Origin: Propionispira arboris
GTDB taxonomy: Bacteria; Bacillota; Negativicutes; Selenomonadales; Selenomonadaceae
Assembly: GCF_900109225.1 (NCBI RefSeq)
Contig: NZ_FNZK01000013.1
Span: 1-64,000 of the forward strand
Direction of reading: 5' to 3'
DNA: 64,000 nucleotides
In this document: in pieces, positions 1 to 64,000 of the stretch
Numbering within the stretch: position 1 is the first letter of the stretch
How the letters are laid out: each line of letters begins with the position of its first letter
Program-made: the position numbers and the translations under genes
The notes under the pieces: generated by a model
What the model saw: only the letters and a program-made list of their open reading frames with translations
Told to the model about the DNA's origin: nothing
Database searches by the model: none

Positions 1-269
1 AGTTTGATTTGTTAATCTGTGATGAATGGGGTTATGTGCCATTGGACAGAGAAGCTGCACAATTGCTGTTTCAAGTTATTTCCGACAGCTATGAGCGCAG
101 GAACGTTGTTTTGACAACCAATCTTGAGTTCAGCCGCTGGGTGAGTATTTTTTATGATGAACAAATGACCGCAGCCATAATTGATCGGCTGGTACACCAT
201 AGTTATCTCTTGCTTTACGATGGCCCTAGCAACCGCATGCGCGATTCGCTTATGCGGCAAGATGGATAA
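1..269 (+). CDS. istB: IS21-family helper ATPase IstB, C-terminal part (5' end outside window)
   Basis: IstB is the AAA+ ATP-binding helper that activates the IstA transposase of IS21 elements. The frame is open from base 3 and reads FDLLICDEWGYVPLDREAAQ, the Walker B region of the family (hydrophobic run then DE). It is followed by the conserved TTNLEFSRW (sensor 1 region) and IIDRLVHHSYLL stretches. About 88 residues are visible of a usual length near 250; the Walker A part lies to the left of the window. No frameshift is seen in the visible part, so the copy may be intact. Identification is by family resemblance and is secure. Confidence 0.9.
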   Translation, partial: FDLLICDEWGYVPLDREAAQLLFQVISDSYERRNVVLTTNLEFSRWVSIFYDEQMTAAIIDRLVHHSYLLLYDGPSNRMRDSLMRQDG

Positions 270-340
270 AATTCCCCACCCATATAGGTGAGGAAAAACT
301 TTTGCAAAAGTGAGGAATTTTCACTTGCAAAATACAGGGG
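1..340 (+). mobile_element. Right-hand part of an IS21-family insertion sequence
   Basis: The window opens inside an IstB gene, the ATPase helper of IS21 transposition. About 70 bp after its stop comes GTGAGGAATTTTCACTTGC, an arrangement like the short distance between istB and the right terminus of IS21 elements. The transposase gene istA and the left terminus lie outside the window. The exact right end is not determined; 340 is an estimate. The neighbouring reading frame starts inside this end, so the element probably interrupted a resident gene. Confidence 0.5.
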
Positions 341-729
341 ATAACATTGCATTACAAATGAGACTATCTGTTCTCACTAATTATTCTAGATTATTTTTTT
401 TGGAAGCAACGACTCTTCCCGACTACGAAAATATGCCGTTCTTACGTGATGAAAATATACCAAAAACACGATATGGCTTTCAGATAGCAGACTTGGTATC
501 ATTTAACCTTTCCTTTTTTAAAAGGGCGCTTTTTGATGATTTCAAAAAGTATCTGATCGAACATGAAGCTGAAACCATATCCACCTCAGATTCAATTAAA
601 TCAGGAATAAGTGACTCCTCAAAAGAAAAAAGCCTTGCTCCGATCCTAGATTATATTGATTTTCTTATAACTCATATAGATTCCATATCCGATGAAAAGC
701 TATTGGCCACCAAAACACTACTAAAATAA
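310..729 (+). CDS. Hypothetical protein, probably 5'-truncated by the IS element
   Basis: A 139-residue frame begins with GTG at 310, inside the likely IS21 right end, without a convincing ribosome site. The first residues are therefore probably IS-derived and the gene is probably the tail of a longer protein. The stretch FLEATTLPDYENM...TRYGFQIADLVSFNLSFFKRAL resembles the C-terminal QIADLV segment of DUF3800-type proteins, which are common on mobile elements, but the match is short. The last 60 residues are charged and helical. It converges on the ERF gene, with a long inverted repeat between them. Function is not recognised. Confidence 0.45.
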   Translation: MRNFHLQNTGDNIALQMRLSVLTNYSRLFFLEATTLPDYENMPFLRDENIPKTRYGFQIADLVSFNLSFFKRALFDDFKKYLIEHEAETISTSDSIKSGISDSSKEKSLAPILDYIDFLITHIDSISDEKLLATKTLLK

Positions 730-730
730 T

Positions 731-812
731 TTTCACCACTTTCACCAAAAGTTACAAAGGGATAAATGTCTTAACCTATCTATCCTTTTATTTTCTGGTG
801 AAAGTGGTGAAA
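731..812. repeat. Perfect 17-bp inverted repeat between convergent genes
   Basis: The arm TTTCACCACTTTCACCA (731-747) is repeated inverted as TGGTGAAAGTGGTGAAA (796-812), with a 48-bp spacer. Each arm is itself a near tandem repeat of TTTCACCA(C). It lies exactly between the convergent ends of the upstream hypothetical gene and the ERF gene. It could act as a bidirectional terminator or as a protein-binding or replication site. There is no strong T-tract. Confidence 0.6.
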
Positions 813-820
813 CTACACTT

Positions 821-1393
821 CTATGCTATTTTTTTATGTTTTCGCTGACATTCTATACAAAGAGCTCTCCCAAATTGTTTTTCCGAATAAAGTCTAATTC
901 GTTCGTTAATTTCAGCGTTGCAGTCATAACAATGATATGCCCCTTTTGAAACACGATTTATAGCCTTTATATTCTCATCCGTTTTCTGATCAGCTTCTGG
1001 ATCATCACCAGTACTAATAGCCAAGCTCAAAAGATAAGCATATTTTATTGCCGCGGTCTGCGCTTTCATAACCGCTTTATCCCCAGAATCTTGACCACTA
1101 CCAATTCCCGTAATCGTAACCGTTTCTCCAGAGTCTTTATCGATGAGCAATACATTCATTTTCACCGTAGCCAATCGCTCTATATTGTCTTTTGAATTTG
1201 TTACATCCACTATATTTAGTAGTTCTGGTACTGCAATTGAACAAATCCCGTTTTTCACCAAGGATGCATTGACCTTTTCCAAAACATCGGCACTTGTCGC
1301 ATATTTATAGTGGTGAAAATTGTTTTCTCCCTTTTTTAATACATGGCTGCATTCATTCATAATATTGAGCATTTTTTTTGCCAAGTTTTTCAT
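821..1393 (-). CDS. ERF-family single-strand annealing protein
   Basis: ERF proteins anneal single-stranded DNA during phage and mobile-element recombination. The 190-residue product has the family core: FHHYKYATSADVLEKVNASL near the N-terminus and GSGQDSGDKAVMKAQTAAIKYA followed by the acidic TGDDPEAD. The C-terminal 45 residues carry a CxxC...CxxC zinc-ribbon-like pair (YHCYDCNAE and ALCIECQ). The start at 1393 (MKNLAKKM) has a strong AGGAGGG site just upstream; the longer frame to 1486 overlaps the preceding gene and lacks a ribosome site. The gene follows the Cys-rich nuclease gene by about 10 bp and probably works with it as an exonuclease/annealase pair. Confidence 0.85.
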   Translation of the reverse strand: MKNLAKKMLNIMNECSHVLKKGENNFHHYKYATSADVLEKVNASLVKNGICSIAVPELLNIVDVTNSKDNIERLATVKMNVLLIDKDSGETVTITGIGSGQDSGDKAVMKAQTAAIKYAYLLSLAISTGDDPEADQKTDENIKAINRVSKGAYHCYDCNAEINERIRLYSEKQFGRALCIECQRKHKKIA

Positions 1394-1404
1394 AAGAAAC
1401 CCTC

Positions 1405-2298
1405 CTAACTTACTTGTTTTTCTTTTGCCAACCTTACACGTTGCCCATATGGACAATTTTCCCCAGCATCGCAATAATCTAAACACTTTCGATCATGCCA
1501 GCGTTCCTTCGACGAACAAATTGGTGGCAACTTCTTCATTTGCATCGCAGATTGAAGAAGTGCCGCCTTTTTCGTAAAATATCGTTCCATCCAGTGATTG
1601 CCAATCTTTTTTATAGGGATAATATAGACCGATTGATCGATACCACGCTCTGCGGCAATCCGCAAATTGTTATCTCTACACATAGCCTGAATAAACATCC
1701 TCTGTACTTCGAATCCTTCTTTTTCTAATAGCATCCGATAATAGTTGAGCTGAATCCCCCAATCAAGCACGTGCTTTACGCCATCATAACGAAGTTCATT
1801 GTGGTATTTCATCTGCCCTTTTTTCAGACCTGTTTTATAGATTCCACCAGTTGCTACACGTACCTTATAAATACCTAATGCTTTCATAAGTTTAAACGAA
1901 CTGGTTACTTTCAAATCTCCCAATACGCCTTCTTCTTCATCGAGGATTTTCCCATAAAGATCAAACTTCCCACTGGTGATTTTGTCTTTCAATCGAATTT
2001 CACTTAAGATATCACCTTGGGTAAAGCCTTCATGAATCGTATGAACTGCTTGTCCATGTAGGGCATAAAGAACGCTTTGCGGAACTACCGCATATTCTGT
2101 GGTCTTTTTCAGATAGGTTTCCCGAACCCCTGAAATAAGTTCGGTAACGGTTGGTTCTTTGATTCCTCGATCTACCGAAATCGCGATTGCCCGGAGTGTT
2201 GGTAAAAACAGGCACCGCTCTTTTTGCGGGCAGAATTTAAGGCAATCTTCAATCGGGATTCGCGTCCCATTTGGACAAATAAATTTCGTTGCTGGCAT
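1405..2298 (-). CDS. PD-(D/E)XK nuclease-superfamily protein with cysteine clusters
   Basis: A 297-residue putative nuclease. The motif GKFDLYGKI...GVLGDLKVTSS fits the metal-binding D...DxK core of RecB/Cas4-type PD-(D/E)XK enzymes, and WGIQLNYYRMLL fits the following Q...Y helix. Cysteines flank the core: CPNG...CLKFCPQKERC in the first 30 residues and CSSKERWHDRKCLDYCDAGENC (separated pieces) near the end, an arrangement like the iron-sulfur cluster of Cas4/AddB-type nucleases. The start is preceded by AAAGGAG. It lies directly upstream of the ERF gene in the same direction, which suggests a phage-style recombination module. Nuclease assignment is by motif only. Confidence 0.65.
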   Translation of the reverse strand: MPATKFICPNGTRIPIEDCLKFCPQKERCLFLPTLRAIAISVDRGIKEPTVTELISGVRETYLKKTTEYAVVPQSVLYALHGQAVHTIHEGFTQGDILSEIRLKDKITSGKFDLYGKILDEEEGVLGDLKVTSSFKLMKALGIYKVRVATGGIYKTGLKKGQMKYHNELRYDGVKHVLDWGIQLNYYRMLLEKEGFEVQRMFIQAMCRDNNLRIAAERGIDQSVYIIPIKKIGNHWMERYFTKKAALLQSAMQMKKLPPICSSKERWHDRKCLDYCDAGENCPYGQRVRLAKEKQVS

Positions 2299-2313
2299 TG
2301 TTTTTCGCTCCTT

Positions 2314-2613
2314 TTAAGCCACAGGGAATTCTTCCTTGTGGTATATTTTTTTGTTATTTTCTTTTTCAATTTCTGTATAAACCTCCAAGTCCCCTAAAAC
2401 ATCGGTATTTTTGATTTCTTTTATGGGTATACGCATGGCCATATTTTGTAAACTTTCCGCAAAAGTCTTTGCCTGCATCGGATTTAATGAAAAGTACATA
2501 CTTTCTTCTGTCTCTCTTTGCTTTGTCCTAAATTCAATGCCAATATGACCTCGGCAAATCCGCAAATCACAGGTTAAATCCTGATACGTTGCGCAAAATA
2601 GATAAGATGACAT
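2314..2613 (-). CDS. Small hypothetical protein of the recombination cassette
   Basis: A 99-residue protein starting at 2613 (MSSYLFCATYQDLTC), preceded by an AGGGGGGC ribosome site. An upstream in-frame start at 2640 would overlap radC. The visible sequence has an N-terminal beta-rich half (CDLRICRGHIGIEFR) and a helical part that begins LNPMQAKTFAESLQNMA, a pattern seen in small mobile-element proteins, but no named family is recognised. It sits 15 bp from the nuclease gene and is co-directional with radC. Confidence 0.6.
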   Translation of the reverse strand: MSSYLFCATYQDLTCDLRICRGHIGIEFRTKQRETEESMYFSLNPMQAKTFAESLQNMAMRIPIKEIKNTDVLGDLEVYTEIEKENNKKIYHKEEFPVA

Positions 2614-2627
2614 AATGTTAGCCCCCC

Positions 2628-3248
2628 TTATTTTCTCCATAGATATTCATACGTTTCTCGCATACTGGCGCCACCACTGCGACCGATAATAACATGATCC
2701 AATAGCGGAATATCCAAAATTTTACCGGCTTTTATTAAACGCTCGGTCACAGCAAGATCTTCTTTACTTTCAGAGCTGACACCCGAGGGATGATTGTGAA
2801 TCGCAATGATTCCAGCGGCCATCGCTTGAATGGCTGGGTAATAGGTTTCCCTTGGCGCGACCAAGGATGCCGTAAGCGTTCCAATGGTAATCTGTTGGCT
2901 TTTGATAATTCTATTTTTTGCATTTAAAAGCAGTATCCAAAATTCTTCTTGTTGCTTATCTTCTAAGAACCTAAAATATTCGATTACATCTGCCGGACCT
3001 TGAATCCCCTTAATTTCCTGCTTTCGCCCTTCTTGGACTCGACTCATGACTTCACGGATATAGGTTATCTTTTTTATTTTTGCACTGCCAATACCATAAA
3101 CAGCTTCTAATTCTGTTTTTGGTACATGGATCATGATCTGATAGATGCTACGGTATTCACGAATGAGATGTGCCGCACTTTCTTTCGGTAAAAATTCACT
3201 GAGCAATTCTTCTTCAGATAAACGTTTTAAACGATCGTCTAGCTCCAT
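2628..3248 (-). CDS. radC: RadC-like JAB-domain protein
   Basis: A 206-residue RadC homologue. The N-terminal half has a helix-hairpin-helix-like stretch (LEAVYGIGSAKIKKI). The C-terminal half is a JAB/MPN domain with the metal-binding motif HNHPSG and the downstream S...D (GVSSESKEDLAVT). RadC proteins are common on plasmids and prophages; despite the name their biochemical role is unsettled. I chose the ATG at 3248 because the AAGGAG site is 8 bases away; the GTG at 3254 would be only 2 bases from it. It is part of a leftward block with DUF932, nuclease and ERF genes. Confidence 0.85.
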   Translation of the reverse strand: MELDDRLKRLSEEELLSEFLPKESAAHLIREYRSIYQIMIHVPKTELEAVYGIGSAKIKKITYIREVMSRVQEGRKQEIKGIQGPADVIEYFRFLEDKQQEEFWILLLNAKNRIIKSQQITIGTLTASLVAPRETYYPAIQAMAAGIIAIHNHPSGVSSESKEDLAVTERLIKAGKILDIPLLDHVIIGRSGGASMRETYEYLWRK

Positions 3249-3263
3249 AATCACAACTCCTTG

Positions 3264-3309
3264 AAATAAAAATAGCAGGAACCATGTCTATTTCAACACA
3301 ATTCCTGCT
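3264..3309 (-). terminator. Intrinsic terminator after the DUF932 gene
   Basis: On the minus strand AGCAGGAA pairs with TTCCTGCT (arms 3302-3309 and 3274-3281) and is followed by ATTTTTATTT. It lies just after the DUF932 stop, so it separates that gene from radC or lets only part of the transcripts through. Confidence 0.6.
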
Positions 3310-3319
3310 TCTAATTCTT

Positions 3320-4429
3320 TTATGCCCGAAGACTTCTCCGAATGGGTGTAACATTTTTGATGCTACTTTCTGTTTCATGCATCGGCAGTAATTTTCTCGG
3401 GACTGCCATCGCTAAAATTTCACCGCCGATTCTTTCAAGTTCTGTAGCTCGTTCATAGCTTTCAGTGATTTGGCTTGCCGCTGTGACGGCGTTAACAAGC
3501 CCATACTGACTGTTATCTCTGCCCATAAAGAGCTGGCGAAGCACATCGCCACGTTCATTTTGATTGAGCATGAATTTATCTGCTAAAAGCTCTACAGACT
3601 GTACGGGATCGTGTTCCATTGGAATATTCATTGCCGCCCGCATCTTATCTACCGTTAGCAAAAATTTCGCTTCATCGACCGCACAACGCACGGTATCTTG
3701 TACCTTCATGAAAAAGGCTTTATCGTCTTGGGCTAAGGTTTCATCGGAATAGATTTCATAAGCAGATTCTTCGCTTTCCACCTGCCGCCCCACATGATAC
3801 CGCTTTTGGGCATAGTCTTTGACAATCAGACCATTTTTACAGACGAGACGATAAATCAGCGGCTCTACTTTCAGACTTCCCAAGCCCACTTCGCTATTAG
3901 AAATAACAAAGCCAGCCTGAACAACATCGCCCACACTGACTTCGGCTTTCAACCTCTTATTGATAACTTTTAAATACAAATGACTTTCGGTGACTTCACA
4001 GCTTTCAATCTCGGCTCCTTTCATATCTTTGATAACAGGCAATACGGCGCTACAAAGCTCCAAGTGATCGAGCCTCCGATACCGGTCTGACAAAAATGCC
4101 CGAACTTTGCCATCCATCACTCGAAGCATGCGTTTTTCCGGTATTCGGGTAAACCACGTATTGACGTTTTCATCGAGCAAGGGTGCTTCTTCCTGCCGCA
4201 TCTTTTGGTAATAGCGAAACGGAATTTGCAGCCTTGATGCCATCTGTTGATGTGCCAGTTCGCTTACCGCAAAGGATTGGGGTTCATCTTCCAAATATAG
4301 GGATAAGCTGGTTCCTTCTTGATTCGTTGTCATTTCAAGGTTTCTAGTATCTGCGATAAAGTCCTTTCGTGCCATACGTTGCCGTTCTAATTCGCTTCCT
4401 ACATCTGCTAAGCTTCTGCCTTGTTTCAT
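3320..4429 (-). CDS. DUF932 (phage/plasmid-like) domain protein
   Basis: A 369-residue protein with the typical DUF932 layout: FAVSELAHQQMASRLQIP, then YRRLDHLELCSAVLP, and a core beginning LYLKVINKRL followed by DVVQAGFVISNSEVGLGSL. These proteins are frequent next to recombination genes of phages, plasmids and conjugative elements; their biochemical role is unknown. The start is preceded by AAAGGAG at about 9 bases. It is flanked by terminators on both sides, so it is probably transcribed on its own or as a read-through unit with radC downstream. No truncation is seen. Confidence 0.8.
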   Translation of the reverse strand: MKQGRSLADVGSELERQRMARKDFIADTRNLEMTTNQEGTSLSLYLEDEPQSFAVSELAHQQMASRLQIPFRYYQKMRQEEAPLLDENVNTWFTRIPEKRMLRVMDGKVRAFLSDRYRRLDHLELCSAVLPVIKDMKGAEIESCEVTESHLYLKVINKRLKAEVSVGDVVQAGFVISNSEVGLGSLKVEPLIYRLVCKNGLIVKDYAQKRYHVGRQVESEESAYEIYSDETLAQDDKAFFMKVQDTVRCAVDEAKFLLTVDKMRAAMNIPMEHDPVQSVELLADKFMLNQNERGDVLRQLFMGRDNSQYGLVNAVTAASQITESYERATELERIGGEILAMAVPRKLLPMHETESSIKNVTPIRRSLRA

Positions 4430-4465
4430 TTTCCATTACTCCTTTTATTTTCTATTTTTTCACAC

Positions 4466-4493
4466 GAAAAAGCACAGGCAAGATGCCTGTGCT
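4466..4493 (-). terminator. Intrinsic terminator after the flagellin gene
   Basis: A perfect 10-bp stem (AGCACAGGCA with TGCCTGTGCT, 3-base loop) followed on the minus strand by a T-run. It lies 13 bp past the flagellin stop codon. Confidence 0.8.
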
Positions 4494-4505
4494 AAATAGG
4501 TTTGT

Positions 4506-5843
4506 TTATTCTTTTAAAAGTGATAAGACACTGCTGCTACTCTGATTAGCCTGTGCCAGCATAGATTGTGAGGCCTGTAACAGCACATTATGTTTTGTAT
4601 AAGCCGTCATTTCTTTCGCCATATCTGCATCACAAATTACAGAGGATGCCGCTGTTACGTTTTCACTTTCCAGCGTCAAATTTTTACTGGTATATTGAAG
4701 TCGGCTTTCGACTGCACCAATACCAGTCTGCTGACTCAGTGCTTTTTGTAACGACCTATCCAGTACATCAATAGCTGCATTGGCCTGTTTTTTTGTAGTT
4801 AACTGTAGTTTACCTAAACGGCCTGAAAGCCCTAACCCCATTGAACTCATATCGGATAAACTGATATGTATCGATTGATTGCTTTTGGTTCCTACCTGTA
4901 AAGAAATACTATGATCTTCGGAAGAATCTTCTGCCGTGACGGCTTCTTCAAAGCTGTTCAGTACAGAATTTGCATAGTTTCTATCATTCCCTGCTGCGTC
5001 GGTAATATGAATGGTATAGCCTGCAATTTGTGTATTGGTGCTTTTATACCTCGCAACCAAAACAACGGCATCCGATCCATTTCCAATCGCAGTTCCATAG
5101 CGATCGGTTGCAACCGCAGTCGGCACATAACCATTTACTGTATTCGTAAAATTTACAAGCCCGGAATGAAGCTGTCCATCATCGGATTCTGTAGCAGAAA
5201 ACCCGCCGCAAGCGGTAAGGAGATAATGTCCTAACCCTTTTAACGTCTCTGAATAGGTCTTGCCTTCTGAAGTATAGGTCACAACTGCATTGTCTGTAGC
5301 GGCGATTCCAAGTGAATTTCCATCCTTGTCTTTTAGACTCGTCATTTGGTCATTATATGTGGTCGATGGATTTAATTTGTAATTCAAAAAGATACTGGTT
5401 GTAGCAATCCCTTTGCTTCGTTTGGAACCATCGATAAGCGTCATGGAATTAAAGGTTACACCCGAATTATCATCAATCTGGTCAATATATTGATCAAATT
5501 CCTGCTGTATCGTCGCACGATCACTTTCGGTATTGGTATCATTTGCCGCATTGAGGGCTTTTTCTTTCATAGTTTTTAAAATATCTACCGTAGAACTAAC
5601 CGCACCTTCCGCTGTTTTCAATAGGCTGCTTCCATTTTCCGCATTGATATTAGCCTGCCCTAAAGATCGAATCTGAGAACGCATTCTTTCAGATATCGCA
5701 TACTCTGAAGCACCATCGCCAGCCGAAGAAATCTTCAGTCCAGAAGATATTTTTTTCAAGGACTTACTTACGTTTTTATTATTTGTAGTAAACTGATTCA
5801 GCGTATTATACGCTGCTAGATTATGTGTAACCACCATTGCCAT
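4506..5843 (-). CDS. Flagellin (accessory copy in a mobile region)
   Basis: A 445-residue flagellin, the filament subunit. The N-terminal D0/D1 region is conserved (VVTHNLAAYNTLNQFTTN, KISSGLKISSAGDGASEYAI and RIRSQ-like heptads), as is the C-terminal coiled coil ending NVLLQASQSMLAQANQSS. The region from about residue 150 to 340 is a variable surface domain rich in Asn, Thr and Gly. The start ATGGCAATGG has a GGAG site upstream. No flagellar assembly or export gene is nearby. Instead it lies between DUF932/radC and a small secreted protein, so this is probably a cargo flagellin gene, perhaps for filament variation. It ends in a strong terminator. Confidence 0.9.
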   Translation of the reverse strand: MAMVVTHNLAAYNTLNQFTTNNKNVSKSLKKISSGLKISSAGDGASEYAISERMRSQIRSLGQANINAENGSSLLKTAEGAVSSTVDILKTMKEKALNAANDTNTESDRATIQQEFDQYIDQIDDNSGVTFNSMTLIDGSKRSKGIATTSIFLNYKLNPSTTYNDQMTSLKDKDGNSLGIAATDNAVVTYTSEGKTYSETLKGLGHYLLTACGGFSATESDDGQLHSGLVNFTNTVNGYVPTAVATDRYGTAIGNGSDAVVLVARYKSTNTQIAGYTIHITDAAGNDRNYANSVLNSFEEAVTAEDSSEDHSISLQVGTKSNQSIHISLSDMSSMGLGLSGRLGKLQLTTKKQANAAIDVLDRSLQKALSQQTGIGAVESRLQYTSKNLTLESENVTAASSVICDADMAKEMTAYTKHNVLLQASQSMLAQANQSSSSVLSLLKE

Positions 5844-5874
5844 AGAACTTCCGCTCCTTGCTGTTTTCTATGCC

Positions 5875-6297
5875 TTACGACCATCCGTAGCCAAAGGCAA
5901 TCGGCCAACCATATTTAAATCCCTGTACAACAACTGCCATAGCCCCGCTATCATCATTGATTTCAAAACTGTTCCAATGATTTCCATCATTGCTTTTATA
6001 GGCTTCATAAAGATCTTGGCTATCCACTTTCTGATAGTACCAATACGTCTGGTTCCCTGTAACATTCCCATCACTATCCACGCTAACAATGTTTTCCGCA
6101 AATGCATGGGCGGTACTGTCATCCTGTTTTGCGACAACGGAGCTTTTATCCAAATAAAAGGCTACACCCATATGCCCATACACAAGAACATAGTTCGTAT
6201 CTCCATTGAGATATTTACTATACCCAGCTTCTACGGGAACCATGGCAATCACCCATACCATGCAGACTAGCAATGCACCTAATAACATCTTTTTCAT
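5875..6297 (-). CDS. Small secreted protein
   Basis: A 140-residue protein with a clear signal peptide: MKKMLLGALLVCMVWVIAM, ending near VEAG. The mature part is rich in Tyr, Asn and Asp (YSKYLNGDTNYVLVYGHMG, YWYYQKVDSQDLYEAYK) and shows no catalytic signature I recognise. The style resembles small secreted proteins of Negativicutes. The start at 6297 has an AAGGATG-like site; the GTG at 6306 is too close to it. It is 32 bp upstream of the flagellin gene in the same direction, so the two are probably co-transcribed. Confidence 0.65.
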   Translation of the reverse strand: MKKMLLGALLVCMVWVIAMVPVEAGYSKYLNGDTNYVLVYGHMGVAFYLDKSSVVAKQDDSTAHAFAENIVSVDSDGNVTGNQTYWYYQKVDSQDLYEAYKSNDGNHWNSFEINDDSGAMAVVVQGFKYGWPIAFGYGWS

Positions 6298-6322
6298 TTC
6301 TAACACATCCTTTTTTTGCTTT

Positions 6323-6631
6323 TTATTCTGCTTTATCTTTTACCGCATCTTTTTTTCCTGCAAATTTACCTAAAAGACCGAGAATTACAATCGTACCAAG
6401 GATGCCTTGGTAATGAAGCTTCACAAAGTCTATTCCCCAGGACACGGCCCCCAAAAACAGATCAAACAACAAGTACAAAACAACCGCTGTTCCAACGACA
6501 CAGCCAAGCCACCAGCTAAATAAACCAGACAAGCTTGGGTTTAAGATAACGCTGTTGTTTAAAAGAGCCCAAAATACAATACTGCCCACAATCCCTACGA
6601 CAATTAAAAATCCTATTCCTAAAAAATCCAT
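6323..6631 (-). CDS. Small integral membrane protein
   Basis: A 102-residue protein with three probable membrane spans: FLIVVGIVGSIVFWALL (about 7-24), WLGCVVGTAVVLYLLFDLFLG (about 42-62) and GILGTIVILGLLGKFAG (about 76-92). It ends in a short charged tail. No family is recognised. It lies 26 bp upstream of the secreted-protein gene in the same orientation and is probably the first gene of the flagellin transcript. Confidence 0.6.
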   Translation of the reverse strand: MDFLGIGFLIVVGIVGSIVFWALLNNSVILNPSLSGLFSWWLGCVVGTAVVLYLLFDLFLGAVSWGIDFVKLHYQGILGTIVILGLLGKFAGKKDAVKDKAE

Positions 6632-6698
6632 GATTCCCTCCAGCAGTTAAAGACCATTCTGCCACTTGACCTAATAAAATAAATCTATATAAAGGTGA

Positions 6699-6944
6699 TT
6701 ATTTTTTTTCTAAATTTTTAAACTGAAATAATGTCGATACTTCTATATGAAGTGCTTTTGCTATAGCCATGAGCACAGGTAATGAAACTGCTTTTTTGAC
6801 TAGCCCTCTTTCAATTTGAGAAACATAACATGCACTGATACTGACTCGTTCAGCCAGCTGTAGCTGTGTCAATTGACGATATCGCCTATAGTAATTGATG
6901 TTCAAGCCGATTTGCCTAAGTTGTTCTCTATATGTTAAGTCCAT
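6699..6944 (-). CDS. XRE-family transcriptional regulator
   Basis: An 81-residue Cro/CI-type repressor. The helix-turn-helix is plain: RQLTQLQLAERVSISACYVSQIERG, followed by the dimer-side helix SLPVLMAIAKALHIEVSTLF. I use the ATG at 6944 (MDLTYREQ), where GAGG lies close upstream. The ATG at 6980 has a GGGGA-type site and cannot be excluded; it would add 12 residues. It is divergent from the two small HTH proteins to the right and probably controls the element, as in phages and conjugative islands. Confidence 0.8.
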   Translation of the reverse strand: MDLTYREQLRQIGLNINYYRRYRQLTQLQLAERVSISACYVSQIERGLVKKAVSLPVLMAIAKALHIEVSTLFQFKNLEKK

Positions 6945-7314
6945 TACCTCACCACACTTCCCTCTAAAATTATCCCACATTTCGCCAGTTCCCCGCTTTA
7001 GAGAATAGTTATAATATATAAACCCAGAGTTAAAGTTTTATATTTTCACCTTTGTTTTCAATAAAAAAACGGATGAGCATTATGCTCACCCGCAGTAAAA
7101 TTCCTATGTTCCTTTGTGTATGATCCTTTAAAAAGCTTTGTGATACATTCACAAGACCCAGGATTCAGTTTTATAATATATAATTCAAAAATTCAATTAT
7201 TTCAAAGCACCTGTTAATTTTTGTAAATATACAAATTTACTTAATCACTAAAAAGCTAACAACACGCAAAAAAGCGAAACATAATAATAAATAAAATTAT
7301 AGGAGTTGATCCCC
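6945..7314. other. Divergent intergenic region
   Basis: This stretch lies between the XRE regulator and the excisionase-like gene. It holds a hairpin with a minus-strand T-run (7063-7092) and an imperfect palindrome TTTTGTAAATATACAAA near 7217-7232 that could be an operator. Nothing protein-coding is convincing. The short, strongly AT-rich sequence fits a divergent promoter region. Confidence 0.4.
7063..7092 (-). terminator. Hairpin with minus-strand T-run
   Basis: CGGATGAGCAT (7070-7080) pairs with ATGCTCACCCG (7082-7092, one wobble), followed on the minus strand by seven T. It has terminator form, but no leftward gene is visible upstream of it, so it may end a short transcript or act in a leader. 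Confidence 0.4.
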
Positions 7315-7500
7315 ATGAATATTGATAAAAAAATCCTTCATGTCTCTGATGCCGCCAGCGTTCTTAGCTGTAGTTCCGAAGTTATTTACAAACTAATCCA
7401 TGAAAAGAAGTTGCCTGCCTATAAAACGGGTCGAGCTTGGAAAATACCGGAAGAGTCTATCTCTAATTATATTGCCCGAAGAATCAACCATACAGATTAA
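7315..7500 (+). CDS. Excisionase-like helix-turn-helix protein (HTH_17)
   Basis: A 61-residue DNA-binding protein of the excisionase/MerR-like HTH_17 type. ILHVSDAASVLSCSSEVIYKLIHEKKLPAYKTGRAWKI (in two pieces) matches the winged-helix pattern in which the last Trp-Lys-Ile is the wing. The start is ATG 7315 with AGGAG nine bases upstream. Such proteins act as recombination directionality factors or as regulators on mobile elements. A similar paralogue follows about 90 bp downstream. Confidence 0.75.
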   Translation: MNIDKKILHVSDAASVLSCSSEVIYKLIHEKKLPAYKTGRAWKIPEESISNYIARRINHTD

Positions 7501-7593
7501 TACTACCCGATTTAGATTTTTTCACATTCGTAAAAAGCATAAATCAATGGCACTAACATGTTATTAATAAATACGAAAAGGGGTGTTTAAATC

Positions 7594-7779
7594 ATGGATA
7601 ATGACCTGACCACACTAATCACGGTAGACGAGTTTTGCGAATTACTAATGATTGGACACAATGCTGCCTATCAACTATTAAACTCTGGGAAAATTAAATG
7701 TTTCCGAATCAATCGGGTATGGAAAATACCACTTGCCAGTGTGAATGCATATATTCAAGAGCAAAGTCATTTTACCTAA
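7594..7779 (+). CDS. Excisionase-like helix-turn-helix protein (HTH_17), second copy
   Basis: A 61-residue paralogue of the preceding gene: LITVDEFCELLMIGHNAAYQLLNSGKIKCFR then INRVWKIPLASVNAYI. An AAAGGGG site precedes the ATG. It ends at a strong bidirectional terminator shared with the leftward DUF4209-like gene. The pair may be two excision or regulatory factors of the island, which lacks an intact integrase in view. Confidence 0.75.
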   Translation: MDNDLTTLITVDEFCELLMIGHNAAYQLLNSGKIKCFRINRVWKIPLASVNAYIQEQSHFT

Positions 7780-7785
7780 AAAATA

Positions 7786-7811
7786 AGAGCTTGGCAATTT
7801 TGCCAAGCTCT
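7786..7811. terminator. Bidirectional terminator
   Basis: AGAGCTTGGCAA (7786-7797) pairs with TTGCCAAGCTCT (7800-7811). It lies between convergent genes, with A/T-rich tails on both sides, the minus-strand side having the better T-run (TATTTTTT). Confidence 0.75.
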
Positions 7812-7863
7812 GTTTGAATTGAATCAATGTCTATACAACGATCCAAGTTTTTCCTTTAATCAT

Positions 7864-9642
7864 TTAATCAGTTTTAGATATACTAACATTAAGAAGTTTA
7901 CAAAAAAGATGCAAGATAATAATAGCATATTTAGTAGTAAATATAACTGGTGAAACTATTCCATGGGCAATATCATTTCTGATGTTCCATCCATTTGGAT
8001 TCACCATAACAGTCTCAATATAGATATGTAGGTCGCGCCCTAATGTTTCTTTCACTTCTTGGCGATTTAAAAATTCACCAAAAACTTGTTCATGCTGCAG
8101 ATTTCCTTCTTTAATAACCGTCGTAGGAATATCAATTGAAAAAAACATATTCCGCAAGCATCCTTCAAATTGTGGAACAAGAATATGTAGTGCACTAATG
8201 TAGTCCCCTGCAAAAAATCTTTCAAAACCGGTTTTAATAAAGTTCTTTCGTTTCGGTTGATAAAAATCCCAACCATGATATTTCTGGACAAATATTTCTG
8301 CAGTTAAACCTCTTCCTTTCATAATTTCAAAGATTGGCATTAGGAAAAATATAGACTGCTCTTCTAATCTACCACAATACATGCGTCTAAATTTCATTTC
8401 CTTTTGTTCCTCATACTCTGTTGCTTGAGCAATCCTTCTACCTTCAGTAATTACGGATTTGGGTAGCCCTGCGCCCAAACTATCTTCTTTTAAATGTGCT
8501 TCGACACTTTGATATAAATCAGGCACGTTAATCATTAAATTTGGATCAAAGGCAAAAACTTGAATCATTTTTTCAACACTGTCTAAATCGCGATAACAAG
8601 CAAGAATTTTTTCTATATGCTGCCGATATCCTTCCGGTATGATTATTGGTGTCATAATTGCTTTGAATTCCTTTTCTTGTTCCGCTAAATATGCTTTTCT
8701 AAGTTTAACTTTTACTTTATTAACTTTGCTGGTTGCACCTATTTTTAAATAATGGCATAAAGCCATTTGCAAAAAACCCGCTTTGACACCCTCGGTTTTT
8801 TCTGGTCTGCCTTGCTGATGTTCTGATTCCAACTCAAACGATAAACCAATTTCTAAGTTCAAATCATTTACCGGTTGCTTCAATTTATTATTCCAAGCAA
8901 CCAAACAATAACATGCCCAGCGATGAAGGTGATGGTTTTTTTCTTCCAACCAGAATTCACGTGCTTCGTTTAGTTTTTTTAAAACTAATTGTGTTATATC
9001 TCCATCAACCAAAGAATTCATTTTACTATTACTTAAAACCTCAAGCAAAATATCAGTAGGCTCTATCACCCAGCGATAGTTATACTTTCGTCCGACTTCA
9101 GATAAAAAGTCAATTATCCCCTGAATTGATTTTTTAAGTAAGCCTTTATTGTTATAATTTAAACAAAGCTCGGTAGCTCTCGATAATGAGCTAAGTGTGC
9201 AAAGATATTCTGCATTCTCGCCCTCGCTTGCTATTTTTGCAATTTGCGACAACAGCGGAACTAATTTACAAAAAAAATTATATTTATTCTCAATTTCATT
9301 TTCACCTTGATAATCAAGTAATATATCACCATATCGGCTCTTCAACTGTGGGTTAATTGTTTTCGCGAATCGTTCTGCATAATAATCCAGCTTTTCTTGT
9401 GAGTACGCATCAATATAGGCGGGCATTCGCCGCTTATATGTCTCTCGATTCATAACGAAACTCCGCGGATATAAGTCTAACGCATCCAATTCATTCTGAA
9501 TTAATCCTATAAGATCTGCATCACCTTCACTAGCTTCATTTTTCAGACTTATTAGCGGCTCGCTTAAAATAGATAATTCACGCACAAAACAATGTTCATC
9601 CATATCCTGAATAGCTTTTTTAAAGCGATTTTTAAAATCCAT
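7864..9642 (-). CDS. DUF4209-like protein with a HEPN-type RNDIAHG motif
   Basis: A 592-residue, mostly helical protein. The C-terminal 110 residues match the DUF4209 pattern: DYISALHILVPQFEGCLRNMF, later GRDLHIYIETVMVNP and NIRNDIAHGI. The R-x4-H in RNDIAH is the hallmark of HEPN RNases, so an RNA-cleaving role is plausible but unproven. The N-terminal two thirds look like an alpha-helical repeat region. No partner antitoxin is adjacent. It is leftward like the other probable defence genes to the right. The start at 9642 has AGAGAGG upstream. Confidence 0.55.
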   Translation of the reverse strand: MDFKNRFKKAIQDMDEHCFVRELSILSEPLISLKNEASEGDADLIGLIQNELDALDLYPRSFVMNRETYKRRMPAYIDAYSQEKLDYYAERFAKTINPQLKSRYGDILLDYQGENEIENKYNFFCKLVPLLSQIAKIASEGENAEYLCTLSSLSRATELCLNYNNKGLLKKSIQGIIDFLSEVGRKYNYRWVIEPTDILLEVLSNSKMNSLVDGDITQLVLKKLNEAREFWLEEKNHHLHRWACYCLVAWNNKLKQPVNDLNLEIGLSFELESEHQQGRPEKTEGVKAGFLQMALCHYLKIGATSKVNKVKVKLRKAYLAEQEKEFKAIMTPIIIPEGYRQHIEKILACYRDLDSVEKMIQVFAFDPNLMINVPDLYQSVEAHLKEDSLGAGLPKSVITEGRRIAQATEYEEQKEMKFRRMYCGRLEEQSIFFLMPIFEIMKGRGLTAEIFVQKYHGWDFYQPKRKNFIKTGFERFFAGDYISALHILVPQFEGCLRNMFFSIDIPTTVIKEGNLQHEQVFGEFLNRQEVKETLGRDLHIYIETVMVNPNGWNIRNDIAHGIVSPVIFTTKYAIIILHLFCKLLNVSISKTD

Positions 9643-9737
9643 AAAAACAACCTCTCTCTGCTTGCTACTCCTATATCAAGATGCAGCACAAATTAAAAGG
9701 AGAAATTCTAGATTATCAACACTTAGTCGGACAAAAT

Positions 9738-9962
9738 TTATAAGATCTCCCTTCTAAATTCCGCCAGTGTCAAATAACTGAGTGAAGCATGGCTGCACTG
9801 ATTATTAAACCAAGTCACATATTTCTTAACAATTTCAGTCCGCGGCTTTTCGCTGTTGTCCAGTTTCACCCTTTGATTTTTAAACTGATCCGTAAATGTT
9901 CTTTTTAATCGTCTTTCATCATGTAAATCGTCCTTTGCTTTTTTATTTATTTTTACATGACC
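9738..9962 (-). pseudogene. IS3-family transposase remnant, OrfA start fused to OrfB end
   Basis: An open minus-strand stretch without a start codon. Its first half, RRLKRTFTDQFKNQRVKL and EKPRTEIVKKY, is like the N-terminal helix-turn-helix of IS3-type OrfA. Its second half, VTWFNNQCSHASLSYLTLAEFRR, is like the extreme C-terminus of the OrfB integrase (usually YNxxRxHxxLxYLTPxEFR). The DDE core is missing. The simplest reading is an internal deletion that joined the two ends of one insertion sequence. The nearest gene to the left is the DUF4209-like protein. Confidence 0.6.
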
Positions 9963-10137
9963 TTATCTTTTTTATCTAGTTTCATGTAGGCAGTCCATAC
10001 TTAAATATGAGCAGATGAATGAACTATATCAACGAGATAAAAGGCCGTATTTTAATTTACGCTATAAATAAACAGCTTACTAGCCAAATTCAATTTTAAT
10101 ATTATAGAATAATTTACCAGACACCACAAAATATTTA

Positions 10138-10761
10138 TTATTTATAAACAAGAAAAATAGGTTTCTGACCTGCCATGTTATTAAAGAACATACCAGAATG
10201 TAGCATTTTATAATTTATATTCCAGTCCTGTATAATACCTAATATTTCATTCCAATTATGCATTGGTGCATCATGCATTAATATTTTAAGATTCTGCTCT
10301 GTCAAAACCTTAATTAAGTGGTCATCTTCCACATAAGGTTTTCCGCGCCTAAATTCACAAGAAAGATATTCTGTTTCTTGCTCAGGAAATAATTGAAACC
10401 AACAACAAGTAGAACCAAGTCCTATAGATTCAATACTGGTTCCAATAGGAGCGCCAATAATAGTATCAATTCCTTTTTGTGCAAAATATTTTATATGTTC
10501 AAATAAAGATGATCGAAAAGTAATTTCTGAATTTAACGAATAAATGGCATCGGTCTTTGGTCTTCGCGCAAAACAAATCATAAAATGAGCTTCATCGAGT
10601 TTATTTTCATGTGATATATTTGTATCATCACGATTTTTTTTATAATAAAATGGATAGAACAACGTATATTCTTTCTTTGTTTTTTCATATAAATTATTTA
10701 TAATCATATATTCTGCTGATCTGTCATTAGAAAAACCTACTTTCACTTCTATCAACTCCAT
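10138..10761 (-). CDS. Hypothetical protein in the defence-type gene run
   Basis: A 207-residue protein without a family I recognise. It is mixed alpha/beta, with NRDDTNISHENKLDEAHFMIC, GIDTIIGAPIGTSIESIGLG and a Cys pair in GSTCCWFQLF. It is not obviously membrane-bound or secreted. The start is uncertain: ATG 10761 has GGATGAAG upstream, ATG 10770 and TTG 10782 are possible. The base composition is very AT-rich. Its neighbours on both sides are mobile or defence-type genes, so it may belong to that cargo. Confidence 0.5.
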   Translation of the reverse strand: MELIEVKVGFSNDRSAEYMIINNLYEKTKKEYTLFYPFYYKKNRDDTNISHENKLDEAHFMICFARRPKTDAIYSLNSEITFRSSLFEHIKYFAQKGIDTIIGAPIGTSIESIGLGSTCCWFQLFPEQETEYLSCEFRRGKPYVEDDHLIKVLTEQNLKILMHDAPMHNWNEILGIIQDWNINYKMLHSGMFFNNMAGQKPIFLVYK

Positions 10762-10853
10762 TTTCTTCATCCAAAGATTCAAAAATCTATAATAAAATTT
10801 ACATCAATTCAACATATAGAAAATATTCGCCTTATTCGCGAATTTTGGGTAAT

Positions 10854-10897
10854 AGACACGGACCAATTTGATAATCACCTCAATCTGGTCCGTGTCT
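10854..10897. repeat. Perfect 12-bp inverted repeat upstream of a hypothetical gene
   Basis: AGACACGGACCA (10854-10865) and TGGTCCGTGTCT (10886-10897) are exact inverted copies with a 20-bp spacer. Neither strand has a T-run after the stem, so it is not a standard terminator. It lies about 90 bp upstream of the leftward hypothetical gene and may be a binding site, an RNA structure or a remnant of an element end. Confidence 0.6.
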
Positions 10898-10974
10898 GCA
10901 ATAATGAATTCAACATTTTAAATTTATAAGTGCTGTTATTATCCAATTAATTAGACCGTAGATCTAACCTCCTT

Positions 10975-11301
10975 TTAAAGTCCTAAATAATAATAAACGG
11001 CTTTTAATTTTTTATAAAAGCTATGATCACACGTTATAAATATATCGCAATATGATCCATATATTGCATGAGAAACATCATGAATACTAGACACTGCTTT
11101 ACCATAATCTTTTTCCTTGCAATATCCATTAGCATTTAAAAGTTCAAACAATTTCTCAAAAGCTAATTTCATCTCATACCTTGAATATATTCTATCTTTA
11201 CACAAAAAAGGTCTTAAACGAAAGTCATTTGTGCTGCCACCGCCGCTTTTTATGATCCTTTGCAATGGCTTGCGGTATATCTGCAAGCAGCTTGATATCA
11301 T
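10975..11301 (-). CDS. PIN-like toxin-type protein, possibly truncated
   Basis: A 108-residue frame. The C-terminal 45 residues, IHDVSHAIYGSYCDIFITCDHSFYKKLKAVYYYLGL in two pieces, resemble the end of PIN-like nuclease domains (D..HA.YA.YCD.fvT.D..l..k..a). The two acidic residues in YCDIFITCD would be metal ligands. The N-terminal 40 residues do not look like a PIN fold, so the protein may be a fragment or a diverged family member. The start codon is unsure. It lies left of the OLD-family gene and in the same direction. Confidence 0.4.
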   Translation of the reverse strand: MISSCLQIYRKPLQRIIKSGGGSTNDFRLRPFLCKDRIYSRYEMKLAFEKLFELLNANGYCKEKDYGKAVSSIHDVSHAIYGSYCDIFITCDHSFYKKLKAVYYYLGL

Positions 11302-11379
11302 TGATATAATATTAATATATAATTGAAAAAATCAATGACCCCTAACCTAATCCCGCTTCAACTTCGCCCAAAATTATTA

Positions 11380-13242
11380 TTAACTCAAATCAATAATACG
11401 TTTAAATAATTTTACCCACATATCCTCATACTTTTGGATAATTGCAGGAACCTTCTTACTAAGCAGAACCTTTTTTGTCCCTCTTGCAATTTCTACCTTC
11501 CATCCACTACAAAGATCAATTTCATTAATCCGTGCAAATTCCTGTATCTGCGGAACAATTGGTTTTTCTTCATTATACACATCTACAAACGAATCATCTT
11601 CAACAGCTAAAAAAAGATGATTTACCCCCTGCTCCAATATTGAATACGGTAACAAATCCTCAATCTCACTGTTTTCTACGTTTGTATAATCTTTTATTTC
11701 CAATAAATTTTCTGTCACATTTTGGTAAATATGTTCTGCAAGTTTTTTCTTAAAATCGACCCCGCTTTTATCAGAATCAAGAATAACATATGGTAGTTTA
11801 CCATGTTTTCCGCCTAGTAAACTTACTATACCCGAAACACCTTTTACGCCACCAGCCGGAAGAAAAACAATATCTTTCTTGGGTGCCAATAACTTTTTAT
11901 AAATCAAATAATTTTTAATTGCATTTAAATAATATTGATCAGAAACCCCTTCAACAACTACTTCTTGACACCCTTGAAATAAAATATCCGACACACTCAG
12001 CCCTAGTGCCGCATGCACTGCATATACTGATTGATTTCCCAAGTCGCCAACACCATCTCTCAAATTGCTCGATGCTACTGTAAATCCATTTTTATCCAAA
12101 TAAACGACTCTGCAACGATCAATATTGCTAGTATCAACAATAAACGGAGAATGCGTAGTATTGATAATTTGATTTTTCTGCGCCAAATCATCAAAAAAAT
12201 GGCAAAGATCCTTTTGCGCAAGTGGATGTAATGTCAATCCCGCCTCATCTAGGAGAAGAATTGCGTTCTTATGCTGTTCTTGACTTTCAACTAAAAAAAT
12301 TAAATAAAAACTCAAAAACCATTGTAACCCTGTGCTTCGCAGCTCGAGGCCAACTTCATCCGTTCTAATTTTATCGGATACCCATATTCTAAAATAGTCA
12401 CCATCGGCTTCAAAACGAAACCGATATTCCCCTTGTTTCCACCATGCCTTAAATTCTTTTGTAAGCTCACCAGCTGCAGATTGTAAAAGTATGCTACGCT
12501 GTTCTTTATCATCTTCAGCTTTTTTAATTTCTTCTTTTGTTGGAACTTGATTACCATTTCTTCCCATCGCCAATATTTTAGGATCTTTTCCCAATTCTAA
12601 AATTTCCTGTGGTTCAAGATGTACAAAATCAAACAATACACGTAAAGTACGCACTTGGTCTTCATTAACGTCAACACCAGGCACAGTTTGACCATCTAAC
12701 CAGTTAATAGCATATGGCAAATAAATTCTCGATGAAAGATTCCCATAGTTCGAATAATACACAAATTTAGGGATTTCATGTACAATAGCCGTCGTTAGTT
12801 GCTCAAGAGAATATTCTTCAACTTCAACACCGTCCTGATCTTTATCCGGTTCTACTTTATTGGGATTTGGATTTCCTGCAGGAAACTCAATAGAATAGTG
12901 TTGGTCATAAAAACGTGTCAAAACAACCGTAACGCCACATCGACAATCACATTTTAATGTATCAGAAATATATGCCGCACTATCCTCATCAAGTTCAAAT
13001 TCGGCACTAATAAATGATGTTTCATACGTTAATTTTCTTAACCTACTCAGCTTTGATACAGGCATATCATGCAAAATGTCGATTTCGCCACCTCTTGCAG
13101 GATTAAGTTTCCAAAGCGCTAAAAGAAGATTTGATTTTCCAGATTCATTTATGCCTACTAAGGTAGTTACATCCTCACACTTTATCCATCCACTATTTTC
13201 AACAGACCGAAAATTTGTAACACAATATTTTAATAGTTTCAT
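11380..13242 (-). CDS. OLD-family ATPase-TOPRIM nuclease
   Basis: A 620-residue protein of the overcoming-lysogenization-defect (OLD) type, with an ABC-type ATPase fused to a TOPRIM nuclease. Walker A is GINESGKS (about residues 30-37). The middle has LRSTGLQWFLSFYLIF (signature region) and Walker B ILLLDEAGLTLHP. The switch histidine lies in NTTHSPFIVD. The TOPRIM part has EVVVEGVSDQYYL (catalytic Glu) and VILDSDKSG (DxD). Start 13242 has GGGGGA upstream. No UvrD-like helicase is beside it, so this is a stand-alone OLD rather than a Gabija pair. It probably degrades DNA of invading phages. Confidence 0.8.
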   Translation of the reverse strand: MKLLKYCVTNFRSVENSGWIKCEDVTTLVGINESGKSNLLLALWKLNPARGGEIDILHDMPVSKLSRLRKLTYETSFISAEFELDEDSAAYISDTLKCDCRCGVTVVLTRFYDQHYSIEFPAGNPNPNKVEPDKDQDGVEVEEYSLEQLTTAIVHEIPKFVYYSNYGNLSSRIYLPYAINWLDGQTVPGVDVNEDQVRTLRVLFDFVHLEPQEILELGKDPKILAMGRNGNQVPTKEEIKKAEDDKEQRSILLQSAAGELTKEFKAWWKQGEYRFRFEADGDYFRIWVSDKIRTDEVGLELRSTGLQWFLSFYLIFLVESQEQHKNAILLLDEAGLTLHPLAQKDLCHFFDDLAQKNQIINTTHSPFIVDTSNIDRCRVVYLDKNGFTVASSNLRDGVGDLGNQSVYAVHAALGLSVSDILFQGCQEVVVEGVSDQYYLNAIKNYLIYKKLLAPKKDIVFLPAGGVKGVSGIVSLLGGKHGKLPYVILDSDKSGVDFKKKLAEHIYQNVTENLLEIKDYTNVENSEIEDLLPYSILEQGVNHLFLAVEDDSFVDVYNEEKPIVPQIQEFARINEIDLCSGWKVEIARGTKKVLLSKKVPAIIQKYEDMWVKLFKRIIDLS

Positions 13243-13505
13243 CAAGGCTTCCCCCATATAAGAATTTAGCGTTCCAATTCACCCTTTTTCCTATTAGACA
13301 GATGTATTTCTCTTTAATTTCTAATACAACCTGCTCAAACAACCTCATCGTTACGACACTATATCATACGCCGCTGTCTTCCCTAAAAGACGCTAAAATA
13401 AGTAGATTTACGCCAATATATACTAACACAAAACACTTTACCGCTACTACGGCATTTATCACTATTGTAGTATTTTCTCCATTTCCACCACAATATCAAC
13501 GACTA

Positions 13506-14534
13506 TTATTTTTTTATAATTTCATTTACAGCCGTTACAAAAGCATTAATATCGGAAAAATAATTTGGATACGCAGCCTTTAATGTACCAAAAGAAGATA
13601 CGGATACTAAAACTGCGTCAATCTTATTGTTATCTCTACTACTTTCAATTTGATTATATTCTTTTGTTGCATCATCAATCTGGCTTGGTTTATAAAACTT
13701 CATTCTAAGATTTCGTTTAGAATAGTTTAAAATCAGTATATAATATCCCCTTCGCTTACTATTTTTTTCTTCTTCATGATCAACCGCTACGCGAATCGCA
13801 CTAAGCATACCTAAATAGTTGTGCTTAGCATCAAGCATTTTTATCTCTGAAATAATACCTTCTATATCTATAGGCGTTTCTGGTACAATTGGCATATTCT
13901 CTTTCATTGCAAACAAAGATGCTATTAATGCAAAAAAACGCAGGGTATTTTTTTTCCCATGGCTAGCTTTCAATGCTTGATTAGTAAACAATCCCATCGT
14001 TTCCAGTGCAGTAGCCCATAAATGCTGTAAATATGTTCGTATTTGAATTTCGATAAGCATATTTCTATTATATGTCTCTTTAGTATCACTTTGATATTGA
14101 TACACCAAATGATAACTTCTATATCCAGAGTACTTTGGCTGTTTAATATAGTCGTATTCTCTCTTTAGAATATGCCGAACACGAGAATGATTGTAATTTT
14201 CCGCTACTTCATATACATCATCAATGGTTGGAACAATAACACGGCATCCACCCAAATCTTGCATAGTCCAAAGATTCATAGTTGGTTCCCGTTCCAATTT
14301 TTTAACAATTGAAGCAAGACGTTTCAATCTCTGTGCGACAATAAACCCGGGTTTATCATACTTTCTTTTTAAATTGCAATAAATTACTTGAAGAGGAAAT
14401 GCATGTGAAGCTCGCCAGTTATCAATGGCATTTAAGGCCATTTGACACTCTTCTGACTTTGAAGCGGAATTTTTAATGATCTTTCCCGCTTTAATAATTT
14501 GATTTTTTGAGTATTCTGGTGATTTCCATTCCAT
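13506..14534 (-). CDS. RelA/SpoT-domain protein (possible alarmone synthetase)
   Basis: A 342-residue stand-alone RelA/SpoT nucleotidyltransferase-fold protein. Conserved points: MQDLGGCRVIV (the D and R of the metal and nucleotide site), PKYSGYRSYHLVYQY (the G-loop, with the stacking Tyr) and IEIQIRTYLQHLWATALE. There is no HD hydrolase, TGS or ACT domain. An N-terminal helical region (1-75) and a C-terminal region beyond residue 230 flank the domain. Known relatives make (p)ppGpp or act as toxic synthetases in defence. The setting next to OLD and PIN-like genes favours a defence role, which is inference. No separate antitoxin gene is evident. Confidence 0.7.
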   Translation of the reverse strand: MEWKSPEYSKNQIIKAGKIIKNSASKSEECQMALNAIDNWRASHAFPLQVIYCNLKRKYDKPGFIVAQRLKRLASIVKKLEREPTMNLWTMQDLGGCRVIVPTIDDVYEVAENYNHSRVRHILKREYDYIKQPKYSGYRSYHLVYQYQSDTKETYNRNMLIEIQIRTYLQHLWATALETMGLFTNQALKASHGKKNTLRFFALIASLFAMKENMPIVPETPIDIEGIISEIKMLDAKHNYLGMLSAIRVAVDHEEEKNSKRRGYYILILNYSKRNLRMKFYKPSQIDDATKEYNQIESSRDNNKIDAVLVSVSSFGTLKAAYPNYFSDINAFVTAVNEIIKK

Positions 14535-14658
14535 TTTACTACTCCTTCTCTAAATACAACCACTAATTTTTCCCTATTATATAAATTACCGTTAGTAGTA
14601 CCTTAATTTTTAAAAATTCGTTTCTTTTTCCGAAAACCCTTTTGCTTTAAGAATTTCT

Positions 14659-15465
14659 TTATTCTACATTTAGTAAGCGTGTTCTTACTACCCACAAAAT
14701 GTGCAGTACTGCATCAGTGGCAACAACAATTGTATATCCCAAAAGGGAAAAACCTTTGCGACCAATTTCAGCCAATTCATCCATCGACCAAGGTGCTATT
14801 TCAATAAAAGTCGTTCGACCAATAAAATCCGGATTATGACGAACAGCATCATCTGCTCGATGTGGCAAGGAAATAATAATGGCTTTTAGCCCATTAAAAA
14901 GCTCTGTTTTTAATATACGAGCAATATACATCTGCAATTCATCATTAATATAATAAAAATCATCCAAGACAAGTACCTTATTATTGTTTATCAAATATTC
15001 CATAATGGCACTATTACTACGAGACTCTTTCTCCGCAATATTTTGACCTGTAGCATAATCATATCCAGCCTGCCCGCCTATATCAGCTGAAGCAATAAAG
15101 GGAATCATAGCCTTGCTTCCGCCTTTGATACTCACATTTGCTTTATTCCCAACACTTTTTGTTATTTGGTCTTCTATTGGCAAACGGATTTTCTCAACTA
15201 TTTGATTCCAAAAATCTGCCTGCGTTTGAATTTGTGCTCCACTTAAGTCAATAATGCTGCTTTTCTCAATAACTTTATGGCATAAAATATTCTTCCCCGT
15301 TTTGGATGATCCTATTATTGATATTAACCGCCCTGAGCTTCTCAACGCCTTTTTTAACCTAAATTCATACGTATCATCACTTGAAATCAGCCGATCGATA
15401 TACGTATTCTGAGGAAATGAAGTCGGTCTGAATACATCTTCAATAGCATATTCATGTTTACCCAT
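14659..15465 (-). CDS. P-loop ATPase of the STAND/KAP kind, C-terminus apparently cut short
   Basis: A 268-residue protein. The N-terminal TSFPQNTYIDR resembles the FRPTxxPxxTYV entry to such ATPases. Walker A is SIIGSSKTGKN and Walker B VLVLDDFYYIND. There is a Gly/Ala-rich insert around residues 108-145. The tail after APWSMDELAEIGRKGFSLLGYTI looks as if it leaves the expected lid domain and ends in ILWVVRTRLLNVE, which suggests a frameshift or a deletion near 14,700. It is the last gene before the tRNA-Thr scar. Role unknown; an NTP-dependent defence switch would fit. Confidence 0.55.
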   Translation of the reverse strand: MGKHEYAIEDVFRPTSFPQNTYIDRLISSDDTYEFRLKKALRSSGRLISIIGSSKTGKNILCHKVIEKSSIIDLSGAQIQTQADFWNQIVEKIRLPIEDQITKSVGNKANVSIKGGSKAMIPFIASADIGGQAGYDYATGQNIAEKESRSNSAIMEYLINNNKVLVLDDFYYINDELQMYIARILKTELFNGLKAIIISLPHRADDAVRHNPDFIGRTTFIEIAPWSMDELAEIGRKGFSLLGYTIVVATDAVLHILWVVRTRLLNVE

Positions 15466-15712
15466 TTACTCACCTCCGTCAAATGATTACTTCATTTTAA
15501 CATGGAAATTTTTAGTTGTAAAAACAAAGACCTCACTAGACGAGATAACTGCCTATAGGCAAAGTCACTCCTTGATTTTGTCCCTTATTTGTCCCTTAAC
15601 ATCTGCAAAACCCCAATGGCAGCTACCAATAAATACAAATTTCACATTCAACAAAGTCAGTAAAATCAACAATCTACAAACATTGCAATTATTCACCAAT
15701 AGCATTAGCCCG
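15466..15712. other. Gene-free stretch before the tRNA-Thr scar
   Basis: No complete gene is seen. A minus-strand frame ending FADVKGQIRDKIKE (stop near 15,575) has the feel of an integrase C-terminus beside an attachment site, but it is too short to name. The sequence is otherwise AT-rich and unstructured. Confidence 0.35.
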
Positions 15713-15756
15713 CATTCGTAATGAGCAGGTCGTAGGTTCAATTCCTATCATCAACT
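15713..15756 (+). other. 3' half of a tRNA-Thr(CGT), probable attachment-site scar
   Basis: CATTCGTAATGAGCAGG has a tRNA anticodon loop (TTCGTAA, anticodon CGT for Thr) and 3' strand of its stem. It is followed by a perfect T-arm, GTAGG-TTCAATT-CCTAT, and an acceptor-like CATCAAC. The 5' half is absent: bases before 15713 do not pair. No encoded CCA follows. A tRNA 3' half at the border of foreign genes is the usual trace of tyrosine-integrase insertion. A terminator follows, as after a real tRNA gene. Confidence 0.65.
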
Positions 15757-15770
15757 ACAGTGTTATCAAT

Positions 15771-15797
15771 GCCTCCGAGGTTTTCGGAGGCTTTTTT
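15771..15797 (+). terminator. Terminator behind the tRNA-Thr fragment
   Basis: GCCTCCGA pairs with TCGGAGGC (loop GGTTT-like), followed by TTTTTT. It was probably the terminator of the original tRNA-Thr transcript and marks the chromosomal side of the scar. Confidence 0.75.
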
Positions 15798-15989
15798 ATT
15801 ATCCATTGGTGCCACAAATTAGTGCCACTTTTATTTGAACTAATTAAATGTATAGAATCTAATTGAGAATAAACAGTACTATATAGAACGCATTAAAGAA
15901 ACCATATCCCGTCTATAAGTCTGCCAGAAATGGGGTATAGGGAATCGTTTGCTTCCTACGTAACGCCACTCAACCCTATACTGTTTTAG

Positions 15990-16285
15990 TTAAAAGCCTA
16001 TGACCTTGCCTTGCTCACAGCGTTTGTCTATGGCAAGCATAAATTGCTCGCTTGTTTTGTCTTTATTCCCGGTATATACTTTCAGTAAATAACTGGTATC
16101 GGGGTGCGCGACACCCCATTCCATGTGGTAAATAAAAAATTCTTTTCTATAGCATCAGCACCTTGCCATAAATTGGCTAAGCGTGCTTTTTCGTTTGTCT
16201 TTCTTTGTTTATATTTTCCCAGTTCTTCCATAAAGCCATATATCTCTAAAGTAGCAGGATTTATTTTTTCTAAACAGAAATACAC
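15990..16285 (-). pseudogene. Broken tyrosine integrase fragment
   Basis: Reading leftward, the stretch that includes EKARLANLWQGAD and FLFTTWNG looks like the core region between the conserved Lys and the His-x-Leu-Arg box of phage integrases (usually W....vFt..nG.p.hP). A shift of frame near 16,105 then gives HPDTSYLLKVYTGNKDK, the expected HPDT step. It continues to TSEQFMLAIDKRCEQGKVIGF and stops at 15990; I do not recognise this tail. A further possible scrap, SGTNLWHQW, typical of integrase C-termini, reads leftward near 15,805-15,835. The catalytic Tyr region is not intact. Confidence 0.45.
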
Positions 16286-16365
16286 TAATAGTTGTTATAT
16301 TACCTTTTTTCCATTCGATTCGTCTGAGAAAGATCTATTTATGAACCTATAAGGAGTTTGATAAA

Positions 16366-19300
16366 ATGACACAATCTGCTGAACTTACCGGGGGAGCGGG
16401 CTTTAGCTTTGAAGCTGCCGTTGCTGCTTTTTACATGGCAGCTTTGCTTGAAGAAGATACTGCCCCGGCATTGCATAATCGAATTGTTAGTCGGGTTGCC
16501 CTCCAACAAGCGGCTTTTGGTGAGCCACTAGATGACATAATTGTTGATGCACACTCAAATAGTGGGGAACTAGGGCGATTGAGTCTGCAAGTGAAACGTA
16601 GTCTTACCGTCAGCATTGCCGCTTCGAACACTGACTTTAGAGAAATCGTTAAAAATTCCTGGGCAACACTACTAAAAGAAGGATTTCGTGAAAACATCGA
16701 CCGTTATGGAGCAGCGGTTGGTACTATTTCGGAAGCTTCTTGGCGAGATTTATATAGCGTTTGTGATTTTGCACGGGCTAGTTTAACTTATCAAACTTTT
16801 TTCCAGAGATTTAACGAGAATGGAAATGCAGGCTCAAATCATTTGCGTATCGTAGAGGTGTTTCGAACACTTCTTAATGAGTATGCAGGACAATCTGTTA
16901 CGGATTGCGATCTGTATTGCTTTCTCAAACATTTTGTTTTAATAAAGTTTGACTTTTTGCATGACGAGGCAACTGCTCCCGTCGAAGCCATTAAACAGCT
17001 TCGACATACTCTGGCAATTAGTGAGCAAAGCCGGGCCTCTGACCTGTGGGTTCGTCTGGTTATTCTTTCTCGTGAAGGAGCAGGACGCTCAGAGGAATTC
17101 AGTCGCCTTAGCCTCTTGGCAAAGCTCGCAGGTGAGTATCGTTTTACAGGTGCTTCCTCAATGAAAGCTGCTCTTGATCTACTTACTCAGTTAACTCATT
17201 TATGGCTTGAAGACATCACATCCGAGATTGATGATTTTCATGTAGCGCGACGCAGTTTGTTGGAGGAAATAAACTCCCTACTAGCTTCTCACCGATTTAT
17301 ACAGATAAAAGGACTACCAGGCACAGGCAAGTCAGTTTTATTAAAAGAAATCGTTCAATCCAAATTAGATGATGGGACAGTACTGTTTTTAAAATCGGAT
17401 CGACTCAATGGAAATAGTTGGGCTACATTCGCAAATAGTATTGGTTTAACAACACAAAACACAGAAATTTTGTTGTCTGAAATCGCAGTAACAGGTACAC
17501 CTACTCTCTTTATTGATGGTATTGATCGTATACAGCCAACACACCGAAAGATCGTTCTAGATCTAGTTAATACAATTATAAATTCGCCGGTACTGTCTTG
17601 TTGGCGTTTTGTGGTAACATCTCGCGATGTAGGTATTGAACCTCTTCGGAATTGGCTTCCAGCTAAACTATTTAGTAACGGAGGGGTTGGTACGGTTACT
17701 GTTGAGCCATTAAATGATGATGAAGCGAAAATACTTGCTATTGCCAAGCCTGAACTTAGAGCGTTGCTCTTTGCTGCAGGACGAGTTAAAGAAATTGCCA
17801 GGCGACCTTTTTTCGCATACGTACTAGCTCGGGGAATTTCTGCTGCCACCATGCAAACTAGTTTTGTGCCACAATCTGAAGTAAACTTAATTGAGGCGTG
17901 GTGGGATGGTGGTGGTTATCACTCTGAATCCCAAGAAATTTTTAAGCGACAACATGCATTGGAGGAATTAGCAAGAGTAAGCGCGCGCAGGTTTGGCTTG
18001 AAAATTTTATACTCCGAGTTGAGTATTAGCACGACAGAAATACTGCATAACTTAATTAATGATGGGATAATTCGCGAAATGAAAAAAGGTATTGCCTGTA
18101 AGTTTGCACATGACATTTTTTTTGAGTGGTCAGAATTCTATCTTTTAAGGCGTAAGGATGAGAACTGGATTGATGCACTGATAGATGCAGGAGAGCCTCC
18201 GATTTTAGGGCGTGTAGTTGAACTATTATCACAGTCATTTTTCCCTTCCGAACAGGAGTGGCTTGCACATCTTATGAGAATCGAAGTATCTGTATTGCGG
18301 TCACAATGGCAAAGGGCTTGGTTGTTAGGACCTTTTGGCATGCCGGATTTTAAGGACTCTATAACAACCTTTGAGAAAGCAATTTCTCAAGATAATTATC
18401 GACGACTTCGCAGTCTGTTTGTCTGGTTTCAGGCAGAAAAGACCGTTCCTAATAAACTTGTGTTGAATGGTCAGTTAATTTCTACAGAATTACCTTCATC
18501 TGAAATAATTCGAATTGCTGATATACTTGGCTGGCCTTCTGATTTTTCGACATGGCGCCGCCTTATAATGTGGACGCTTGAACAAGTAGATTATTTCCCT
18601 TGTACGGTAATCCCCGATATTATTTCTGTATTCGAAGTTTGGCAGAATGCCTTCGCAAACTATCAGAATGTTTTATCTGATAGGATTGTAAAAAAATGTT
18701 TAGATTGGCTTATTGATATTGAAGACAAGCTTCATCCCGAAGAGCGGAGCTACAATCTCGAAAAGTGGCGTGAATTGGATCACGATAATCTGAAAAATCT
18801 TGAAACATCCCTACGAAGGCTGGTTTTACGTTCAACCCGAACAGCATCAGCAATAGTGAAAGCATACCTTGAACGCGCAATATTAAAAGAACGAATTCGT
18901 AACGAAATATTTCCTGATGTCATTGATTTTTCAGTTATTCTTGCTGAACAATTACCAAATATACTTGCAGAGCTAACATGTGCGGAGCTTAAGGAAGAGC
19001 TACCCGAGGATATTCAGAAGCGATGGAAGACAGAACGGCATAGCATGCCGTTTAGTCAAACGACGTTGTCTTCTCATGATTGGAATCATTTATCTGTTGG
19101 TCGAGACCACCAAGTTTTTTCCCCTCCTTCTCCTTTGCGTGAGCCCTTTAATTCACTTTTCAATTCCTCATCACAACAAGCGTTGGAATTAATTCGAGAT
19201 CTTTTAAACCATGTGATGACTGCATGGTTGCAATTACATAAATTAAGTCACGAAAACCGTGGAACTCCTATTCCCGTGGTAATTGAGTTTTCTTGGGGGC

Positions 19301-21666
19301 AACAGACCTTTTGGGGAGATTGTCCAGAATATGGATGGTTTAGAGGTTGGTCTGGTCCCGAAGTGGTGCAGTGCGCTCTTATGGCGCTGGAAAACTGGGC
19401 CTTTCAAGAAATCGAAGAAGGCCGTGATGTTGATAGCGTATTACACGACGTTATACAGGGGCATCAATCTTGCTCAGTACTTGGAATTGCCATTGCGATC
19501 ATTTTAGAGACGCAACACGTATCCAAAACAACGTTGGCTATTTTAGCATGCCAAAGATTATGGCATATTGATCTTCGTCGGCAATTAGAAGAACATCCTA
19601 ACATTCCATCCAATCTTATCGGTTTCACTAAAATAACTGGGCAAGAAAATGCAGATAAATTACATTTCGAGGCAGTTAAAGCAGCAAATGGTCGAAAGTG
19701 CCGCAGAATGTCATTGCGCGACTTAACACCATTATTTATATGGAATCAGGATGAAGATATTCGACAAACTACGCGCGAAGCTTTGGTCCGCTTTCCAGTA
19801 GATTTACCGTTTGCCTATGAGGAAGAAAAAGCATCCCAATCACGTGTAAAGGAGTTTCTTTCCACTGCCGAAATTTGGGCGGAATGGGGCAAACAAGGAA
19901 ACTATAAGATGAGACCGAATGCGGGGGACGAAAGCTCGGTCATAGTACAGCTAGAAAACCCGAAGCTTGAAACACCTGAAATGCAGGCTAAGTTGACCCA
20001 CCAAGCAGAAAACATGCGTGAACTAACGTTGTGGAATTGGGTTCACAAAACTTTTGAAAAAAATTCTCTGTGTTGTGATATGGGATTAGCAGAAGTTTTT
20101 CAAATTGCGAAAGAGTTCGATCGTCCTGACCTTTTTAGCAGTCGTACATCAGACAATACTAAAATTTTAGGCAGTGTAGCCGGTGTCGCAGCAGCAATTT
20201 TATGCTTTAATCGAGAAGATCCGGAAAACACATTATGGGCTTCTGAAGTTATTGCGCGAGCCTACGATACTCCAGAAATAGAACATACTGTTCATTCATC
20301 CAGAGCGATCTTGCCCTGGCACCCATGCATTTTTGTTGCACGTGCATTGACCGCAGAAATTCAGCAATATTCAGATCCGGTTTCTAAGGAAAAGCTGCTG
20401 GTACTTGCGGGGCATCCGCTTGAATGCATTTCGCTTGAGGCATTGAAAGGTGCTTTTGATTGCTGGAATGTAGATAATCGATTGGCTTGGGCGGCTCTTG
20501 ATCTTGGACTGCGGCTCTCCATCGGTTCACGTCGTGGCGTACGTTCGGCTTATGGCTATGATTCAATGGAAGACGAAAAAAGCCGTCAACAATCCGTCAA
20601 TAAAGCTTTAGAGGGGTATTGGGGGAACCAAACCTATATAGATTTGACTCCTCCCCCGCAACCATGGGTCCAAACGGCGACCAAAAAGAACGTTTTTGGA
20701 AAACTGTTCGCTAGTGCTCAAACTTGGCATGAACCAGATCGGTTTTGGCGTTGGGATTATGCTCCTAAAGTATTAAAACTGGTACCTATTGAAAAGATTA
20801 TGCTTGATCCAGCTCGGCGAGCGCAATTTATGTGCCTTTGCGATAGTTTTCTCTCATGGACATTTGAAAAGATTAATCCTTCTTGGCAGAACGATGCTTC
20901 TCAAAAGAAAGATAGGAAAAAGACAGCGCTCTTTGCGTGGAAACGAGAACTTTCTCGATTGCTTGCAAATATTTCTGGTTATTTAGATACGAATGTAGTT
21001 CGGACACGATTTCTAAATCCTATTTTAGTACAAGAAGATGAGCTATGTGCCAGCTTTCTTGCCCCGTTTATCACCACATTCACGTGCATATATATACTTG
21101 ATACGAAAATAGTTGGGACCAATGCTATTCAAATTCTTGATATCTGTGTTGATCGTTTACTTTTAGACCATACATTCAAAAAAAACGGGTATAAAGATGG
21201 GGTTCTATATGGATCTGACCTGCCCTACATTGTACGCGACCTGTTTTTTATTTCGGTGGAAAATGCAGATGGTGCTGCGCGATTTGCTAATGGCAGATGG
21301 GAAGAAATACATCTTGTTTTACCAATTATAGATAAGTTTGTACGAAATACAGGATGGGCCTCTACTGTTGCCAGCGCATTCTTGACTTTATGTGAACGTT
21401 GTGGACCTTGTTATCCGGTGGAACTTTTTGCTGATCAGCTTCTGGCTTTTTTGGACATAAATCATTTACCGGGGTGGCGAGGGACTACACTCCCTGCGCG
21501 CATTGCCGGACTTATCCAGATTTATGCCGATAGGCGGTATCCACTTGAGCCACAGCTTGCACAAAAAATGCTACGAATACTTGATATACTTGTTAATCTT
21601 GGGGATCGGAGAAGTGCTGCTTTACAGTCAAGTGAAGCATTCAGAGATGTTCGTATTTCACAATAG
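16366..21666 (+). CDS. Avs/AVAST-like STAND NTPase with N-terminal nuclease domain
   Basis: A 1766-residue protein. Residues 9-80 have a Cap4/Mrr-like PD-(D/E)XK pattern: GGAGFSFEAAVAAFYMA with a helix Glu, the acidic pair LDDIIV (57-58) and LSLQVKRS (Q-x-K, 75-77). A STAND NTPase follows with Walker A GLPGTGKS (316-323), Walker B TLFIDGID (380-387) and an arginine sensor in VVTSRDVG. From about 560 to the end it is a long helical region without recognised repeats, where Avs proteins bind phage terminase or portal. The start has AAGGAG at nine bases. It is a single-gene system in its own island between integrase remnants, and it looks more GC-rich than its neighbours. The target protein cannot be told from sequence. 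Confidence 0.75.
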   Translation: MTQSAELTGGAGFSFEAAVAAFYMAALLEEDTAPALHNRIVSRVALQQAAFGEPLDDIIVDAHSNSGELGRLSLQVKRSLTVSIAASNTDFREIVKNSWATLLKEGFRENIDRYGAAVGTISEASWRDLYSVCDFARASLTYQTFFQRFNENGNAGSNHLRIVEVFRTLLNEYAGQSVTDCDLYCFLKHFVLIKFDFLHDEATAPVEAIKQLRHTLAISEQSRASDLWVRLVILSREGAGRSEEFSRLSLLAKLAGEYRFTGASSMKAALDLLTQLTHLWLEDITSEIDDFHVARRSLLEEINSLLASHRFIQIKGLPGTGKSVLLKEIVQSKLDDGTVLFLKSDRLNGNSWATFANSIGLTTQNTEILLSEIAVTGTPTLFIDGIDRIQPTHRKIVLDLVNTIINSPVLSCWRFVVTSRDVGIEPLRNWLPAKLFSNGGVGTVTVEPLNDDEAKILAIAKPELRALLFAAGRVKEIARRPFFAYVLARGISAATMQTSFVPQSEVNLIEAWWDGGGYHSESQEIFKRQHALEELARVSARRFGLKILYSELSISTTEILHNLINDGIIREMKKGIACKFAHDIFFEWSEFYLLRRKDENWIDALIDAGEPPILGRVVELLSQSFFPSEQEWLAHLMRIEVSVLRSQWQRAWLLGPFGMPDFKDSITTFEKAISQDNYRRLRSLFVWFQAEKTVPNKLVLNGQLISTELPSSEIIRIADILGWPSDFSTWRRLIMWTLEQVDYFPCTVIPDIISVFEVWQNAFANYQNVLSDRIVKKCLDWLIDIEDKLHPEERSYNLEKWRELDHDNLKNLETSLRRLVLRSTRTASAIVKAYLERAILKERIRNEIFPDVIDFSVILAEQLPNILAELTCAELKEELPEDIQKRWKTERHSMPFSQTTLSSHDWNHLSVGRDHQVFSPPSPLREPFNSLFNSSSQQALELIRDLLNHVMTAWLQLHKLSHENRGTPIPVVIEFSWGQQTFWGDCPEYGWFRGWSGPEVVQCALMALENWAFQEIEEGRDVDSVLHDVIQGHQSCSVLGIAIAIILETQHVSKTTLAILACQRLWHIDLRRQLEEHPNIPSNLIGFTKITGQENADKLHFEAVKAANGRKCRRMSLRDLTPLFIWNQDEDIRQTTREALVRFPVDLPFAYEEEKASQSRVKEFLSTAEIWAEWGKQGNYKMRPNAGDESSVIVQLENPKLETPEMQAKLTHQAENMRELTLWNWVHKTFEKNSLCCDMGLAEVFQIAKEFDRPDLFSSRTSDNTKILGSVAGVAAAILCFNREDPENTLWASEVIARAYDTPEIEHTVHSSRAILPWHPCIFVARALTAEIQQYSDPVSKEKLLVLAGHPLECISLEALKGAFDCWNVDNRLAWAALDLGLRLSIGSRRGVRSAYGYDSMEDEKSRQQSVNKALEGYWGNQTYIDLTPPPQPWVQTATKKNVFGKLFASAQTWHEPDRFWRWDYAPKVLKLVPIEKIMLDPARRAQFMCLCDSFLSWTFEKINPSWQNDASQKKDRKKTALFAWKRELSRLLANISGYLDTNVVRTRFLNPILVQEDELCASFLAPFITTFTCIYILDTKIVGTNAIQILDICVDRLLLDHTFKKNGYKDGVLYGSDLPYIVRDLFFISVENADGAARFANGRWEEIHLVLPIIDKFVRNTGWASTVASAFLTLCERCGPCYPVELFADQLLAFLDINHLPGWRGTTLPARIAGLIQIYADRRYPLEPQLAQKMLRILDILVNLGDRRSAALQSSEAFRDVRISQ

Positions 21667-22074
21667 CTTATTCCTGAATAAATATATCGATTTTACTTCT
21701 ATCCATATCGTTCGCCGTCTAAATTTTTCCCGCATTCAGAAATTGACCATTAAAAATCTTTTTTCTCCAGTTCTATCTATTTCGTTTTTGCATATCACCC
21801 CTATCCGAACTTTCTCTAGTCCTCTTAGCCGATCTTACCCAGCATAAATACTGAATTTCCAGAACAAACCACCTTGCCAGCATAGTCTTAAAGTTCCACT
21901 GAAATCGGAATAAGTTACCGAATAAAATCCGACATTAAACATAGATTTTTGAAAAAATGAAAAATTACTTTTCGAAATTAAAATGAACTTCACGCAAATC
22001 GTAAAGTTCACCTTGGTCTACTGTTTAATCAATTTTCATTAGAAATTCACTTCGATACGCATTCGTCATCACGC
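21667..22074. other. Gene-free stretch after the Avs-like gene
   Basis: No convincing gene or terminator is seen. The short frames have no ribosome sites. The region is AT-rich and likely is leftover mobile-element sequence. Confidence 0.3.
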
Positions 22075-22393
22075 TTGCCGAATATCCTGCATAGCTCCAC
22101 ACCGGACAGCGATTTTATCTGTTGCAAAGAAAACGGCGATACATATTCCCAAAACTACATTACTCATCGATTCAGTAAAGTTCTTGAAGAACTTTTCATC
22201 ACCAAGATTCACTATTCATGGCCTTCGCCATACCTATGCAACCATAGCGTTAGCAAACAACTTAGCCCTCAAGGTAATCTCCTAATTCCTCAATCATTCA
22301 AATATCGCCATAACCGCCAATATCTACTCCCATGTAACCAAGCCATTGGAGCGAAAACACACCAATACAATTGCCGATGCCATTTTTGATTAA
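22075..22393 (+). pseudogene. Frameshifted tyrosine integrase, C-terminal part
   Basis: A degraded tyrosine recombinase readable in changing frames. SDFICCKENGD and YITHRFSKVLE precede a box. After a shift the box HGLRHTYATIALAN (H-x-L-R-H) appears. After an internal stop and another shift comes NIAITANIYSHVTKPLE, with the catalytic Tyr in IYSHV, ending IADAIFD at 22393. The order and spacing are those of a phage integrase. It points to the tRNA-Sec-like fragment 120 bp downstream, the usual place of an integrase beside its attachment site. Confidence 0.8.
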
Positions 22394-22396
22394 CAG

Positions 22397-22434
22397 AAAA
22401 GCCGCACGCTCAAAATGTGAGCTGCGGCTCTTTT
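22397..22434 (+). terminator. Terminator behind the integrase remnant
   Basis: GCCGCA-c-GCTCA pairs with TGAGC-TGCGGC (22401-22428) and is followed by TCTTTT; A-run upstream. It directly follows the dead integrase stop. Confidence 0.75.
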
Positions 22435-22510
22435 GTTGCCAGCCATCTGTTTTCAATCACTAAAAAAGACCCCGTGCAAGCCACTGAAGCCTTGAATTAT
22501 CTGGCAGAGT

Positions 22511-22573
22511 GTGTGGATTTCAAACCCACGTTGTCTATTAACCACACTTGATTTCGAGTCCAATCCTCTTCAA
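22511..22573 (+). other. Degenerate tRNA-Sec-like 3' fragment, possible attachment-site scar
   Basis: GTGGATTTCAAACCCAC has the form of an anticodon arm with loop TTTCAAA and anticodon TCA (Sec), with one mismatch in the stem. A 20-base variable-arm-like stretch follows, then TTGATTTCGAGTCCAA, a decayed T-arm, and CCTCTTC. selC is a common integration target, and an integrase remnant stands just upstream. The decay makes this tentative. Confidence 0.4.
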
Positions 22574-22881
22574 ATTAAACCGCGATATTCTCTTCGCCCA
22601 TCTACAATAGCATAAACACAAACCGTTTTTTCTGCTTCATTCACCTTGTAAAATATCAAATGCCGTTCTACGATCAATATTCGATATCCCTGTCGCCGCA
22701 AAATGCTGTACCTAGGTTGTACACCTTTATAAGGAAAATCTGCTAATTGCATTACTGCCGCCTCAATTTTATCGAGATATGCTAACGCAATATTTACATC
22801 TCCAGAATCCACTGCAATATAATGGATGATATCCGACAATTGATCGTCAGCTTTATCTGTACGAATCAAAACATATTTCAT
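22570..22881 (-). CDS. RelE/ParE-family toxin
   Basis: A 103-residue toxin of a type II toxin-antitoxin pair. The family pattern is clear: RTDKADDQLSDIIHYIAVD, then AVMQLADFPYKGV, RQGYRILIVERHLIFYKVNE and VYAIVDGRREYRGL. ParE members poison gyrase and RelE members cut mRNA; the lack of a clear set of RelE catalytic residues makes ParE-like activity more probable. Its ATG overlaps the antitoxin stop (ATGA), showing translational coupling. It borders the end of the Avs-like island. Confidence 0.85.
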   Translation of the reverse strand: MKYVLIRTDKADDQLSDIIHYIAVDSGDVNIALAYLDKIEAAVMQLADFPYKGVQPRYSILRRQGYRILIVERHLIFYKVNEAEKTVCVYAIVDGRREYRGLI

Positions 22882-23159
22882 TTCTTATATTCCTCGCGAA
22901 TTGATGCTTTTAGCGTAGTAAAGCTTTCTTTCATCGGTGCCACACGACCTGCTGTCACATCTTCTTCGGCTTCGGCCAAAGTACGTAAAAGTTCAAGTTC
23001 TGCCCTCATTTGTTGATATTCATGAAAACTGAGCACAGCCGTATCTTCTCTACCATTCACAGTAATGACAACCGTCTCTCTCGTTTCATGACAAATTTTT
23101 GATATATCATTGTAATGATTCCGTAAATCAGCCGATGGTCGAATTGTTGCAATCCCCAT
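22878..23159 (-). CDS. Phd/YefM-family antitoxin
   Basis: A 93-residue antitoxin. The N-terminal DNA-binding part fits the Phd/YefM fold: ATIRPSADLRNHYNDISKIC, then TVVITVNGREDTAVLSFHEYQQM. The C-terminal helix would neutralise the toxin encoded right behind it with a 4-base overlap. The start has AAGGAGG upstream. Such antitoxins normally bind their own promoter; the AT-rich 23,160-23,200 stretch is the likely site. Confidence 0.85.
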   Translation of the reverse strand: MGIATIRPSADLRNHYNDISKICHETRETVVITVNGREDTAVLSFHEYQQMRAELELLRTLAEAEEDVTAGRVAPMKESFTTLKASIREEYKK

Positions 23160-23330
23160 ATATATCGCCTCCTTAATATAGTCATATTATATCACGATTA
23201 AGATATTTGGTACATAAATAATATTTTGTTCTATACAATAAATTTTTTTGGATATCCAAGGTATTTCATTTTGTGGCTACTGTTGGGGTTGCTTCGTCTC
23301 CACCATATTTTCAAATTACATACGAAAGTT

Positions 23331-23361
23331 AAGGCTTAGCGGTTTTCCGCTAAGCCTTTTT
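23331..23361. terminator. Strong hairpin beyond the response regulator gene
   Basis: AAGGCTTAGCGG (23331-23342) pairs exactly with CCGCTAAGCCTT (23347-23358). The T-run is on the plus strand; on the minus strand, which ends the response-regulator transcript, the tail is TAACTTT. It may work in both directions. Confidence 0.65.
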
Positions 23362-23389
23362 AAACGTTCTTTTACGTCTCACAAAAAGA

Positions 23390-24433
23390 TCAAACTTCAC
23401 TTATTTCCCAATTTATATGAACACAACTTAATTCTTTTTCTACGTATTCAAGTGAAACACCCATATTGTAAAAAGCACCTATCTTATTGAATAAAGCACA
23501 CGCTATTTTTAGCTGATTTTCATCGTGCGGAGCAAATATATAGTCTTTTAGATCAATAGAAAAATCCAATTTTACCCGCCCGTCGGATTGTTTGTTTTGA
23601 ACTAAATTGCAATTAATTTTCTCCTGTTTTTCAGGTAAGATGTGCCATAATATTTTAAACATCATTACTAAATAATTGTGGTTTCCTTTTGTTTTTAGTT
23701 CCTCTTTTGATATGTTATTGATTACTAAATGATTGTCACAATTTGTAATAATTTCACTAATCAATGCAGAGGAAGTCCGACTATTAATTATAGTCGGCAA
23801 TTGGTTTAAGTACGTTAAATAAATTACCTCGGCTATATGGATTATCTCATCCTGCCTTATTTGTTGATCCGCTGATTTATCAGCGACTATTGCAATATTT
23901 TTTTTCCACAAAGAAAACAACAATACACTGATTTTATACAAATGACGGAGTTCGCTTTTTTCTTGTGCTTTTTTTTCTTCCATCGCCTTGAATATATTTT
24001 GATACGCAATATTTTTCGCAGCCAGATTATCAGTCAATGTATCTCTTTCAATTTGAAGATTATAGTAATCGATTGCCTGCTGAATAACAGGAAGTAATTC
24101 ATCACTAGCAGTCCAAGGCTTGGTAATAAATTTAAAGATTTCTCCTTGATTTATTGTTACAAGCATTTGAGATAATTGCGTAAACCCTGATAAAACGACA
24201 CGAACCGTTCTTGGGTATTGTTCCTTTACAATCTTTAATAGCGTCAACCCATCCATGACAGGCATACGCATATCCGTTACAATAACAGAAAACTCATTAT
24301 CTTCCATAATAGTGAGTGCTTCCGCACCACTTCCTGCAAAAAAAGGCATATATTTTTCATCCTGCACAACTCTTCTGATTGCACTTAAAACATTAGACTC
24401 ATCATCAACAAATAACACTTTATTTGGGTTCAT
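23390..24433 (-). CDS. Response regulator with unclassified output domain
   Basis: A 347-residue protein. The receiver domain occupies residues 4-120: VLFVDDE, phospho-acceptor Asp in VIVTDMRMPVMDG, VVLSGFT and FKFITKPW, the Lys-Pro-Trp form typical of RpfG-like and HDOD-type regulators. A coiled-coil linker follows (about 140-165), then about 180 residues with no family I can name. It is divergent from the FIST-kinase operon and its receiver is close to the one fused to HDOD there, so it probably belongs to the same circuit. Confidence 0.75.
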   Translation of the reverse strand: MNPNKVLFVDDESNVLSAIRRVVQDEKYMPFFAGSGAEALTIMEDNEFSVIVTDMRMPVMDGLTLLKIVKEQYPRTVRVVLSGFTQLSQMLVTINQGEIFKFITKPWTASDELLPVIQQAIDYYNLQIERDTLTDNLAAKNIAYQNIFKAMEEKKAQEKSELRHLYKISVLLFSLWKKNIAIVADKSADQQIRQDEIIHIAEVIYLTYLNQLPTIINSRTSSALISEIITNCDNHLVINNISKEELKTKGNHNYLVMMFKILWHILPEKQEKINCNLVQNKQSDGRVKLDFSIDLKDYIFAPHDENQLKIACALFNKIGAFYNMGVSLEYVEKELSCVHINWEISEV

Positions 24434-24711
24434 CTCTTGTCACCTCAGTTCTAAAAAATCCCCTTTACTTTCAGGTTATCAGAAATAATGCCTTTGTTTC
24501 TAACATCTAGAATTCGACAATTTAACCACGTATCCTTTCTTCTGACGGATTTATTTTCGTACAACATCATTAAGCCCTGGATATTGCAGCAGGAATTAAC
24601 ACACCTATACCGAAAGGATAAACTATATCATCTCGGTAATTTTTTAAAAACCATTTGCAGTAAAATACAAAGGCAAAATGCTTATCATTTTTGATAATGG
24701 AGGAATATATC

Positions 24712-25848
24712 ATGCAAATTGAACAACTATTATATGACAGTGCAGGAAATAGGCAAAAAAGTACGGCCAATGCATTAAGAGATAAAGCACAATTTGTTCT
24801 AATTTTTGGTGCAAAAAAACTTTTATTAAACAATCACATTTATGACGAATTACGAGATTTATATCCAACAGCCTATTTAATCGGTGGAACTACTGCTGGA
24901 GAAATATACAACAATGTAGCGACTGAAAACACGGTATCTGCTACTGCCGTTTATATGGAAAAGACCAAAGTACAATTTTCTTCACTGACTATTGAAAATG
25001 ATAAATATTTTGAAGCTGCTGCTGCTTTAGTTGCAAAATTCGATATTGATGATTTAAAACATGTTTTTATTATTTCAGAAGGAATAAATATTAATGGCAG
25101 TAAACTTGTTGAAGGGTTAATCACCAGCATGCCGGAAAATGTCACTTTATCAGGAGGTCTAGCTGGCGACGGAACTCTTTATAAAGAAACATACATTATT
25201 GCAAATGATTATCCAAAACAAAATCGTCTTGTTGCAATCGGATTTTACGGCAAGCACGTGCATTTTGGCTATGCTTCTATCGGAGGATGGTCTCCTTTCG
25301 GAATTGAGCGTATCATTACAAAATCCAAAAATAATATTTTATATGAACTGGATGACAAACCCGCACTAACTTTATATAAAGAATATTTAGGAGACTACGC
25401 CGCAGAGCTGCCAGCTGCCGGGCTATACTTCCCACTTATGGTTCGGTCAAAGGATCACCGCCGTACTTTTATTCGCACAATTCAGCGAGTTGATGAAAGC
25501 CAAAATGCCCTAATATTTTCTGGTGATGTACCCGAAGGGTATTATTCAAAATTAATGAGATCCTCTCCTGACAATCTTATCGATGGAGCACGACAGGCAG
25601 CTCAAATAAGCCTTACATCGCTTGGTTTAAATAGTGCTAACCTTGCCATTCTGGTAAGTTGTGTTGGCAGGAAACTAGTTCTGGATCAACTAACAAGTGA
25701 AGAAATTGATGCAACTAGAAATGTTTTAAAAATGGATACCATTTTTACAGGCTTCTATTCTTATGGTGAAATTTCGTCACCTGATAAGAATGCAATATGT
25801 GAACTACATAACCAAACAATGACGATTACTTTAATTACGGAGGTTTAA
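24712..25848 (+). CDS. FIST-domain sensory protein
   Basis: A 378-residue cytoplasmic sensor. The FIST N part has AYLIGGTTAGEIY and NVTLSGGLAGDGTLY; the FIST C part has ELDDKPALTLYKEYLG, FIRTIQRVDESQNALIFSGDVPEG and ILVSCVGRKLVLD. FIST domains are proposed to bind small ligands such as amino acids and to feed kinases. I chose ATG 24712 because GGAGG stands eight bases before it; the upstream frame from 24691 has none. It leads a four-gene set with histidine kinases and a REC-HDOD protein, stop to next start only 4 bp. Confidence 0.85.
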   Translation: MQIEQLLYDSAGNRQKSTANALRDKAQFVLIFGAKKLLLNNHIYDELRDLYPTAYLIGGTTAGEIYNNVATENTVSATAVYMEKTKVQFSSLTIENDKYFEAAAALVAKFDIDDLKHVFIISEGININGSKLVEGLITSMPENVTLSGGLAGDGTLYKETYIIANDYPKQNRLVAIGFYGKHVHFGYASIGGWSPFGIERIITKSKNNILYELDDKPALTLYKEYLGDYAAELPAAGLYFPLMVRSKDHRRTFIRTIQRVDESQNALIFSGDVPEGYYSKLMRSSPDNLIDGARQAAQISLTSLGLNSANLAILVSCVGRKLVLDQLTSEEIDATRNVLKMDTIFTGFYSYGEISSPDKNAICELHNQTMTITLITEV

Positions 25849-25852
25849 TATA

Positions 25853-26890
25853 ATGGATAATTTACATCGCCTTTTGAAAAGGCAAATCAAAAACCATTTA
25901 GATAATATTGAGTTTACAGCTGAACTCCAATCCTTTATTTCAGCTGTAAATCAAGCCTATATAACGCAAGATAAAGATCGTTCATTATTAGAACGCAGTA
26001 TAGACATTAGCTCTAAAGAATACAATGAAAGTATGGAAAAAATACGAATGTTGCAAAGTCAGCTTATCCAGCAAGAAAAAATGGCCGGAATCGGGCAACT
26101 TTCAGCGGGAATTGCACATGAAATCAATAATCCACTTGGATATACACAAAGCAACCTGGATACTTTACAAAAATATTTATATAAAATCAAAGATTTCCTT
26201 GATACGTTGAATCATATTGAGAGCACCCTACAAACAGAACCTACTGATAATGTGCTGAATATCTTAAATACCATCCGAACTTCTCAAAAGAAAAATAAGA
26301 TCAATATTATCTCGAATGACATCGAAGATATTATCGGTGAATCCATTACAGGACTTAATCGAATAGAAAAAATCGTGAAGAGTCTCCTCGGGTTTGCCAG
26401 AAGCAGTACTTCTGAATTTGAAGATTATGATTTAAATAAAGGCATTATTGATACCCTTGCTGTTGCCAATAATGAAATTAAGTACGTTGCGACGGTAGTG
26501 GAAAAACCAGGGGATATTCCTCATATCGAAGCTGCTGGTGGATCAATTAATCAAGTACTGCTAAATCTTATCATAAATGCTGTTCATGCCATCAAAGATA
26601 CTTCAAATAAAGGTATTATCACTTTAAAAACTTTTGAGAAAAATGATTCTGTGTATTGCTCAATCACTGACAACGGGATTGGGATATCAAAAGAAAATCT
26701 TGATTCTATCTTCACTCCCTTTTTTACGACAAAACCAGTAGGAACAGGTACCGGACTTGGTTTAAGCATTGCTTATGATATTATCGTAAATAAACATGCA
26801 GGTGAAATTAAAATTGAAAGCGAAGAAGGGAAAGGAACTACATTTATCCTTCGTTTGCCCATTCATCATAAGAGTGAGGTCCCAATATGA
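25853..26890 (+). CDS. Soluble sensor histidine kinase
   Basis: A 345-residue kinase without membrane spans. A coiled-coil N-terminus is followed by the phospho-acceptor box GIAHEINNPLGYTQSN. The catalytic domain has the N box LLNLIINAVHAI, the G1 box ITDNGIGI and the G2 box GTGTGLGLSIAY. It has no sensing domain, so the FIST protein encoded just upstream is the likely signal source. The GGAGG site overlaps the end of the FIST gene and the stop overlaps the next start (ATGA). Confidence 0.9.
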   Translation: MDNLHRLLKRQIKNHLDNIEFTAELQSFISAVNQAYITQDKDRSLLERSIDISSKEYNESMEKIRMLQSQLIQQEKMAGIGQLSAGIAHEINNPLGYTQSNLDTLQKYLYKIKDFLDTLNHIESTLQTEPTDNVLNILNTIRTSQKKNKINIISNDIEDIIGESITGLNRIEKIVKSLLGFARSSTSEFEDYDLNKGIIDTLAVANNEIKYVATVVEKPGDIPHIEAAGGSINQVLLNLIINAVHAIKDTSNKGIITLKTFEKNDSVYCSITDNGIGISKENLDSIFTPFFTTKPVGTGTGLGLSIAYDIIVNKHAGEIKIESEEGKGTTFILRLPIHHKSEVPI

Positions 26891-28197
26891 ATATACTCGT
26901 TGTAGACGACGAAAAGTTTAATTTAATAATGGCACAAGATCTCATCAAAGAAAACATCCTCGATAGCCAAGTCTTTTTATGCAGTACCCCAGAAACGGTA
27001 CTTAAAAAATTAGAAGAATATAATATCGACATTATTCTACTGGACATTATTATGCCAAATATAACTGGAATTGACATTTTAAAAAACATTCGAACAAAAA
27101 AAGAATATGACGATGTCCAAATCATCATGTTTACCGGAATCAAAGATAAAACAAGTTTTAAATTATGTTTTGAAAACGGTGCCAATGATTATATCAATAA
27201 ACCCATTGACTTCACAGAATTTATAGCAAGAATAAAAGCTTCCGTAAAAGCCAGAAAAAATATTCTTTCCTTAATTGAGATGAACGCTACCATAACAAAA
27301 CAATACCAAAAACTTCATGTGATAACACAGGAGCTAAAAGAAACTCAGTTTAATTTGGTACAAAAAGAAAAACTTGCCTCTCTTGGTGAAATTGCCGCAG
27401 GGATTACCCACGAGATTAATACTCCGATTGGCTTTATATCCAGCAATCTTGCTACACTAAAGCGTTATACTCAAAAAATCAAAAACATGATCTTTATTTA
27501 CAGAAAATTCGTGCAGGCTTGTGCAAAAGAAAATATAACCCCAGAAAAACTGATGCAAGAAAAAGCTATTATTGACGATATAGAACAACAAGAAAAAATC
27601 AATTTCGTCCTTGATGACCTAACTACAATACTTTCCGAATCCAGCGAGGGAGCAAATCACATAACAAAAATCGTACAAAGTATACAAACATTAGCAAAAA
27701 CCGGTATAGAAAATGAAATGGTATATAATGACCTAAACCAAATCATCGAAGAAGGCTTGTTGATCGTAAAAAACGAAGCACAAAGTGTTGCCGAAATTGA
27801 CCGACAAATGCAAGATCAACTATATCTATTATGTAATAAAGGTCAAATTGGGCAAGTCATTCTAAACATTTTGCAAAATGCTATCTATGCAATAAAAAAT
27901 CTGAATTCAAACAGCCTGGGGAAAATCATAATAAAAACCTATAGTTCTGAAGACTATGTGATTTGTCAAATAAGTGATACCGGCTCCGGTATTAAAGATG
28001 AGCATCTTAGTCGAATCTTTGATCCCTTTTTTACAACAAAAGATGTTGGGAATGGAGTTGGTCTTGGTCTTAGCGTTGCTTATGATATTGTTAAAAAGCA
28101 CGGAGGTGAATTTTATGTAACAAGTGAGATTGCTAAAGGAACTTCTTTTACCATAAAATTACCTACGAACGGAAGTGAATCCTCCCATGCAAAGTAA
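26887..28197 (+). CDS. Receiver-histidine kinase hybrid
   Basis: A 436-residue protein with the receiver first and the kinase after it. Receiver: ILVVDDE, Asp in IILLDIIMPN, IIMFTGI and DYINKPID. A coiled coil links it to the kinase: GITHEINTPIGFISSN with the phospho-His, N box ILNILQNAIYAI, G1 SDTGSGI, G2 GNGVGLGLSVAY. No membrane segment. It is translationally coupled to the kinase before it (4-base overlap) and overlaps the HDOD gene after it, so the four proteins form a relay. Confidence 0.9.
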   Translation: MNILVVDDEKFNLIMAQDLIKENILDSQVFLCSTPETVLKKLEEYNIDIILLDIIMPNITGIDILKNIRTKKEYDDVQIIMFTGIKDKTSFKLCFENGANDYINKPIDFTEFIARIKASVKARKNILSLIEMNATITKQYQKLHVITQELKETQFNLVQKEKLASLGEIAAGITHEINTPIGFISSNLATLKRYTQKIKNMIFIYRKFVQACAKENITPEKLMQEKAIIDDIEQQEKINFVLDDLTTILSESSEGANHITKIVQSIQTLAKTGIENEMVYNDLNQIIEEGLLIVKNEAQSVAEIDRQMQDQLYLLCNKGQIGQVILNILQNAIYAIKNLNSNSLGKIIIKTYSSEDYVICQISDTGSGIKDEHLSRIFDPFFTTKDVGNGVGLGLSVAYDIVKKHGGEFYVTSEIAKGTSFTIKLPTNGSESSHAK

Positions 28198-29383
28198 TCA
28201 TACAGATAAAAAAATTTTATTTGTCGATGATGAACTACAAATTCTAAAATCACTGACCCGCCTCTTTATGGATACAGATTACGAACTTTTTACCGCAGAC
28301 AGCGGCAAAGCAGCTTTAGCTATTCTCGCAAAGGAACAAATCGATTTAGTCATTACAGATATGCGCATGCCCGTAATGGATGGCTTTGAACTTTTACAAA
28401 AAATTCAGGAAACGCATCCCCATGTTTTAAGAATTATTTTAAGTGGTTATTCCGAAAAAAACACGATTCTTAATGCACTACAAAAAAACCTTGCAAAACT
28501 TTATATTATGAAACCCTGGGATAATAACGCTCTGCTGCAAGTAGTTAATCAAATATTTGAGACGGAAAACATTCTATGTGATGATAACTTAATTAAGTTA
28601 ATTCATAACACAGATGATTTGCCCACAGTAAAAAACAGCTATCATCAAATCATGAATTTGTTTGACAATAATGCAGATGTAGGAAAAATTGCCAGTGTCA
28701 TTGAAAAAGACCCTGCCATAGCAACAAAACTTCTCCATATCATTAATTCGGCTTTTTATGAAGTCAAAACCGGTAATATAAAACAGACCATCGCCTTCCT
28801 TGGATTATCAACTACAAAAAATATCGTATTAGCGACCTCTATCGTTGATTCATTTAGCAGAAAAGACATGTATGCAGCTTATTTGGAAATAATATGGAAT
28901 CACGCTTTTATCTGCAGCCAAATTTTAAATATTATTTATAAAAACTTATTGGATAAAAAGCTCTCGGAAATTGAATCTTCGGCAGGGTTACTGCACAATA
29001 TCGGCATGGCTCTTTTCTTTAAAATTTTCCCAGAAAAATATATTGAAATTTTTCGCAATATTGAAAAAAATGAATGTGATTTATTAAAGATTGAACTTGA
29101 TTCCATAAATGTTACGCATCAGCAAGCAGGTGGTTACTTATTAAAATGGTGGGAAATTCCCTATCCAATTGTTGAGGTAGCATTGTATCATCATACCCCT
29201 TTTGCCACCGGAATTATTAATCATGAATTAATCTATGCCGTAAATATAGCGCAGCATTATGCCAATACCTTCGTTGGAAACCAATTATCAGACACACTTG
29301 ATCCCAATGTTTTCGATGCCTTAGGTATCCGTCAAAGCCAATTAGAAGAAGCACTCTTATTGGTATCAAACAAATTTTATTAA
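28187..29383 (+). CDS. Response regulator with HDOD output domain
   Basis: A 398-residue protein. Receiver: ILFVDDELQ, Asp in LVITDMRMPVMDG, IILSGYS and YIMKPW. An HDOD domain follows (about 150-350): DNNADVGKIASVIEKDPAIATKLLHIINSAF in pieces, IKQTIAFLGLSTTKNIVLA and SAGLLHNIGMALF. HDOD lacks a true HD phosphodiesterase centre and usually serves as a regulatory scaffold in signalling and cyclic-nucleotide pathways. I use ATG 28187 rather than GTG 28175, which is too close to GGAAG. It ends the FIST operon. Confidence 0.85.
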   Translation: MQSNHTDKKILFVDDELQILKSLTRLFMDTDYELFTADSGKAALAILAKEQIDLVITDMRMPVMDGFELLQKIQETHPHVLRIILSGYSEKNTILNALQKNLAKLYIMKPWDNNALLQVVNQIFETENILCDDNLIKLIHNTDDLPTVKNSYHQIMNLFDNNADVGKIASVIEKDPAIATKLLHIINSAFYEVKTGNIKQTIAFLGLSTTKNIVLATSIVDSFSRKDMYAAYLEIIWNHAFICSQILNIIYKNLLDKKLSEIESSAGLLHNIGMALFFKIFPEKYIEIFRNIEKNECDLLKIELDSINVTHQQAGGYLLKWWEIPYPIVEVALYHHTPFATGIINHELIYAVNIAQHYANTFVGNQLSDTLDPNVFDALGIRQSQLEEALLLVSNKFY

Positions 29384-29496
29384 AATGATTTCAAGCGTGT
29401 TCTCCCTAATTTACAATCGAAAACCGGGCATCTAAAGTTCATTTTTCCGTCATTTCGGCTTCATCAACAAAAAACAATTTCATCATAAAGATATAC

Positions 29497-29535
29497 AAAA
29501 AGAAGCATCCTTCTAAAATACAAGATGCTTCTTTT
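29497..29535. terminator. Bidirectional terminator of the FIST operon
   Basis: AAAAGAAGCATC (29498-29509) pairs with GATGCTTCTTTT (29524-29535). It separates the rightward FIST operon from the leftward DJ-1-type pseudogene. Confidence 0.75.
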
Positions 29536-29564
29536 GTATATATGCAATTATCTAGAATTTTTTA

Positions 29565-30240
29565 TCATACGTTTCGCTTAGCGTTTAACTCTTTAACGAT
29601 CGTTTTCGCAAACAAGGTACTAGATTGTAGATTTTGCCCAGTAATTAAATTGCCATCCACAACTACATATTCCTGCCACATATCTTTTCTGCTACAACTT
29701 GCTCTTATCTTTTTCAATTGATCTTCCAATAAAAATGGCACTAATTTATCCAATTGTACGATAATTTCTTCTTTATTACTAAAACCTGTAACTTTTTTAC
29801 CAGCCAAAATGGATGTCCCATCAGCTAAAACTGCCCGAACCAGTGCTGCCGACCATGACATACAGCGACAATAAGTTTATTTTCTCCATAAAATCTTTTA
29901 ATGTGCTAGCCAAAAGCTCATCGGTTGCCAGATCAAACATTGGACCATGCCCACCTGGAATAACCAAGGCTTGATATTCATCTTTAACAGCATCGGATAA
30001 TTTTTCCGTAGCTTCAAGAATTCCCGTTAGTGACTGCCAAACAGCGGGAATTTCTTCAACCAGACTATTTGGATTCAATGGGCTTTTTCCACTCAACGGA
30101 CTGGCAACCGTAATTTCATAACCTGCATTTGTAAATTCAATATATGGTATAGAAAATTCTTCCAGCCATAAACTTGTAGCATTTACCCCATTCATTGAAT
30201 CAACATTTGTAACTACCATTAACACTTTTTTCTTTATCAT
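29565..30240 (-). pseudogene. DJ-1/PfpI-family protein, frameshifted at the catalytic cysteine
   Basis: Two overlapping frames make up one DJ-1/PfpI protein. The first (30240 leftward) has KVLMVVTNVDSMNG, YEITVASPLSGKSPL and ALVIPGGHGPMFDL. The second has AALVRAVLADGTSILAGKKVTGF and WQEYVVVDGNLITGQN. Between them the expected KLIVAVCHGPAAL is readable only by adding a base near GAGAAAATAAACTT and another near CATGGTCGG. The nucleophile-elbow Cys thus falls outside either frame. This family includes glyoxalase III/chaperone-like proteins. Either the gene is dead or there are two sequence errors close together. Confidence 0.75.
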
Positions 30241-30668
30241 ATACGACCAGTCGTATTTAATCTCAATAAGAATTTTATAGCCTTGAAACTTTCGTTTACA
30301 AAATGCTTATTACTCCTAAGAAATCTAACTTCTTCACCATATAAAATCTGCGTTCAACCATCTATTAATTGTATTAAATAAAATGACAAAAAAAAAGCAA
30401 TGTGCTATTATAGGATTATATTCCTATTATTAATTCAATTCATTTCGTTAGAATAATTTTAAGTATGCCTTCTATATCTCACGCAAGTGGAAAATATAAA
30501 TCCAAGAATAAAAGCATATACTATTTTATAGTATCATAGTTCCACTCAGAAAGTGATACGATCTGATAATGTCTTAACTCTCTTGATTTTCATTTGCAGT
30601 GATTAGGTCATTTAACCTACAACTATTTGATTTCGTATTTCCAATGTTTTTTACTACAAAAATAAAAA
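30241..30668. other. Gene-free stretch
   Basis: Between the DJ-1 pseudogene and the small gene at 30707 there is no supported coding frame. The sequence is AT-rich, with GATACGATCTGATA-like short repeats but nothing I can name. Confidence 0.3.
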
Positions 30669-30691
30669 CTCACCCTATCCTTTAGGGTGAG
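30669..30691 (+). promoter_or_regulatory. Hairpin directly in front of a ribosome site
   Basis: CTCACCCTA pairs exactly with TAGGGTGAG around a 5-base loop. The stem ends where the GAAGGA ribosome site of the next gene begins (ATG 30707). With no T-run it is not a terminator; it may be an mRNA-stability or translation-control structure. Confidence 0.5.
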
Positions 30692-30706
30692 AGAAGGAAT
30701 GTAATT

Positions 30707-30922
30707 ATGAACTTAAACGAACCAAATCAAGCTTTATTAAACAGTCTGGACAATATGACAGTTCAAATAAGCCAATTAGATGAAAACAGGAAACAATTCC
30801 TCTTAAAAGAATTGTTTAAGCATGCAAAACTCTCCCCTGAACTCGCTCTGCAACTAAATAATTTACCTATAAAGCAAAAAGAAGCCAGCATTAAGCAAAT
30901 TATAGATTCCTTTATAAAGTAA
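30707..30922 (+). CDS. Small hypothetical protein
   Basis: A 71-residue, fully helical, Gln/Leu/Lys-rich protein (MNLNEPNQALLNSLDNMTVQ, then LDENRKQFLLKELFKHAK). No family recognised. The ATG has AAGGAA upstream and a hairpin just before it, which supports it as a real gene. No membrane span or signal peptide. It stands alone. Confidence 0.5.
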   Translation: MNLNEPNQALLNSLDNMTVQISQLDENRKQFLLKELFKHAKLSPELALQLNNLPIKQKEASIKQIIDSFIK

Positions 30923-30986
30923 CAAAAGATTTTGTTTTACTGTATTTTAAAATATAAAGTCACTCTATAGAAATATTTTAATTTTT

Positions 30987-31202
30987 TCATTCAACTTTTA
31001 TATTAAGATCTACAATTACTCCCGGCTTCATACCATATCCATGATTCGTATCCATAAGAGTCGTCTGAACATACTCTCGGGGAACAATTATTTTATATTT
31101 CTCAACTTTAGTTTGATCTATCGTAGCAATGCAAGAGCCTGTCAGTAAATACTGTTCAAAATCCTGTATATTCGTATACAATTCAACATAGCCCTGAACC
31201 AT
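30987..31202 (-). CDS. Small hypothetical protein
   Basis: A 71-residue protein with a beta-rich look (MVQGYVELYTNIQDFEQYLL, KYKIIVPREYVQTTLMD and KPGVIVDLNIKVE). A strong GAGGAG site lies eight bases before the ATG. Family not recognised; the last part could be a small barrel such as an OB-like or SpoVT-like fold, but this is a guess. It is divergent from the gene at 31450. Confidence 0.5.
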   Translation of the reverse strand: MVQGYVELYTNIQDFEQYLLTGSCIATIDQTKVEKYKIIVPREYVQTTLMDTNHGYGMKPGVIVDLNIKVE

Positions 31203-31449
31203 ATGACCATCTCCTCTTAATAATTACTAATAATAAAATATTTCGCTATAACTATGTTTTTTCCTCTAAAAACTATAATTCTTTTATTCAGATATGATTT
31301 GCGCCTTTTCAAAATCAGTACTAAACTCAGTCTAACAGTTAAATACAAATTTTGGAATAATTGTCCATTGACATTGTACCCTATGCGGACTAAACTAAAA
31401 ATGGATTTGAACCCACAGAGTCCAACAAAATTTATGAGGAGATGTTTTG

Positions 31450-31743
31450 ATGGAATTGCAAGGTAAAATTAGTGAATCTTTTATGTACACGCGTGTCGGA
31501 AAAACTCTCGGTCATTTTGTTATGATTCCTGAAAGTGGTCACTATCAAGGACAAACAGTAGGTGTCAGCATTACAGAACACACGAAAGATCAAAATGATC
31601 CTATGGATTTCAAAAAATCTTTAGAGGTTACTGTCCATACACTGACTGTGCCAGAAGAAATAAACCCTGAGCCATCAACCTGGACTGCGGACTGCAAATA
31701 TTTCGCAACAGCAAAAAACTGTAAGATACTTGTGCATCACTGA
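31450..31743 (+). CDS. Small hypothetical protein
   Basis: A 97-residue protein: MELQGKISESFMYTRVGKTL, then HFVMIPESGHYQGQTVGVSI and a Pro-rich end. No known family. ATG 31450 follows GAGGAG at a good distance; the TTG three bases earlier is less likely. It is followed by a proper terminator, so it is a single-gene transcript. Both this and the neighbour at 30987 are compact proteins with strong ribosome sites. Confidence 0.55.
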   Translation: MELQGKISESFMYTRVGKTLGHFVMIPESGHYQGQTVGVSITEHTKDQNDPMDFKKSLEVTVHTLTVPEEINPEPSTWTADCKYFATAKNCKILVHH

Positions 31744-31756
31744 TACAATTAACCAA

Positions 31757-31789
31757 AGCCATTGGATGAATCCTTTCCAATGGTTTTTA
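31757..31789 (+). terminator. Terminator of the small gene at 31450
   Basis: CCATTGGA (31759-31766) pairs with TCCAATGG (31776-31783), followed by TTTTTAT. Confidence 0.75.
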
Positions 31790-31911
31790 TATTTTCACAA
31801 TTTTGTCATCAAATTGTCACAAAAATGCTTTATTATAAAACTTGAGATTAGTAATCCACATCTATTAATCTTATGTTTCTGGACTCCAAAGTTTCAATTT
31901 TAACTCCTTTT

Positions 31912-31943
31912 AAATCGCACAGGTTTTCCTGTGCGATTTTTTA
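31912..31943 (+). terminator. Orphan strong terminator
   Basis: AAATCGCACAGG pairs exactly with CCTGTGCGATTT around TTTT, followed by TTTTA. A separate terminator already ends the gene at 31450, so this one suggests a short non-coding transcript from about 31,800 to 31,940. I see no known RNA family in that stretch. Confidence 0.65.
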
Positions 31944-32032
31944 TTTGCATAAAAAAGAATTATATATACGAAGAGTATACTCTTGCTAACATGTACGAAA
32001 AAGACAAAGCTTTAAAATTATTATTATTTATC

Positions 32033-32064
32033 TGGTCAGAGCAGCGGGATTCGAATCCTCGACA
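32033..32064 (-). other. Degenerate copy of the tRNA-Pro 3' end
   Basis: On the minus strand this reads GAGGATTCGAATCCCGC and then TGCTCTGACCA, closely matching the T-arm and acceptor of the intact tRNA-Pro at 33105-33181 (which has GTGGGTTCGAATCCCGC and CGCTCCGACCA). The rest of the tRNA is missing. It lies about 1 kb from the tRNA 3' end, in the same orientation, as expected for the far attachment site of a small or shrunken insertion. Confidence 0.6.
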
Positions 32065-32204
32065 ACTGTATCAATAATAAAAAAGTAGTTTTTATTATTA
32101 ATTTATGTCTTTAGCAGTGACATTATCAATAGTACCGTTTTTCTACATTCGGGTCTCACCAACATTTTACGGATTTCATACACTAATGCAGTTTTGGCAA
32201 AAAT

Positions 32205-32241
32205 AAAGGACACTTCTCACATGCAAAGAGAAGTGTCCTTT
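32205..32241 (-). terminator. Terminator of the methyltransferase gene
   Basis: AAAGGACACTTCTC (32205-32218) pairs perfectly with GAGAAGTGTCCTTT (32228-32241); on the minus strand ATTTTT follows. The stem begins right at the methyltransferase stop codon. Confidence 0.8.
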
Positions 32242-32809
32242 ATTTTTTAGCAACGACATAAAAAATATTCCATAATTCTCCACTTGAAGTAGGCCCCTCT
32301 TCATATTTTTCAAAAAACATTTCCGTTTTAAAACCTTTAAACATTTCTTTTATTTCATCTGACTCAAAAAATGAGTGCTGATTACTGACTAGGCCATTCC
32401 TTTTACTGAAAAAATTGCCTGCAAATCGTCCCTCAGAATTTATTGCATCTCTAATTTTATTCCACAAAGTGGGGAATTGTTTAGGTGTACAAAATGATAA
32501 ACTATCGTTTGCAATAACCAAATCTGCTTTTGGTAACTCTACATCTTCAAACTTCTTTTTGATAAGTGTTAAATTATATCGGTTTTCTGGCAAAATACGT
32601 TCATATGTATTTTTTAGGGCTTTTTCTTGAAAGTCTATTGACGTAACCGTCCATCCCCTTTCTATAAGTAAAGCTGTATCTGCGCCATTTCCACATCCTA
32701 AATCAATTGCATGTCCTGTTTTAAGGTTAACTTTAGATAATGCTAAGTGTAAAATATAGTTTGGATCATTATCTTTTGTTCTTATATAATAATCGTCCCA
32801 TTTATTCAT
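32240..32809 (-). CDS. Class I SAM-dependent methyltransferase
   Basis: A 189-residue enzyme. The SAM-binding motif I is AIDLGCGNGADT, motif II TSIDFQEKAL and motif IV ADLVIANDSLSFC. The N-terminal MNKWDDYYIRTKDNDPNY and the short size resemble TehB/thiopurine-like small methyltransferases that detoxify metalloids or small molecules; the substrate cannot be told. I use ATG 32809 (GAGGTG site seven bases before) rather than the longer frame to 32842. It lies alone between the tRNA-Pro gene and a degenerate copy of its 3' end, so it could be cargo of a small insertion. Confidence 0.8.
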   Translation of the reverse strand: MNKWDDYYIRTKDNDPNYILHLALSKVNLKTGHAIDLGCGNGADTALLIERGWTVTSIDFQEKALKNTYERILPENRYNLTLIKKKFEDVELPKADLVIANDSLSFCTPKQFPTLWNKIRDAINSEGRFAGNFFSKRNGLVSNQHSFFESDEIKEMFKGFKTEMFFEKYEEGPTSSGELWNIFYVVAKK

Positions 32810-33104
32810 AAACACCACCTCTATAAAGGGTAATAACAACATTTTAATTTAGCGACCAACAAACTCAATTACAAAACATTCACATTTCACGCATATAAAC
32901 CAAAATGCATCATGCAGATATAAAACTCCTACTATCTATGCTCACCGAATATGGAGGGTCAACGTCATGCGCAGCACTAGTTCATGATCAGCTAAGAAAC
33001 TGGTACCCCATCATAAAACTAGCATTGCAGGTATCGTTTATTTTCTGTAAGGTGCAATTAGACAAAAAGTCTTCCAAGCAGTGGCTTGAAAGACTTGAAT
33101 TTAC

Positions 33105-33181
33105 TGGTCGGAGCGGCGGGATTCGAACCCACGACCTCTACCACCCCAAGGTAGCGCTCTACCAAACTGGGCTACGCCCCG
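33105..33181 (-). tRNA. tRNA-Pro(TGG)
   Basis: A complete 77-base cloverleaf with encoded CCA. Acceptor CGGGGCG pairs with CGCTCCG, the anticodon arm is CTACC-TTGGGGT-GGTAG (anticodon TGG), and the T-arm is GTGGG-TTCGAAT-CCCGC. Its 3' end faces the methyltransferase. Confidence 0.95.
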
Positions 33182-33273
33182 AACGACAAGCAAAATACTT
33201 TTTTATTATAGCATTTACCTTGTAATTTAGGAATATACTTTTATAAAATATAAAATGAATGTTTAAAATGTAT

Positions 33274-33315
33274 TGCTATTTATTTCTATTAGTGTATACT
33301 AATAGAAATAAATAG
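33274..33315 (+). promoter_or_regulatory. Promoter inside a long perfect palindrome upstream of PEP synthase
   Basis: CTATTTATTTCTATTAGT (33276-33293) and its exact inverse (33298-33315) are separated by GTAT. A promoter-like TTGCTA...TATACT with 16-bp spacing (33274-33301) lies within it, 50 bp before ppsA. An 18-bp-arm palindrome over a promoter is best read as an operator, and the CcpN-like repressor gene downstream is a natural candidate to bind it. No terminator T-run follows. Confidence 0.65.
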
Positions 33316-33352
33316 TTTAATTAGCATATACTTTAAATAATGGAGGGATCTC

Positions 33353-35743
33353 ATGGAAAAGAAAAATGCTTTGTTACTTTGGTTTGAAACAATTAATCGA
33401 AACGATGTGGATGTTGTCGGAGGAAAATCTGCTTCACTCGGTGAAATGACCTCGCAAACAGCTGTACCGGTTCCCTATGGCTTTGCCACCACGGCATATG
33501 CTTATCGTTATTTCATGAAAAAAAGTGGCTTAAATAAAAAAATATCCGAGCTTTTAAATCAATTAACGGATGTAGAAAATGGCCCGCAGCTCCGCCAGAT
33601 CAGCCAAAAAATTCGAACTGCAATTATGGCGGAAGAAATGCCAGCAGATATCGCTGAGGCTATCCGCAATGCTTATCATGACCTAGGCGAAAAAAAAGGT
33701 GAGACCACCCCTTTTGTGGCAGTACGTTCTAGTGCAACCGCCGAAGATTTACCTGATGCAAGTTTTGCCGGTCAGCAGGAAACATATTTGAATGTTTGTG
33801 GTGCCGAGGATGTTATAACGAAAGTGAAAGAATGTTATGCTTCAACTTTTACGGATCGCGCCGTATATTATCGAACAAAACAAGGTTTTGATCATTTAGA
33901 CGTGGCCTTGAGTGCTGTCATTCAAATGATGGTTTTTTCAAAAGCGGCTGGTGTTATGTTTACGGTAAATGTAGCCACTGGCGATGATACTCATATATTA
34001 ATTGAAGCTGCCTGGGGACTTGGCGAATATGTTGTTCAAGGTATGGTTACCCCCGATAGTTATCTGATTGATAAAAAAACATTACGAATTGACAAACATA
34101 CGATTAACGAGAAAAAAATTCAATTCGTCCGCATGCCGGATGGCGGCTGCGAAGAAAAACTTGTTCCTACTGATTTAATTGATGCTGCTGTTCTTACGCC
34201 CAAGCAGGTATGTGAGTTAGCTGAATATGCATTGTCGATTGAAAAGCACTATGGCTGTTATATGGATATTGAATGGGGAATAGATGAACGAACAAATCAA
34301 TTGTGGATTTTGCAGGCCAGACCTGAAACTGTTTGGTCATGGCGAAATAAAGAAACGATACAAAAAACAGCAAAAGAACTAGAATCAAACAATAAAAAAC
34401 GTGAAGTACTGGTCAAAGGCATGCCAGCAAGTCCCGGACTTATATCGGGTATTGCCCGCGTAATTTGCAATCCATCGATGATTGATCAGTTTAAAGATGG
34501 CGAAATTCTCGTCACTGAAATGACCGCCCCCGATTGGGTTCCTGTCATGAAAAAAGCGAAGGCAATTGTTACCGATGCCGGTGGTATGACTTGCCACGCA
34601 TCGATCGTCAGTCGAGAACTTGGTATTCCTTGCGTTGTTGGCACAAAAAGCTGTGGCATTGCCGGTACACTAGGCATAAAAAACAATACCGTCATCACAG
34701 TTGATGCAGCTCATGGCATTGTTTATGCCGGTAACTTAATAAAACCAGATGAACAAAATGAAAAAACGGTGCAGCAAAATGTTACACAGTCAGAAACATT
34801 TCCCGTTACTGGAACTAAAATCTATATGAACCTCGGCGACCCCGATTTAGCCGAAAAATACAGTACACTCCCTTGTGATGGTATTGGTCTGATGCGAGAA
34901 GAATTTATCTGGACTACATATATTCATGAGCATCCCTTATATATGATTGAAGACGGTCGGGCGCAAGAAGCGATTGATAAACTTGCCGAAGGAATGCAGA
35001 AGGTTTGTCAGGCTATGTCGCTCCGCCCTGTAACATTGCGGTTTAGTGACTTCAAATCCAGTGAATATCGTGACCTAAAAGGCGGTGACAAGTATGAGCC
35101 ACACGAACCAAGTGCCTTACTCGGTTGGAGGGGTGCTTCCCGCTATTACGACCCAAAGTATACGGAGGCTTTTAAGCTGGAAATCAAAGCAATAAAAAAA
35201 GTACGTGAAGAATATGGTCTAACAAACTTGCATGTGATGATTCCGTTTTGCCGTTCTGTCGAAGAGGCTAGAAAAGTCACAGCCCTCATGGCTGCAGAAG
35301 GATTGCAACGAGGTCCTGATTTCAAAGTATGGCTGATGGCGGAAATCCCGGCCAACATCATCCTTGCCGATCAATTTAATCAATTCGTCGATGGATATTC
35401 GATCGGATCAAATGATCTTACAATGCTAATATTGGGCTGTGATCGTGACAACGATACGATTTCACATCTATTTGATGAACGTAATTTAGCCGTTAAGCGT
35501 GCCATCCGTCATCTGATTGATACAGCTCACAAAGATGGAAAAACCGTTTCGCTTTGTGGTCAGGCACCCAGCGTATATCCTGATTTTACAGAATTTTTAA
35601 TTCACAGCGGCATTGATTCCATTTCGGTCAATCCTGACATGGTTGGCCAAACCAAGAAAAATGTTGCCCAGCTCGAGCAGCGCATTATGCTTGAATCACT
35701 CACGGGACGAGGTCGTATTGATAAAGAAGATTATACTTGGTAA
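33353..35743 (+). CDS. ppsA: Phosphoenolpyruvate synthase
   Basis: A 796-residue enzyme that makes PEP from pyruvate and ATP, releasing AMP and phosphate. The N-terminal ATP-grasp part has GGKSASLGEM (about 24) and VRSSATAEDLPDASFAGQQ. The swivelling phosphohistidine domain has TDAGGMTCHASIVSRELG with His415. The C-terminal PEP-binding barrel has DGIGLMREEF, RPVTLRFSDFKSSEY, YSIGSNDLTML and the acid-base Cys in SLCGQAPS. A GGAGGG site precedes the ATG. Its terminator follows, and then come the two genes that normally regulate this enzyme and gluconeogenesis. Confidence 0.95.
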   Translation: MEKKNALLLWFETINRNDVDVVGGKSASLGEMTSQTAVPVPYGFATTAYAYRYFMKKSGLNKKISELLNQLTDVENGPQLRQISQKIRTAIMAEEMPADIAEAIRNAYHDLGEKKGETTPFVAVRSSATAEDLPDASFAGQQETYLNVCGAEDVITKVKECYASTFTDRAVYYRTKQGFDHLDVALSAVIQMMVFSKAAGVMFTVNVATGDDTHILIEAAWGLGEYVVQGMVTPDSYLIDKKTLRIDKHTINEKKIQFVRMPDGGCEEKLVPTDLIDAAVLTPKQVCELAEYALSIEKHYGCYMDIEWGIDERTNQLWILQARPETVWSWRNKETIQKTAKELESNNKKREVLVKGMPASPGLISGIARVICNPSMIDQFKDGEILVTEMTAPDWVPVMKKAKAIVTDAGGMTCHASIVSRELGIPCVVGTKSCGIAGTLGIKNNTVITVDAAHGIVYAGNLIKPDEQNEKTVQQNVTQSETFPVTGTKIYMNLGDPDLAEKYSTLPCDGIGLMREEFIWTTYIHEHPLYMIEDGRAQEAIDKLAEGMQKVCQAMSLRPVTLRFSDFKSSEYRDLKGGDKYEPHEPSALLGWRGASRYYDPKYTEAFKLEIKAIKKVREEYGLTNLHVMIPFCRSVEEARKVTALMAAEGLQRGPDFKVWLMAEIPANIILADQFNQFVDGYSIGSNDLTMLILGCDRDNDTISHLFDERNLAVKRAIRHLIDTAHKDGKTVSLCGQAPSVYPDFTEFLIHSGIDSISVNPDMVGQTKKNVAQLEQRIMLESLTGRGRIDKEDYTW

Positions 35744-35769
35744 AACAATAATTTTATAAACTCATCACG

Positions 35770-35805
35770 CCCGTTGCCAGAGATTTACTTTGCAACGGGT
35801 TTTTG
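35770..35805 (+). terminator. Terminator after PEP synthase
   Basis: CCCGTTGC pairs with GCAACGGG (35770-35799), followed by TTTTT. Confidence 0.85.
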
Positions 35806-35877
35806 AGAACTTTTCAGCAAAATATGTTATGATAAAAGTACTTACAGGAAATTCCCGTATGAAAGGAGTGGCTAAAC

Positions 35878-36528
35878 ATTTCATTAACAGAAAGGCAGCG
35901 GACAATTGTTGAAATTGCTAAAAACGAAGGTCCCGTGACCGGAGAACAAATCGCAGAACGAACCCATGTCACCCGTGCTGCATTACGTGCAGATCTGGCA
36001 ATTTTGGTTATGAGTGGCTTACTCGACTCACGTTCCAAAGTAGGCTATTTTTATACTGGAAAAAGTTTACTATCTTTTTTTACTGAAGAATTAAATACTA
36101 TTAAAGTACATGAAATTCAATCCGTACCAGTCGTCCTCCCAGCAACAGCAAACGCTTATGATGCTGTTGTTACTATGTTTCTAGAAGATGTAGGCAGTGT
36201 TTTTATTGTCGAAGGACAAGGAGTTTTAACAGGCGTTGTATCACGTAAAGATTTATTGAAAGCCGCGCTTGGTCCTGGTGACGATTTAGCAAAAATACCT
36301 GTCAAAATGGTCATGACACCGCTGGCAAAACTGATCGTAACCACATCCGATGAATCGGTTGTTTCAGCCGCCCGAAAAATCATTGAAAACGAAGTGGATT
36401 CACTGCCTGTTGTCCGACTTTTACCAGAAGGTGGGCGAGCTTATAAAATTGTCGGACGCTTGACCAAAACAAATCTGACACGAGTCCTCGTTGATCTAGC
36501 CGAAGGAAAAAGGAGTGATTTATCATAG
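35878..36528 (+). CDS. CcpN-like repressor (winged HTH plus two CBS domains), apparent ATT start
   Basis: A 216-residue protein like CcpN, the repressor of gluconeogenic genes. The winged helix is LTERQRTIVEIAKNEGPVTG and then EQIAERTHVTRAALRADLAI, leading to GYFYTG. Two CBS domains follow (about 85-205) with VSRKDLLKAALG and VGRLTKTNLTRVL. Inside this HTH the first usual start is GTG 35935, which would delete helix 1. Upstream in frame there is no ATG, GTG or TTG before a TGA. ATT 35878, nine bases after AAAGGAG, fits the family N-terminus exactly. It overlaps the next gene. Confidence 0.85.
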   Translation: MSLTERQRTIVEIAKNEGPVTGEQIAERTHVTRAALRADLAILVMSGLLDSRSKVGYFYTGKSLLSFFTEELNTIKVHEIQSVPVVLPATANAYDAVVTMFLEDVGSVFIVEGQGVLTGVVSRKDLLKAALGPGDDLAKIPVKMVMTPLAKLIVTTSDESVVSAARKIIENEVDSLPVVRLLPEGGRAYKIVGRLTKTNLTRVLVDLAEGKRSDLS

Positions 36529-37352
36529 CTGCATTACCTGTTATTTATGTCATATCTGATTCAATTGGTGAAACAGCTGAAACTGTTGTGCGAGCAACTG
36601 TTAGTCAATTTGGTTTGGGGAATTTTGACATCGTACGTGTTCCCTATATCGATTCCGTGGAGCAAATTGATAGTACACTGCAAGAAGTTTCCACACAAAA
36701 AGCCTTAACTTGTCATACCCTCGTTTCGCCAAATCTACGTGAGGCTTTCAATCGACTCGCTCAAAAATATAATGTCGAAACGATAGATATCTTAGGACCC
36801 ATGCTGCAGGCAGTACAAAAACTTTCCGGGCTTGAACCAAAGAACCAACCCGGATTAATGCATTCACTCAATCAAGAATATTTTAAACGAATTGAAGCAA
36901 TTGAATTTGCCGTAAAATATGATGACGGCAAAAGTCCTTTGGGTTTACGCAAGGCTGACATCGTCTTAATCGGTGTATCACGAACTTCAAAAACACCACT
37001 CAGCATGTATTTGGCACATAAACGCCTTAAAGTAGCTAACGTACCCTTGATTCCGGGGATCACACCACCTGAGGAATTATTTCGCGTACCGCCGCATAAA
37101 ATTGTCGGTTTAATTGTCGATCCAGGTAAACTCAATGAAATTCGTACGGAGCGCCTAAAGGCAATTGGTTTAATGTCTGATGCAAGCTATGCGAAAATAG
37201 CTTGCATCTCCGAAGAAATCGAATATTCAAAATCTATCATGCATCAAATGCATTGTTTAGTAATTAACGTTTCAAATCGTGCGATTGAAGAAACAGCTCA
37301 TATGATCTTAGAGCATTATGCCAAATTTGCCGAAGAACGAAAACTAAACTAA
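36525..37352 (+). CDS. PEP synthase regulatory kinase/pyrophosphorylase (PPSR, DUF299), apparent ATA start
   Basis: A 275-residue bifunctional enzyme that inactivates PEP synthase or PPDK by ADP-dependent threonine phosphorylation and reactivates it by phosphate-dependent removal. Family points: IYVISDSIGETAETVVRA at the N-terminus, ALTCHTLVSP, DIVLIGVSRTSKTPLSMYLA (P-loop-like) and GLIVDPGKL. The usual start GTG 36588 would remove the conserved N-terminus. In frame upstream only ATA 36525 (or ATC 36522) remains before a TGA. GGAG lies nine bases before ATA, which overlaps the repressor stop as ATAG, just as ATGA overlaps do. It controls the PEP synthase encoded upstream. Confidence 0.85.
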   Translation: MAALPVIYVISDSIGETAETVVRATVSQFGLGNFDIVRVPYIDSVEQIDSTLQEVSTQKALTCHTLVSPNLREAFNRLAQKYNVETIDILGPMLQAVQKLSGLEPKNQPGLMHSLNQEYFKRIEAIEFAVKYDDGKSPLGLRKADIVLIGVSRTSKTPLSMYLAHKRLKVANVPLIPGITPPEELFRVPPHKIVGLIVDPGKLNEIRTERLKAIGLMSDASYAKIACISEEIEYSKSIMHQMHCLVINVSNRAIEETAHMILEHYAKFAEERKLN

Positions 37353-37364
37353 TTGTACATAAAT

Positions 37365-37403
37365 AGCAAAGGGCAAACAGCATAAACCTGTTTGCCCTTT
37401 GCT
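37365..37403. terminator. Bidirectional terminator
   Basis: AGCAAAGGGCAAACAG pairs exactly with CTGTTTGCCCTTTGCT (16-bp stem, 7-base loop), between convergent genes. Confidence 0.85.
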
Positions 37404-37425
37404 ATTTACTGAAAAATTTTTGATT

Positions 37426-37788
37426 TTAAAAATCCGTAACATATTCTGCCTTCACCTTACGGGAAAGTGATTTAAAAACCAAATTATAAGAATGATCGAT
37501 CAAGGCTATAATCTCTTTTTCCGGAATACTGCCATCCAGAATTAATGTATTCCAGCATCGCTTATTTAAATGGTATCCGGGCGTAATACTTGCATACTGT
37601 TGACGTAGTATCGATGAATAGTCTATATCACATTTTAATGAAAGAACATTTTGATTATTTCTCCGAGCCATAAGTGCAAACATTTTAGCACCAATCTTAA
37701 AAACAATTACATCCGGGCCAAAAGGATAATCCTCCACAGCGCCCAGTTTCGTCAAGCAATATGTATAAAAAACTTTAGATGATTGCAT
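37426..37788 (-). CDS. MmcQ/YjbR-family protein
   Basis: A 120-residue protein of the YjbR (CyaY-like fold) family, often called a DNA-binding or MmcQ-like protein without proven activity. Typical stretches: EDYPFGPDVIVFKIGAKMFAL, LSLKCDID, ITPGYHLNKRCWNTLILDG and IDHSYNLVFKSL. ATG 37788 has AAAGGTGAG upstream. It may share a transcript with dtd to its right (22 bp beyond the longer form). Confidence 0.85.
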   Translation of the reverse strand: MQSSKVFYTYCLTKLGAVEDYPFGPDVIVFKIGAKMFALMARRNNQNVLSLKCDIDYSSILRQQYASITPGYHLNKRCWNTLILDGSIPEKEIIALIDHSYNLVFKSLSRKVKAEYVTDF

Positions 37789-37830
37789 ATTCTCACCTTT
37801 CTCAAACATACTTTAACAGTAGTCTAAAAT

Positions 37831-38274
37831 TTACAAATGATCCGTATCAAACAAAAGTGTAACAGGACCATCATTTATTGACGATACTTTCATATCTGCA
37901 CCAAATTCACCATGTTCAACATGAAAACCTTTGCTTTGACATTCTTTTATAAATTGTTCATATAACGGAATGGCAATACTCGGTTTAGCAGCCGCAGAAA
38001 ATCCAGGTCTTCTACTCTTTAAATCAGCAAAAAGCGTAAACTGCGAAACAATCAAAAGTTCGCCGCCCACAGTTTCAAGATTCAAATTCATTTTACCATT
38101 TTCATCTTCAAAAACCCTTGTGCCACAAATTTTATCTGCCAGCTTAATGACCTCTTTTTCTGTATCTTCTGGCGCAATTCCTAATAAAATTAAAAATCCT
38201 TGTTTAATTTGTCCATTAACAATTCCATCAATAACAACAGATGCTTCTTGGACTCTTGTAACTACTGCACGCAC
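37831..38274 (-). CDS. dtd: D-aminoacyl-tRNA deacylase
   Basis: A 147-residue enzyme that hydrolyses D-amino acids and glycine wrongly attached to tRNA. The family residues are intact: TRVQEASVVIDG at the N-terminus, SQFTLFADLKSRRPGFS (active-site SQFTL) and INDGPVTLLFD with the cross-subunit GPVT motif (Gly-cis-Pro in other members has the same place). Length is the usual one. Start ATG is GTG/CGTGCAG-like context; AAAGGGGAAATAAACG precedes it. Housekeeping gene. Confidence 0.95.
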   Translation of the reverse strand: MRAVVTRVQEASVVIDGIVNGQIKQGFLILLGIAPEDTEKEVIKLADKICGTRVFEDENGKMNLNLETVGGELLIVSQFTLFADLKSRRPGFSAAAKPSIAIPLYEQFIKECQSKGFHVEHGEFGADMKVSSINDGPVTLLFDTDHL

Positions 38275-38431
38275 GTTTATTTCCCCTTTATGTCATAATT
38301 TCATTGCCACGCTTTAAGCTATTTACTTCTGACAATTCTCTGTATAGTATAACAGATTTTATATTTTTACATGAAGTAATTATATGTTTTTTTACACTTC
38401 GCCTTTTAAATAATCCCTAAAATAAATAAGA

Positions 38432-38494
38432 AAAAAATAGTCACTGTTGGTTTATACTTGTAAAACGAATATATACCAACAGCGGCTATTTTTA
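38432..38494. terminator. Large hairpin between dtd and the chemoreceptor gene
   Basis: AAAATAG and CTGTTGGT (38434-38451) pair with ACCAACAG and CTATTTT (38475-38493) around a 23-base AT-rich loop, with A and T runs on the outer sides. It can act on leftward transcripts from the chemoreceptor gene. Confidence 0.6.
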
Positions 38495-38571
38495 TATTTT
38501 TAAAAAGAACAACTTTCTTTTTTTTACTCTAAGATTACCGATTGAAAAAAACACAGTTTTCTTTTTGTAAA

Positions 38572-40536
38572 CTATAGTTTAAATCGTTTAACGGCATCTT
38601 GTAATCCCTCAGCCATTTTTACTAAAGATTGACTAGCATTCGAAATTTCCTGCATAGATGCCGACTGTTCTTCTGTTGTAGCCGATACAGTTTGCGTATG
38701 TCCGGCAGCAGCTTTGCTAATACGGTCAATATCGCATACCGAATTTACAATCGTTTCACTCTCATTTGCCATTTCCTGCATAGCGGATGAAATACCCTTA
38801 ACCTGCATAGAAACACGCTCTACAAGCCCCACAATTTCAGTAAATGCTTTTCCTGCGGTATCTACTACTTCGCTACCAATCTTAACTTCCCGTGTGCCAT
38901 TATTCATGGCCTCCACCGCTTTTTCAGTCTCATTTTGCACTTCAATAATCAATTCTGCTATTTGCTTGGCCGCTTCTTGGGATTGTTCCGCTAATTTGCG
39001 TACTTCTTCAGCCACTACAGCAAAGCCCCGGCCTTGTTCTCCAGCACGTGCGGCCTCAATTGCCGCATTCAGCGCCAACAAATTTGTCTGCCCAGCAATA
39101 CCAGATATGGTTTCCACAATCTGCCCAATCATTTGTGAACGCTCCCCAAGCTTACTAACAGCTCGAGCTGAAGTTTCGACAGTTTCTTCGATCGTATTCA
39201 TCTGTGACATAACCGCGTTTACCGATTTTCCACCACCACTTGCCGACGTCGCTGCCTGCTCAGAAATAGTTGTCATCGTTGTGGCATTGGCAGACACTTC
39301 CTCTATTCCTGCTGACATTCGTTCTACAACAGCGGATGCCTTTTCGATTGTGTTTACCTGTTTATCAGCACCGTGTGCTAATTCAGTAATCGTATCAGCC
39401 AATAAGCCAATTGCCTGTGTTGACTGCTCTGTCGTAGCAGTAAGTTCTTCCGAGGCGGCTGACACTTGATCGGACGAACTCATTATCCCTTGAATAATAT
39501 GTCGCAAATCTTGACGCATCCGCTCCAGCGATACAGCAAGTTGATTAACTTCTTCCACGCCAGTCACTTGAATTTTTTGATTTAAATCACCTTCAGCAAT
39601 TTTAACAGCCCCATTAACAAGATCATTCAGTGGCCGTGCTATACCTTTGGCTGTAAATATAGCTGCTGCGACCGCAATTAGCAAGACTAAAAATACTAAA
39701 ATTGCCATAACCATTACACTGTGATAAATCACACTATTAATTTCACTTTTAGGCAGATAGGAAATTACCCCCCAATTATAATTGTTGATGGGAGCATAGG
39801 CAATTAATGATGAAATACCAATCGAAGACAGGCCTTCTTGTACACCCGATTTTCCATTTATTACTGCTTGTGCATACGCTTCGGTCGCAATGCTTTCCTG
39901 GTTTTTCACCTTTTCCTCATCACGATGTGCCAAAAGCACTCCCTTTTGGTCAACAACATCTATATACCCTGTTTTACCAATTACAATTTTTTGAGCAAGT
40001 TCCCCAATTGATTTCAAGCTAACATCGCCTGCCAATACACCGACAATATTCCCATTCACATCCTTAATAGGGGTAGAAATCGTAATCGTTGGTGCATTCG
40101 TTAATTGAGAAATATAAGAATTTGTTATATAGGTCTGCCCTTGAATCGCATTTATAAAGTAATCCTTATCTGCTTTATTATTCAATGAGCTATTCGTAGT
40201 TTTCGCAATTTGCATACCACTTTGATTCATCACATACATAGTTTCAAATTCCGGACTCTTTTTTTGAGCCACAACAATCATTTCACGAAACTTAGCTGCA
40301 TCCATTGAATAAGCTGTCGGCGATAATGCCAACGTTTCTATTAAAGTTTTATCACTACTGACAAACTGTTCAATTTCTTTGGAAATTTGACCCGTAATAT
40401 TTTCATTACTGCTAAATATGTTTTGCGTGGTAGCAGCAGCATTCATATATGTACTTACACTCCCCACTACCAATGCAGCAAAAAAAGAAAAGACTGCTAT
40501 CAAAATTGTCAAACGAATTTGCAACGTATTTTTCAT
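38572..40536 (-). CDS. Methyl-accepting chemotaxis protein (dCache sensor)
   Basis: A 654-residue receptor. Membrane span 1 is about 10-30. A periplasmic/extracellular dCache-type domain follows (about 35-270) with [20 protein letters not shown] and [18 protein letters not shown]. Span 2 is about 277-297 ([20 protein letters not shown]). A HAMP domain follows, then the long coiled-coil signalling domain with the hairpin tip stretch [19 protein letters not shown]. The Cache form points to small ligands such as organic acids or amino acids. No chemotaxis enzyme gene is nearby. Confidence 0.95.
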
Positions 40537-40640
40537 ACTGAAGCCTCTCTCTCATAAAAATAAAGCATCCTATATGTTTTTAATTTTTAACAAAAAAATT
40601 GCCAACTCTTATCCGTACTGCCATTTTATCAAAAAACTTT

Positions 40641-41807
40641 TTATAGCATATTTACCGATTTCTCTATTTGATTAAGTGCTTTAACTAATCTTGCACGCGG
40701 GCAGGCAATATTCATTCTCATAAACCCAGCACCACCAGTGCCAAATGTAGAACCTTCATTCATGGCTACTTTAGCTTCTTCCATAAAGAATTGTTGCAGC
40801 TTCGCTGGTTCCATATTCAATTCTTTGCAATTCAACCAAATTAAATATGTAGCTTGCGGGTGTCCAATTTTTATTTTTGGTATTTTTTCTGCAAGAAACT
40901 TTTTAAGATATTCAAGATTGCCTTCCAGATATTCAAGTAATTGATCAGCATAATAGTCACATTCATTATAGCTGATTTCGATTGGCAGTGTACCAAATAT
41001 TGTCCTGCCATATGCTTTGAGATTTTCAAGTGGTGCATAAAATAAATCATGGTTACGACGGTTTGGTATTACAGCTGCGCCTGTTCTTACACCCGCTATA
41101 TTAAAAGTTTTACTTGGATTGACACAAACCACACAGTTATCAGCAGCTTCTTGTGATAGACTCCCAAAAGGAATATGTTTACTTCCTTTGTAAATTATAT
41201 CTGAATGTATCTCATCGGAAACAACGAATACATTGTGTTTCAGACAAAGTTCAGATATTTTATTCAATTCCTCTCTGGTAAAACATTTTCCTGTCGGATT
41301 ATGCGGACTGCACAAAAGGAACATAGTCGTTCGTTTTTGACTGAGCAGCGATTCCAGATTTTCAAAATCAATCTCATAACTGCCATCTTCCTGTAAAATA
41401 AGGTTATTACCAAGAATATGTCTACCATTGTTCGGAATAATAGCATGGAACGGATGATACGCTGGCATCTGAATAACAATATTGTCGCCTGGATTTGTAA
41501 AAGCATAAATTGCATATACAATAGCAGGAATAACGGCAGGCGTATATTCTACCCACTCCGATTCGATCTTCCAGCCAAATCTTTTTTTCTGCCAATTAAC
41601 GATGGCTTCTTCAAAATTTTTATCATTGACAGGATATCCATAAATACCATGCTCCGCTCTTTTTACCATAGCATCAATAACCGGCTGTGGACACTTAAAA
41701 TCAGTATCTGCAATCCACATAGGAATTACATCATCTGCATAAGTATCCCATTTTTTACATTCAGTACCTTTACGGTTAATCAATTCATCAAAATTATGCT
41801 TTATCAT
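40641..41807 (-). CDS. PatB/MalY-type aminotransferase (C-S lyase)
   Basis: A 388-residue PLP fold-type I enzyme. N-terminal IWIADTDFKCPQPVIDAM (usually MWVADMDF), the middle LLCSPHNPTGKCF and SDEIHSDIIY (PLP ring Asp), VNPSKTFNIAG with the Schiff-base Lys and GFMRMNIACPRA with the carboxylate Arg. This is the PatB/MalY cystathionine beta-lyase branch, which cuts cystathionine or cysteine conjugates. It is the last gene of a GntR-controlled operon with a DUF1847 protein and a DcuC-like carrier, pointing to uptake and use of a sulfur or dicarboxylic amino compound (inference). Confidence 0.85.
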   Translation of the reverse strand: MIKHNFDELINRKGTECKKWDTYADDVIPMWIADTDFKCPQPVIDAMVKRAEHGIYGYPVNDKNFEEAIVNWQKKRFGWKIESEWVEYTPAVIPAIVYAIYAFTNPGDNIVIQMPAYHPFHAIIPNNGRHILGNNLILQEDGSYEIDFENLESLLSQKRTTMFLLCSPHNPTGKCFTREELNKISELCLKHNVFVVSDEIHSDIIYKGSKHIPFGSLSQEAADNCVVCVNPSKTFNIAGVRTGAAVIPNRRNHDLFYAPLENLKAYGRTIFGTLPIEISYNECDYYADQLLEYLEGNLEYLKKFLAEKIPKIKIGHPQATYLIWLNCKELNMEPAKLQQFFMEEAKVAMNEGSTFGTGGAGFMRMNIACPRARLVKALNQIEKSVNML

Positions 41808-41840
41808 ATATCTTCTCTCCTGTCTTTATTTAGTGATTTA

Positions 41841-42434
41841 CTATACTTCATCATCTAATGGAATGCCAAGTTTTTTCCGCCAGTAACGAGAGTACACAGC
41901 CCCAAGCGGATTATGCGCGAGTACGCGATCTTTCGCGACAAGACAAGATACAGGAACAGTTGCCGCTCCTGTAAAAAGTGCATCATGTCCAACACAAAGA
42001 CCTACTGTAATACAAAATTCTACCTCTTTATTTTTGAGCAGTTCGGCTTGCATTAATGGATTACACATCGTTTCACGGGCACCTTTTTTAATTTGCTCTA
42101 AATTTAAATTTTCTTTGGCAACACCACAAACTTTACAACAAACAGAATATACTTCAAATGTTTTAGCAAGATATTCTTCTATCAGTTTGGCTTCCTTATT
42201 AAGTCCTATGCAAAAAGCTATACCTATTTTCTTATAGTCCATTAATTTACAGAACTCTTTCGTTTCTTCTAACCGAGTTAGATTATTATAAAAGCGCCCC
42301 TCCGTACAGGCAGCTGCCTTCATAATATCCAACTGCTGACCAGTATAAGCATCTTTTACATCATCAACCGTAATTTTAGTACAATTTTGTCCTTCCAAAT
42401 AGCATTTTTTTTGAATACATTTTGCACATTTCAA
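41841..42434 (-). CDS. DUF1847 cysteine-rich protein
   Basis: A 197-residue DUF1847 protein. The N-terminus MKCAKCIQKKC...C and inner CCKVCG, MCNPL and FCITVGLCVGHDALF stretches place many cysteines, so metal or Fe-S binding is likely. SCLVAKDRVLAHNPLGAVYS near the end is typical of the family. Its function is unknown; members are found in anaerobes next to amino-acid or metal genes. It lies 15 bp behind the carrier gene and 34 bp before the PatB-like gene. Confidence 0.85.
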   Translation of the reverse strand: MKCAKCIQKKCYLEGQNCTKITVDDVKDAYTGQQLDIMKAAACTEGRFYNNLTRLEETKEFCKLMDYKKIGIAFCIGLNKEAKLIEEYLAKTFEVYSVCCKVCGVAKENLNLEQIKKGARETMCNPLMQAELLKNKEVEFCITVGLCVGHDALFTGAATVPVSCLVAKDRVLAHNPLGAVYSRYWRKKLGIPLDDEV

Positions 42435-42448
42435 TTAAAACATCTCCT

Positions 42449-43807
42449 CTATAAATTAATAAATATAAACACCACATTTACAAGTGCGGCTACTGCCATA
42501 GGAATTGCTGTTCGTTTAACAACTTGTACAGGTGATACGTCGGCGACTCCGGCAATGGCAACAATTGCCGCCGTGATTGGTGATACAACACGGCCAAAGC
42601 TTGTCATAATCTGCATTGGCAATACCAACGTAATAACATCAATGTGCATTACAGCGGCAATCTTAGGAGCAAGAGCCGCAAATGAGAAAAATGCTGCATT
42701 GCCTGATCCCATTAAAAAAGCACAACCAGCAATAACTATACAAAATAAAATAATTAAACTATGTATACCAAAACCTAAGTTTTGCACGCTCGATGTCAGT
42801 ATGTCAACAGCACCAATTTTAGTTAACCCAGCAGCAAATACTTCGCCAGCAACAATCAAGCTGACTACAGTAGCAAAACTTTTTCCCATCCCATCGTATA
42901 AGTACTGCAAACTTTTCAAAACAGATCGGAAATCTTTGCTTCTTACATACTCAAAAACCATACTAATAAACGTACTTAAAAACATTGCAGTAACAACATC
43001 CATTTTAATCTTACTATAAAAGATCGGACTAAAACCCAAGATAAGAATCATCGGAATAATTGGTAGAACAGCATAAACAAGTGGTGGGCAATTTTCATCT
43101 TGTTCCGTAATCTCAGTTAGATATTCATGTCCACAAAACCCTTCTTTTTTATCCCACCATTTTTGCACAAAAAAATGTGTAATACCAAGAATTAAGGTTG
43201 TTATAAAAAAAATGGGAAGTTGATGATTTACAAAATATACAGATGGCTCTAACCCGCAGATATTTGCTGCCAGTATTGCATTACCCGAACCCGGGCCCAC
43301 ATCCATATATTGTGCACAGCCAATTACGCCCAATGCAGAAAGTTTACTGACACCAGATCGTATTAATATCGGGTACAGCATCACCATAAGCAGCAAACCA
43401 AGTCCTGCATGGCTTGGTATAAACACAACCAAAAACTGACTGATAAAAAAACTGAATACCAATAAGATATATGGTGATTTGATATGTTTTATAGGCAATG
43501 CAACCAAAGTAAACAGAGACTTACTTGCACCAATATGTTCCATATACTTGGCAAAACCTGCAATAGACATAATCGTGAGCCCCAAACCAGCCACTCGCGA
43601 ACTAAGCAAAACACTTATCGTATTAAAAATATCAAAAAAATCAGAACCACAAGACTGCTTTCCTTCCATAATCGGCGTATGCCCTAATAAACAGGCTGCA
43701 AAAAGAAGAACCATTCCTGCTATCAAGAGTACTGCTTGAGGATAAAACTTTTTAATAATCATATAAACGACCCAGGCAACAACTACTATTGCGATACTTA
43801 TAGCCAT
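42449..43807 (-). CDS. DcuC-family anaerobic C4-dicarboxylate-type carrier
   Basis: A 452-residue membrane protein with about 12 spans and the DcuC/YfcC-like pattern (QFLVVFIPSHAGLGLLLM, YMDVGPGSGNAILAAN, FLMGSGNAAFFSFAALAP). DcuC exchanges succinate, fumarate or malate in anaerobes; related members carry amino acids. The second of four genes in the GntR-led operon. Because the operon ends in a C-S lyase, the physiological substrate could be a sulfur-containing or dicarboxylic amino acid, which is inference only. Confidence 0.85.
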   Translation of the reverse strand: MAISIAIVVVAWVVYMIIKKFYPQAVLLIAGMVLLFAACLLGHTPIMEGKQSCGSDFFDIFNTISVLLSSRVAGLGLTIMSIAGFAKYMEHIGASKSLFTLVALPIKHIKSPYILLVFSFFISQFLVVFIPSHAGLGLLLMVMLYPILIRSGVSKLSALGVIGCAQYMDVGPGSGNAILAANICGLEPSVYFVNHQLPIFFITTLILGITHFFVQKWWDKKEGFCGHEYLTEITEQDENCPPLVYAVLPIIPMILILGFSPIFYSKIKMDVVTAMFLSTFISMVFEYVRSKDFRSVLKSLQYLYDGMGKSFATVVSLIVAGEVFAAGLTKIGAVDILTSSVQNLGFGIHSLIILFCIVIAGCAFLMGSGNAAFFSFAALAPKIAAVMHIDVITLVLPMQIMTSFGRVVSPITAAIVAIAGVADVSPVQVVKRTAIPMAVAALVNVVFIFINL

Positions 43808-43837
43808 ATTAACACCATCTACTTTCCATGATTATTG

Positions 43838-44548
43838 CTATTTTTTTTCATTGTCAATCACCAGACTTGCCTTATATAAATGCTCAGCCATTAACTTTCC
43901 TGCATCTTCTGCCTGTTGCTCTCGAATTTTATTTAATAACTGTTTATGAAAATCCAAAGCGACTTCACTATGGCCTTTCACTGCTAATGATTTTTGACGA
44001 GACAGCTTTAACAGACCCGAAAGATTATCATGAATACGATATAATACCCGATTATGTGAAGCTTTTATAATGGCTACATGAAATCTATAAGAAGATATAC
44101 TGGCATCACGCTTCAATAACAAATCGCGTTCCATATCTAATACAGCCTCCAACATTTCTTCAAGTTCCTCTTCCGTCCTACGCAAAGCAGCTAACTGTGC
44201 AGCCTTCACTTCTATAACGGTTCTCGCCTCAAAAAGATCTGGTAATAAATCACTGTCATCCTGCACCGCAAATTCAACATTTTCTAATAAATTTTTTGCT
44301 TGTATATTTTGAATGTATACTCCATCACCACGAACACTTTGTACAATCCCCAAAAACTCTAGTGTCTTTAAAGCTTCACGTATTGGAACACGACTAACGC
44401 CATACAATTCTGCCAGATCACGCTCTGAAGGCAATTTATCACCTACTTTTAGCTTTCCATTTAATACAAGATTGCGAATATTATCTATAACTTGATGATA
44501 TAAACTGCCATCGCCCTTCATATTCACTTTATTCAAAGGTTGGTACAT
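43838..44548 (-). CDS. GntR/FadR-type transcriptional regulator
   Basis: A 236-residue regulator. The wHTH is GKLKVGDKLPSERDLAELYG, then VSRVPIREALKTLEFLGIVQ and RGDGVYI. The all-helical FCD ligand domain has FEARTVIEVKAAQLAA and RFHVAIIKASHNRVL, where Arg/Asp/His residues bind a metal and a carboxylate effector. ATG 44548 has AAAGGGG upstream; the longer frame to 44680 reads through the operator. It is the first gene of the four-gene operon and should control itself through the palindrome just ahead. Confidence 0.9.
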   Translation of the reverse strand: MYQPLNKVNMKGDGSLYHQVIDNIRNLVLNGKLKVGDKLPSERDLAELYGVSRVPIREALKTLEFLGIVQSVRGDGVYIQNIQAKNLLENVEFAVQDDSDLLPDLFEARTVIEVKAAQLAALRRTEEELEEMLEAVLDMERDLLLKRDASISSYRFHVAIIKASHNRVLYRIHDNLSGLLKLSRQKSLAVKGHSEVALDFHKQLLNKIREQQAEDAGKLMAEHLYKASLVIDNEKK

Positions 44549-44570
44549 AGTTTTACCCCTTTCTTTTGTC

Positions 44571-44596
44571 TTATTGGTATACCGGTATACCAATAA
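44571..44596 (-). promoter_or_regulatory. 26-bp perfect palindrome, likely GntR operator
   Basis: TTATTGGTATACC is followed directly by its exact inverse with no spacer. The centre contains the TGGTATACCGGTATACCA pattern, like the TGGTNNNACCA sites of FadR/GntR proteins. It ends 22 bp before the gntR start codon, in the leader or promoter of the operon. Confidence 0.75.
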
Positions 44597-44609
44597 GGAT
44601 GAAATACAA

Positions 44610-44659
44610 AAAGGTGACCTAGGAACTAAATTAAAAGAATTCAGTTTCAGGTCACCTTT
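44610..44659. repeat. 11-bp inverted repeat next to the GntR operator
   Basis: AAAGGTGACCT (44610-44620) and AGGTCACCTTT (44649-44659) are exact inverse copies around 28 bases. No T-run. The arms resemble nuclear-receptor-like half sites only by chance; a second regulator site or an mRNA leader structure are the options. Confidence 0.5.
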
Positions 44660-44755
44660 GCCCGCTGTTTGAATTATCAAACTTATTACATGTTAACAGT
44701 TTTTATTTTATATGTCAAGTATTGGAATATAGAAAGAAGTTTTCATTTCACCTAA

Positions 44756-45706
44756 TTATCCATCATTATTATCAACATATCGATCAATAAAAGAAAAAAC
44801 ATGTTTATAATAATCGACTGGATTGGCTTTTCGTGCATCGGCATGTCCTGCCTCGGCAATTTCCAATTTTTCCTTTTCACAATTCGCTGCCTCATATAAC
44901 TGCAGCATCATGCTAAAAGGTGCCAGTTCATCCTTTCCGCCATGGATAAATAACATCGGTATACGGTTTTTATGGATAACAGCAAGCGGATTTGCGTCAG
45001 ATAAATAATAACCTGTTTTAATTCTACATAAAACATTAACAAAATCCATAATTGGAAAAGCGGGTAAACCATAAAGCTTCTTCAACTGCAATGAAAACAT
45101 TGTATAGGCACTCGTATAGCCGCAATCTTCTATAACCACTTTAACATTGTCTGGTAAAGGTTTTGATGCTGTCTGTATAACCGTCGCGGCTCCCATGGAT
45201 ACACCATGTAAAACAATGTCTGCTTTAGGATCGGATTGAACGATCTGGTCAATCCATAATTTCACATCATCACTTTCAAAATACCCCATACTAAGATAAA
45301 TGCCTTCACTCTCACCAGAGGCTCGTAAATCTGGCATAAGCACATGATACCCATTTTTTAAATATTGATTGGCAATATCCAAAACACTATTTTGTGATCG
45401 GCCATAACCATGTACTACAACCACCCATTTATCGCTCTTCTCTTTCGGACTAAAATGAGAAGCGGTTAACTTGAGCCCATCAAAAGAAATTTCCTGCCAT
45501 ATTTCTTTTCTAAAATCCAGATCTGCCTGGGGCTTTACATTAGGATCTAATATTTTCTGGCAGGCTGCTGGAATAGCCAATGGATCATCCGCATTGCCTC
45601 TTTTTAACGCAAAATCAACGAAATAATCTCCAATATAAGCCCCTCCTGCACTTAATAAAATAAAGAAAAGCAACAGCACGCCTACTATAGATTGTTTGTT
45701 TTTCAA
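44756..45706 (-). CDS. Membrane-anchored alpha/beta hydrolase
   Basis: A 316-residue hydrolase. One N-terminal span (VGVLLLFFILLSAGGAYIG) anchors it facing outward. The catalytic triad is visible: Ser in HGVSMGAAT (G-x-S-x-G), Asp in GGKDELAP and His in EAGHADAR; the oxyanion loop is VVHGYGRS. It belongs to the family of BAAT-like/YqkD-type hydrolases whose substrate is unknown. I use TTG 45706, seven bases after GGAGG; the longer frame to 45724 puts the ribosome site inside the coding part. It stands alone. Confidence 0.8.
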   Translation of the reverse strand: MKNKQSIVGVLLLFFILLSAGGAYIGDYFVDFALKRGNADDPLAIPAACQKILDPNVKPQADLDFRKEIWQEISFDGLKLTASHFSPKEKSDKWVVVVHGYGRSQNSVLDIANQYLKNGYHVLMPDLRASGESEGIYLSMGYFESDDVKLWIDQIVQSDPKADIVLHGVSMGAATVIQTASKPLPDNVKVVIEDCGYTSAYTMFSLQLKKLYGLPAFPIMDFVNVLCRIKTGYYLSDANPLAVIHKNRIPMLFIHGGKDELAPFSMMLQLYEAANCEKEKLEIAEAGHADARKANPVDYYKHVFSFIDRYVDNNDG

Positions 45707-45807
45707 CGAATTCCCTCCTGACAAGCTCCTACCTAAGTATAACAGATTTCGCCCTTACATCACGGACTCTTTAACCCATAATGGTCTGAAATTCATGCTC
45801 AATATAA

Positions 45808-45839
45808 GAAAAAATGGCTCGTATTTGCAAACGAACCAT
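45808..45839 (-). terminator. Terminator after the acetyltransferase-like gene
   Basis: ATGGCTCGT pairs with ACGAACCAT (45814-45839, wobbles), followed on the minus strand by TTTTT. It lies 18 bp past the gene stop. Confidence 0.65.
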
Positions 45840-45856
45840 CCTTTCCTGCGTATTTC

Positions 45857-46513
45857 TTAATCACGTTTTCGCAAAAATACTTTTATTTCCTTTTCCAATA
45901 GCAAAAACACCTTGGCCAAAAGATAGCCATCCGCCGTCGCGTGGTTCAACCGCACGCTAACAGGCATCATAAGACGTCCATTTTCCTCGCGATATCTTCC
46001 CCAATTCACAATGGGCAGAAAATAAAGGTAACCATCCGGTAGTTCCACATTTAGCGAATCATAAGACAGCCAAGAGATATATGAGGCATCGAACCAGTTT
46101 GGATGGTTCGCCATATCAAGACTATATTCCCGTGATTCTTTTGCCCGTACAATATCTGCCATACAACGTTCGTAAAAATTCTGATATTCGGGGAAATATT
46201 CCGTATACACGGGCGTACAGGTTTCCGTATCCTCATGAAAAATATACTGAGTTGGATTGATCTTATCATAAATGATAACCTGACCTGTTTCATATAAATA
46301 CCCCAGTCGGTAATCTTCCCGCGAATTCAGTACTTTCGCTAAAATATACAAAAAATCGATATAAAACTTTGTCCCTTTTTGTTTTGAACAAGCAACAAAT
46401 TCTGTCACATCCAATCGGTTGCTCATAGACACCGAGCACTTACAATCCTCGGAAAAATGGTGAAATACACCACGTCGATAGTATTTATCCATATCCATTA
46501 TTTTATAATTCAT
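45857..46513 (-). CDS. Chloramphenicol acetyltransferase-like protein
   Basis: A 218-residue protein with the size and order of CatA-type trimeric acetyltransferases: YYRRGVFHHFSEDCKCSVSM at the N-terminus, FYIDFLYILAKVLN, and VSVRLNHATADGYLLAKVF at the end. The catalytic box is usually HHxxxDG; here it reads NHATADG, so the catalytic second His and the Asp-Gly remain while the first His is Asn. True drug resistance is therefore uncertain. ATG 46513 has AAGG upstream; the longer frame to 46546 is less likely. Confidence 0.75.
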   Translation of the reverse strand: MNYKIMDMDKYYRRGVFHHFSEDCKCSVSMSNRLDVTEFVACSKQKGTKFYIDFLYILAKVLNSREDYRLGYLYETGQVIIYDKINPTQYIFHEDTETCTPVYTEYFPEYQNFYERCMADIVRAKESREYSLDMANHPNWFDASYISWLSYDSLNVELPDGYLYFLPIVNWGRYREENGRLMMPVSVRLNHATADGYLLAKVFLLLEKEIKVFLRKRD

Positions 46514-46921
46514 TTTTCCAGCCTTCTTTACTTTAAAATTTATCATTAATTTTTAAAAGTAAAACCGGCATACTCGACGACTATTTTAATGCTTCATGCA
46601 ACCATCGTCTGGTTTAACCGGCTTTGCATGAAGCATTTGCTATGCATAAAATCATAAGCTATCCCATCCTTTTATTGAATCAACAGACAAACTTCAATGT
46701 CCGCGATGCTTTTCCTTGCGTTTTGATCTTTACATTTTCTATCTTACCTCAATGTTTTCTTATTCGTCAAGGCTGCAGACTATTGCATAATAAATTTATT
46801 CTTAAGATTAGTACCTATACTTTGGTACATTTAATATAAATCTATTTTCGATATATGGAAACTATATCCTATTATAAATTTCTTTATACACCACATAGAC
46901 ATTTATAATAAAACTACAAAC
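46514..46921. other. Gene-free stretch before tRNA-Val
   Basis: No supported gene. AT-rich, with CATGCAACC/GGTTTAACC-GGCTTTGCATG (about 46,593-46,630), an imperfect inverted repeat around ATGCAAAGC-like sequence; no T-run. Confidence 0.3.
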
Positions 46922-46948
46922 AAAAAAGGCTCCGCAATGAGCGAAACC
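46922..46948 (-). terminator. Terminator of tRNA-Val
   Basis: On the minus strand GGTTTCGC-tcatt-GCGGAGCC followed by six T, directly behind the tRNA 3' end. Confidence 0.8.
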
Positions 46949-46958
46949 TTGAATTTAC

Positions 46959-47035
46959 TGGTGGGATTAACAGAATTCGAATCTGTGACCTCTTCGATGT
47001 CAACGAAGCACTCTAACCAACTGAGCTATAACCCC
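46959..47035 (-). tRNA. tRNA-Val(GAC)
   Basis: A full 77-base cloverleaf with encoded CCA. The acceptor GGGGTTA pairs with TAATCCC (one wobble). The anticodon arm is CTTCG-TTGACAT-CGAAG (anticodon GAC) and the T-arm CACAG-ATTCGAAT-CTGT. A terminator follows. Confidence 0.9.
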
Positions 47036-47149
47036 ATTACGTACCTTAGATACATGTGCTATTTTAGCATATTATCTACTATTTTGTAAATACTTAAATT
47101 CGTAATATGGTCCCACCAATATTTTCAATCAATAACGTTAAGCTAGCAA

Positions 47150-49549
47150 TTAAACTTCACTATGATCTGCTAAAAATTTCATTGCCGCTGCTTCTACGAT
47201 GGGACAGCTAAAGATATAGCCTTGGATAATGTCACAATCTTTATCTAACAAATATTCCAGTTGTGCCTCGGTCTCCACACCTTCAGCGACAACTTTCATA
47301 TTAATCGCATGTGCCATATTGATAACAGAGGCAATGATTTTTGCTCCTTGCACATCACTTGTTATCATATCAATAAAAGACTTATCTATTTTAACTGTTT
47401 CAACGGGTAATTGCCTCAAATACGTCAAAGACGAAAAACCTGTACCAAAATCATCCAAAGATAGCTTTACACCAAATTCTTTAAGATGGGCCAACTTACC
47501 AATAGCATCCTCCATCGACTGAATCAACACGCTTTCGGTTATTTCAAGTTCAAGTTGTTGCGGGTCAATCCCGGCTGCATTAACAGCATTGCAAACACCA
47601 ACAATAAAATCATCAACAGCGATTTGTTTTGAAGATATATTTACAGCAACACGTATATCCGATCCGCCTTGCTCCGATAAGCGTCTGGCAAATTGACAAG
47701 ACTCACGCAGCACCCACATTCCAATGCTGTTTATCAGACCCGATTGCTCTGCCAGGGGAATAAATTGCATCGGTGGCACATTCCCATATTCAGGACTATT
47801 CCAACGTAAAAGCACCTCAAAGCCAATCAATTTTCGATCAGTCGCAGAAATTTGTGGCTGGTAAACAAGTGAAAATTCATTTCGCTCCAATGCATGCCGC
47901 AAACTACCAGTCAACCGCATTTTTTCATAGGCATCTATTTGCATTTTTTCTGTATAAAAACGCCAGCAGTCCTTGCTTTCTTTTTTTGCTGCATACATTG
48001 CATTATCTGCATTTTTTATAAGTTCTTCTGCAGTATCGCCATCATCAGGATAAAAAGCTATCCCAATACTGGCAGTCATATGAAATTGTCCGCCGAAAAT
48101 TTCTTGTTCTTTCCCGATAGATTTACTAATCTGTTGGACAAGTTTTCGCACATTTTCTCGATCATACGCCCCTGGCAAAATCACAACGAATTCATCGCCG
48201 CCAATACGGGAAACAAATGCATTTTTACCCGCTCTATCACGTATCCGAGTTCCCGCGGTATAAATAATCTTATCTCCATAAGAGTGGCCATACGTATCAT
48301 TTATCATCTTTAAATCATCTAAATCAATGAACAAAATAGAACCAACCGCACTGCCTGAGCGAGCTCCTTCCATTTCATTTTTCAACCATTCATTTAAAGA
48401 GTGCCGATTTGCCAGCCCTGTCAATGAATCAAAATAAGCCATATGCTTAATGGTTTGCGCCTGCTTTTTCCGTTCCGCATCAACTTGCAGCACTTCGGTT
48501 ATATCTTGATTTGTACCGTAGAGTTTTATGATTTCCCCCTTCGCATCTTTGATATTATTGCGCCGAACAAGAATGTTGCGCACTATACCATCCCTGCGAA
48601 TAATACGATGTTCTACGTCTTTAAGTGGGACTTTGCCATCAGAAAAATAGAGTTGCCGTTCCTCTTCAAACATCCAGATATCTTCTGGATGTACAAACTC
48701 TCTAACGTAAGTATCAAACGACATAAATTGTCCTTCACGAGCTACATTCGTACCATAAACAGCATAAAACTCATCGTTGAAATGATAAAGTTTTGTCTTT
48801 AAATCATATTCCCATACACCCAAGTTAGCCAAACCAGCCGCCAAAATCATCATATTTCTACTATCTAATAACACTGTCTCCAGCTGCTTACGTTCTACAA
48901 TTTCAGTGTGTAAAGAGTCTAATAACAATGCATTGCCTAAAGCGAACGATGCCAGATCCGCGAAACGTTGAAACAAAGATAGTTCCGCTTCCGACAAAAT
49001 CCGCTCCGGCTCGGAAAAAGCCAGTCCGATTGCTCCAATCATTTTATCTTTGTTTTTTAATGGAACTAATGCAACGTAATATATCGTATCAAAAATAGGA
49101 TTCACTAAACGCTCCGGCCAGCTATTATAATTTTTCACAGTGGCAACGGTTCCAGTTCGATAGGCTTGCCCAACAAGACCTTTCGTAAGAATACCTTCTT
49201 TGTCTAACTCGTTAAAAACACCCGTCCCGATTGTTACTGTATAAGTTCGTATTTCTGCATCCACAAAGTATACAAACCTGTTTGGAGCACCGAAAAGATC
49301 TCGCACCCCATCCATTATTTTTTGCAATACATCATCATGCCTTAGGTCAGACATAAGATTGATAGCTATATCGTGTAGTAGATTGAGCACCGTATTTTGT
49401 TGATAAATTGCTTCTTCTTTTACTAATAATTCATCAAATTGTTGATGCAGCTCTTCCTCGGAAGCCGTAAGTTCTTCATACGCGGTCAAGAGTTCTTCAT
49501 TCAACAAATCATTCGTTACTACCTCATTTGTTTCCTTTGCCTTACACAT
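47150..49549 (-). CDS. GAF-PAS-GGDEF-EAL cyclic-di-GMP enzyme
   Basis: A 799-residue cytoplasmic protein. A short coiled coil (ELLTAYEELTASEEELHQQF) leads to GAF (about 60-210), PAS (about 230-350, VWEYDLKTKLYHFND), GGDEF (about 375-535) and EAL (about 550-795). The cyclase site is intact (SRIGGDEFVVIL). The phosphodiesterase signature reads GFEVLLRW instead of EALLRW, with the key Glu kept, and DDFGTGFSS is intact. It could make or break c-di-GMP according to signals bound by GAF/PAS. ATG 49549 has GGGGTG eight bases before it, so I prefer it to 49573. Confidence 0.9.
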   Translation of the reverse strand: MCKAKETNEVVTNDLLNEELLTAYEELTASEEELHQQFDELLVKEEAIYQQNTVLNLLHDIAINLMSDLRHDDVLQKIMDGVRDLFGAPNRFVYFVDAEIRTYTVTIGTGVFNELDKEGILTKGLVGQAYRTGTVATVKNYNSWPERLVNPIFDTIYYVALVPLKNKDKMIGAIGLAFSEPERILSEAELSLFQRFADLASFALGNALLLDSLHTEIVERKQLETVLLDSRNMMILAAGLANLGVWEYDLKTKLYHFNDEFYAVYGTNVAREGQFMSFDTYVREFVHPEDIWMFEEERQLYFSDGKVPLKDVEHRIIRRDGIVRNILVRRNNIKDAKGEIIKLYGTNQDITEVLQVDAERKKQAQTIKHMAYFDSLTGLANRHSLNEWLKNEMEGARSGSAVGSILFIDLDDLKMINDTYGHSYGDKIIYTAGTRIRDRAGKNAFVSRIGGDEFVVILPGAYDRENVRKLVQQISKSIGKEQEIFGGQFHMTASIGIAFYPDDGDTAEELIKNADNAMYAAKKESKDCWRFYTEKMQIDAYEKMRLTGSLRHALERNEFSLVYQPQISATDRKLIGFEVLLRWNSPEYGNVPPMQFIPLAEQSGLINSIGMWVLRESCQFARRLSEQGGSDIRVAVNISSKQIAVDDFIVGVCNAVNAAGIDPQQLELEITESVLIQSMEDAIGKLAHLKEFGVKLSLDDFGTGFSSLTYLRQLPVETVKIDKSFIDMITSDVQGAKIIASVINMAHAINMKVVAEGVETEAQLEYLLDKDCDIIQGYIFSCPIVEAAAMKFLADHSEV

Positions 49550-49759
49550 TGTTATCACACCCCATTGGTTCACGGTACTTTCTCTTATAATATCGAATCT
49601 TTATTGTCCATATTTTCCATGAAGATTATATCTATTATAAATATCTAAAGATATTTAAATCTTACAGGGGCAAGAAGCAATTGTCAATCTGTAAATATAA
49701 TGAAGAATATCAAGAAAAATTACGGTCAAAACAATCATTTGATGTTTATAATTATTCAC

Positions 49760-51274
49760 TCATCGACCTAGTTTATGCAATAAATCTTTTTGTTTTTCCG
49801 ACTGTTGCTTGTAATTTTCAAAATTTTCTTGTTTAGGAATGTATGTATTGGTTATTTTCAAATTATTAGTAAGCATCTCCATCAAATCTCGGTTTTCATC
49901 CACGGCACACGCCCCAATGATAGCATTTATTCGTACCGCACCACTAGCATTCTCCAATGTAATTGTCTCACTATTCATAACATCCGCTTTGATCTGATTC
50001 CAAAGGGGGTCCCTGCTGCCACCTTCCGTAATGGTAATTCGATCAATTTTGATTCCAGATTGACGATATGTATCGGTAATTTCTCGATAATCGTAAGCAA
50101 TCGCTTCCAGGACTGCCCGCCATAAGACAAATTGATTGGTATCAAGTGTCATGTTTAGAAAGCAGCCTTTGACACTCGAAAATTCATCATAACCACCCGT
50201 CAAATACGGCAAAAAAATCACATCATTGCAACCCGGAGTCACCCTGGCCGCCCCTTGACTTAACGTTTCATAATAATGGTCATTTCCAGCTTGCTGACAG
50301 ATACTGTCCTTAAACCAACGTAGTGCGAGACCCCCAGTCCTGACAAAGCCCCAATAAAAATAAGTGTTTTCTAATGTACCACTATTAAAAATCAGACCAC
50401 TGCCTTTACGGCTTAACTCTGGAATAATTCCATTCGTCGAAACACAGAACATCGCACAGGTTCCCGCAACATCCACCGCCTTATTTGCTTCAAAAACGCC
50501 GCTGCCAAGCATAGACTGCATCGTATCACCAGCTCCAGCACAAATCGGTATCCCTTCCGGCAGCCCAGTTTCAGAAGCTGCTTCAGCCGATAAAGTGCCA
50601 ATAATGTCCCAAGGTTTTACGATTTTAGGCATATAATTTTTGTTGATTTCCAATATCGATAACTGTTCATCGGACCATTCTTTTTCATATACGTTATAGC
50701 CCAACCCCCAGCCTGACATAGACCCCCAATCAATAAAAGCATCGACACTCTTGAGACCAGCTAAATTGAGCAATATATAGGGGGCATTATGAACAAACTT
50801 CCTGCCTTTAGCCTGAAATTCTTTATTATGAGATAATAACCACCGAGCATGCAATGCTGGAAACATGCATAATGGCTCAGCATTTCCCGTTTCTTTACCC
50901 CAAATTTCAAGTTTAAGGTCTTTCAGTGTTGCCGCATCACTTTGCGTTCGTGAATCTAAATAATTGATGTAAGGTGTAATAGCCTGACCATTCTCATCAA
51001 TCCCAACAATTCCGCAAATAATTCCATCCCCCATAATGACCTTAATAAGCCCCGGATCAATTCCACGTTCATTTAATTGACACACACACTGTTTCATCCC
51101 CAGTTTAGCCAAAGCAAGATATTCATTCGCATTCATATCAACCCACCCAGCTTGTGGATAGGTCAAAGTCATTTGATTGGATACCTGCACGATACAATCC
51201 ATATTTTCATCATATACTGCTACTTTTACACTTTGTGTTCCTGCATCAAAACTGAGATAGTATTGTTCCGTCAT
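49760..51274 (-). CDS. FGGY-family carbohydrate kinase
   Basis: A 504-residue kinase of the xylulokinase/gluconokinase type. ATPase phosphate-1 motif YYLSFDAGTQSVKVAVYDE at the N-terminus, the substrate Asp region VDWGSMSGWGLGYNV, CAGAGDTMQSMLGSG (phosphate 2) and ITEGGSRDPLWNQIKADVMN with the adenosine motif near the end. The sugar is unknown. No sugar transporter or isomerase is adjacent. Start ATG 51274 has a GGGGGC-type site; TTG 51289 is possible. It follows the aminotransferase terminator on the left and stands alone. Confidence 0.85.
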   Translation of the reverse strand: MTEQYYLSFDAGTQSVKVAVYDENMDCIVQVSNQMTLTYPQAGWVDMNANEYLALAKLGMKQCVCQLNERGIDPGLIKVIMGDGIICGIVGIDENGQAITPYINYLDSRTQSDAATLKDLKLEIWGKETGNAEPLCMFPALHARWLLSHNKEFQAKGRKFVHNAPYILLNLAGLKSVDAFIDWGSMSGWGLGYNVYEKEWSDEQLSILEINKNYMPKIVKPWDIIGTLSAEAASETGLPEGIPICAGAGDTMQSMLGSGVFEANKAVDVAGTCAMFCVSTNGIIPELSRKGSGLIFNSGTLENTYFYWGFVRTGGLALRWFKDSICQQAGNDHYYETLSQGAARVTPGCNDVIFLPYLTGGYDEFSSVKGCFLNMTLDTNQFVLWRAVLEAIAYDYREITDTYRQSGIKIDRITITEGGSRDPLWNQIKADVMNSETITLENASGAVRINAIIGACAVDENRDLMEMLTNNLKITNTYIPKQENFENYKQQSEKQKDLLHKLGR

Positions 51275-51453
51275 TTGCCAAGCCCCCAACTCTTTATAAT
51301 AAAAATTTCTTCATGCTATCTAAAATCTATTACATAAATTCGCCAAAACAGGGTTATATTCCTATCTGGTCTCAATTAATATGTTTTCAAAAAACTTCCA
51401 TAAATGACGATAGCACTAAATCAAATTGAAGACGCACTGTCCTTTTAAGGCAT

Positions 51454-51483
51454 AAAAAAACGCCCCATATTAAAATGAAGCGT
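51454..51483 (-). terminator. Terminator of the importer operon
   Basis: On the minus strand ACGCTTCAT-tttaat-ATGGGGCGT followed by seven T, about 95 bp past the aminotransferase stop. Confidence 0.75.
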
Positions 51484-51578
51484 CTATTTTAAAGAATTTA
51501 CCTCTGAAATTTTAAGCATATCAAAAAATGCTTACGCACTCTTCCATCGCTAGCATACAACAATCCCGAATAAGCCCC

Positions 51579-52772
51579 TCAAATCTTCCTGAGTTTTTCT
51601 ATCCCCTGCAATCGTTCTATGGCATCACGCAACGTAGATAATTTTTTGCAAAATGCAAAACGAAGCCATATGCGCTCTGCTGAATATGTATGATAGAACC
51701 CTGATAAAGGTACAGCGGCTACACCCAATTTAGCTATGAGTTCCTTTACAAATTCGACATCATTTTTCCAACCTAAATAAGAAAAATCTGCTAATAAAAA
51801 ATAACCACCTTGGCTTGCCAAGAAAGGGATTCCAATATTTTTAAAAGCATTTATAAGGTAATTACGGCGCTCGGTATAATCTTTACGAAGATCTTTATAG
51901 TACGTAGCCGGAGCAGTTACGCCCTTTATAATTCCTTGTTGCAGCGGCGCCGGACTGCTAATGGTAAGATAATTATGTGCCATACGGATTCCTTCTGTAA
52001 GCCAAGCTGGAGCAACAATGTAACCTAAGCGCCAGCCAGTAACACTATACGTTTTAGAAAATCCATTAAGTACAATCACTTGATTCTCCATTTCCGGTTG
52101 TAACCAGATTCTTGGCAATGGACGGTTGTCAAAACAAATTTCATCATATATTTCATCGGTAATCACCAAAAGATTGTATCGTTTGCAAATATCAACAATA
52201 TGATCTACCTCTTCTTGATCAAAAATACGCCCCGTTGGATTATGCGGTGAATTAAATATAATGGCTTTTGTTTTATTCGTCACAGCATTTTCAATTGCTT
52301 TTTCATCAATTCGAAAATCTGGAAGTGTAAGCGATACATAGACCGGTTTTCCACCAAACAGCTCCACATCCGGTCCATAAATCGTAAATGCCGGTTCTAA
52401 TATAATCACTTCATCACCAGGATTCAATATCGCCAATAGCGTCGCTGCCATCGCCTCTGTAACACCACAGCAAATGGTAATTTCTGTTTCCGGATTATAA
52501 TATATGCCATGTTTCTTATCGATTTTTTTTGAAATTTCTATTCGCAGTTCTTCATTTCCCTGCATAAGTGCATATTGATTGCACTCCTCATGAATGGCTT
52601 TAATCGCTGCCTCTTTTACACAAGCAGGTGCCGAAAAATCAGGTACACCACCTGCTAAATCAATCGCATCATAGCGTTTGACCAACGGGGCAATCTTTCT
52701 AAAAACTGGTAATTGCAAACCAGTAATTTTATTTGATAGTATACCTTCGATTTTCTGTGTAACTGCAGTCAT
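51579..52772 (-). CDS. Class I/II aminotransferase
   Basis: A 397-residue PLP enzyme: AIDLAGGVPDFSAPACVKEA, CCGVTEAMAATLLA, FNSPHNPTGRIF (Asn for PLP), ITDEIYDEICFD (Asp), VLNGFSKTYSVTGWRLGY with the Schiff-base Lys, and WLRFAFCK with the carboxylate Arg. It resembles methionine/aromatic aminotransferases of the YbdL/MtnE-like branch that act on methionine or its oxo acid, but the exact substrate is not fixed by sequence. It closes the importer operon, 48 bp after the binding-protein gene. Confidence 0.85.
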   Translation of the reverse strand: MTAVTQKIEGILSNKITGLQLPVFRKIAPLVKRYDAIDLAGGVPDFSAPACVKEAAIKAIHEECNQYALMQGNEELRIEISKKIDKKHGIYYNPETEITICCGVTEAMAATLLAILNPGDEVIILEPAFTIYGPDVELFGGKPVYVSLTLPDFRIDEKAIENAVTNKTKAIIFNSPHNPTGRIFDQEEVDHIVDICKRYNLLVITDEIYDEICFDNRPLPRIWLQPEMENQVIVLNGFSKTYSVTGWRLGYIVAPAWLTEGIRMAHNYLTISSPAPLQQGIIKGVTAPATYYKDLRKDYTERRNYLINAFKNIGIPFLASQGGYFLLADFSYLGWKNDVEFVKELIAKLGVAAVPLSGFYHTYSAERIWLRFAFCKKLSTLRDAIERLQGIEKLRKI

Positions 52773-52819
52773 ATTTCGCCTCCAAAATTATTTTTTCAAT
52801 ACGCTAGCCACCAACTATT

Positions 52820-53836
52820 TCATTTATCAGAAATCGGTAATTCTTTATCATATTCATGACTCCAAAACGAACTAACATCAATATTCGTTTTAAGCACGCC
52901 CACTTCCAAAAATTGTTTTACAATATCTTGCTGAGAATCGATTGCTTTTTGTGAAACAGCCACTATTTTATCCGGTGACTGTGCCATGCCTTCTTTAAAA
53001 GTAGCCAATGCTTGATCATAAGGTTGATGTGTATTGTCTGCAATAATCTGCGCCCATTTTTCTGGATTATTACGAGTCCATTCATACGCCTTATTGATTC
53101 TTGTTAAATAATCTGCAATTGCCCCTCGCTTTCCAGTATCACTTAAAGCCGAAATTGAGGCCTCTACGGGGAAATTACCTGATAAAATATCTTTTGCACT
53201 CAATAAAGTAACTGCACCTTGTTGATGAGCTGAAATAATTGCATTTCCATAACTAGCTAAAGCTGCAATTTTTCCACCTGAAAAAGCAGTCAGCCCATCT
53301 GATGTAGATAATTGAACCGGATCTACATCTTCCCACTTCATACCAGCTTGAGACAACATTTTCAGTAAAAAATAATGTGCAGTTGTATTATTTACATAAG
53401 CTATTTTTTGACCTCTTAACTCTTTTATGCTCGTAACACCAGAATCTTTTGGCACAACTAATTCTTGATTTAACGTAGTCGATTGTGATACTGCAATAAT
53501 TTTAAAATTCCCTTGATTGGCAGATTGCGATGAAAAAACTGGTGGTATTTCACTAGTCAAAGTAAAATCTAAATTATCACTCGCCATTGCTTCCAAACAT
53601 AAATTTCCTCCTTGAAAAACTTTATAGTCGACTTTATAAGGTGTATCTGCAATCCCCGCTGCTTTTAGCATTAACTCGAAATTACTCCATCCCGTTTGGC
53701 CAACACGAATCGTCACTTTGCTCAAATCATCAGTACCACCACTGCCTATTTCAGCACTGTTTGTTTGGCTTCCAGCACATCCTGCAAAGCCTATGCCGAT
53801 ACAAAGTATAAGTAAAAATAACAAAATTCTTTTCAT
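52820..53836 (-). CDS. ABC-transporter binding lipoprotein (sulfonate/nitrate/taurine type)
   Basis: A 338-residue lipoprotein: signal peptide MKRILLFLLILCIGIGFAG with the lipobox AGC at its end. The mature part is of the NMT1/SsuA type: IRVGQTGWSNFELMLKAAG, CLEAMASDNLDFTLTSEIP, VVPKDSGVTSIKELRGQKIAY and ALASYGNAIISAHQQG. Such proteins bind alkanesulfonates, taurine or other small sulfur and nitrogen compounds. ATG 53836 follows GGGAGG. It lies in an operon with a permease, an ATPase and a flavin dehydrogenase, next to sulfur-type genes. Confidence 0.85.
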   Translation of the reverse strand: MKRILLFLLILCIGIGFAGCAGSQTNSAEIGSGGTDDLSKVTIRVGQTGWSNFELMLKAAGIADTPYKVDYKVFQGGNLCLEAMASDNLDFTLTSEIPPVFSSQSANQGNFKIIAVSQSTTLNQELVVPKDSGVTSIKELRGQKIAYVNNTTAHYFLLKMLSQAGMKWEDVDPVQLSTSDGLTAFSGGKIAALASYGNAIISAHQQGAVTLLSAKDILSGNFPVEASISALSDTGKRGAIADYLTRINKAYEWTRNNPEKWAQIIADNTHQPYDQALATFKEGMAQSPDKIVAVSQKAIDSQQDIVKQFLEVGVLKTNIDVSSFWSHEYDKELPISDK

Positions 53837-53871
53837 AATTACCTCCCGTAATGTCATTCTTAAATAAAATG

Positions 53872-55281
53872 TTATACAGCTTCCATATCAAAAATTTTAC
53901 CCGGATTTAAAATAGAATTTGGATCAAATGCCATTTTTATGGATTTCATCAATAGGAGTTCAATCGGATCAGCGAGTGTTGCCAGCGTCTGTTTTCTCTT
54001 AAAACCAATTCCATGTTCACCGGAAAGACGTCCACCAATTTCGTACGTCTGGGCATAAAGTTCTTGACGCAATAGCGGTAATGCAGTTTGCCAACCCGTA
54101 TTTTCTGGTTGAGGTATGATTGCCAGGTGCATATTTCCATCGCCAGCATGACCAGCTATGCGAAATTCAAAAGTCCATTTCTGAGAAAGATCTTCCAATA
54201 TATCAATAAATTCATTGATTTTATCCACAGGAACCACCAAATCTTCTGAAAAACGAAGTGGATTTTTTGCTTCGATTGCCTTACCCCAAATGCGGCGAGC
54301 TGGCCAGATAATATCTCCATCGATTGCTTTGACAACAAGGCTCCCCTGCTTTTTAGCTATTTCTTCAAGACGTTTTTTTCTGATAGATATTTCTTCTTTG
54401 GAATAAGCTTCCCACTGAACAATCAAACAATCACCTACCGGATTACCAAATACAGGATAGTTTTGATAGCCTTCAATATCTTTTGCGGTTTTAATATCAA
54501 TTAATTCCAAAGACAAAGGATCTAGTAGTGTATCGGCTAACACCTCTTTCACTAAAGCGACAACTCCCTGCAAGTCTGGCATAACAACAAGATAGTTCGG
54601 ATTAAATGGTGCTAGTGGCTGCAGCTTCAAAGTAGCTTTGGTAACAATACCTAGCGTTCCTTCAGACCCTGCCAATAATCGCGGCAAATTATAACCCGTA
54701 GCATTCTTTTTAAGACGACTTCCGATTGTAACAATTTCACCCAACGGAGTCACAATTTCCAAAGAATACACTTGATCTGCCGTTACTCCATACTTTACTG
54801 CACGGTTTCCGCCTGCATTGGTTGCTATATTGCCAGCAATGACACATTGATCATTACTGCAGGGATCGCCAGCATATAAAAATCCCTGTTGATAGGCGGT
54901 CGCCTGGAGATCACTCGTACGTACTGACGGTTCCACAACGATGTATTGTGCTTCGCGATCTAAATGGATAATTTTATTCATTCGTGCCAAATCTAGTAAG
55001 ATACCACCATATAATGCTACCGCTCCACCTGCCAGACCACTGCCTCCGCCACGAGGTGTCACCGGAATTAAATATTGATTGGCTAGTTTAATAATTTTTG
55101 CTATTTCTCCGGTATCTTTCGGCAAAATCACAACCTCTGGATACTGTGGTTTATCATTTTTCGTAGCTGCATCATGACCGTATTCCTCTGTAATCTGTTG
55201 CTGAATTAAGGTATATTCTTCTCCGACAGTTTTTTGTAACTGTTCAAGTATCGCTGGCGTAATTGGGTTATATTTTGTCAT
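53872..55281 (-). CDS. GlcD/D-lactate-dehydrogenase-type FAD oxidoreductase
   Basis: A 469-residue flavoprotein. The FAD-binding PCMH part has VTPRGGGSGLAGGAVALYGGILLDL, GDPCSNDQCVIAGNIATNAGG and LLAGSEGTLGIVTKATLKL; the C-terminal substrate part has RIAGHAGDGNMHLAI and GRLSGEHGIGFKRK. These enzymes oxidise 2-hydroxy acids such as D-lactate, glycolate, or the hydroxy analogue of methionine or sulfolactate. It is between the ATPase and binding-protein genes of a sulfonate-type importer, so the imported compound may be a 2-hydroxy acid whose oxo product the aminotransferase then handles (inference). Confidence 0.9.
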   Translation of the reverse strand: MTKYNPITPAILEQLQKTVGEEYTLIQQQITEEYGHDAATKNDKPQYPEVVILPKDTGEIAKIIKLANQYLIPVTPRGGGSGLAGGAVALYGGILLDLARMNKIIHLDREAQYIVVEPSVRTSDLQATAYQQGFLYAGDPCSNDQCVIAGNIATNAGGNRAVKYGVTADQVYSLEIVTPLGEIVTIGSRLKKNATGYNLPRLLAGSEGTLGIVTKATLKLQPLAPFNPNYLVVMPDLQGVVALVKEVLADTLLDPLSLELIDIKTAKDIEGYQNYPVFGNPVGDCLIVQWEAYSKEEISIRKKRLEEIAKKQGSLVVKAIDGDIIWPARRIWGKAIEAKNPLRFSEDLVVPVDKINEFIDILEDLSQKWTFEFRIAGHAGDGNMHLAIIPQPENTGWQTALPLLRQELYAQTYEIGGRLSGEHGIGFKRKQTLATLADPIELLLMKSIKMAFDPNSILNPGKIFDMEAV

Positions 55282-55328
55282 TGTTTTATTCTCCTAATCC
55301 TAATAGATTTAGTCCATTTAATTTAATT

Positions 55329-56099
55329 TTATATTGCATATTCTAATTTTTTAGTATCCTCTATAACAGACTCTGCGTTACCCATTATTTGATCTAATAT
55401 TTTCTTCTCATAATACGTAAAATCATTATTACGATGGCGCGGACGCGACAATTGAATAGCAATATCCATTGCAATTTTTCCATGATCAATAAAAATAACC
55501 CGACTTGCTAATGCAACAGCTTCACTAACATCATGTGTCACCAATATAGCCGTAAATTTTTTAGCAAGCCACAATTTTTCAATCAGTTGTTGCATTTCAA
55601 TCCGAGTTAATGCATCTAATGCGCCTAACGGTTCGTCAAGAAGAAGCACTTCTGGCTCAGCAACAAGTGCTCTTGCCAAGGCTACCCGCTGTTGCTGCCC
55701 CCCCGATAAAATATCTGGCCATTTATCATTGTGCTCTTCAAGTCCAACATCGTGTATTACCTGCTTGGCAATGCTTGTATTTTCTTTTTGCATACCAAGT
55801 TTCACATTATCGATCACCCTTTTCCACGGAAGAAGCCGTGCCTCTTGGAAAAGGACTCGAATCTTTTTATTTATTCCACAGAGTTCTTCTCCCTGCATTT
55901 TTATTGACCCATTTGTTGGTGTTTCCAGCCCTGCAATTAATCGTAATAACGTACTTTTCCCACAGCCACTGCGCCCAACAATTGCTACAAATTCCCCCTG
56001 TTTTATATGCAAAGTAAGTCCATGCAATACCTTCGTTTCACCAAAATATTTGTTTACATCTTCAATATTTAAATATTCTTGTACTTCATTGATCAGCAT
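55329..56099 (-). CDS. ABC-transporter ATPase, SsuB/TauB type
   Basis: A 256-residue ATP-binding subunit. Walker A GRSGCGKST, Q-loop in VLFQEARLLPWKRV, signature LSGGQQQRVALARAL, Walker B EVLLLDEPLGALD and switch His in ILVTHDVSEA, all intact. The Q-loop form QEARLLPW is the mark of nitrate/sulfonate/taurine importers. ATG 56099 follows GGAG at eight bases. It is 12 bp behind the permease gene and shares its operon. Confidence 0.9.
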   Translation of the reverse strand: MLINEVQEYLNIEDVNKYFGETKVLHGLTLHIKQGEFVAIVGRSGCGKSTLLRLIAGLETPTNGSIKMQGEELCGINKKIRVLFQEARLLPWKRVIDNVKLGMQKENTSIAKQVIHDVGLEEHNDKWPDILSGGQQQRVALARALVAEPEVLLLDEPLGALDALTRIEMQQLIEKLWLAKKFTAILVTHDVSEAVALASRVIFIDHGKIAMDIAIQLSRPRHRNNDFTYYEKKILDQIMGNAESVIEDTKKLEYAI

Positions 56100-56111
56100 A
56101 CCTATCACTCC

Positions 56112-56888
56112 CTACAATTTTTCAGTTTGCCACTTCAACCATTTTCTTTCTAAGTAACAGGCAATACTATCTGACAATTTTCCTAGTAACGCATATACAA
56201 GAATGCTCAATACAATTACATCCATTTGCATAAATTCTCTTGCATTCATTGCCATATAACCAATGCCTGAATTTGCGGCTACAGTTTCAGCTACAATTAA
56301 AGTCAGCCACATAATTCCTAAACCATAACGTACACCGACTAATATCGAGGATAGTGACCCTGGTAATATAATATTCCAAAACAATGCTGCTCCATGTAAT
56401 CCATAAACTTTCCCCATTTCAATAAGACGTGTATCTATCCTACGAATGCCATGAAACGTATTTAGATAAATAGGGAAAAACACACCGAGTGATACAAGAA
56501 CTAATTTAATCTCTTCACCAATACCAAACCAAAGAATCAACAACGGAATTAATGCCAAATGAGGTATGTTTCGAATCATCTGAATAGACGCGTCAAGAAA
56601 TTGTGCTGATGTTCTGGATAATCCATTTGCAAGACCTAATAAGAAACCGATACCACCGCCTATAATAAACCCGCTAAAAGCACGCTGTGTACTAGCCCCT
56701 ATATATCGTATCAATTCACCATTACTTATCAATTTAATAAAAATATCAATTACCTTTATGGGCTGTGGTAAAATTTTATTAGATACAAGACCATCACTTG
56801 TTGCAACTTGCCAAAATAGCAATAATATAGCAGGAATTATCCATGGAATTATTTTGTTTAACACATAGGATTTTTTCAATAAAAGCAT
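56112..56888 (-). CDS. ABC-transporter permease, SsuC/TauC type
   Basis: A 258-residue membrane subunit with about six spans. The coupling EAA-like loop is VGVFFPIYLNTFHGIRRID and the end has GLGIMWLTLIVAETVAANSGIGYMAM, typical of sulfonate, taurine and nitrate importers. First gene of a leftward operon: permease, ATPase, FAD oxidoreductase, binding protein, aminotransferase. AAGGAG lies about 12 bases before the ATG, rather far. A strong leader hairpin stands 95 bp upstream and may attenuate the operon. Confidence 0.9.
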   Translation of the reverse strand: MLLLKKSYVLNKIIPWIIPAILLLFWQVATSDGLVSNKILPQPIKVIDIFIKLISNGELIRYIGASTQRAFSGFIIGGGIGFLLGLANGLSRTSAQFLDASIQMIRNIPHLALIPLLILWFGIGEEIKLVLVSLGVFFPIYLNTFHGIRRIDTRLIEMGKVYGLHGAALFWNIILPGSLSSILVGVRYGLGIMWLTLIVAETVAANSGIGYMAMNAREFMQMDVIVLSILVYALLGKLSDSIACYLERKWLKWQTEKL

Positions 56889-56983
56889 GATACCAGTTCA
56901 CTCCTTATATTTTTTGTATAAAATAAACTTTATTTATTGTCACAATATATCATCTCAACATCTTTAGCAAAGTTTGAATTACG

Positions 56984-57050
56984 TAAAAAAGCAAAGACCA
57001 ATACCAACTTTTCACAAGTTATAGTATTGGCCTTTGCTTTTGCAATCAGC
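56984..57050 (-). terminator. Long hairpin and T-run in front of the importer operon (site C)
   Basis: Minus-strand arms AAAAGCAAAGGCCAATAC (57041-57024) and GTATTGGTCTTTGCTTTT (57004-56987) pair over 18 bp with an inner AACTT/AAGTT extension, followed by TTTT. GCTGAT (57050-57045) precedes it. It is either an attenuator in the leader of the importer or the distal terminator of the nitrogenase-like operon. Confidence 0.7.
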
Positions 57051-57386
57051 TTTAATATAATCATTATTTATATACAACTAAGCCTGATCTATTTCGCAGT
57101 TTTCCCAAATGGTGCAATAATATTCTTTTATCTTTTGTCTATAATCCTCTTTGCTGCCAAATTTGTGGCAACAGTATGTTCATCGCGATATTTATTATGA
57201 CCATCATCGGGGTGTCTTGGAAGAACATTTTAAATATGCATTACTTTTTAATTAAAGATGATATTATCGACGATGAACCATAGTATTGATTTTACATCTA
57301 AAACATCATTTACTTTATTGCGCCCGTAGTTAGTGTGCTTCTTTTATTTGGAATAACATTTTAGAGAACTTTCCTATGAAATAAAA
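57051..57386. other. Gene-free stretch between the two leftward operons
   Basis: No supported gene. A leftward promoter for the importer is expected here but I cannot point to a good consensus; TTGCCA near 57,170 with TTATAG further down is weak. Confidence 0.3.
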
Positions 57387-57430
57387 AAATCTAGGGACAA
57401 TATAAATACAGACCATTAGCCTTTAGATTT
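57387..57430 (-). terminator. Weak terminator after the K-subunit gene
   Basis: On the minus strand AAATCTA (57430-57424) pairs with TAGATTT (57393-57387) after a 30-base loop, with CC/GG extension, and TTTTT follows. It lies 56 bp past the stop of the K-like gene. Confidence 0.5.
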
Positions 57431-57485
57431 TCTACTCAACTAAGATAATATAAAGGGAGTACAACATGTGTGTGCAATTAATTTA

Positions 57486-58850
57486 TTAAGCACTCTTGCT
57501 GATGGCGGCTGTAAAAATATTTTCCAAAAGAGTCAAAGCTCCACGATAGCCAATATACGTCTTATTCAAAACTACCTCATACGATGCCGGAAAACCAATC
57601 TCAACAATATTTCCATTTAAAGCTTTCGCCGTATCTCGTTCCCAAGTTGTACCAAAAATAATTGGTGGTTTATGCCCAAAATCTGTTTTCCTCAAGATTT
57701 CTCCCACAATATACCCATCTTCCACAAACTCCACCGTCGTTGCTACATCTTCCGCCAAATGTGCATATTCCTTGGCAATCGCCTCACGGTATTTTTCCGG
57801 AGCTTTATCGGTAATAATCTGTTTACCCGGAATAAGCCCCAACTGATTGACCAAAAATTTATTGATTGCCAAATTATAAATGCTATCCCCGACTACTGCA
57901 TACGTTGCTGGCAGCCCCCACCAATATTCGGCATAAAAATCCGTAAAATGCTCCAGATAATAATAATATTCTTTTTCTTCTTGTTTGATGAATTCATCTA
58001 CATGGGTGATATCCAAACCAGCAAATGCAACAATTTGGTGTAAAAACTCTGCTGTTTGTCCAGCCCCAATCGGGAGCACCGGAATATGCAAATATGGCTG
58101 ATTATATTTCTTTTCTAAATATTTTGCTGTACTTAAACCCATCCAAGGTGAAACCACCAAGTTAAATTGTGCATTTGGTATAGTTTTCCATTCTTCAATT
58201 CCTTTTGAACCATTGCCAAATAAAATATTAACTTGAAATCCAGCCCCTTCAATGACACGTTTTAATTCTAACAAGTCACCACGCCAAAAGGTATTTTGAA
58301 AAGGTAATTCTGACCACACATTAATTAATCCCTTGATTTTTTTGTCTTTATCAACTGCATATTTATCAACATACTGTTCAATAATTGCCTCGGTAATAAT
58401 TTCATGCCCAATAAAATTATTACCTTTAAAGCCTCCTGTTTCAGCGTATACAATCGGCACATTTTTTTCTTGGAACTTACTAACGACCGAAGATACATCA
58501 TCGCCCACGATTTCGCCAATGCAGCCATTGAGTACTACAAATAAATCCGCTTCCATAATTTTAAGCGTTGCCGAAATTAATTCGCTCAATTTCTTTTCAC
58601 CGCCAAAAATAACTTCATTTTCTCCAAGATTATCGCTCGGTGTAACCGACCCGCCAGCATAGCCGCCCCCTTGGAATCCATTATAAAAAGCTAAACTTGT
58701 ATATTGTTTATCAACGCAGCCTGGTCCGCAATGCGCAATCGGCATTGCTCCCGGAATCGCCGTAACGGAATGCAATGCTCCAAGTGCACAGCCATAACGA
58801 ACCTGATTGATAGAATTTGTCTGTCCATTTTTATCCTTATTTATCGCCAT
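57486..58850 (-). CDS. Nitrogenase-like component 1 K-type subunit (methylthio-alkane-reductase-like)
   Basis: A 454-residue NifK/VnfK-like protein. The P-cluster cysteines are in place: RYGCALGAL (Cys21), AHCGPGCVDK (Cys41/45) and VVLNGCIGEIVGDD (Cys110). Other family points: VYAETGGFKGNNFIGHE, WSELPFQNTFWRGDLLELKR and FGTTWERDTAK. It lacks the long N-terminal arm of true NifK and is shorter. It begins 15 bp behind the D-like gene and ends the operon. The D/K pair should form the catalytic heterotetramer fed by the NifH-like protein. Group IV nitrogenase-like (MarK) is favoured over NifK or NifN by the context of cysK and YezD. Confidence 0.7.
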   Translation of the reverse strand: MAINKDKNGQTNSINQVRYGCALGALHSVTAIPGAMPIAHCGPGCVDKQYTSLAFYNGFQGGGYAGGSVTPSDNLGENEVIFGGEKKLSELISATLKIMEADLFVVLNGCIGEIVGDDVSSVVSKFQEKNVPIVYAETGGFKGNNFIGHEIITEAIIEQYVDKYAVDKDKKIKGLINVWSELPFQNTFWRGDLLELKRVIEGAGFQVNILFGNGSKGIEEWKTIPNAQFNLVVSPWMGLSTAKYLEKKYNQPYLHIPVLPIGAGQTAEFLHQIVAFAGLDITHVDEFIKQEEKEYYYYLEHFTDFYAEYWWGLPATYAVVGDSIYNLAINKFLVNQLGLIPGKQIITDKAPEKYREAIAKEYAHLAEDVATTVEFVEDGYIVGEILRKTDFGHKPPIIFGTTWERDTAKALNGNIVEIGFPASYEVVLNKTYIGYRGALTLLENIFTAAISKSA

Positions 58851-58865
58851 AATTTCCCGACTCCC

Positions 58866-60386
58866 TTACTCATTGATGACTTCTGGATGTTTCGCTAACA
58901 GATATGGATCTTTTTGTTCCAGCCACCATTTTTTATATGGTAATTTCGTATGTGCTTTAATATCATCATGGAATTTTTTATGTGCCAAAACATCTAAAAT
59001 CGATTCACCCAAATTTACAATACCATCATAACCAATAGCAATATGTTCATCGCCAAGCGGTGCTGCCGGAATCCCCATTCTGGAAGCAAGCGGCGCCAAC
59101 CCATTATGACGAATCAAGATAAAATCAGGATTCACTTCCTTAAGTAAACCATAAAATTGATACTGTTGCCGATTACTCACATTAAAGGAGCCGACATCCC
59201 CATAATTTTCAATTAAATGCCCCAAAGAATCTTCCCGTGGATCGCCACTATCATAAACAGGGTCATGATGAAAGACAAGGGAACCATTGACTTCAACATC
59301 CAATTCTCTAAGAACCTGAATAAGTCCATGTGCATAGGCCGATCCAGTTGCTACATAACCTTTGATGCCTTTGAGTTTTTGCTTAAGTTGGGCAATTCGT
59401 GGTGCAACACGTTTGTGTTCAGCCTCAATAAATTGTTCTACCAGATCTTCGCGATGTGTGACTTTAGCAATTTCACGAAGCCAGGCATCCGTACCCGCAA
59501 AACCATACGGCATCGGAGCTTTTACTTCTGGTACGCCAAAATGCTGTTCTAATGCTGCCGCCATATATGAAGACAATGTATAACAAAAGCCAACCGTCGC
59601 CGCTGCTTCTGAAAGCTGTTCCAAATCATCAACCGAAGCTAAATCAACAACATAATTCACCCGCAAATTAAGATTTGCCAGCATTGGTGTAAATACGTCA
59701 GAACCCCAAAGATTGATAACATTCACCAAATCTTCTTGTTTTTTTGGATTACGCTTCACAAGCTGTCGCAAAATACCATGCTGTGTCGCATCAAAACCAG
59801 TACTCCAATGCTTCGAACGAAAACCTTCGCAGGCAATCGGAATAATGGGAATTTTAAGCTCTGCTTCTTTTTCACGCGCAATACTTTCCATATCTTCACC
59901 AATAATTCCTGTTGCACACGATGTGGCAATAAAAATTGCTTTGGGTTGATAGCGTTCCCAGGCATCATCGATGGATTGTTTCAATTTTCCCGCAGCACCA
60001 AAAACCATATCACTTTCGATCAGGTTTGTATTGATGATGCGAATATTTTCAACTTTATGATGACGCATTGCTAAGCCATTTCGATAAATGGAATTATACG
60101 GAACCTGCCCCGCCCCGCAGCCAATAGGTGAATGTTGAATCAGCACTGCATCTCTGACGTTACCGGCCTGGCATTCTACCATCTGTTCGCTGCAAACTGA
60201 GCCTTGCGTAAAAGGACCTTTGACTTCACAAAGCCGGCAGCCATCTTTCTTCTTGCCACAGGCACGGCTTTCATAACCAGACTCTCTATGCAAATCACTT
60301 GCTTTGCCATCCCAGGCAATAATAGTCCCCAGTCGATGTTCCCGGCTTTCCACTTCGGCAATGTCCAAATTAATTTTCTTTGGCAT
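58866..60386 (-). CDS. Nitrogenase-like component 1 D-type subunit (methylthio-alkane-reductase-like)
   Basis: A 506-residue NifD-like catalytic subunit. By position the P-cluster ligands are Cys65 (GSVCSEQ), Cys90 (HSPIGCGAG) and Cys157 (ATSCATGIIGEDM); cofactor ligands would be Cys268 (GFCYTLSSYM) and His448 (GDEHIAIGYDG). CEGFRSKHW matches the CEGFRG loop. Extra N-terminal Cys43, 50 and 53 (ACGKKKDGCRLC) are unusual. It keeps cofactor ligands, unlike CfbD or BchN. Upstream are a leader terminator and the YezD-like gene. Mar enzymes reduce methylthio-alkanes to alkenes or alkanes and methanethiol; this activity is inferred here. Confidence 0.75.
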   Translation of the reverse strand: MPKKINLDIAEVESREHRLGTIIAWDGKASDLHRESGYESRACGKKKDGCRLCEVKGPFTQGSVCSEQMVECQAGNVRDAVLIQHSPIGCGAGQVPYNSIYRNGLAMRHHKVENIRIINTNLIESDMVFGAAGKLKQSIDDAWERYQPKAIFIATSCATGIIGEDMESIAREKEAELKIPIIPIACEGFRSKHWSTGFDATQHGILRQLVKRNPKKQEDLVNVINLWGSDVFTPMLANLNLRVNYVVDLASVDDLEQLSEAAATVGFCYTLSSYMAAALEQHFGVPEVKAPMPYGFAGTDAWLREIAKVTHREDLVEQFIEAEHKRVAPRIAQLKQKLKGIKGYVATGSAYAHGLIQVLRELDVEVNGSLVFHHDPVYDSGDPREDSLGHLIENYGDVGSFNVSNRQQYQFYGLLKEVNPDFILIRHNGLAPLASRMGIPAAPLGDEHIAIGYDGIVNLGESILDVLAHKKFHDDIKAHTKLPYKKWWLEQKDPYLLAKHPEVINE

Positions 60387-60424
60387 AGTTTTTCACCTCA
60401 TTAAAAAATATCTATATTTCTCAT

Positions 60425-60493
60425 AAAAAAAGGCAAAGGATACAAGAAATAAATTCCTATAACCTTTGCCTTCAATTCTCATGATCAGCAAAC
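60425..60493 (-). terminator. Terminator in the leader of the D-subunit gene (site B)
   Basis: Minus-strand stem GGCAAAGG (60470-60463) with CCTTTGCC (60439-60432), followed by seven T. It starts right after GTTTGCTGATCA and a short ATTGAAGGC-type link (60493-60470). It stands between the YezD-like and D-subunit genes, so it would limit D and K expression unless opposed. Confidence 0.8.
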
Positions 60494-60532
60494 GATGGGA
60501 CTGGATTTTATAAAATAAATAATAGCCTTACC

Positions 60533-60907
60533 TTAAATGCCTTCGCCATCGAGTCCGGTAAATTCTTGAAAGCGATGTTTTTCGGTACGTTCAATTTGAA
60601 TGATCTTTCCTTCTTTGATTACAATGACAATCTGTCCGTATTCTAAATCGCCAAATTCTTTTTGAATCTTTTTACCAATTTGCGTATAATCTGACTTTTT
60701 ATCTACATTCAATTTCTGACCGCGAGTAATCATATCACATGGCCGTATTTTCTCATTGCGTTCAATCTGGACCAGACGAAAATTTTGTGTAACAAGAGTT
60801 ACATTGCCATGAAAGGTTGTTTTTAAAACATCTACAATCTGTTCCATTAAATGTTGTGAAATCGCTGAATTTGAATTTGTCCCAATCTGTATTTTTCTTA
60901 CAGCCAT
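60533..60907 (-). CDS. Double YezD/DUF2292-like small protein
   Basis: A 124-residue protein made of two YezD-like halves. The first is MEQIVDVLKTTFHGNVTLVTQNFRLVQIER in pieces; the second KIQKEFGDLEYGQIVIVIKEGKIIQIERTEKHR. Single-copy YezD (DUF2292) is about 55 residues with the GxVxIVIQDGKVVQIERTEK pattern and is usually found beside sulfate, sulfonate or cysteine genes; its biochemical role is unknown. AGGAGG precedes ATG 60907. It has its own consensus promoter and an attenuator-like leader, and leads the D/K genes. Confidence 0.75.
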   Translation of the reverse strand: MAVRKIQIGTNSNSAISQHLMEQIVDVLKTTFHGNVTLVTQNFRLVQIERNEKIRPCDMITRGQKLNVDKKSDYTQIGKKIQKEFGDLEYGQIVIVIKEGKIIQIERTEKHRFQEFTGLDGEGI

Positions 60908-60942
60908 TAAATTCCCTCCTAATAATAACTGCCAAAATAAAG

Positions 60943-60996
60943 AAAAACTAAGCATGTCTCAACATGCCTAGCCTTCATTTTTTGATCAGCTAAACT
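60943..60996 (-). terminator. Attenuator-like terminator in the leader of the YezD-like gene (site A)
   Basis: Minus-strand stem CTAGGCATGT-TGAG-ACATGCTTAG (60971-60948, 10 bp, one G-T) followed by TTTTT, 36 bp before the ATG. It is preceded by GTTTAGCTGATCA and AATGAAGGC (60996-60971), the motif also found before site B. TAGC in the motif could pair with GCTA of the stem as a weak antiterminator. Confidence 0.75.
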
Positions 60997-61162
60997 TTAA
61001 CAGTTCTAGAGAAATAGCAGATCTTTTGTTTTACGCTCAAAAAATTCCTAAAAAAATTCATCTTAGAAACTATTATTCAATGCAGCAAAAGTCTGGTTAA
61101 TATTACTATTACACATTCTTTCCGTATTTAAAAATTAACCATATATGATTAATATGTTTATA

Positions 61163-61191
61163 ATTATAGTTTGAGCAGCTGATTTTGTCAA
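61163..61191 (-). promoter_or_regulatory. Consensus sigma-A promoter for the YezD/D/K transcript
   Basis: On the minus strand TTGACA (61191-61186), 17 bases, TATAAT (61168-61163): a perfect vegetative promoter. The start would be near 61,155, giving a leader of about 185 bases before terminator A. It lies between the NifH-like and YezD-like genes, so the D/K part can be transcribed apart from the upstream genes. Confidence 0.85.
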
Positions 61192-61237
61192 TCTTTTTCA
61201 TACTAAAAATATAGTATTACTTGATGTGGTTTATATA

Positions 61238-62098
<861 letters not shown>

Positions 62099-62168
62099 TT
62101 AATCTCCTTTTATTTTAATAATATGAATTTAACACTCATTTTTGATCAACTAGAAATTTATATTATAT

Positions 62169-63137
62169 TTAATACCATATTGTAGTTTTTTCCTGAGGAA
62201 TTTTATTAAATAAAACCGTCGACAAATAACGTTCTCCCGTATCGGGAAGGATAGCAACAACTGTTTTTCCTTTATTTTCAGATCGTTTGGCAATTTTTGC
62301 TGCAGCAAAAGCGGCTGCCCCCGAAGAAATACCCACCAATAAGCCTTCAACTCTTGCCAAAACACGAGCCGTGTCAATTGCTTCTTCATTTCTCACTTTG
62401 TAGATTTCATCTACAAGCTTCAAATCCAAAACTTTTGATACAAAACCAGGTCCAATACCTTGGATTTGATGAGCTCCCAGTTTACCACCGGATAAAACTG
62501 GTGATGAGGCTGGTTCAACGGCCACGATTTTGATGTAAGGATTTTTCTCCTTCAACGCAGCTGCGATTCCAGTTATGGTCCCCCCCGTCCCAACACCGGC
62601 AACTAAGATATCAACCTTCCCTTCTGTAGCTTCCCAAATCTCAAGCCCTGTTGTTTTTTTGTGTATTTGGGGATTTGCCGGATTTTCAAATTGCTGCAAA
62701 ATAATGCTGTTTACAATCTGTCCATTCAATTCTTCCGCCTTGCGGATTGCTCCTTTCATGCCTTTTTCCCCTGGAGTCAAAACCAATTCTGCCCCCAGCG
62801 CTGTCAAGAGTGTTCTACGTTCCACACTCATTGAATCAGGCATTGTAATAATCAGTCGATACCCTTTTGCTGCCGCAACAAACGCCAGCCCGACACCAGT
62901 ATTACCACTAGTCGGTTCAATAATGACCGAATCTTTTGTAAGAGTTCCCTTCTCTTCTGCATCTTGAATCATCGCATGAGCCAGCCGATCTTTGATACTG
63001 CCGAGCGGATTAAAATATTCTAATTTGAATAAAAGTTCACTTTCTTCCACTTTTGCTAATTTCGCAAATGATTGTGATCTCAATATGGGTGTATTCCCGA
63101 TAAGTTCGACTAAATTATCTACTATAATATTAGACAT
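62169..63137 (-). CDS. cysK: Cysteine synthase (O-acetylserine sulfhydrylase type)
   Basis: A 322-residue PLP enzyme joining O-acetylserine with sulfide, possibly with methanethiol in this setting. [13 protein letters not shown] at the N-terminus, PLP Lys in [25 protein letters not shown] (substrate loop), [12 protein letters not shown] (phosphate cup) and the C-terminal [12 protein letters not shown]. All family residues are intact. The GGGGGA site precedes the ATG. It sits between the NifB-like and NifH-like genes in the same direction, a strong hint that the operon deals with sulfur. The exact thiol is inference. Confidence 0.9.
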
Positions 63138-63191
63138 TTATTTTCCCCCTGCAAACACATATGATTTTCTGCCGTTCCCAGCTGATATGCT

Positions 63192-64000
63192 TCAACCATG
63201 TGAAAACGTTTCCTTAACTACAAGCTGCCCCAGATAAACCTGCTCACTAAAATTACTTTTCCCTGGAACGCCCACAGCATCCGCACGACATCTTTGACAA
63301 TGGCGGAAAACATCTATATATTTTTCTGCTTCACGTCTTGCTCCATCAATATCATTACAACCTGGTTCTACATAATCTTTTAATTTATGCTGTGGAATCA
63401 GCGGAATAATATTATATAAAGTTGCCCCAGCCTCTTTAACCTGTCTAGCCACTTCCTTAATATGGAATCGATTAATTTCATTGATCAATACCGTATTAAT
63501 TTTTATGGTAATGCCCGCATCGGCTATTTTCTGGATTCCAGCCAATTGATTTTTGATTAAAATATCAGCTGCTTCAACACCTTCATAGCGTTTTCCATGA
63601 TAAACAATTCCTGATATAATTTTAGCCTGTATCTCTGGATCGACCGCATTAACCGTTACCGTCAAGGTATCAATCCCCACATCAATAATTTCTTCAGCCC
63701 GTTCATTTAGCAATAAGCCATTCGTACTCATACATTTTAAAAGTTGCGGGAATCTATCCTGAATCAACCGAAAGGTTAACAATGCATTATCGGTCGCCAG
63801 TGTATCCCCCGGCCCAGCAATGCCAGCTACCGTTATATCAGGGCAAAGTTTCAAACCGCGTTCAATCGCTTCAATCGCTTGTTCTGGTTTTAAAATAGAA
63901 GCTGTTACTCCCGGTCGGTTTTCTGTTGTATTGATTTTTCTATCACAAAAATTACACTCAATATTACAACCCGGACACACTGGCAGATGCATTCTGCCTT
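63192..64000 (-). CDS. NifB-like radical SAM protein without NifX domain (5' end outside window)
   Basis: At least 269 residues of a NifB-family radical SAM enzyme that builds the carbide-containing [8Fe-9S-C] core of nitrogenase cofactors. The cluster motif is HLPVCPGCNIECNFCDRK (CxxxCxxC), then GIAGPGDTLATDN (the SAM-binding Gly motif) and CMSTNGLLL. RCRADAVGVPGK near the end has the C-terminal cysteines (HCQRCRADAVG) of NifB. The frame ends KETFSHG with no NifX-like domain. The N-terminal part lies beyond base 64000; the reading frame is open there. Its presence shows that the D/K proteins probably carry a NifB-derived cofactor. Confidence 0.85.
   Translation of the reverse strand, partial: GRMHLPVCPGCNIECNFCDRKINTTENRPGVTASILKPEQAIEAIERGLKLCPDITVAGIAGPGDTLATDNALLTFRLIQDRFPQLLKCMSTNGLLLNERAEEIIDVGIDTLTVTVNAVDPEIQAKIISGIVYHGKRYEGVEAADILIKNQLAGIQKIADAGITIKINTVLINEINRFHIKEVARQVKEAGATLYNIIPLIPQHKLKDYVEPGCNDIDGARREAEKYIDVFRHCQRCRADAVGVPGKSNFSEQVYLGQLVVKETFSHG

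Follow-up and report, generated by a model that had tools for sequence, protein, structure and literature searches.

Does the 1766-codon gene in this stretch of Propionispira arboris DNA (the window, 64,000 nucleotides in full) encode an antiphage sensor of a new kind, or a distant relative of a known Avs type? The open reading frame lies where the first-pass annotation placed it (Table 1); its frame is intact, and it occurs in one copy in the genome. The protein has the architecture of the Avs class: an N-terminal effector, a central STAND NTPase with Walker A and Walker B motifs, and a long C-terminal helical sensor. Its reading as a single-gene Avs-like protein holds, since a nuclease head and a STAND core are followed by a tail of ~1170 aa that is mostly helical in the model.

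The motifs on which that reading was built (LDDIIV, here residues 55-60; QVK; GLPGTGKS; LFIDGID) all occur in the protein and are no chance resemblances, because their key residues are invariant in full-length homologues. In alignment A1, which comprises 30 such homologues with 34-49% identity to the 1766-aa protein, D56, D57, Q75, G316, G319, G321, K322, D384 and D387 are invariant in all 30; K77 is at least 90% conserved, and at least 7 of the 8 positions of AHDIFFEW are invariant. A NACHT profile matches the STAND core with E 5e-05, which is below its curated cut-off.

Table 1. Features of the Avs4-related gene and its surroundings (window coordinates)
Feature	Position	Strand	Basis or remark
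OLD-type ATPase	11380-13257	-	
RelA/SpoT protein	13506-14534	-	PDC-S33 match, E 1e-122
PDC-S59-like ATPase	14659-15465	-	apparently shortened
tRNA-Thr(CGT) 3'-half copy with terminator	15713..15803	+	att-like remnant
Shine-Dalgarno-like AAGGAG	16351..16356	+	sequence; 9 nt upstream of ATG
Avs4-related nuclease-STAND gene, 1766 aa	16366..21666	+	ATG at 16366, stop ends 21666
N-terminal head, residues 1-262, predicted PD-(D/E)xK nuclease, Cap4/LmuA/HamA/DUF4297 fold	16366..17151	+	AlphaFold2 model, Foldseek + VIA, PADLOC
Asp57 codon, predicted catalytic	16534..16536	+	invariant in A1; start of second core strand
QVK motif, residues 75-77	16588..16596	+	Q75 invariant, K77 nearly; third core strand
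STAND/NACHT NTPase core, ~residues 294-460	17245..17745	+	NACHT profile; EcAvs4 profile match
Walker A GLPGTGKS, residues 316-323	17311..17334	+	invariant Gs and K322
Walker B LFIDGID, residues 381-387	17506..17526	+	D384 and D387 invariant
AHDIFFEW, residues 581-588, counterpart of Avs4 THDIYEEW	18106..18129	+	conservation, alignment with Avs4
Helical-repeat sensor tail, residues 600-1766, Avs4-like fold	18163..21663	+	AlphaFold2 model, structure match to 8DGF
Broken tyrosine recombinase fragment (HGLRHTYATIALANN..., frameshifted)	~22075..22390	+	three-frame translation; assigned by motif

The head is predicted to be a PD-(D/E)xK nuclease akin to Cap4, LmuA, HamA and DUF4297. The AlphaFold2 model of residues 1-290 (pLDDT 89) comprises, in order, a helix, three strands, a second helix and a further strand; D57 lies at the start of the second strand, and QVK is on the third. 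A nuclease fold had been expected within the first 150 residues; according to the model and the structure matches, it is present within the first ~120. The top structural matches (Foldseek and VIA; Z 12-13) are LmuA, Hachiman, HerA-DUF, Cap4 and Avs3. The head thus resembles Cap4/DUF4297-like nucleases both in its fold and in its D ... QxK residues. Cap4, Lamassu LmuA, Hachiman HamA and HerA-DUF4297 nevertheless work with other sensing partners and lack a STAND core or Avs4-like tail.

By sequence, the head is recognized by the PADLOC model DUF626_VIII (E 1e-31), which covers residues 1-273 in 17 of 17 heads tested. The name of this model presumably denotes a part of retron type VIII; no explanation of it was found in the literature on retron type VIII or DUF626. 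It is 474 aa long and, unlike the 1766-aa protein, has no such tail. PDC-M54A, another PADLOC entry and a candidate model only, matches weakly over residues 10-588. None of the same 17 heads matches a Pfam nuclease model, including Cap4 or DUF4297, and searching PDB sequences with the head by itself returned nothing useful. A similar head (29% identity over residues 1-255) occurs in a 560-aa protein on the Agrobacterium plasmid pAt (L078:5001-6683). Because that protein adjoins genes for trypsin-like proteases, the head may also work in other systems.

The tail decides the kinship. It had been described as unlike Avs1-4, a view contradicted by profile, bridging-sequence and structure comparisons, all of which single out Avs4. 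The tail and the Avs4 sensor are remotely homologous. Its AlphaFold2 model (pLDDT 85.6) superposes on portal-bound Avs4 (8DGF) with Z 26.5 over 981 residues, spanning the whole tail length; the runner-up is a generic HEAT-repeat protein with Z 11.3. Foldseek gives E 2e-18 for the same pair. The best PDB match of the family profile is again EcAvs4 8DGF (E 2.3e-20), with the STAND core, middle and tail aligned, and a tail of a type unlike any known one is ruled out by this profile match together with the structure score. PADLOC and NCBIfam both match Avs4 at residues 865-1171. Among the other types, Avs3 (8DGC) shares the nuclease fold of the head (Z 12.9) on a STAND core and is absent from the best tail matches, where Avs4 leads; Avs2 gives weak matches confined to the STAND core.

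The protein is nonetheless no close or ordinary Avs4 and belongs to a separate clade. This follows from its score of 84.7 bits on the NCBIfam Avs4 model NF041815, whose equivalog cut-off is 1500, from a sequence identity to Avs4 of ~13-15%, and from its place in the tree. In the HMM comparison proposed in the first pass, Avs4 is matched across the tail, at a remote distance. Bridging proteins connect the family to canonical Avs4. Genomes of the same phylum supplied both the canonical Avs4 proteins (L049-L051) and the three bridging proteins (L052, L053 and L069). The latter reach 520-580 bits against the Avs4 model, with L052 and L053 below the cut-off. In hhalign, the family aligns with the bridging proteins over their full length, including the head (E 3e-65), and with canonical Avs4 over 1003 columns (E 6e-20). 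The protein and Avs4 (AVAST type 4; EcAvs4) share the STAND core, the AHDIFFEW/THDIYEEW element and the fold of the whole tail. The heads appear to differ: Avs4 is described as Mrr-headed. The STAND region of canonical Avs4 starts near residue 195, and the head of the 1766-aa protein is ~100 residues longer and matches the Cap4/LmuA/Avs3 folds.

The wider family, from one genome scan, comprises ~45 related loci; by record title they come from about ten phyla, including Pseudomonadota, Nitrospirota, Nitrospinota, Acidobacteriota, Verrucomicrobiota and Campylobacterota. In the tree, these relatives form a clade apart from canonical Avs4 on a long branch, while the placement of the bridging proteins, which have long branches, is uncertain (the tree tool issued a warning). 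Clade genes are currently annotated as 'NACHT domain-containing', 'ATP-binding' or 'hypothetical' proteins. The clade apparently has no name in the openly licensed literature, which is what was covered; an earlier mention is possible, including in the original Avs surveys.

Three members (L020, L031 and L035) carry an unrelated head of ~200 aa on the same STAND core and tail. Since they are placed among nuclease-headed members in the tree, head exchange has occurred inside the clade. The swapped heads have no convincing Pfam family match and are possibly an undescribed effector or adaptor. One tentative extension is that the clade constitutes a separate AVAST type, with an Avs4-derived sensor, a changed ligand and heads that can be swapped, one of them an undescribed effector of ~200 aa found in members from Pseudomonas, Leptothrix and Burkholderiaceae; as a whole, this proposal is doubtful.

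The gene probably encodes an Avs-type one-gene antiphage sensor-effector, in which the Avs4-like tail senses a phage structural protein and Cap4-type heads cut DNA in an abortive defence. The known trigger of Avs4 is the phage portal, and the portal is the first candidate here because the tail scaffold is that of Avs4; of all the steps proposed by analogy, this one is the least sure. Binding of this or another conserved phage structural protein by the tail would induce ATP-dependent oligomerization of the NACHT core, bringing the N-terminal Cap4/LmuA-type PD-(D/E)xK heads together. The heads might then cut double-stranded DNA, so that infection is aborted and the cell lost. Binding, oligomerization, DNA cutting, cell suicide and defence itself are all proposed from what relatives do. 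Avs1-4 kill via a nuclease, with terminase and portal as triggers (PMC12931631), and in AVAST, Hachiman and Lamassu, sensing leads to oligomerization, which switches on the fused effectors (PMC12799240).

The remoteness of the match to Avs4 leaves room for a shifted or new trigger, which is, however, no longer the default. The tail might retain the Avs4 scaffold and have drifted to a phage protein other than the portal, or to several, with the rest of the machine the same. The long branch, the separate clade and the low identity to Avs4 are consistent with such drift, as is the finding that Avs5 proteins of one architecture differ in phage specificity (PMC12931631). The whole tail, on the other hand, superposes far better on portal-bound Avs4 than on other PDB entries, and a drifted ligand is judged rather unlikely.

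The genomic neighbourhood bears on whether the gene acts alone. Across 39 related loci, the same neighbour turns up in groups of 3-4 at most, which is what a one-gene system should show; a partner gene for the 1766-aa protein is ruled out on this ground. The lack of a conserved neighbour and the unrelated head in three members together suggest that a single gene encodes sensor and effector and that its head can be exchanged. The annotation's phrase 'alone in a small island' holds up. The tRNA-Thr 3'-end copy and the broken tyrosine recombinase that flank the gene support a small island, and 'alone' is right in the sense that no neighbour recurs widely, but defence-like genes (OLD, PDC-S33 and PDC-S59) do lie to the left of the gene. 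G+C content is 42% in the gene and 33-37% in its neighbours, compared within the window. No empty site was found in a same-genus genome, the flanks giving only short repeat and tRNA matches. Three smaller features also occur here: a ParE/Phd toxin-antitoxin pair to the right of the island (22570-23159, minus strand); an interspersed repeat of ~100 bp (window 15879-15982), with at least ~35 copies in the same-genus genome G001; and a segment at 22480-22600 that by eye resembles a tRNA 3' half (TTCAAA, anticodon-loop-like) and is not called by ARAGORN or Rfam.

Relatives are found on plasmids and beside transposases and recombinases. These settings would also suit a protein that acts against plasmids or other mobile DNA, or a regulator outside defence. 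Such a role is improbable: Avs4, to which the tail is homologous, binds a phage protein (8DGF), and some relatives adjoin antiphage genes, two of the ten neighbours scanned being known defence genes (Dsr2 by L003 and a CBASS E1-E2 gene by L005). The search for phage-borne copies gave 0 matches in 50,697 phage records; IMG/VR contigs gave three matches. Several relatives (L029, L038, L041, L045 and L027) are broken by frameshifts or stops. Mobile defence genes are often interrupted in this way.

Decay of the P. arboris copy itself, as a non-functional relic in an old island, would fit its broken integrase and tRNA remnant flanks. It would also fit the truncated copy L073 / L047 in genome G071 (same class, different family); this copy keeps the first ~165 codons and then meets a stop. 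Its 61 bp of upstream sequence and ~165 codons share 89% DNA identity with the P. arboris locus. Against this fragment, dN is 0.046 and dS 0.33 (dN/dS ~0.14), which points to purifying selection. This ratio and the intact 1766-codon frame rule against a decaying gene; with conserved motifs and a ribosome-binding site also in place, decay is hardly credible.

What is apparently new here is an Avs4-related clade with another nuclease group as its head. The reach of the portal-sensing Avs4 scaffold is extended to a large clade, as yet unnamed, that spans many phyla, and one sensor scaffold goes with different heads. At 13-15% identity, the clade allows a concrete check on whether the phage ligand can be predicted from the sensor fold.
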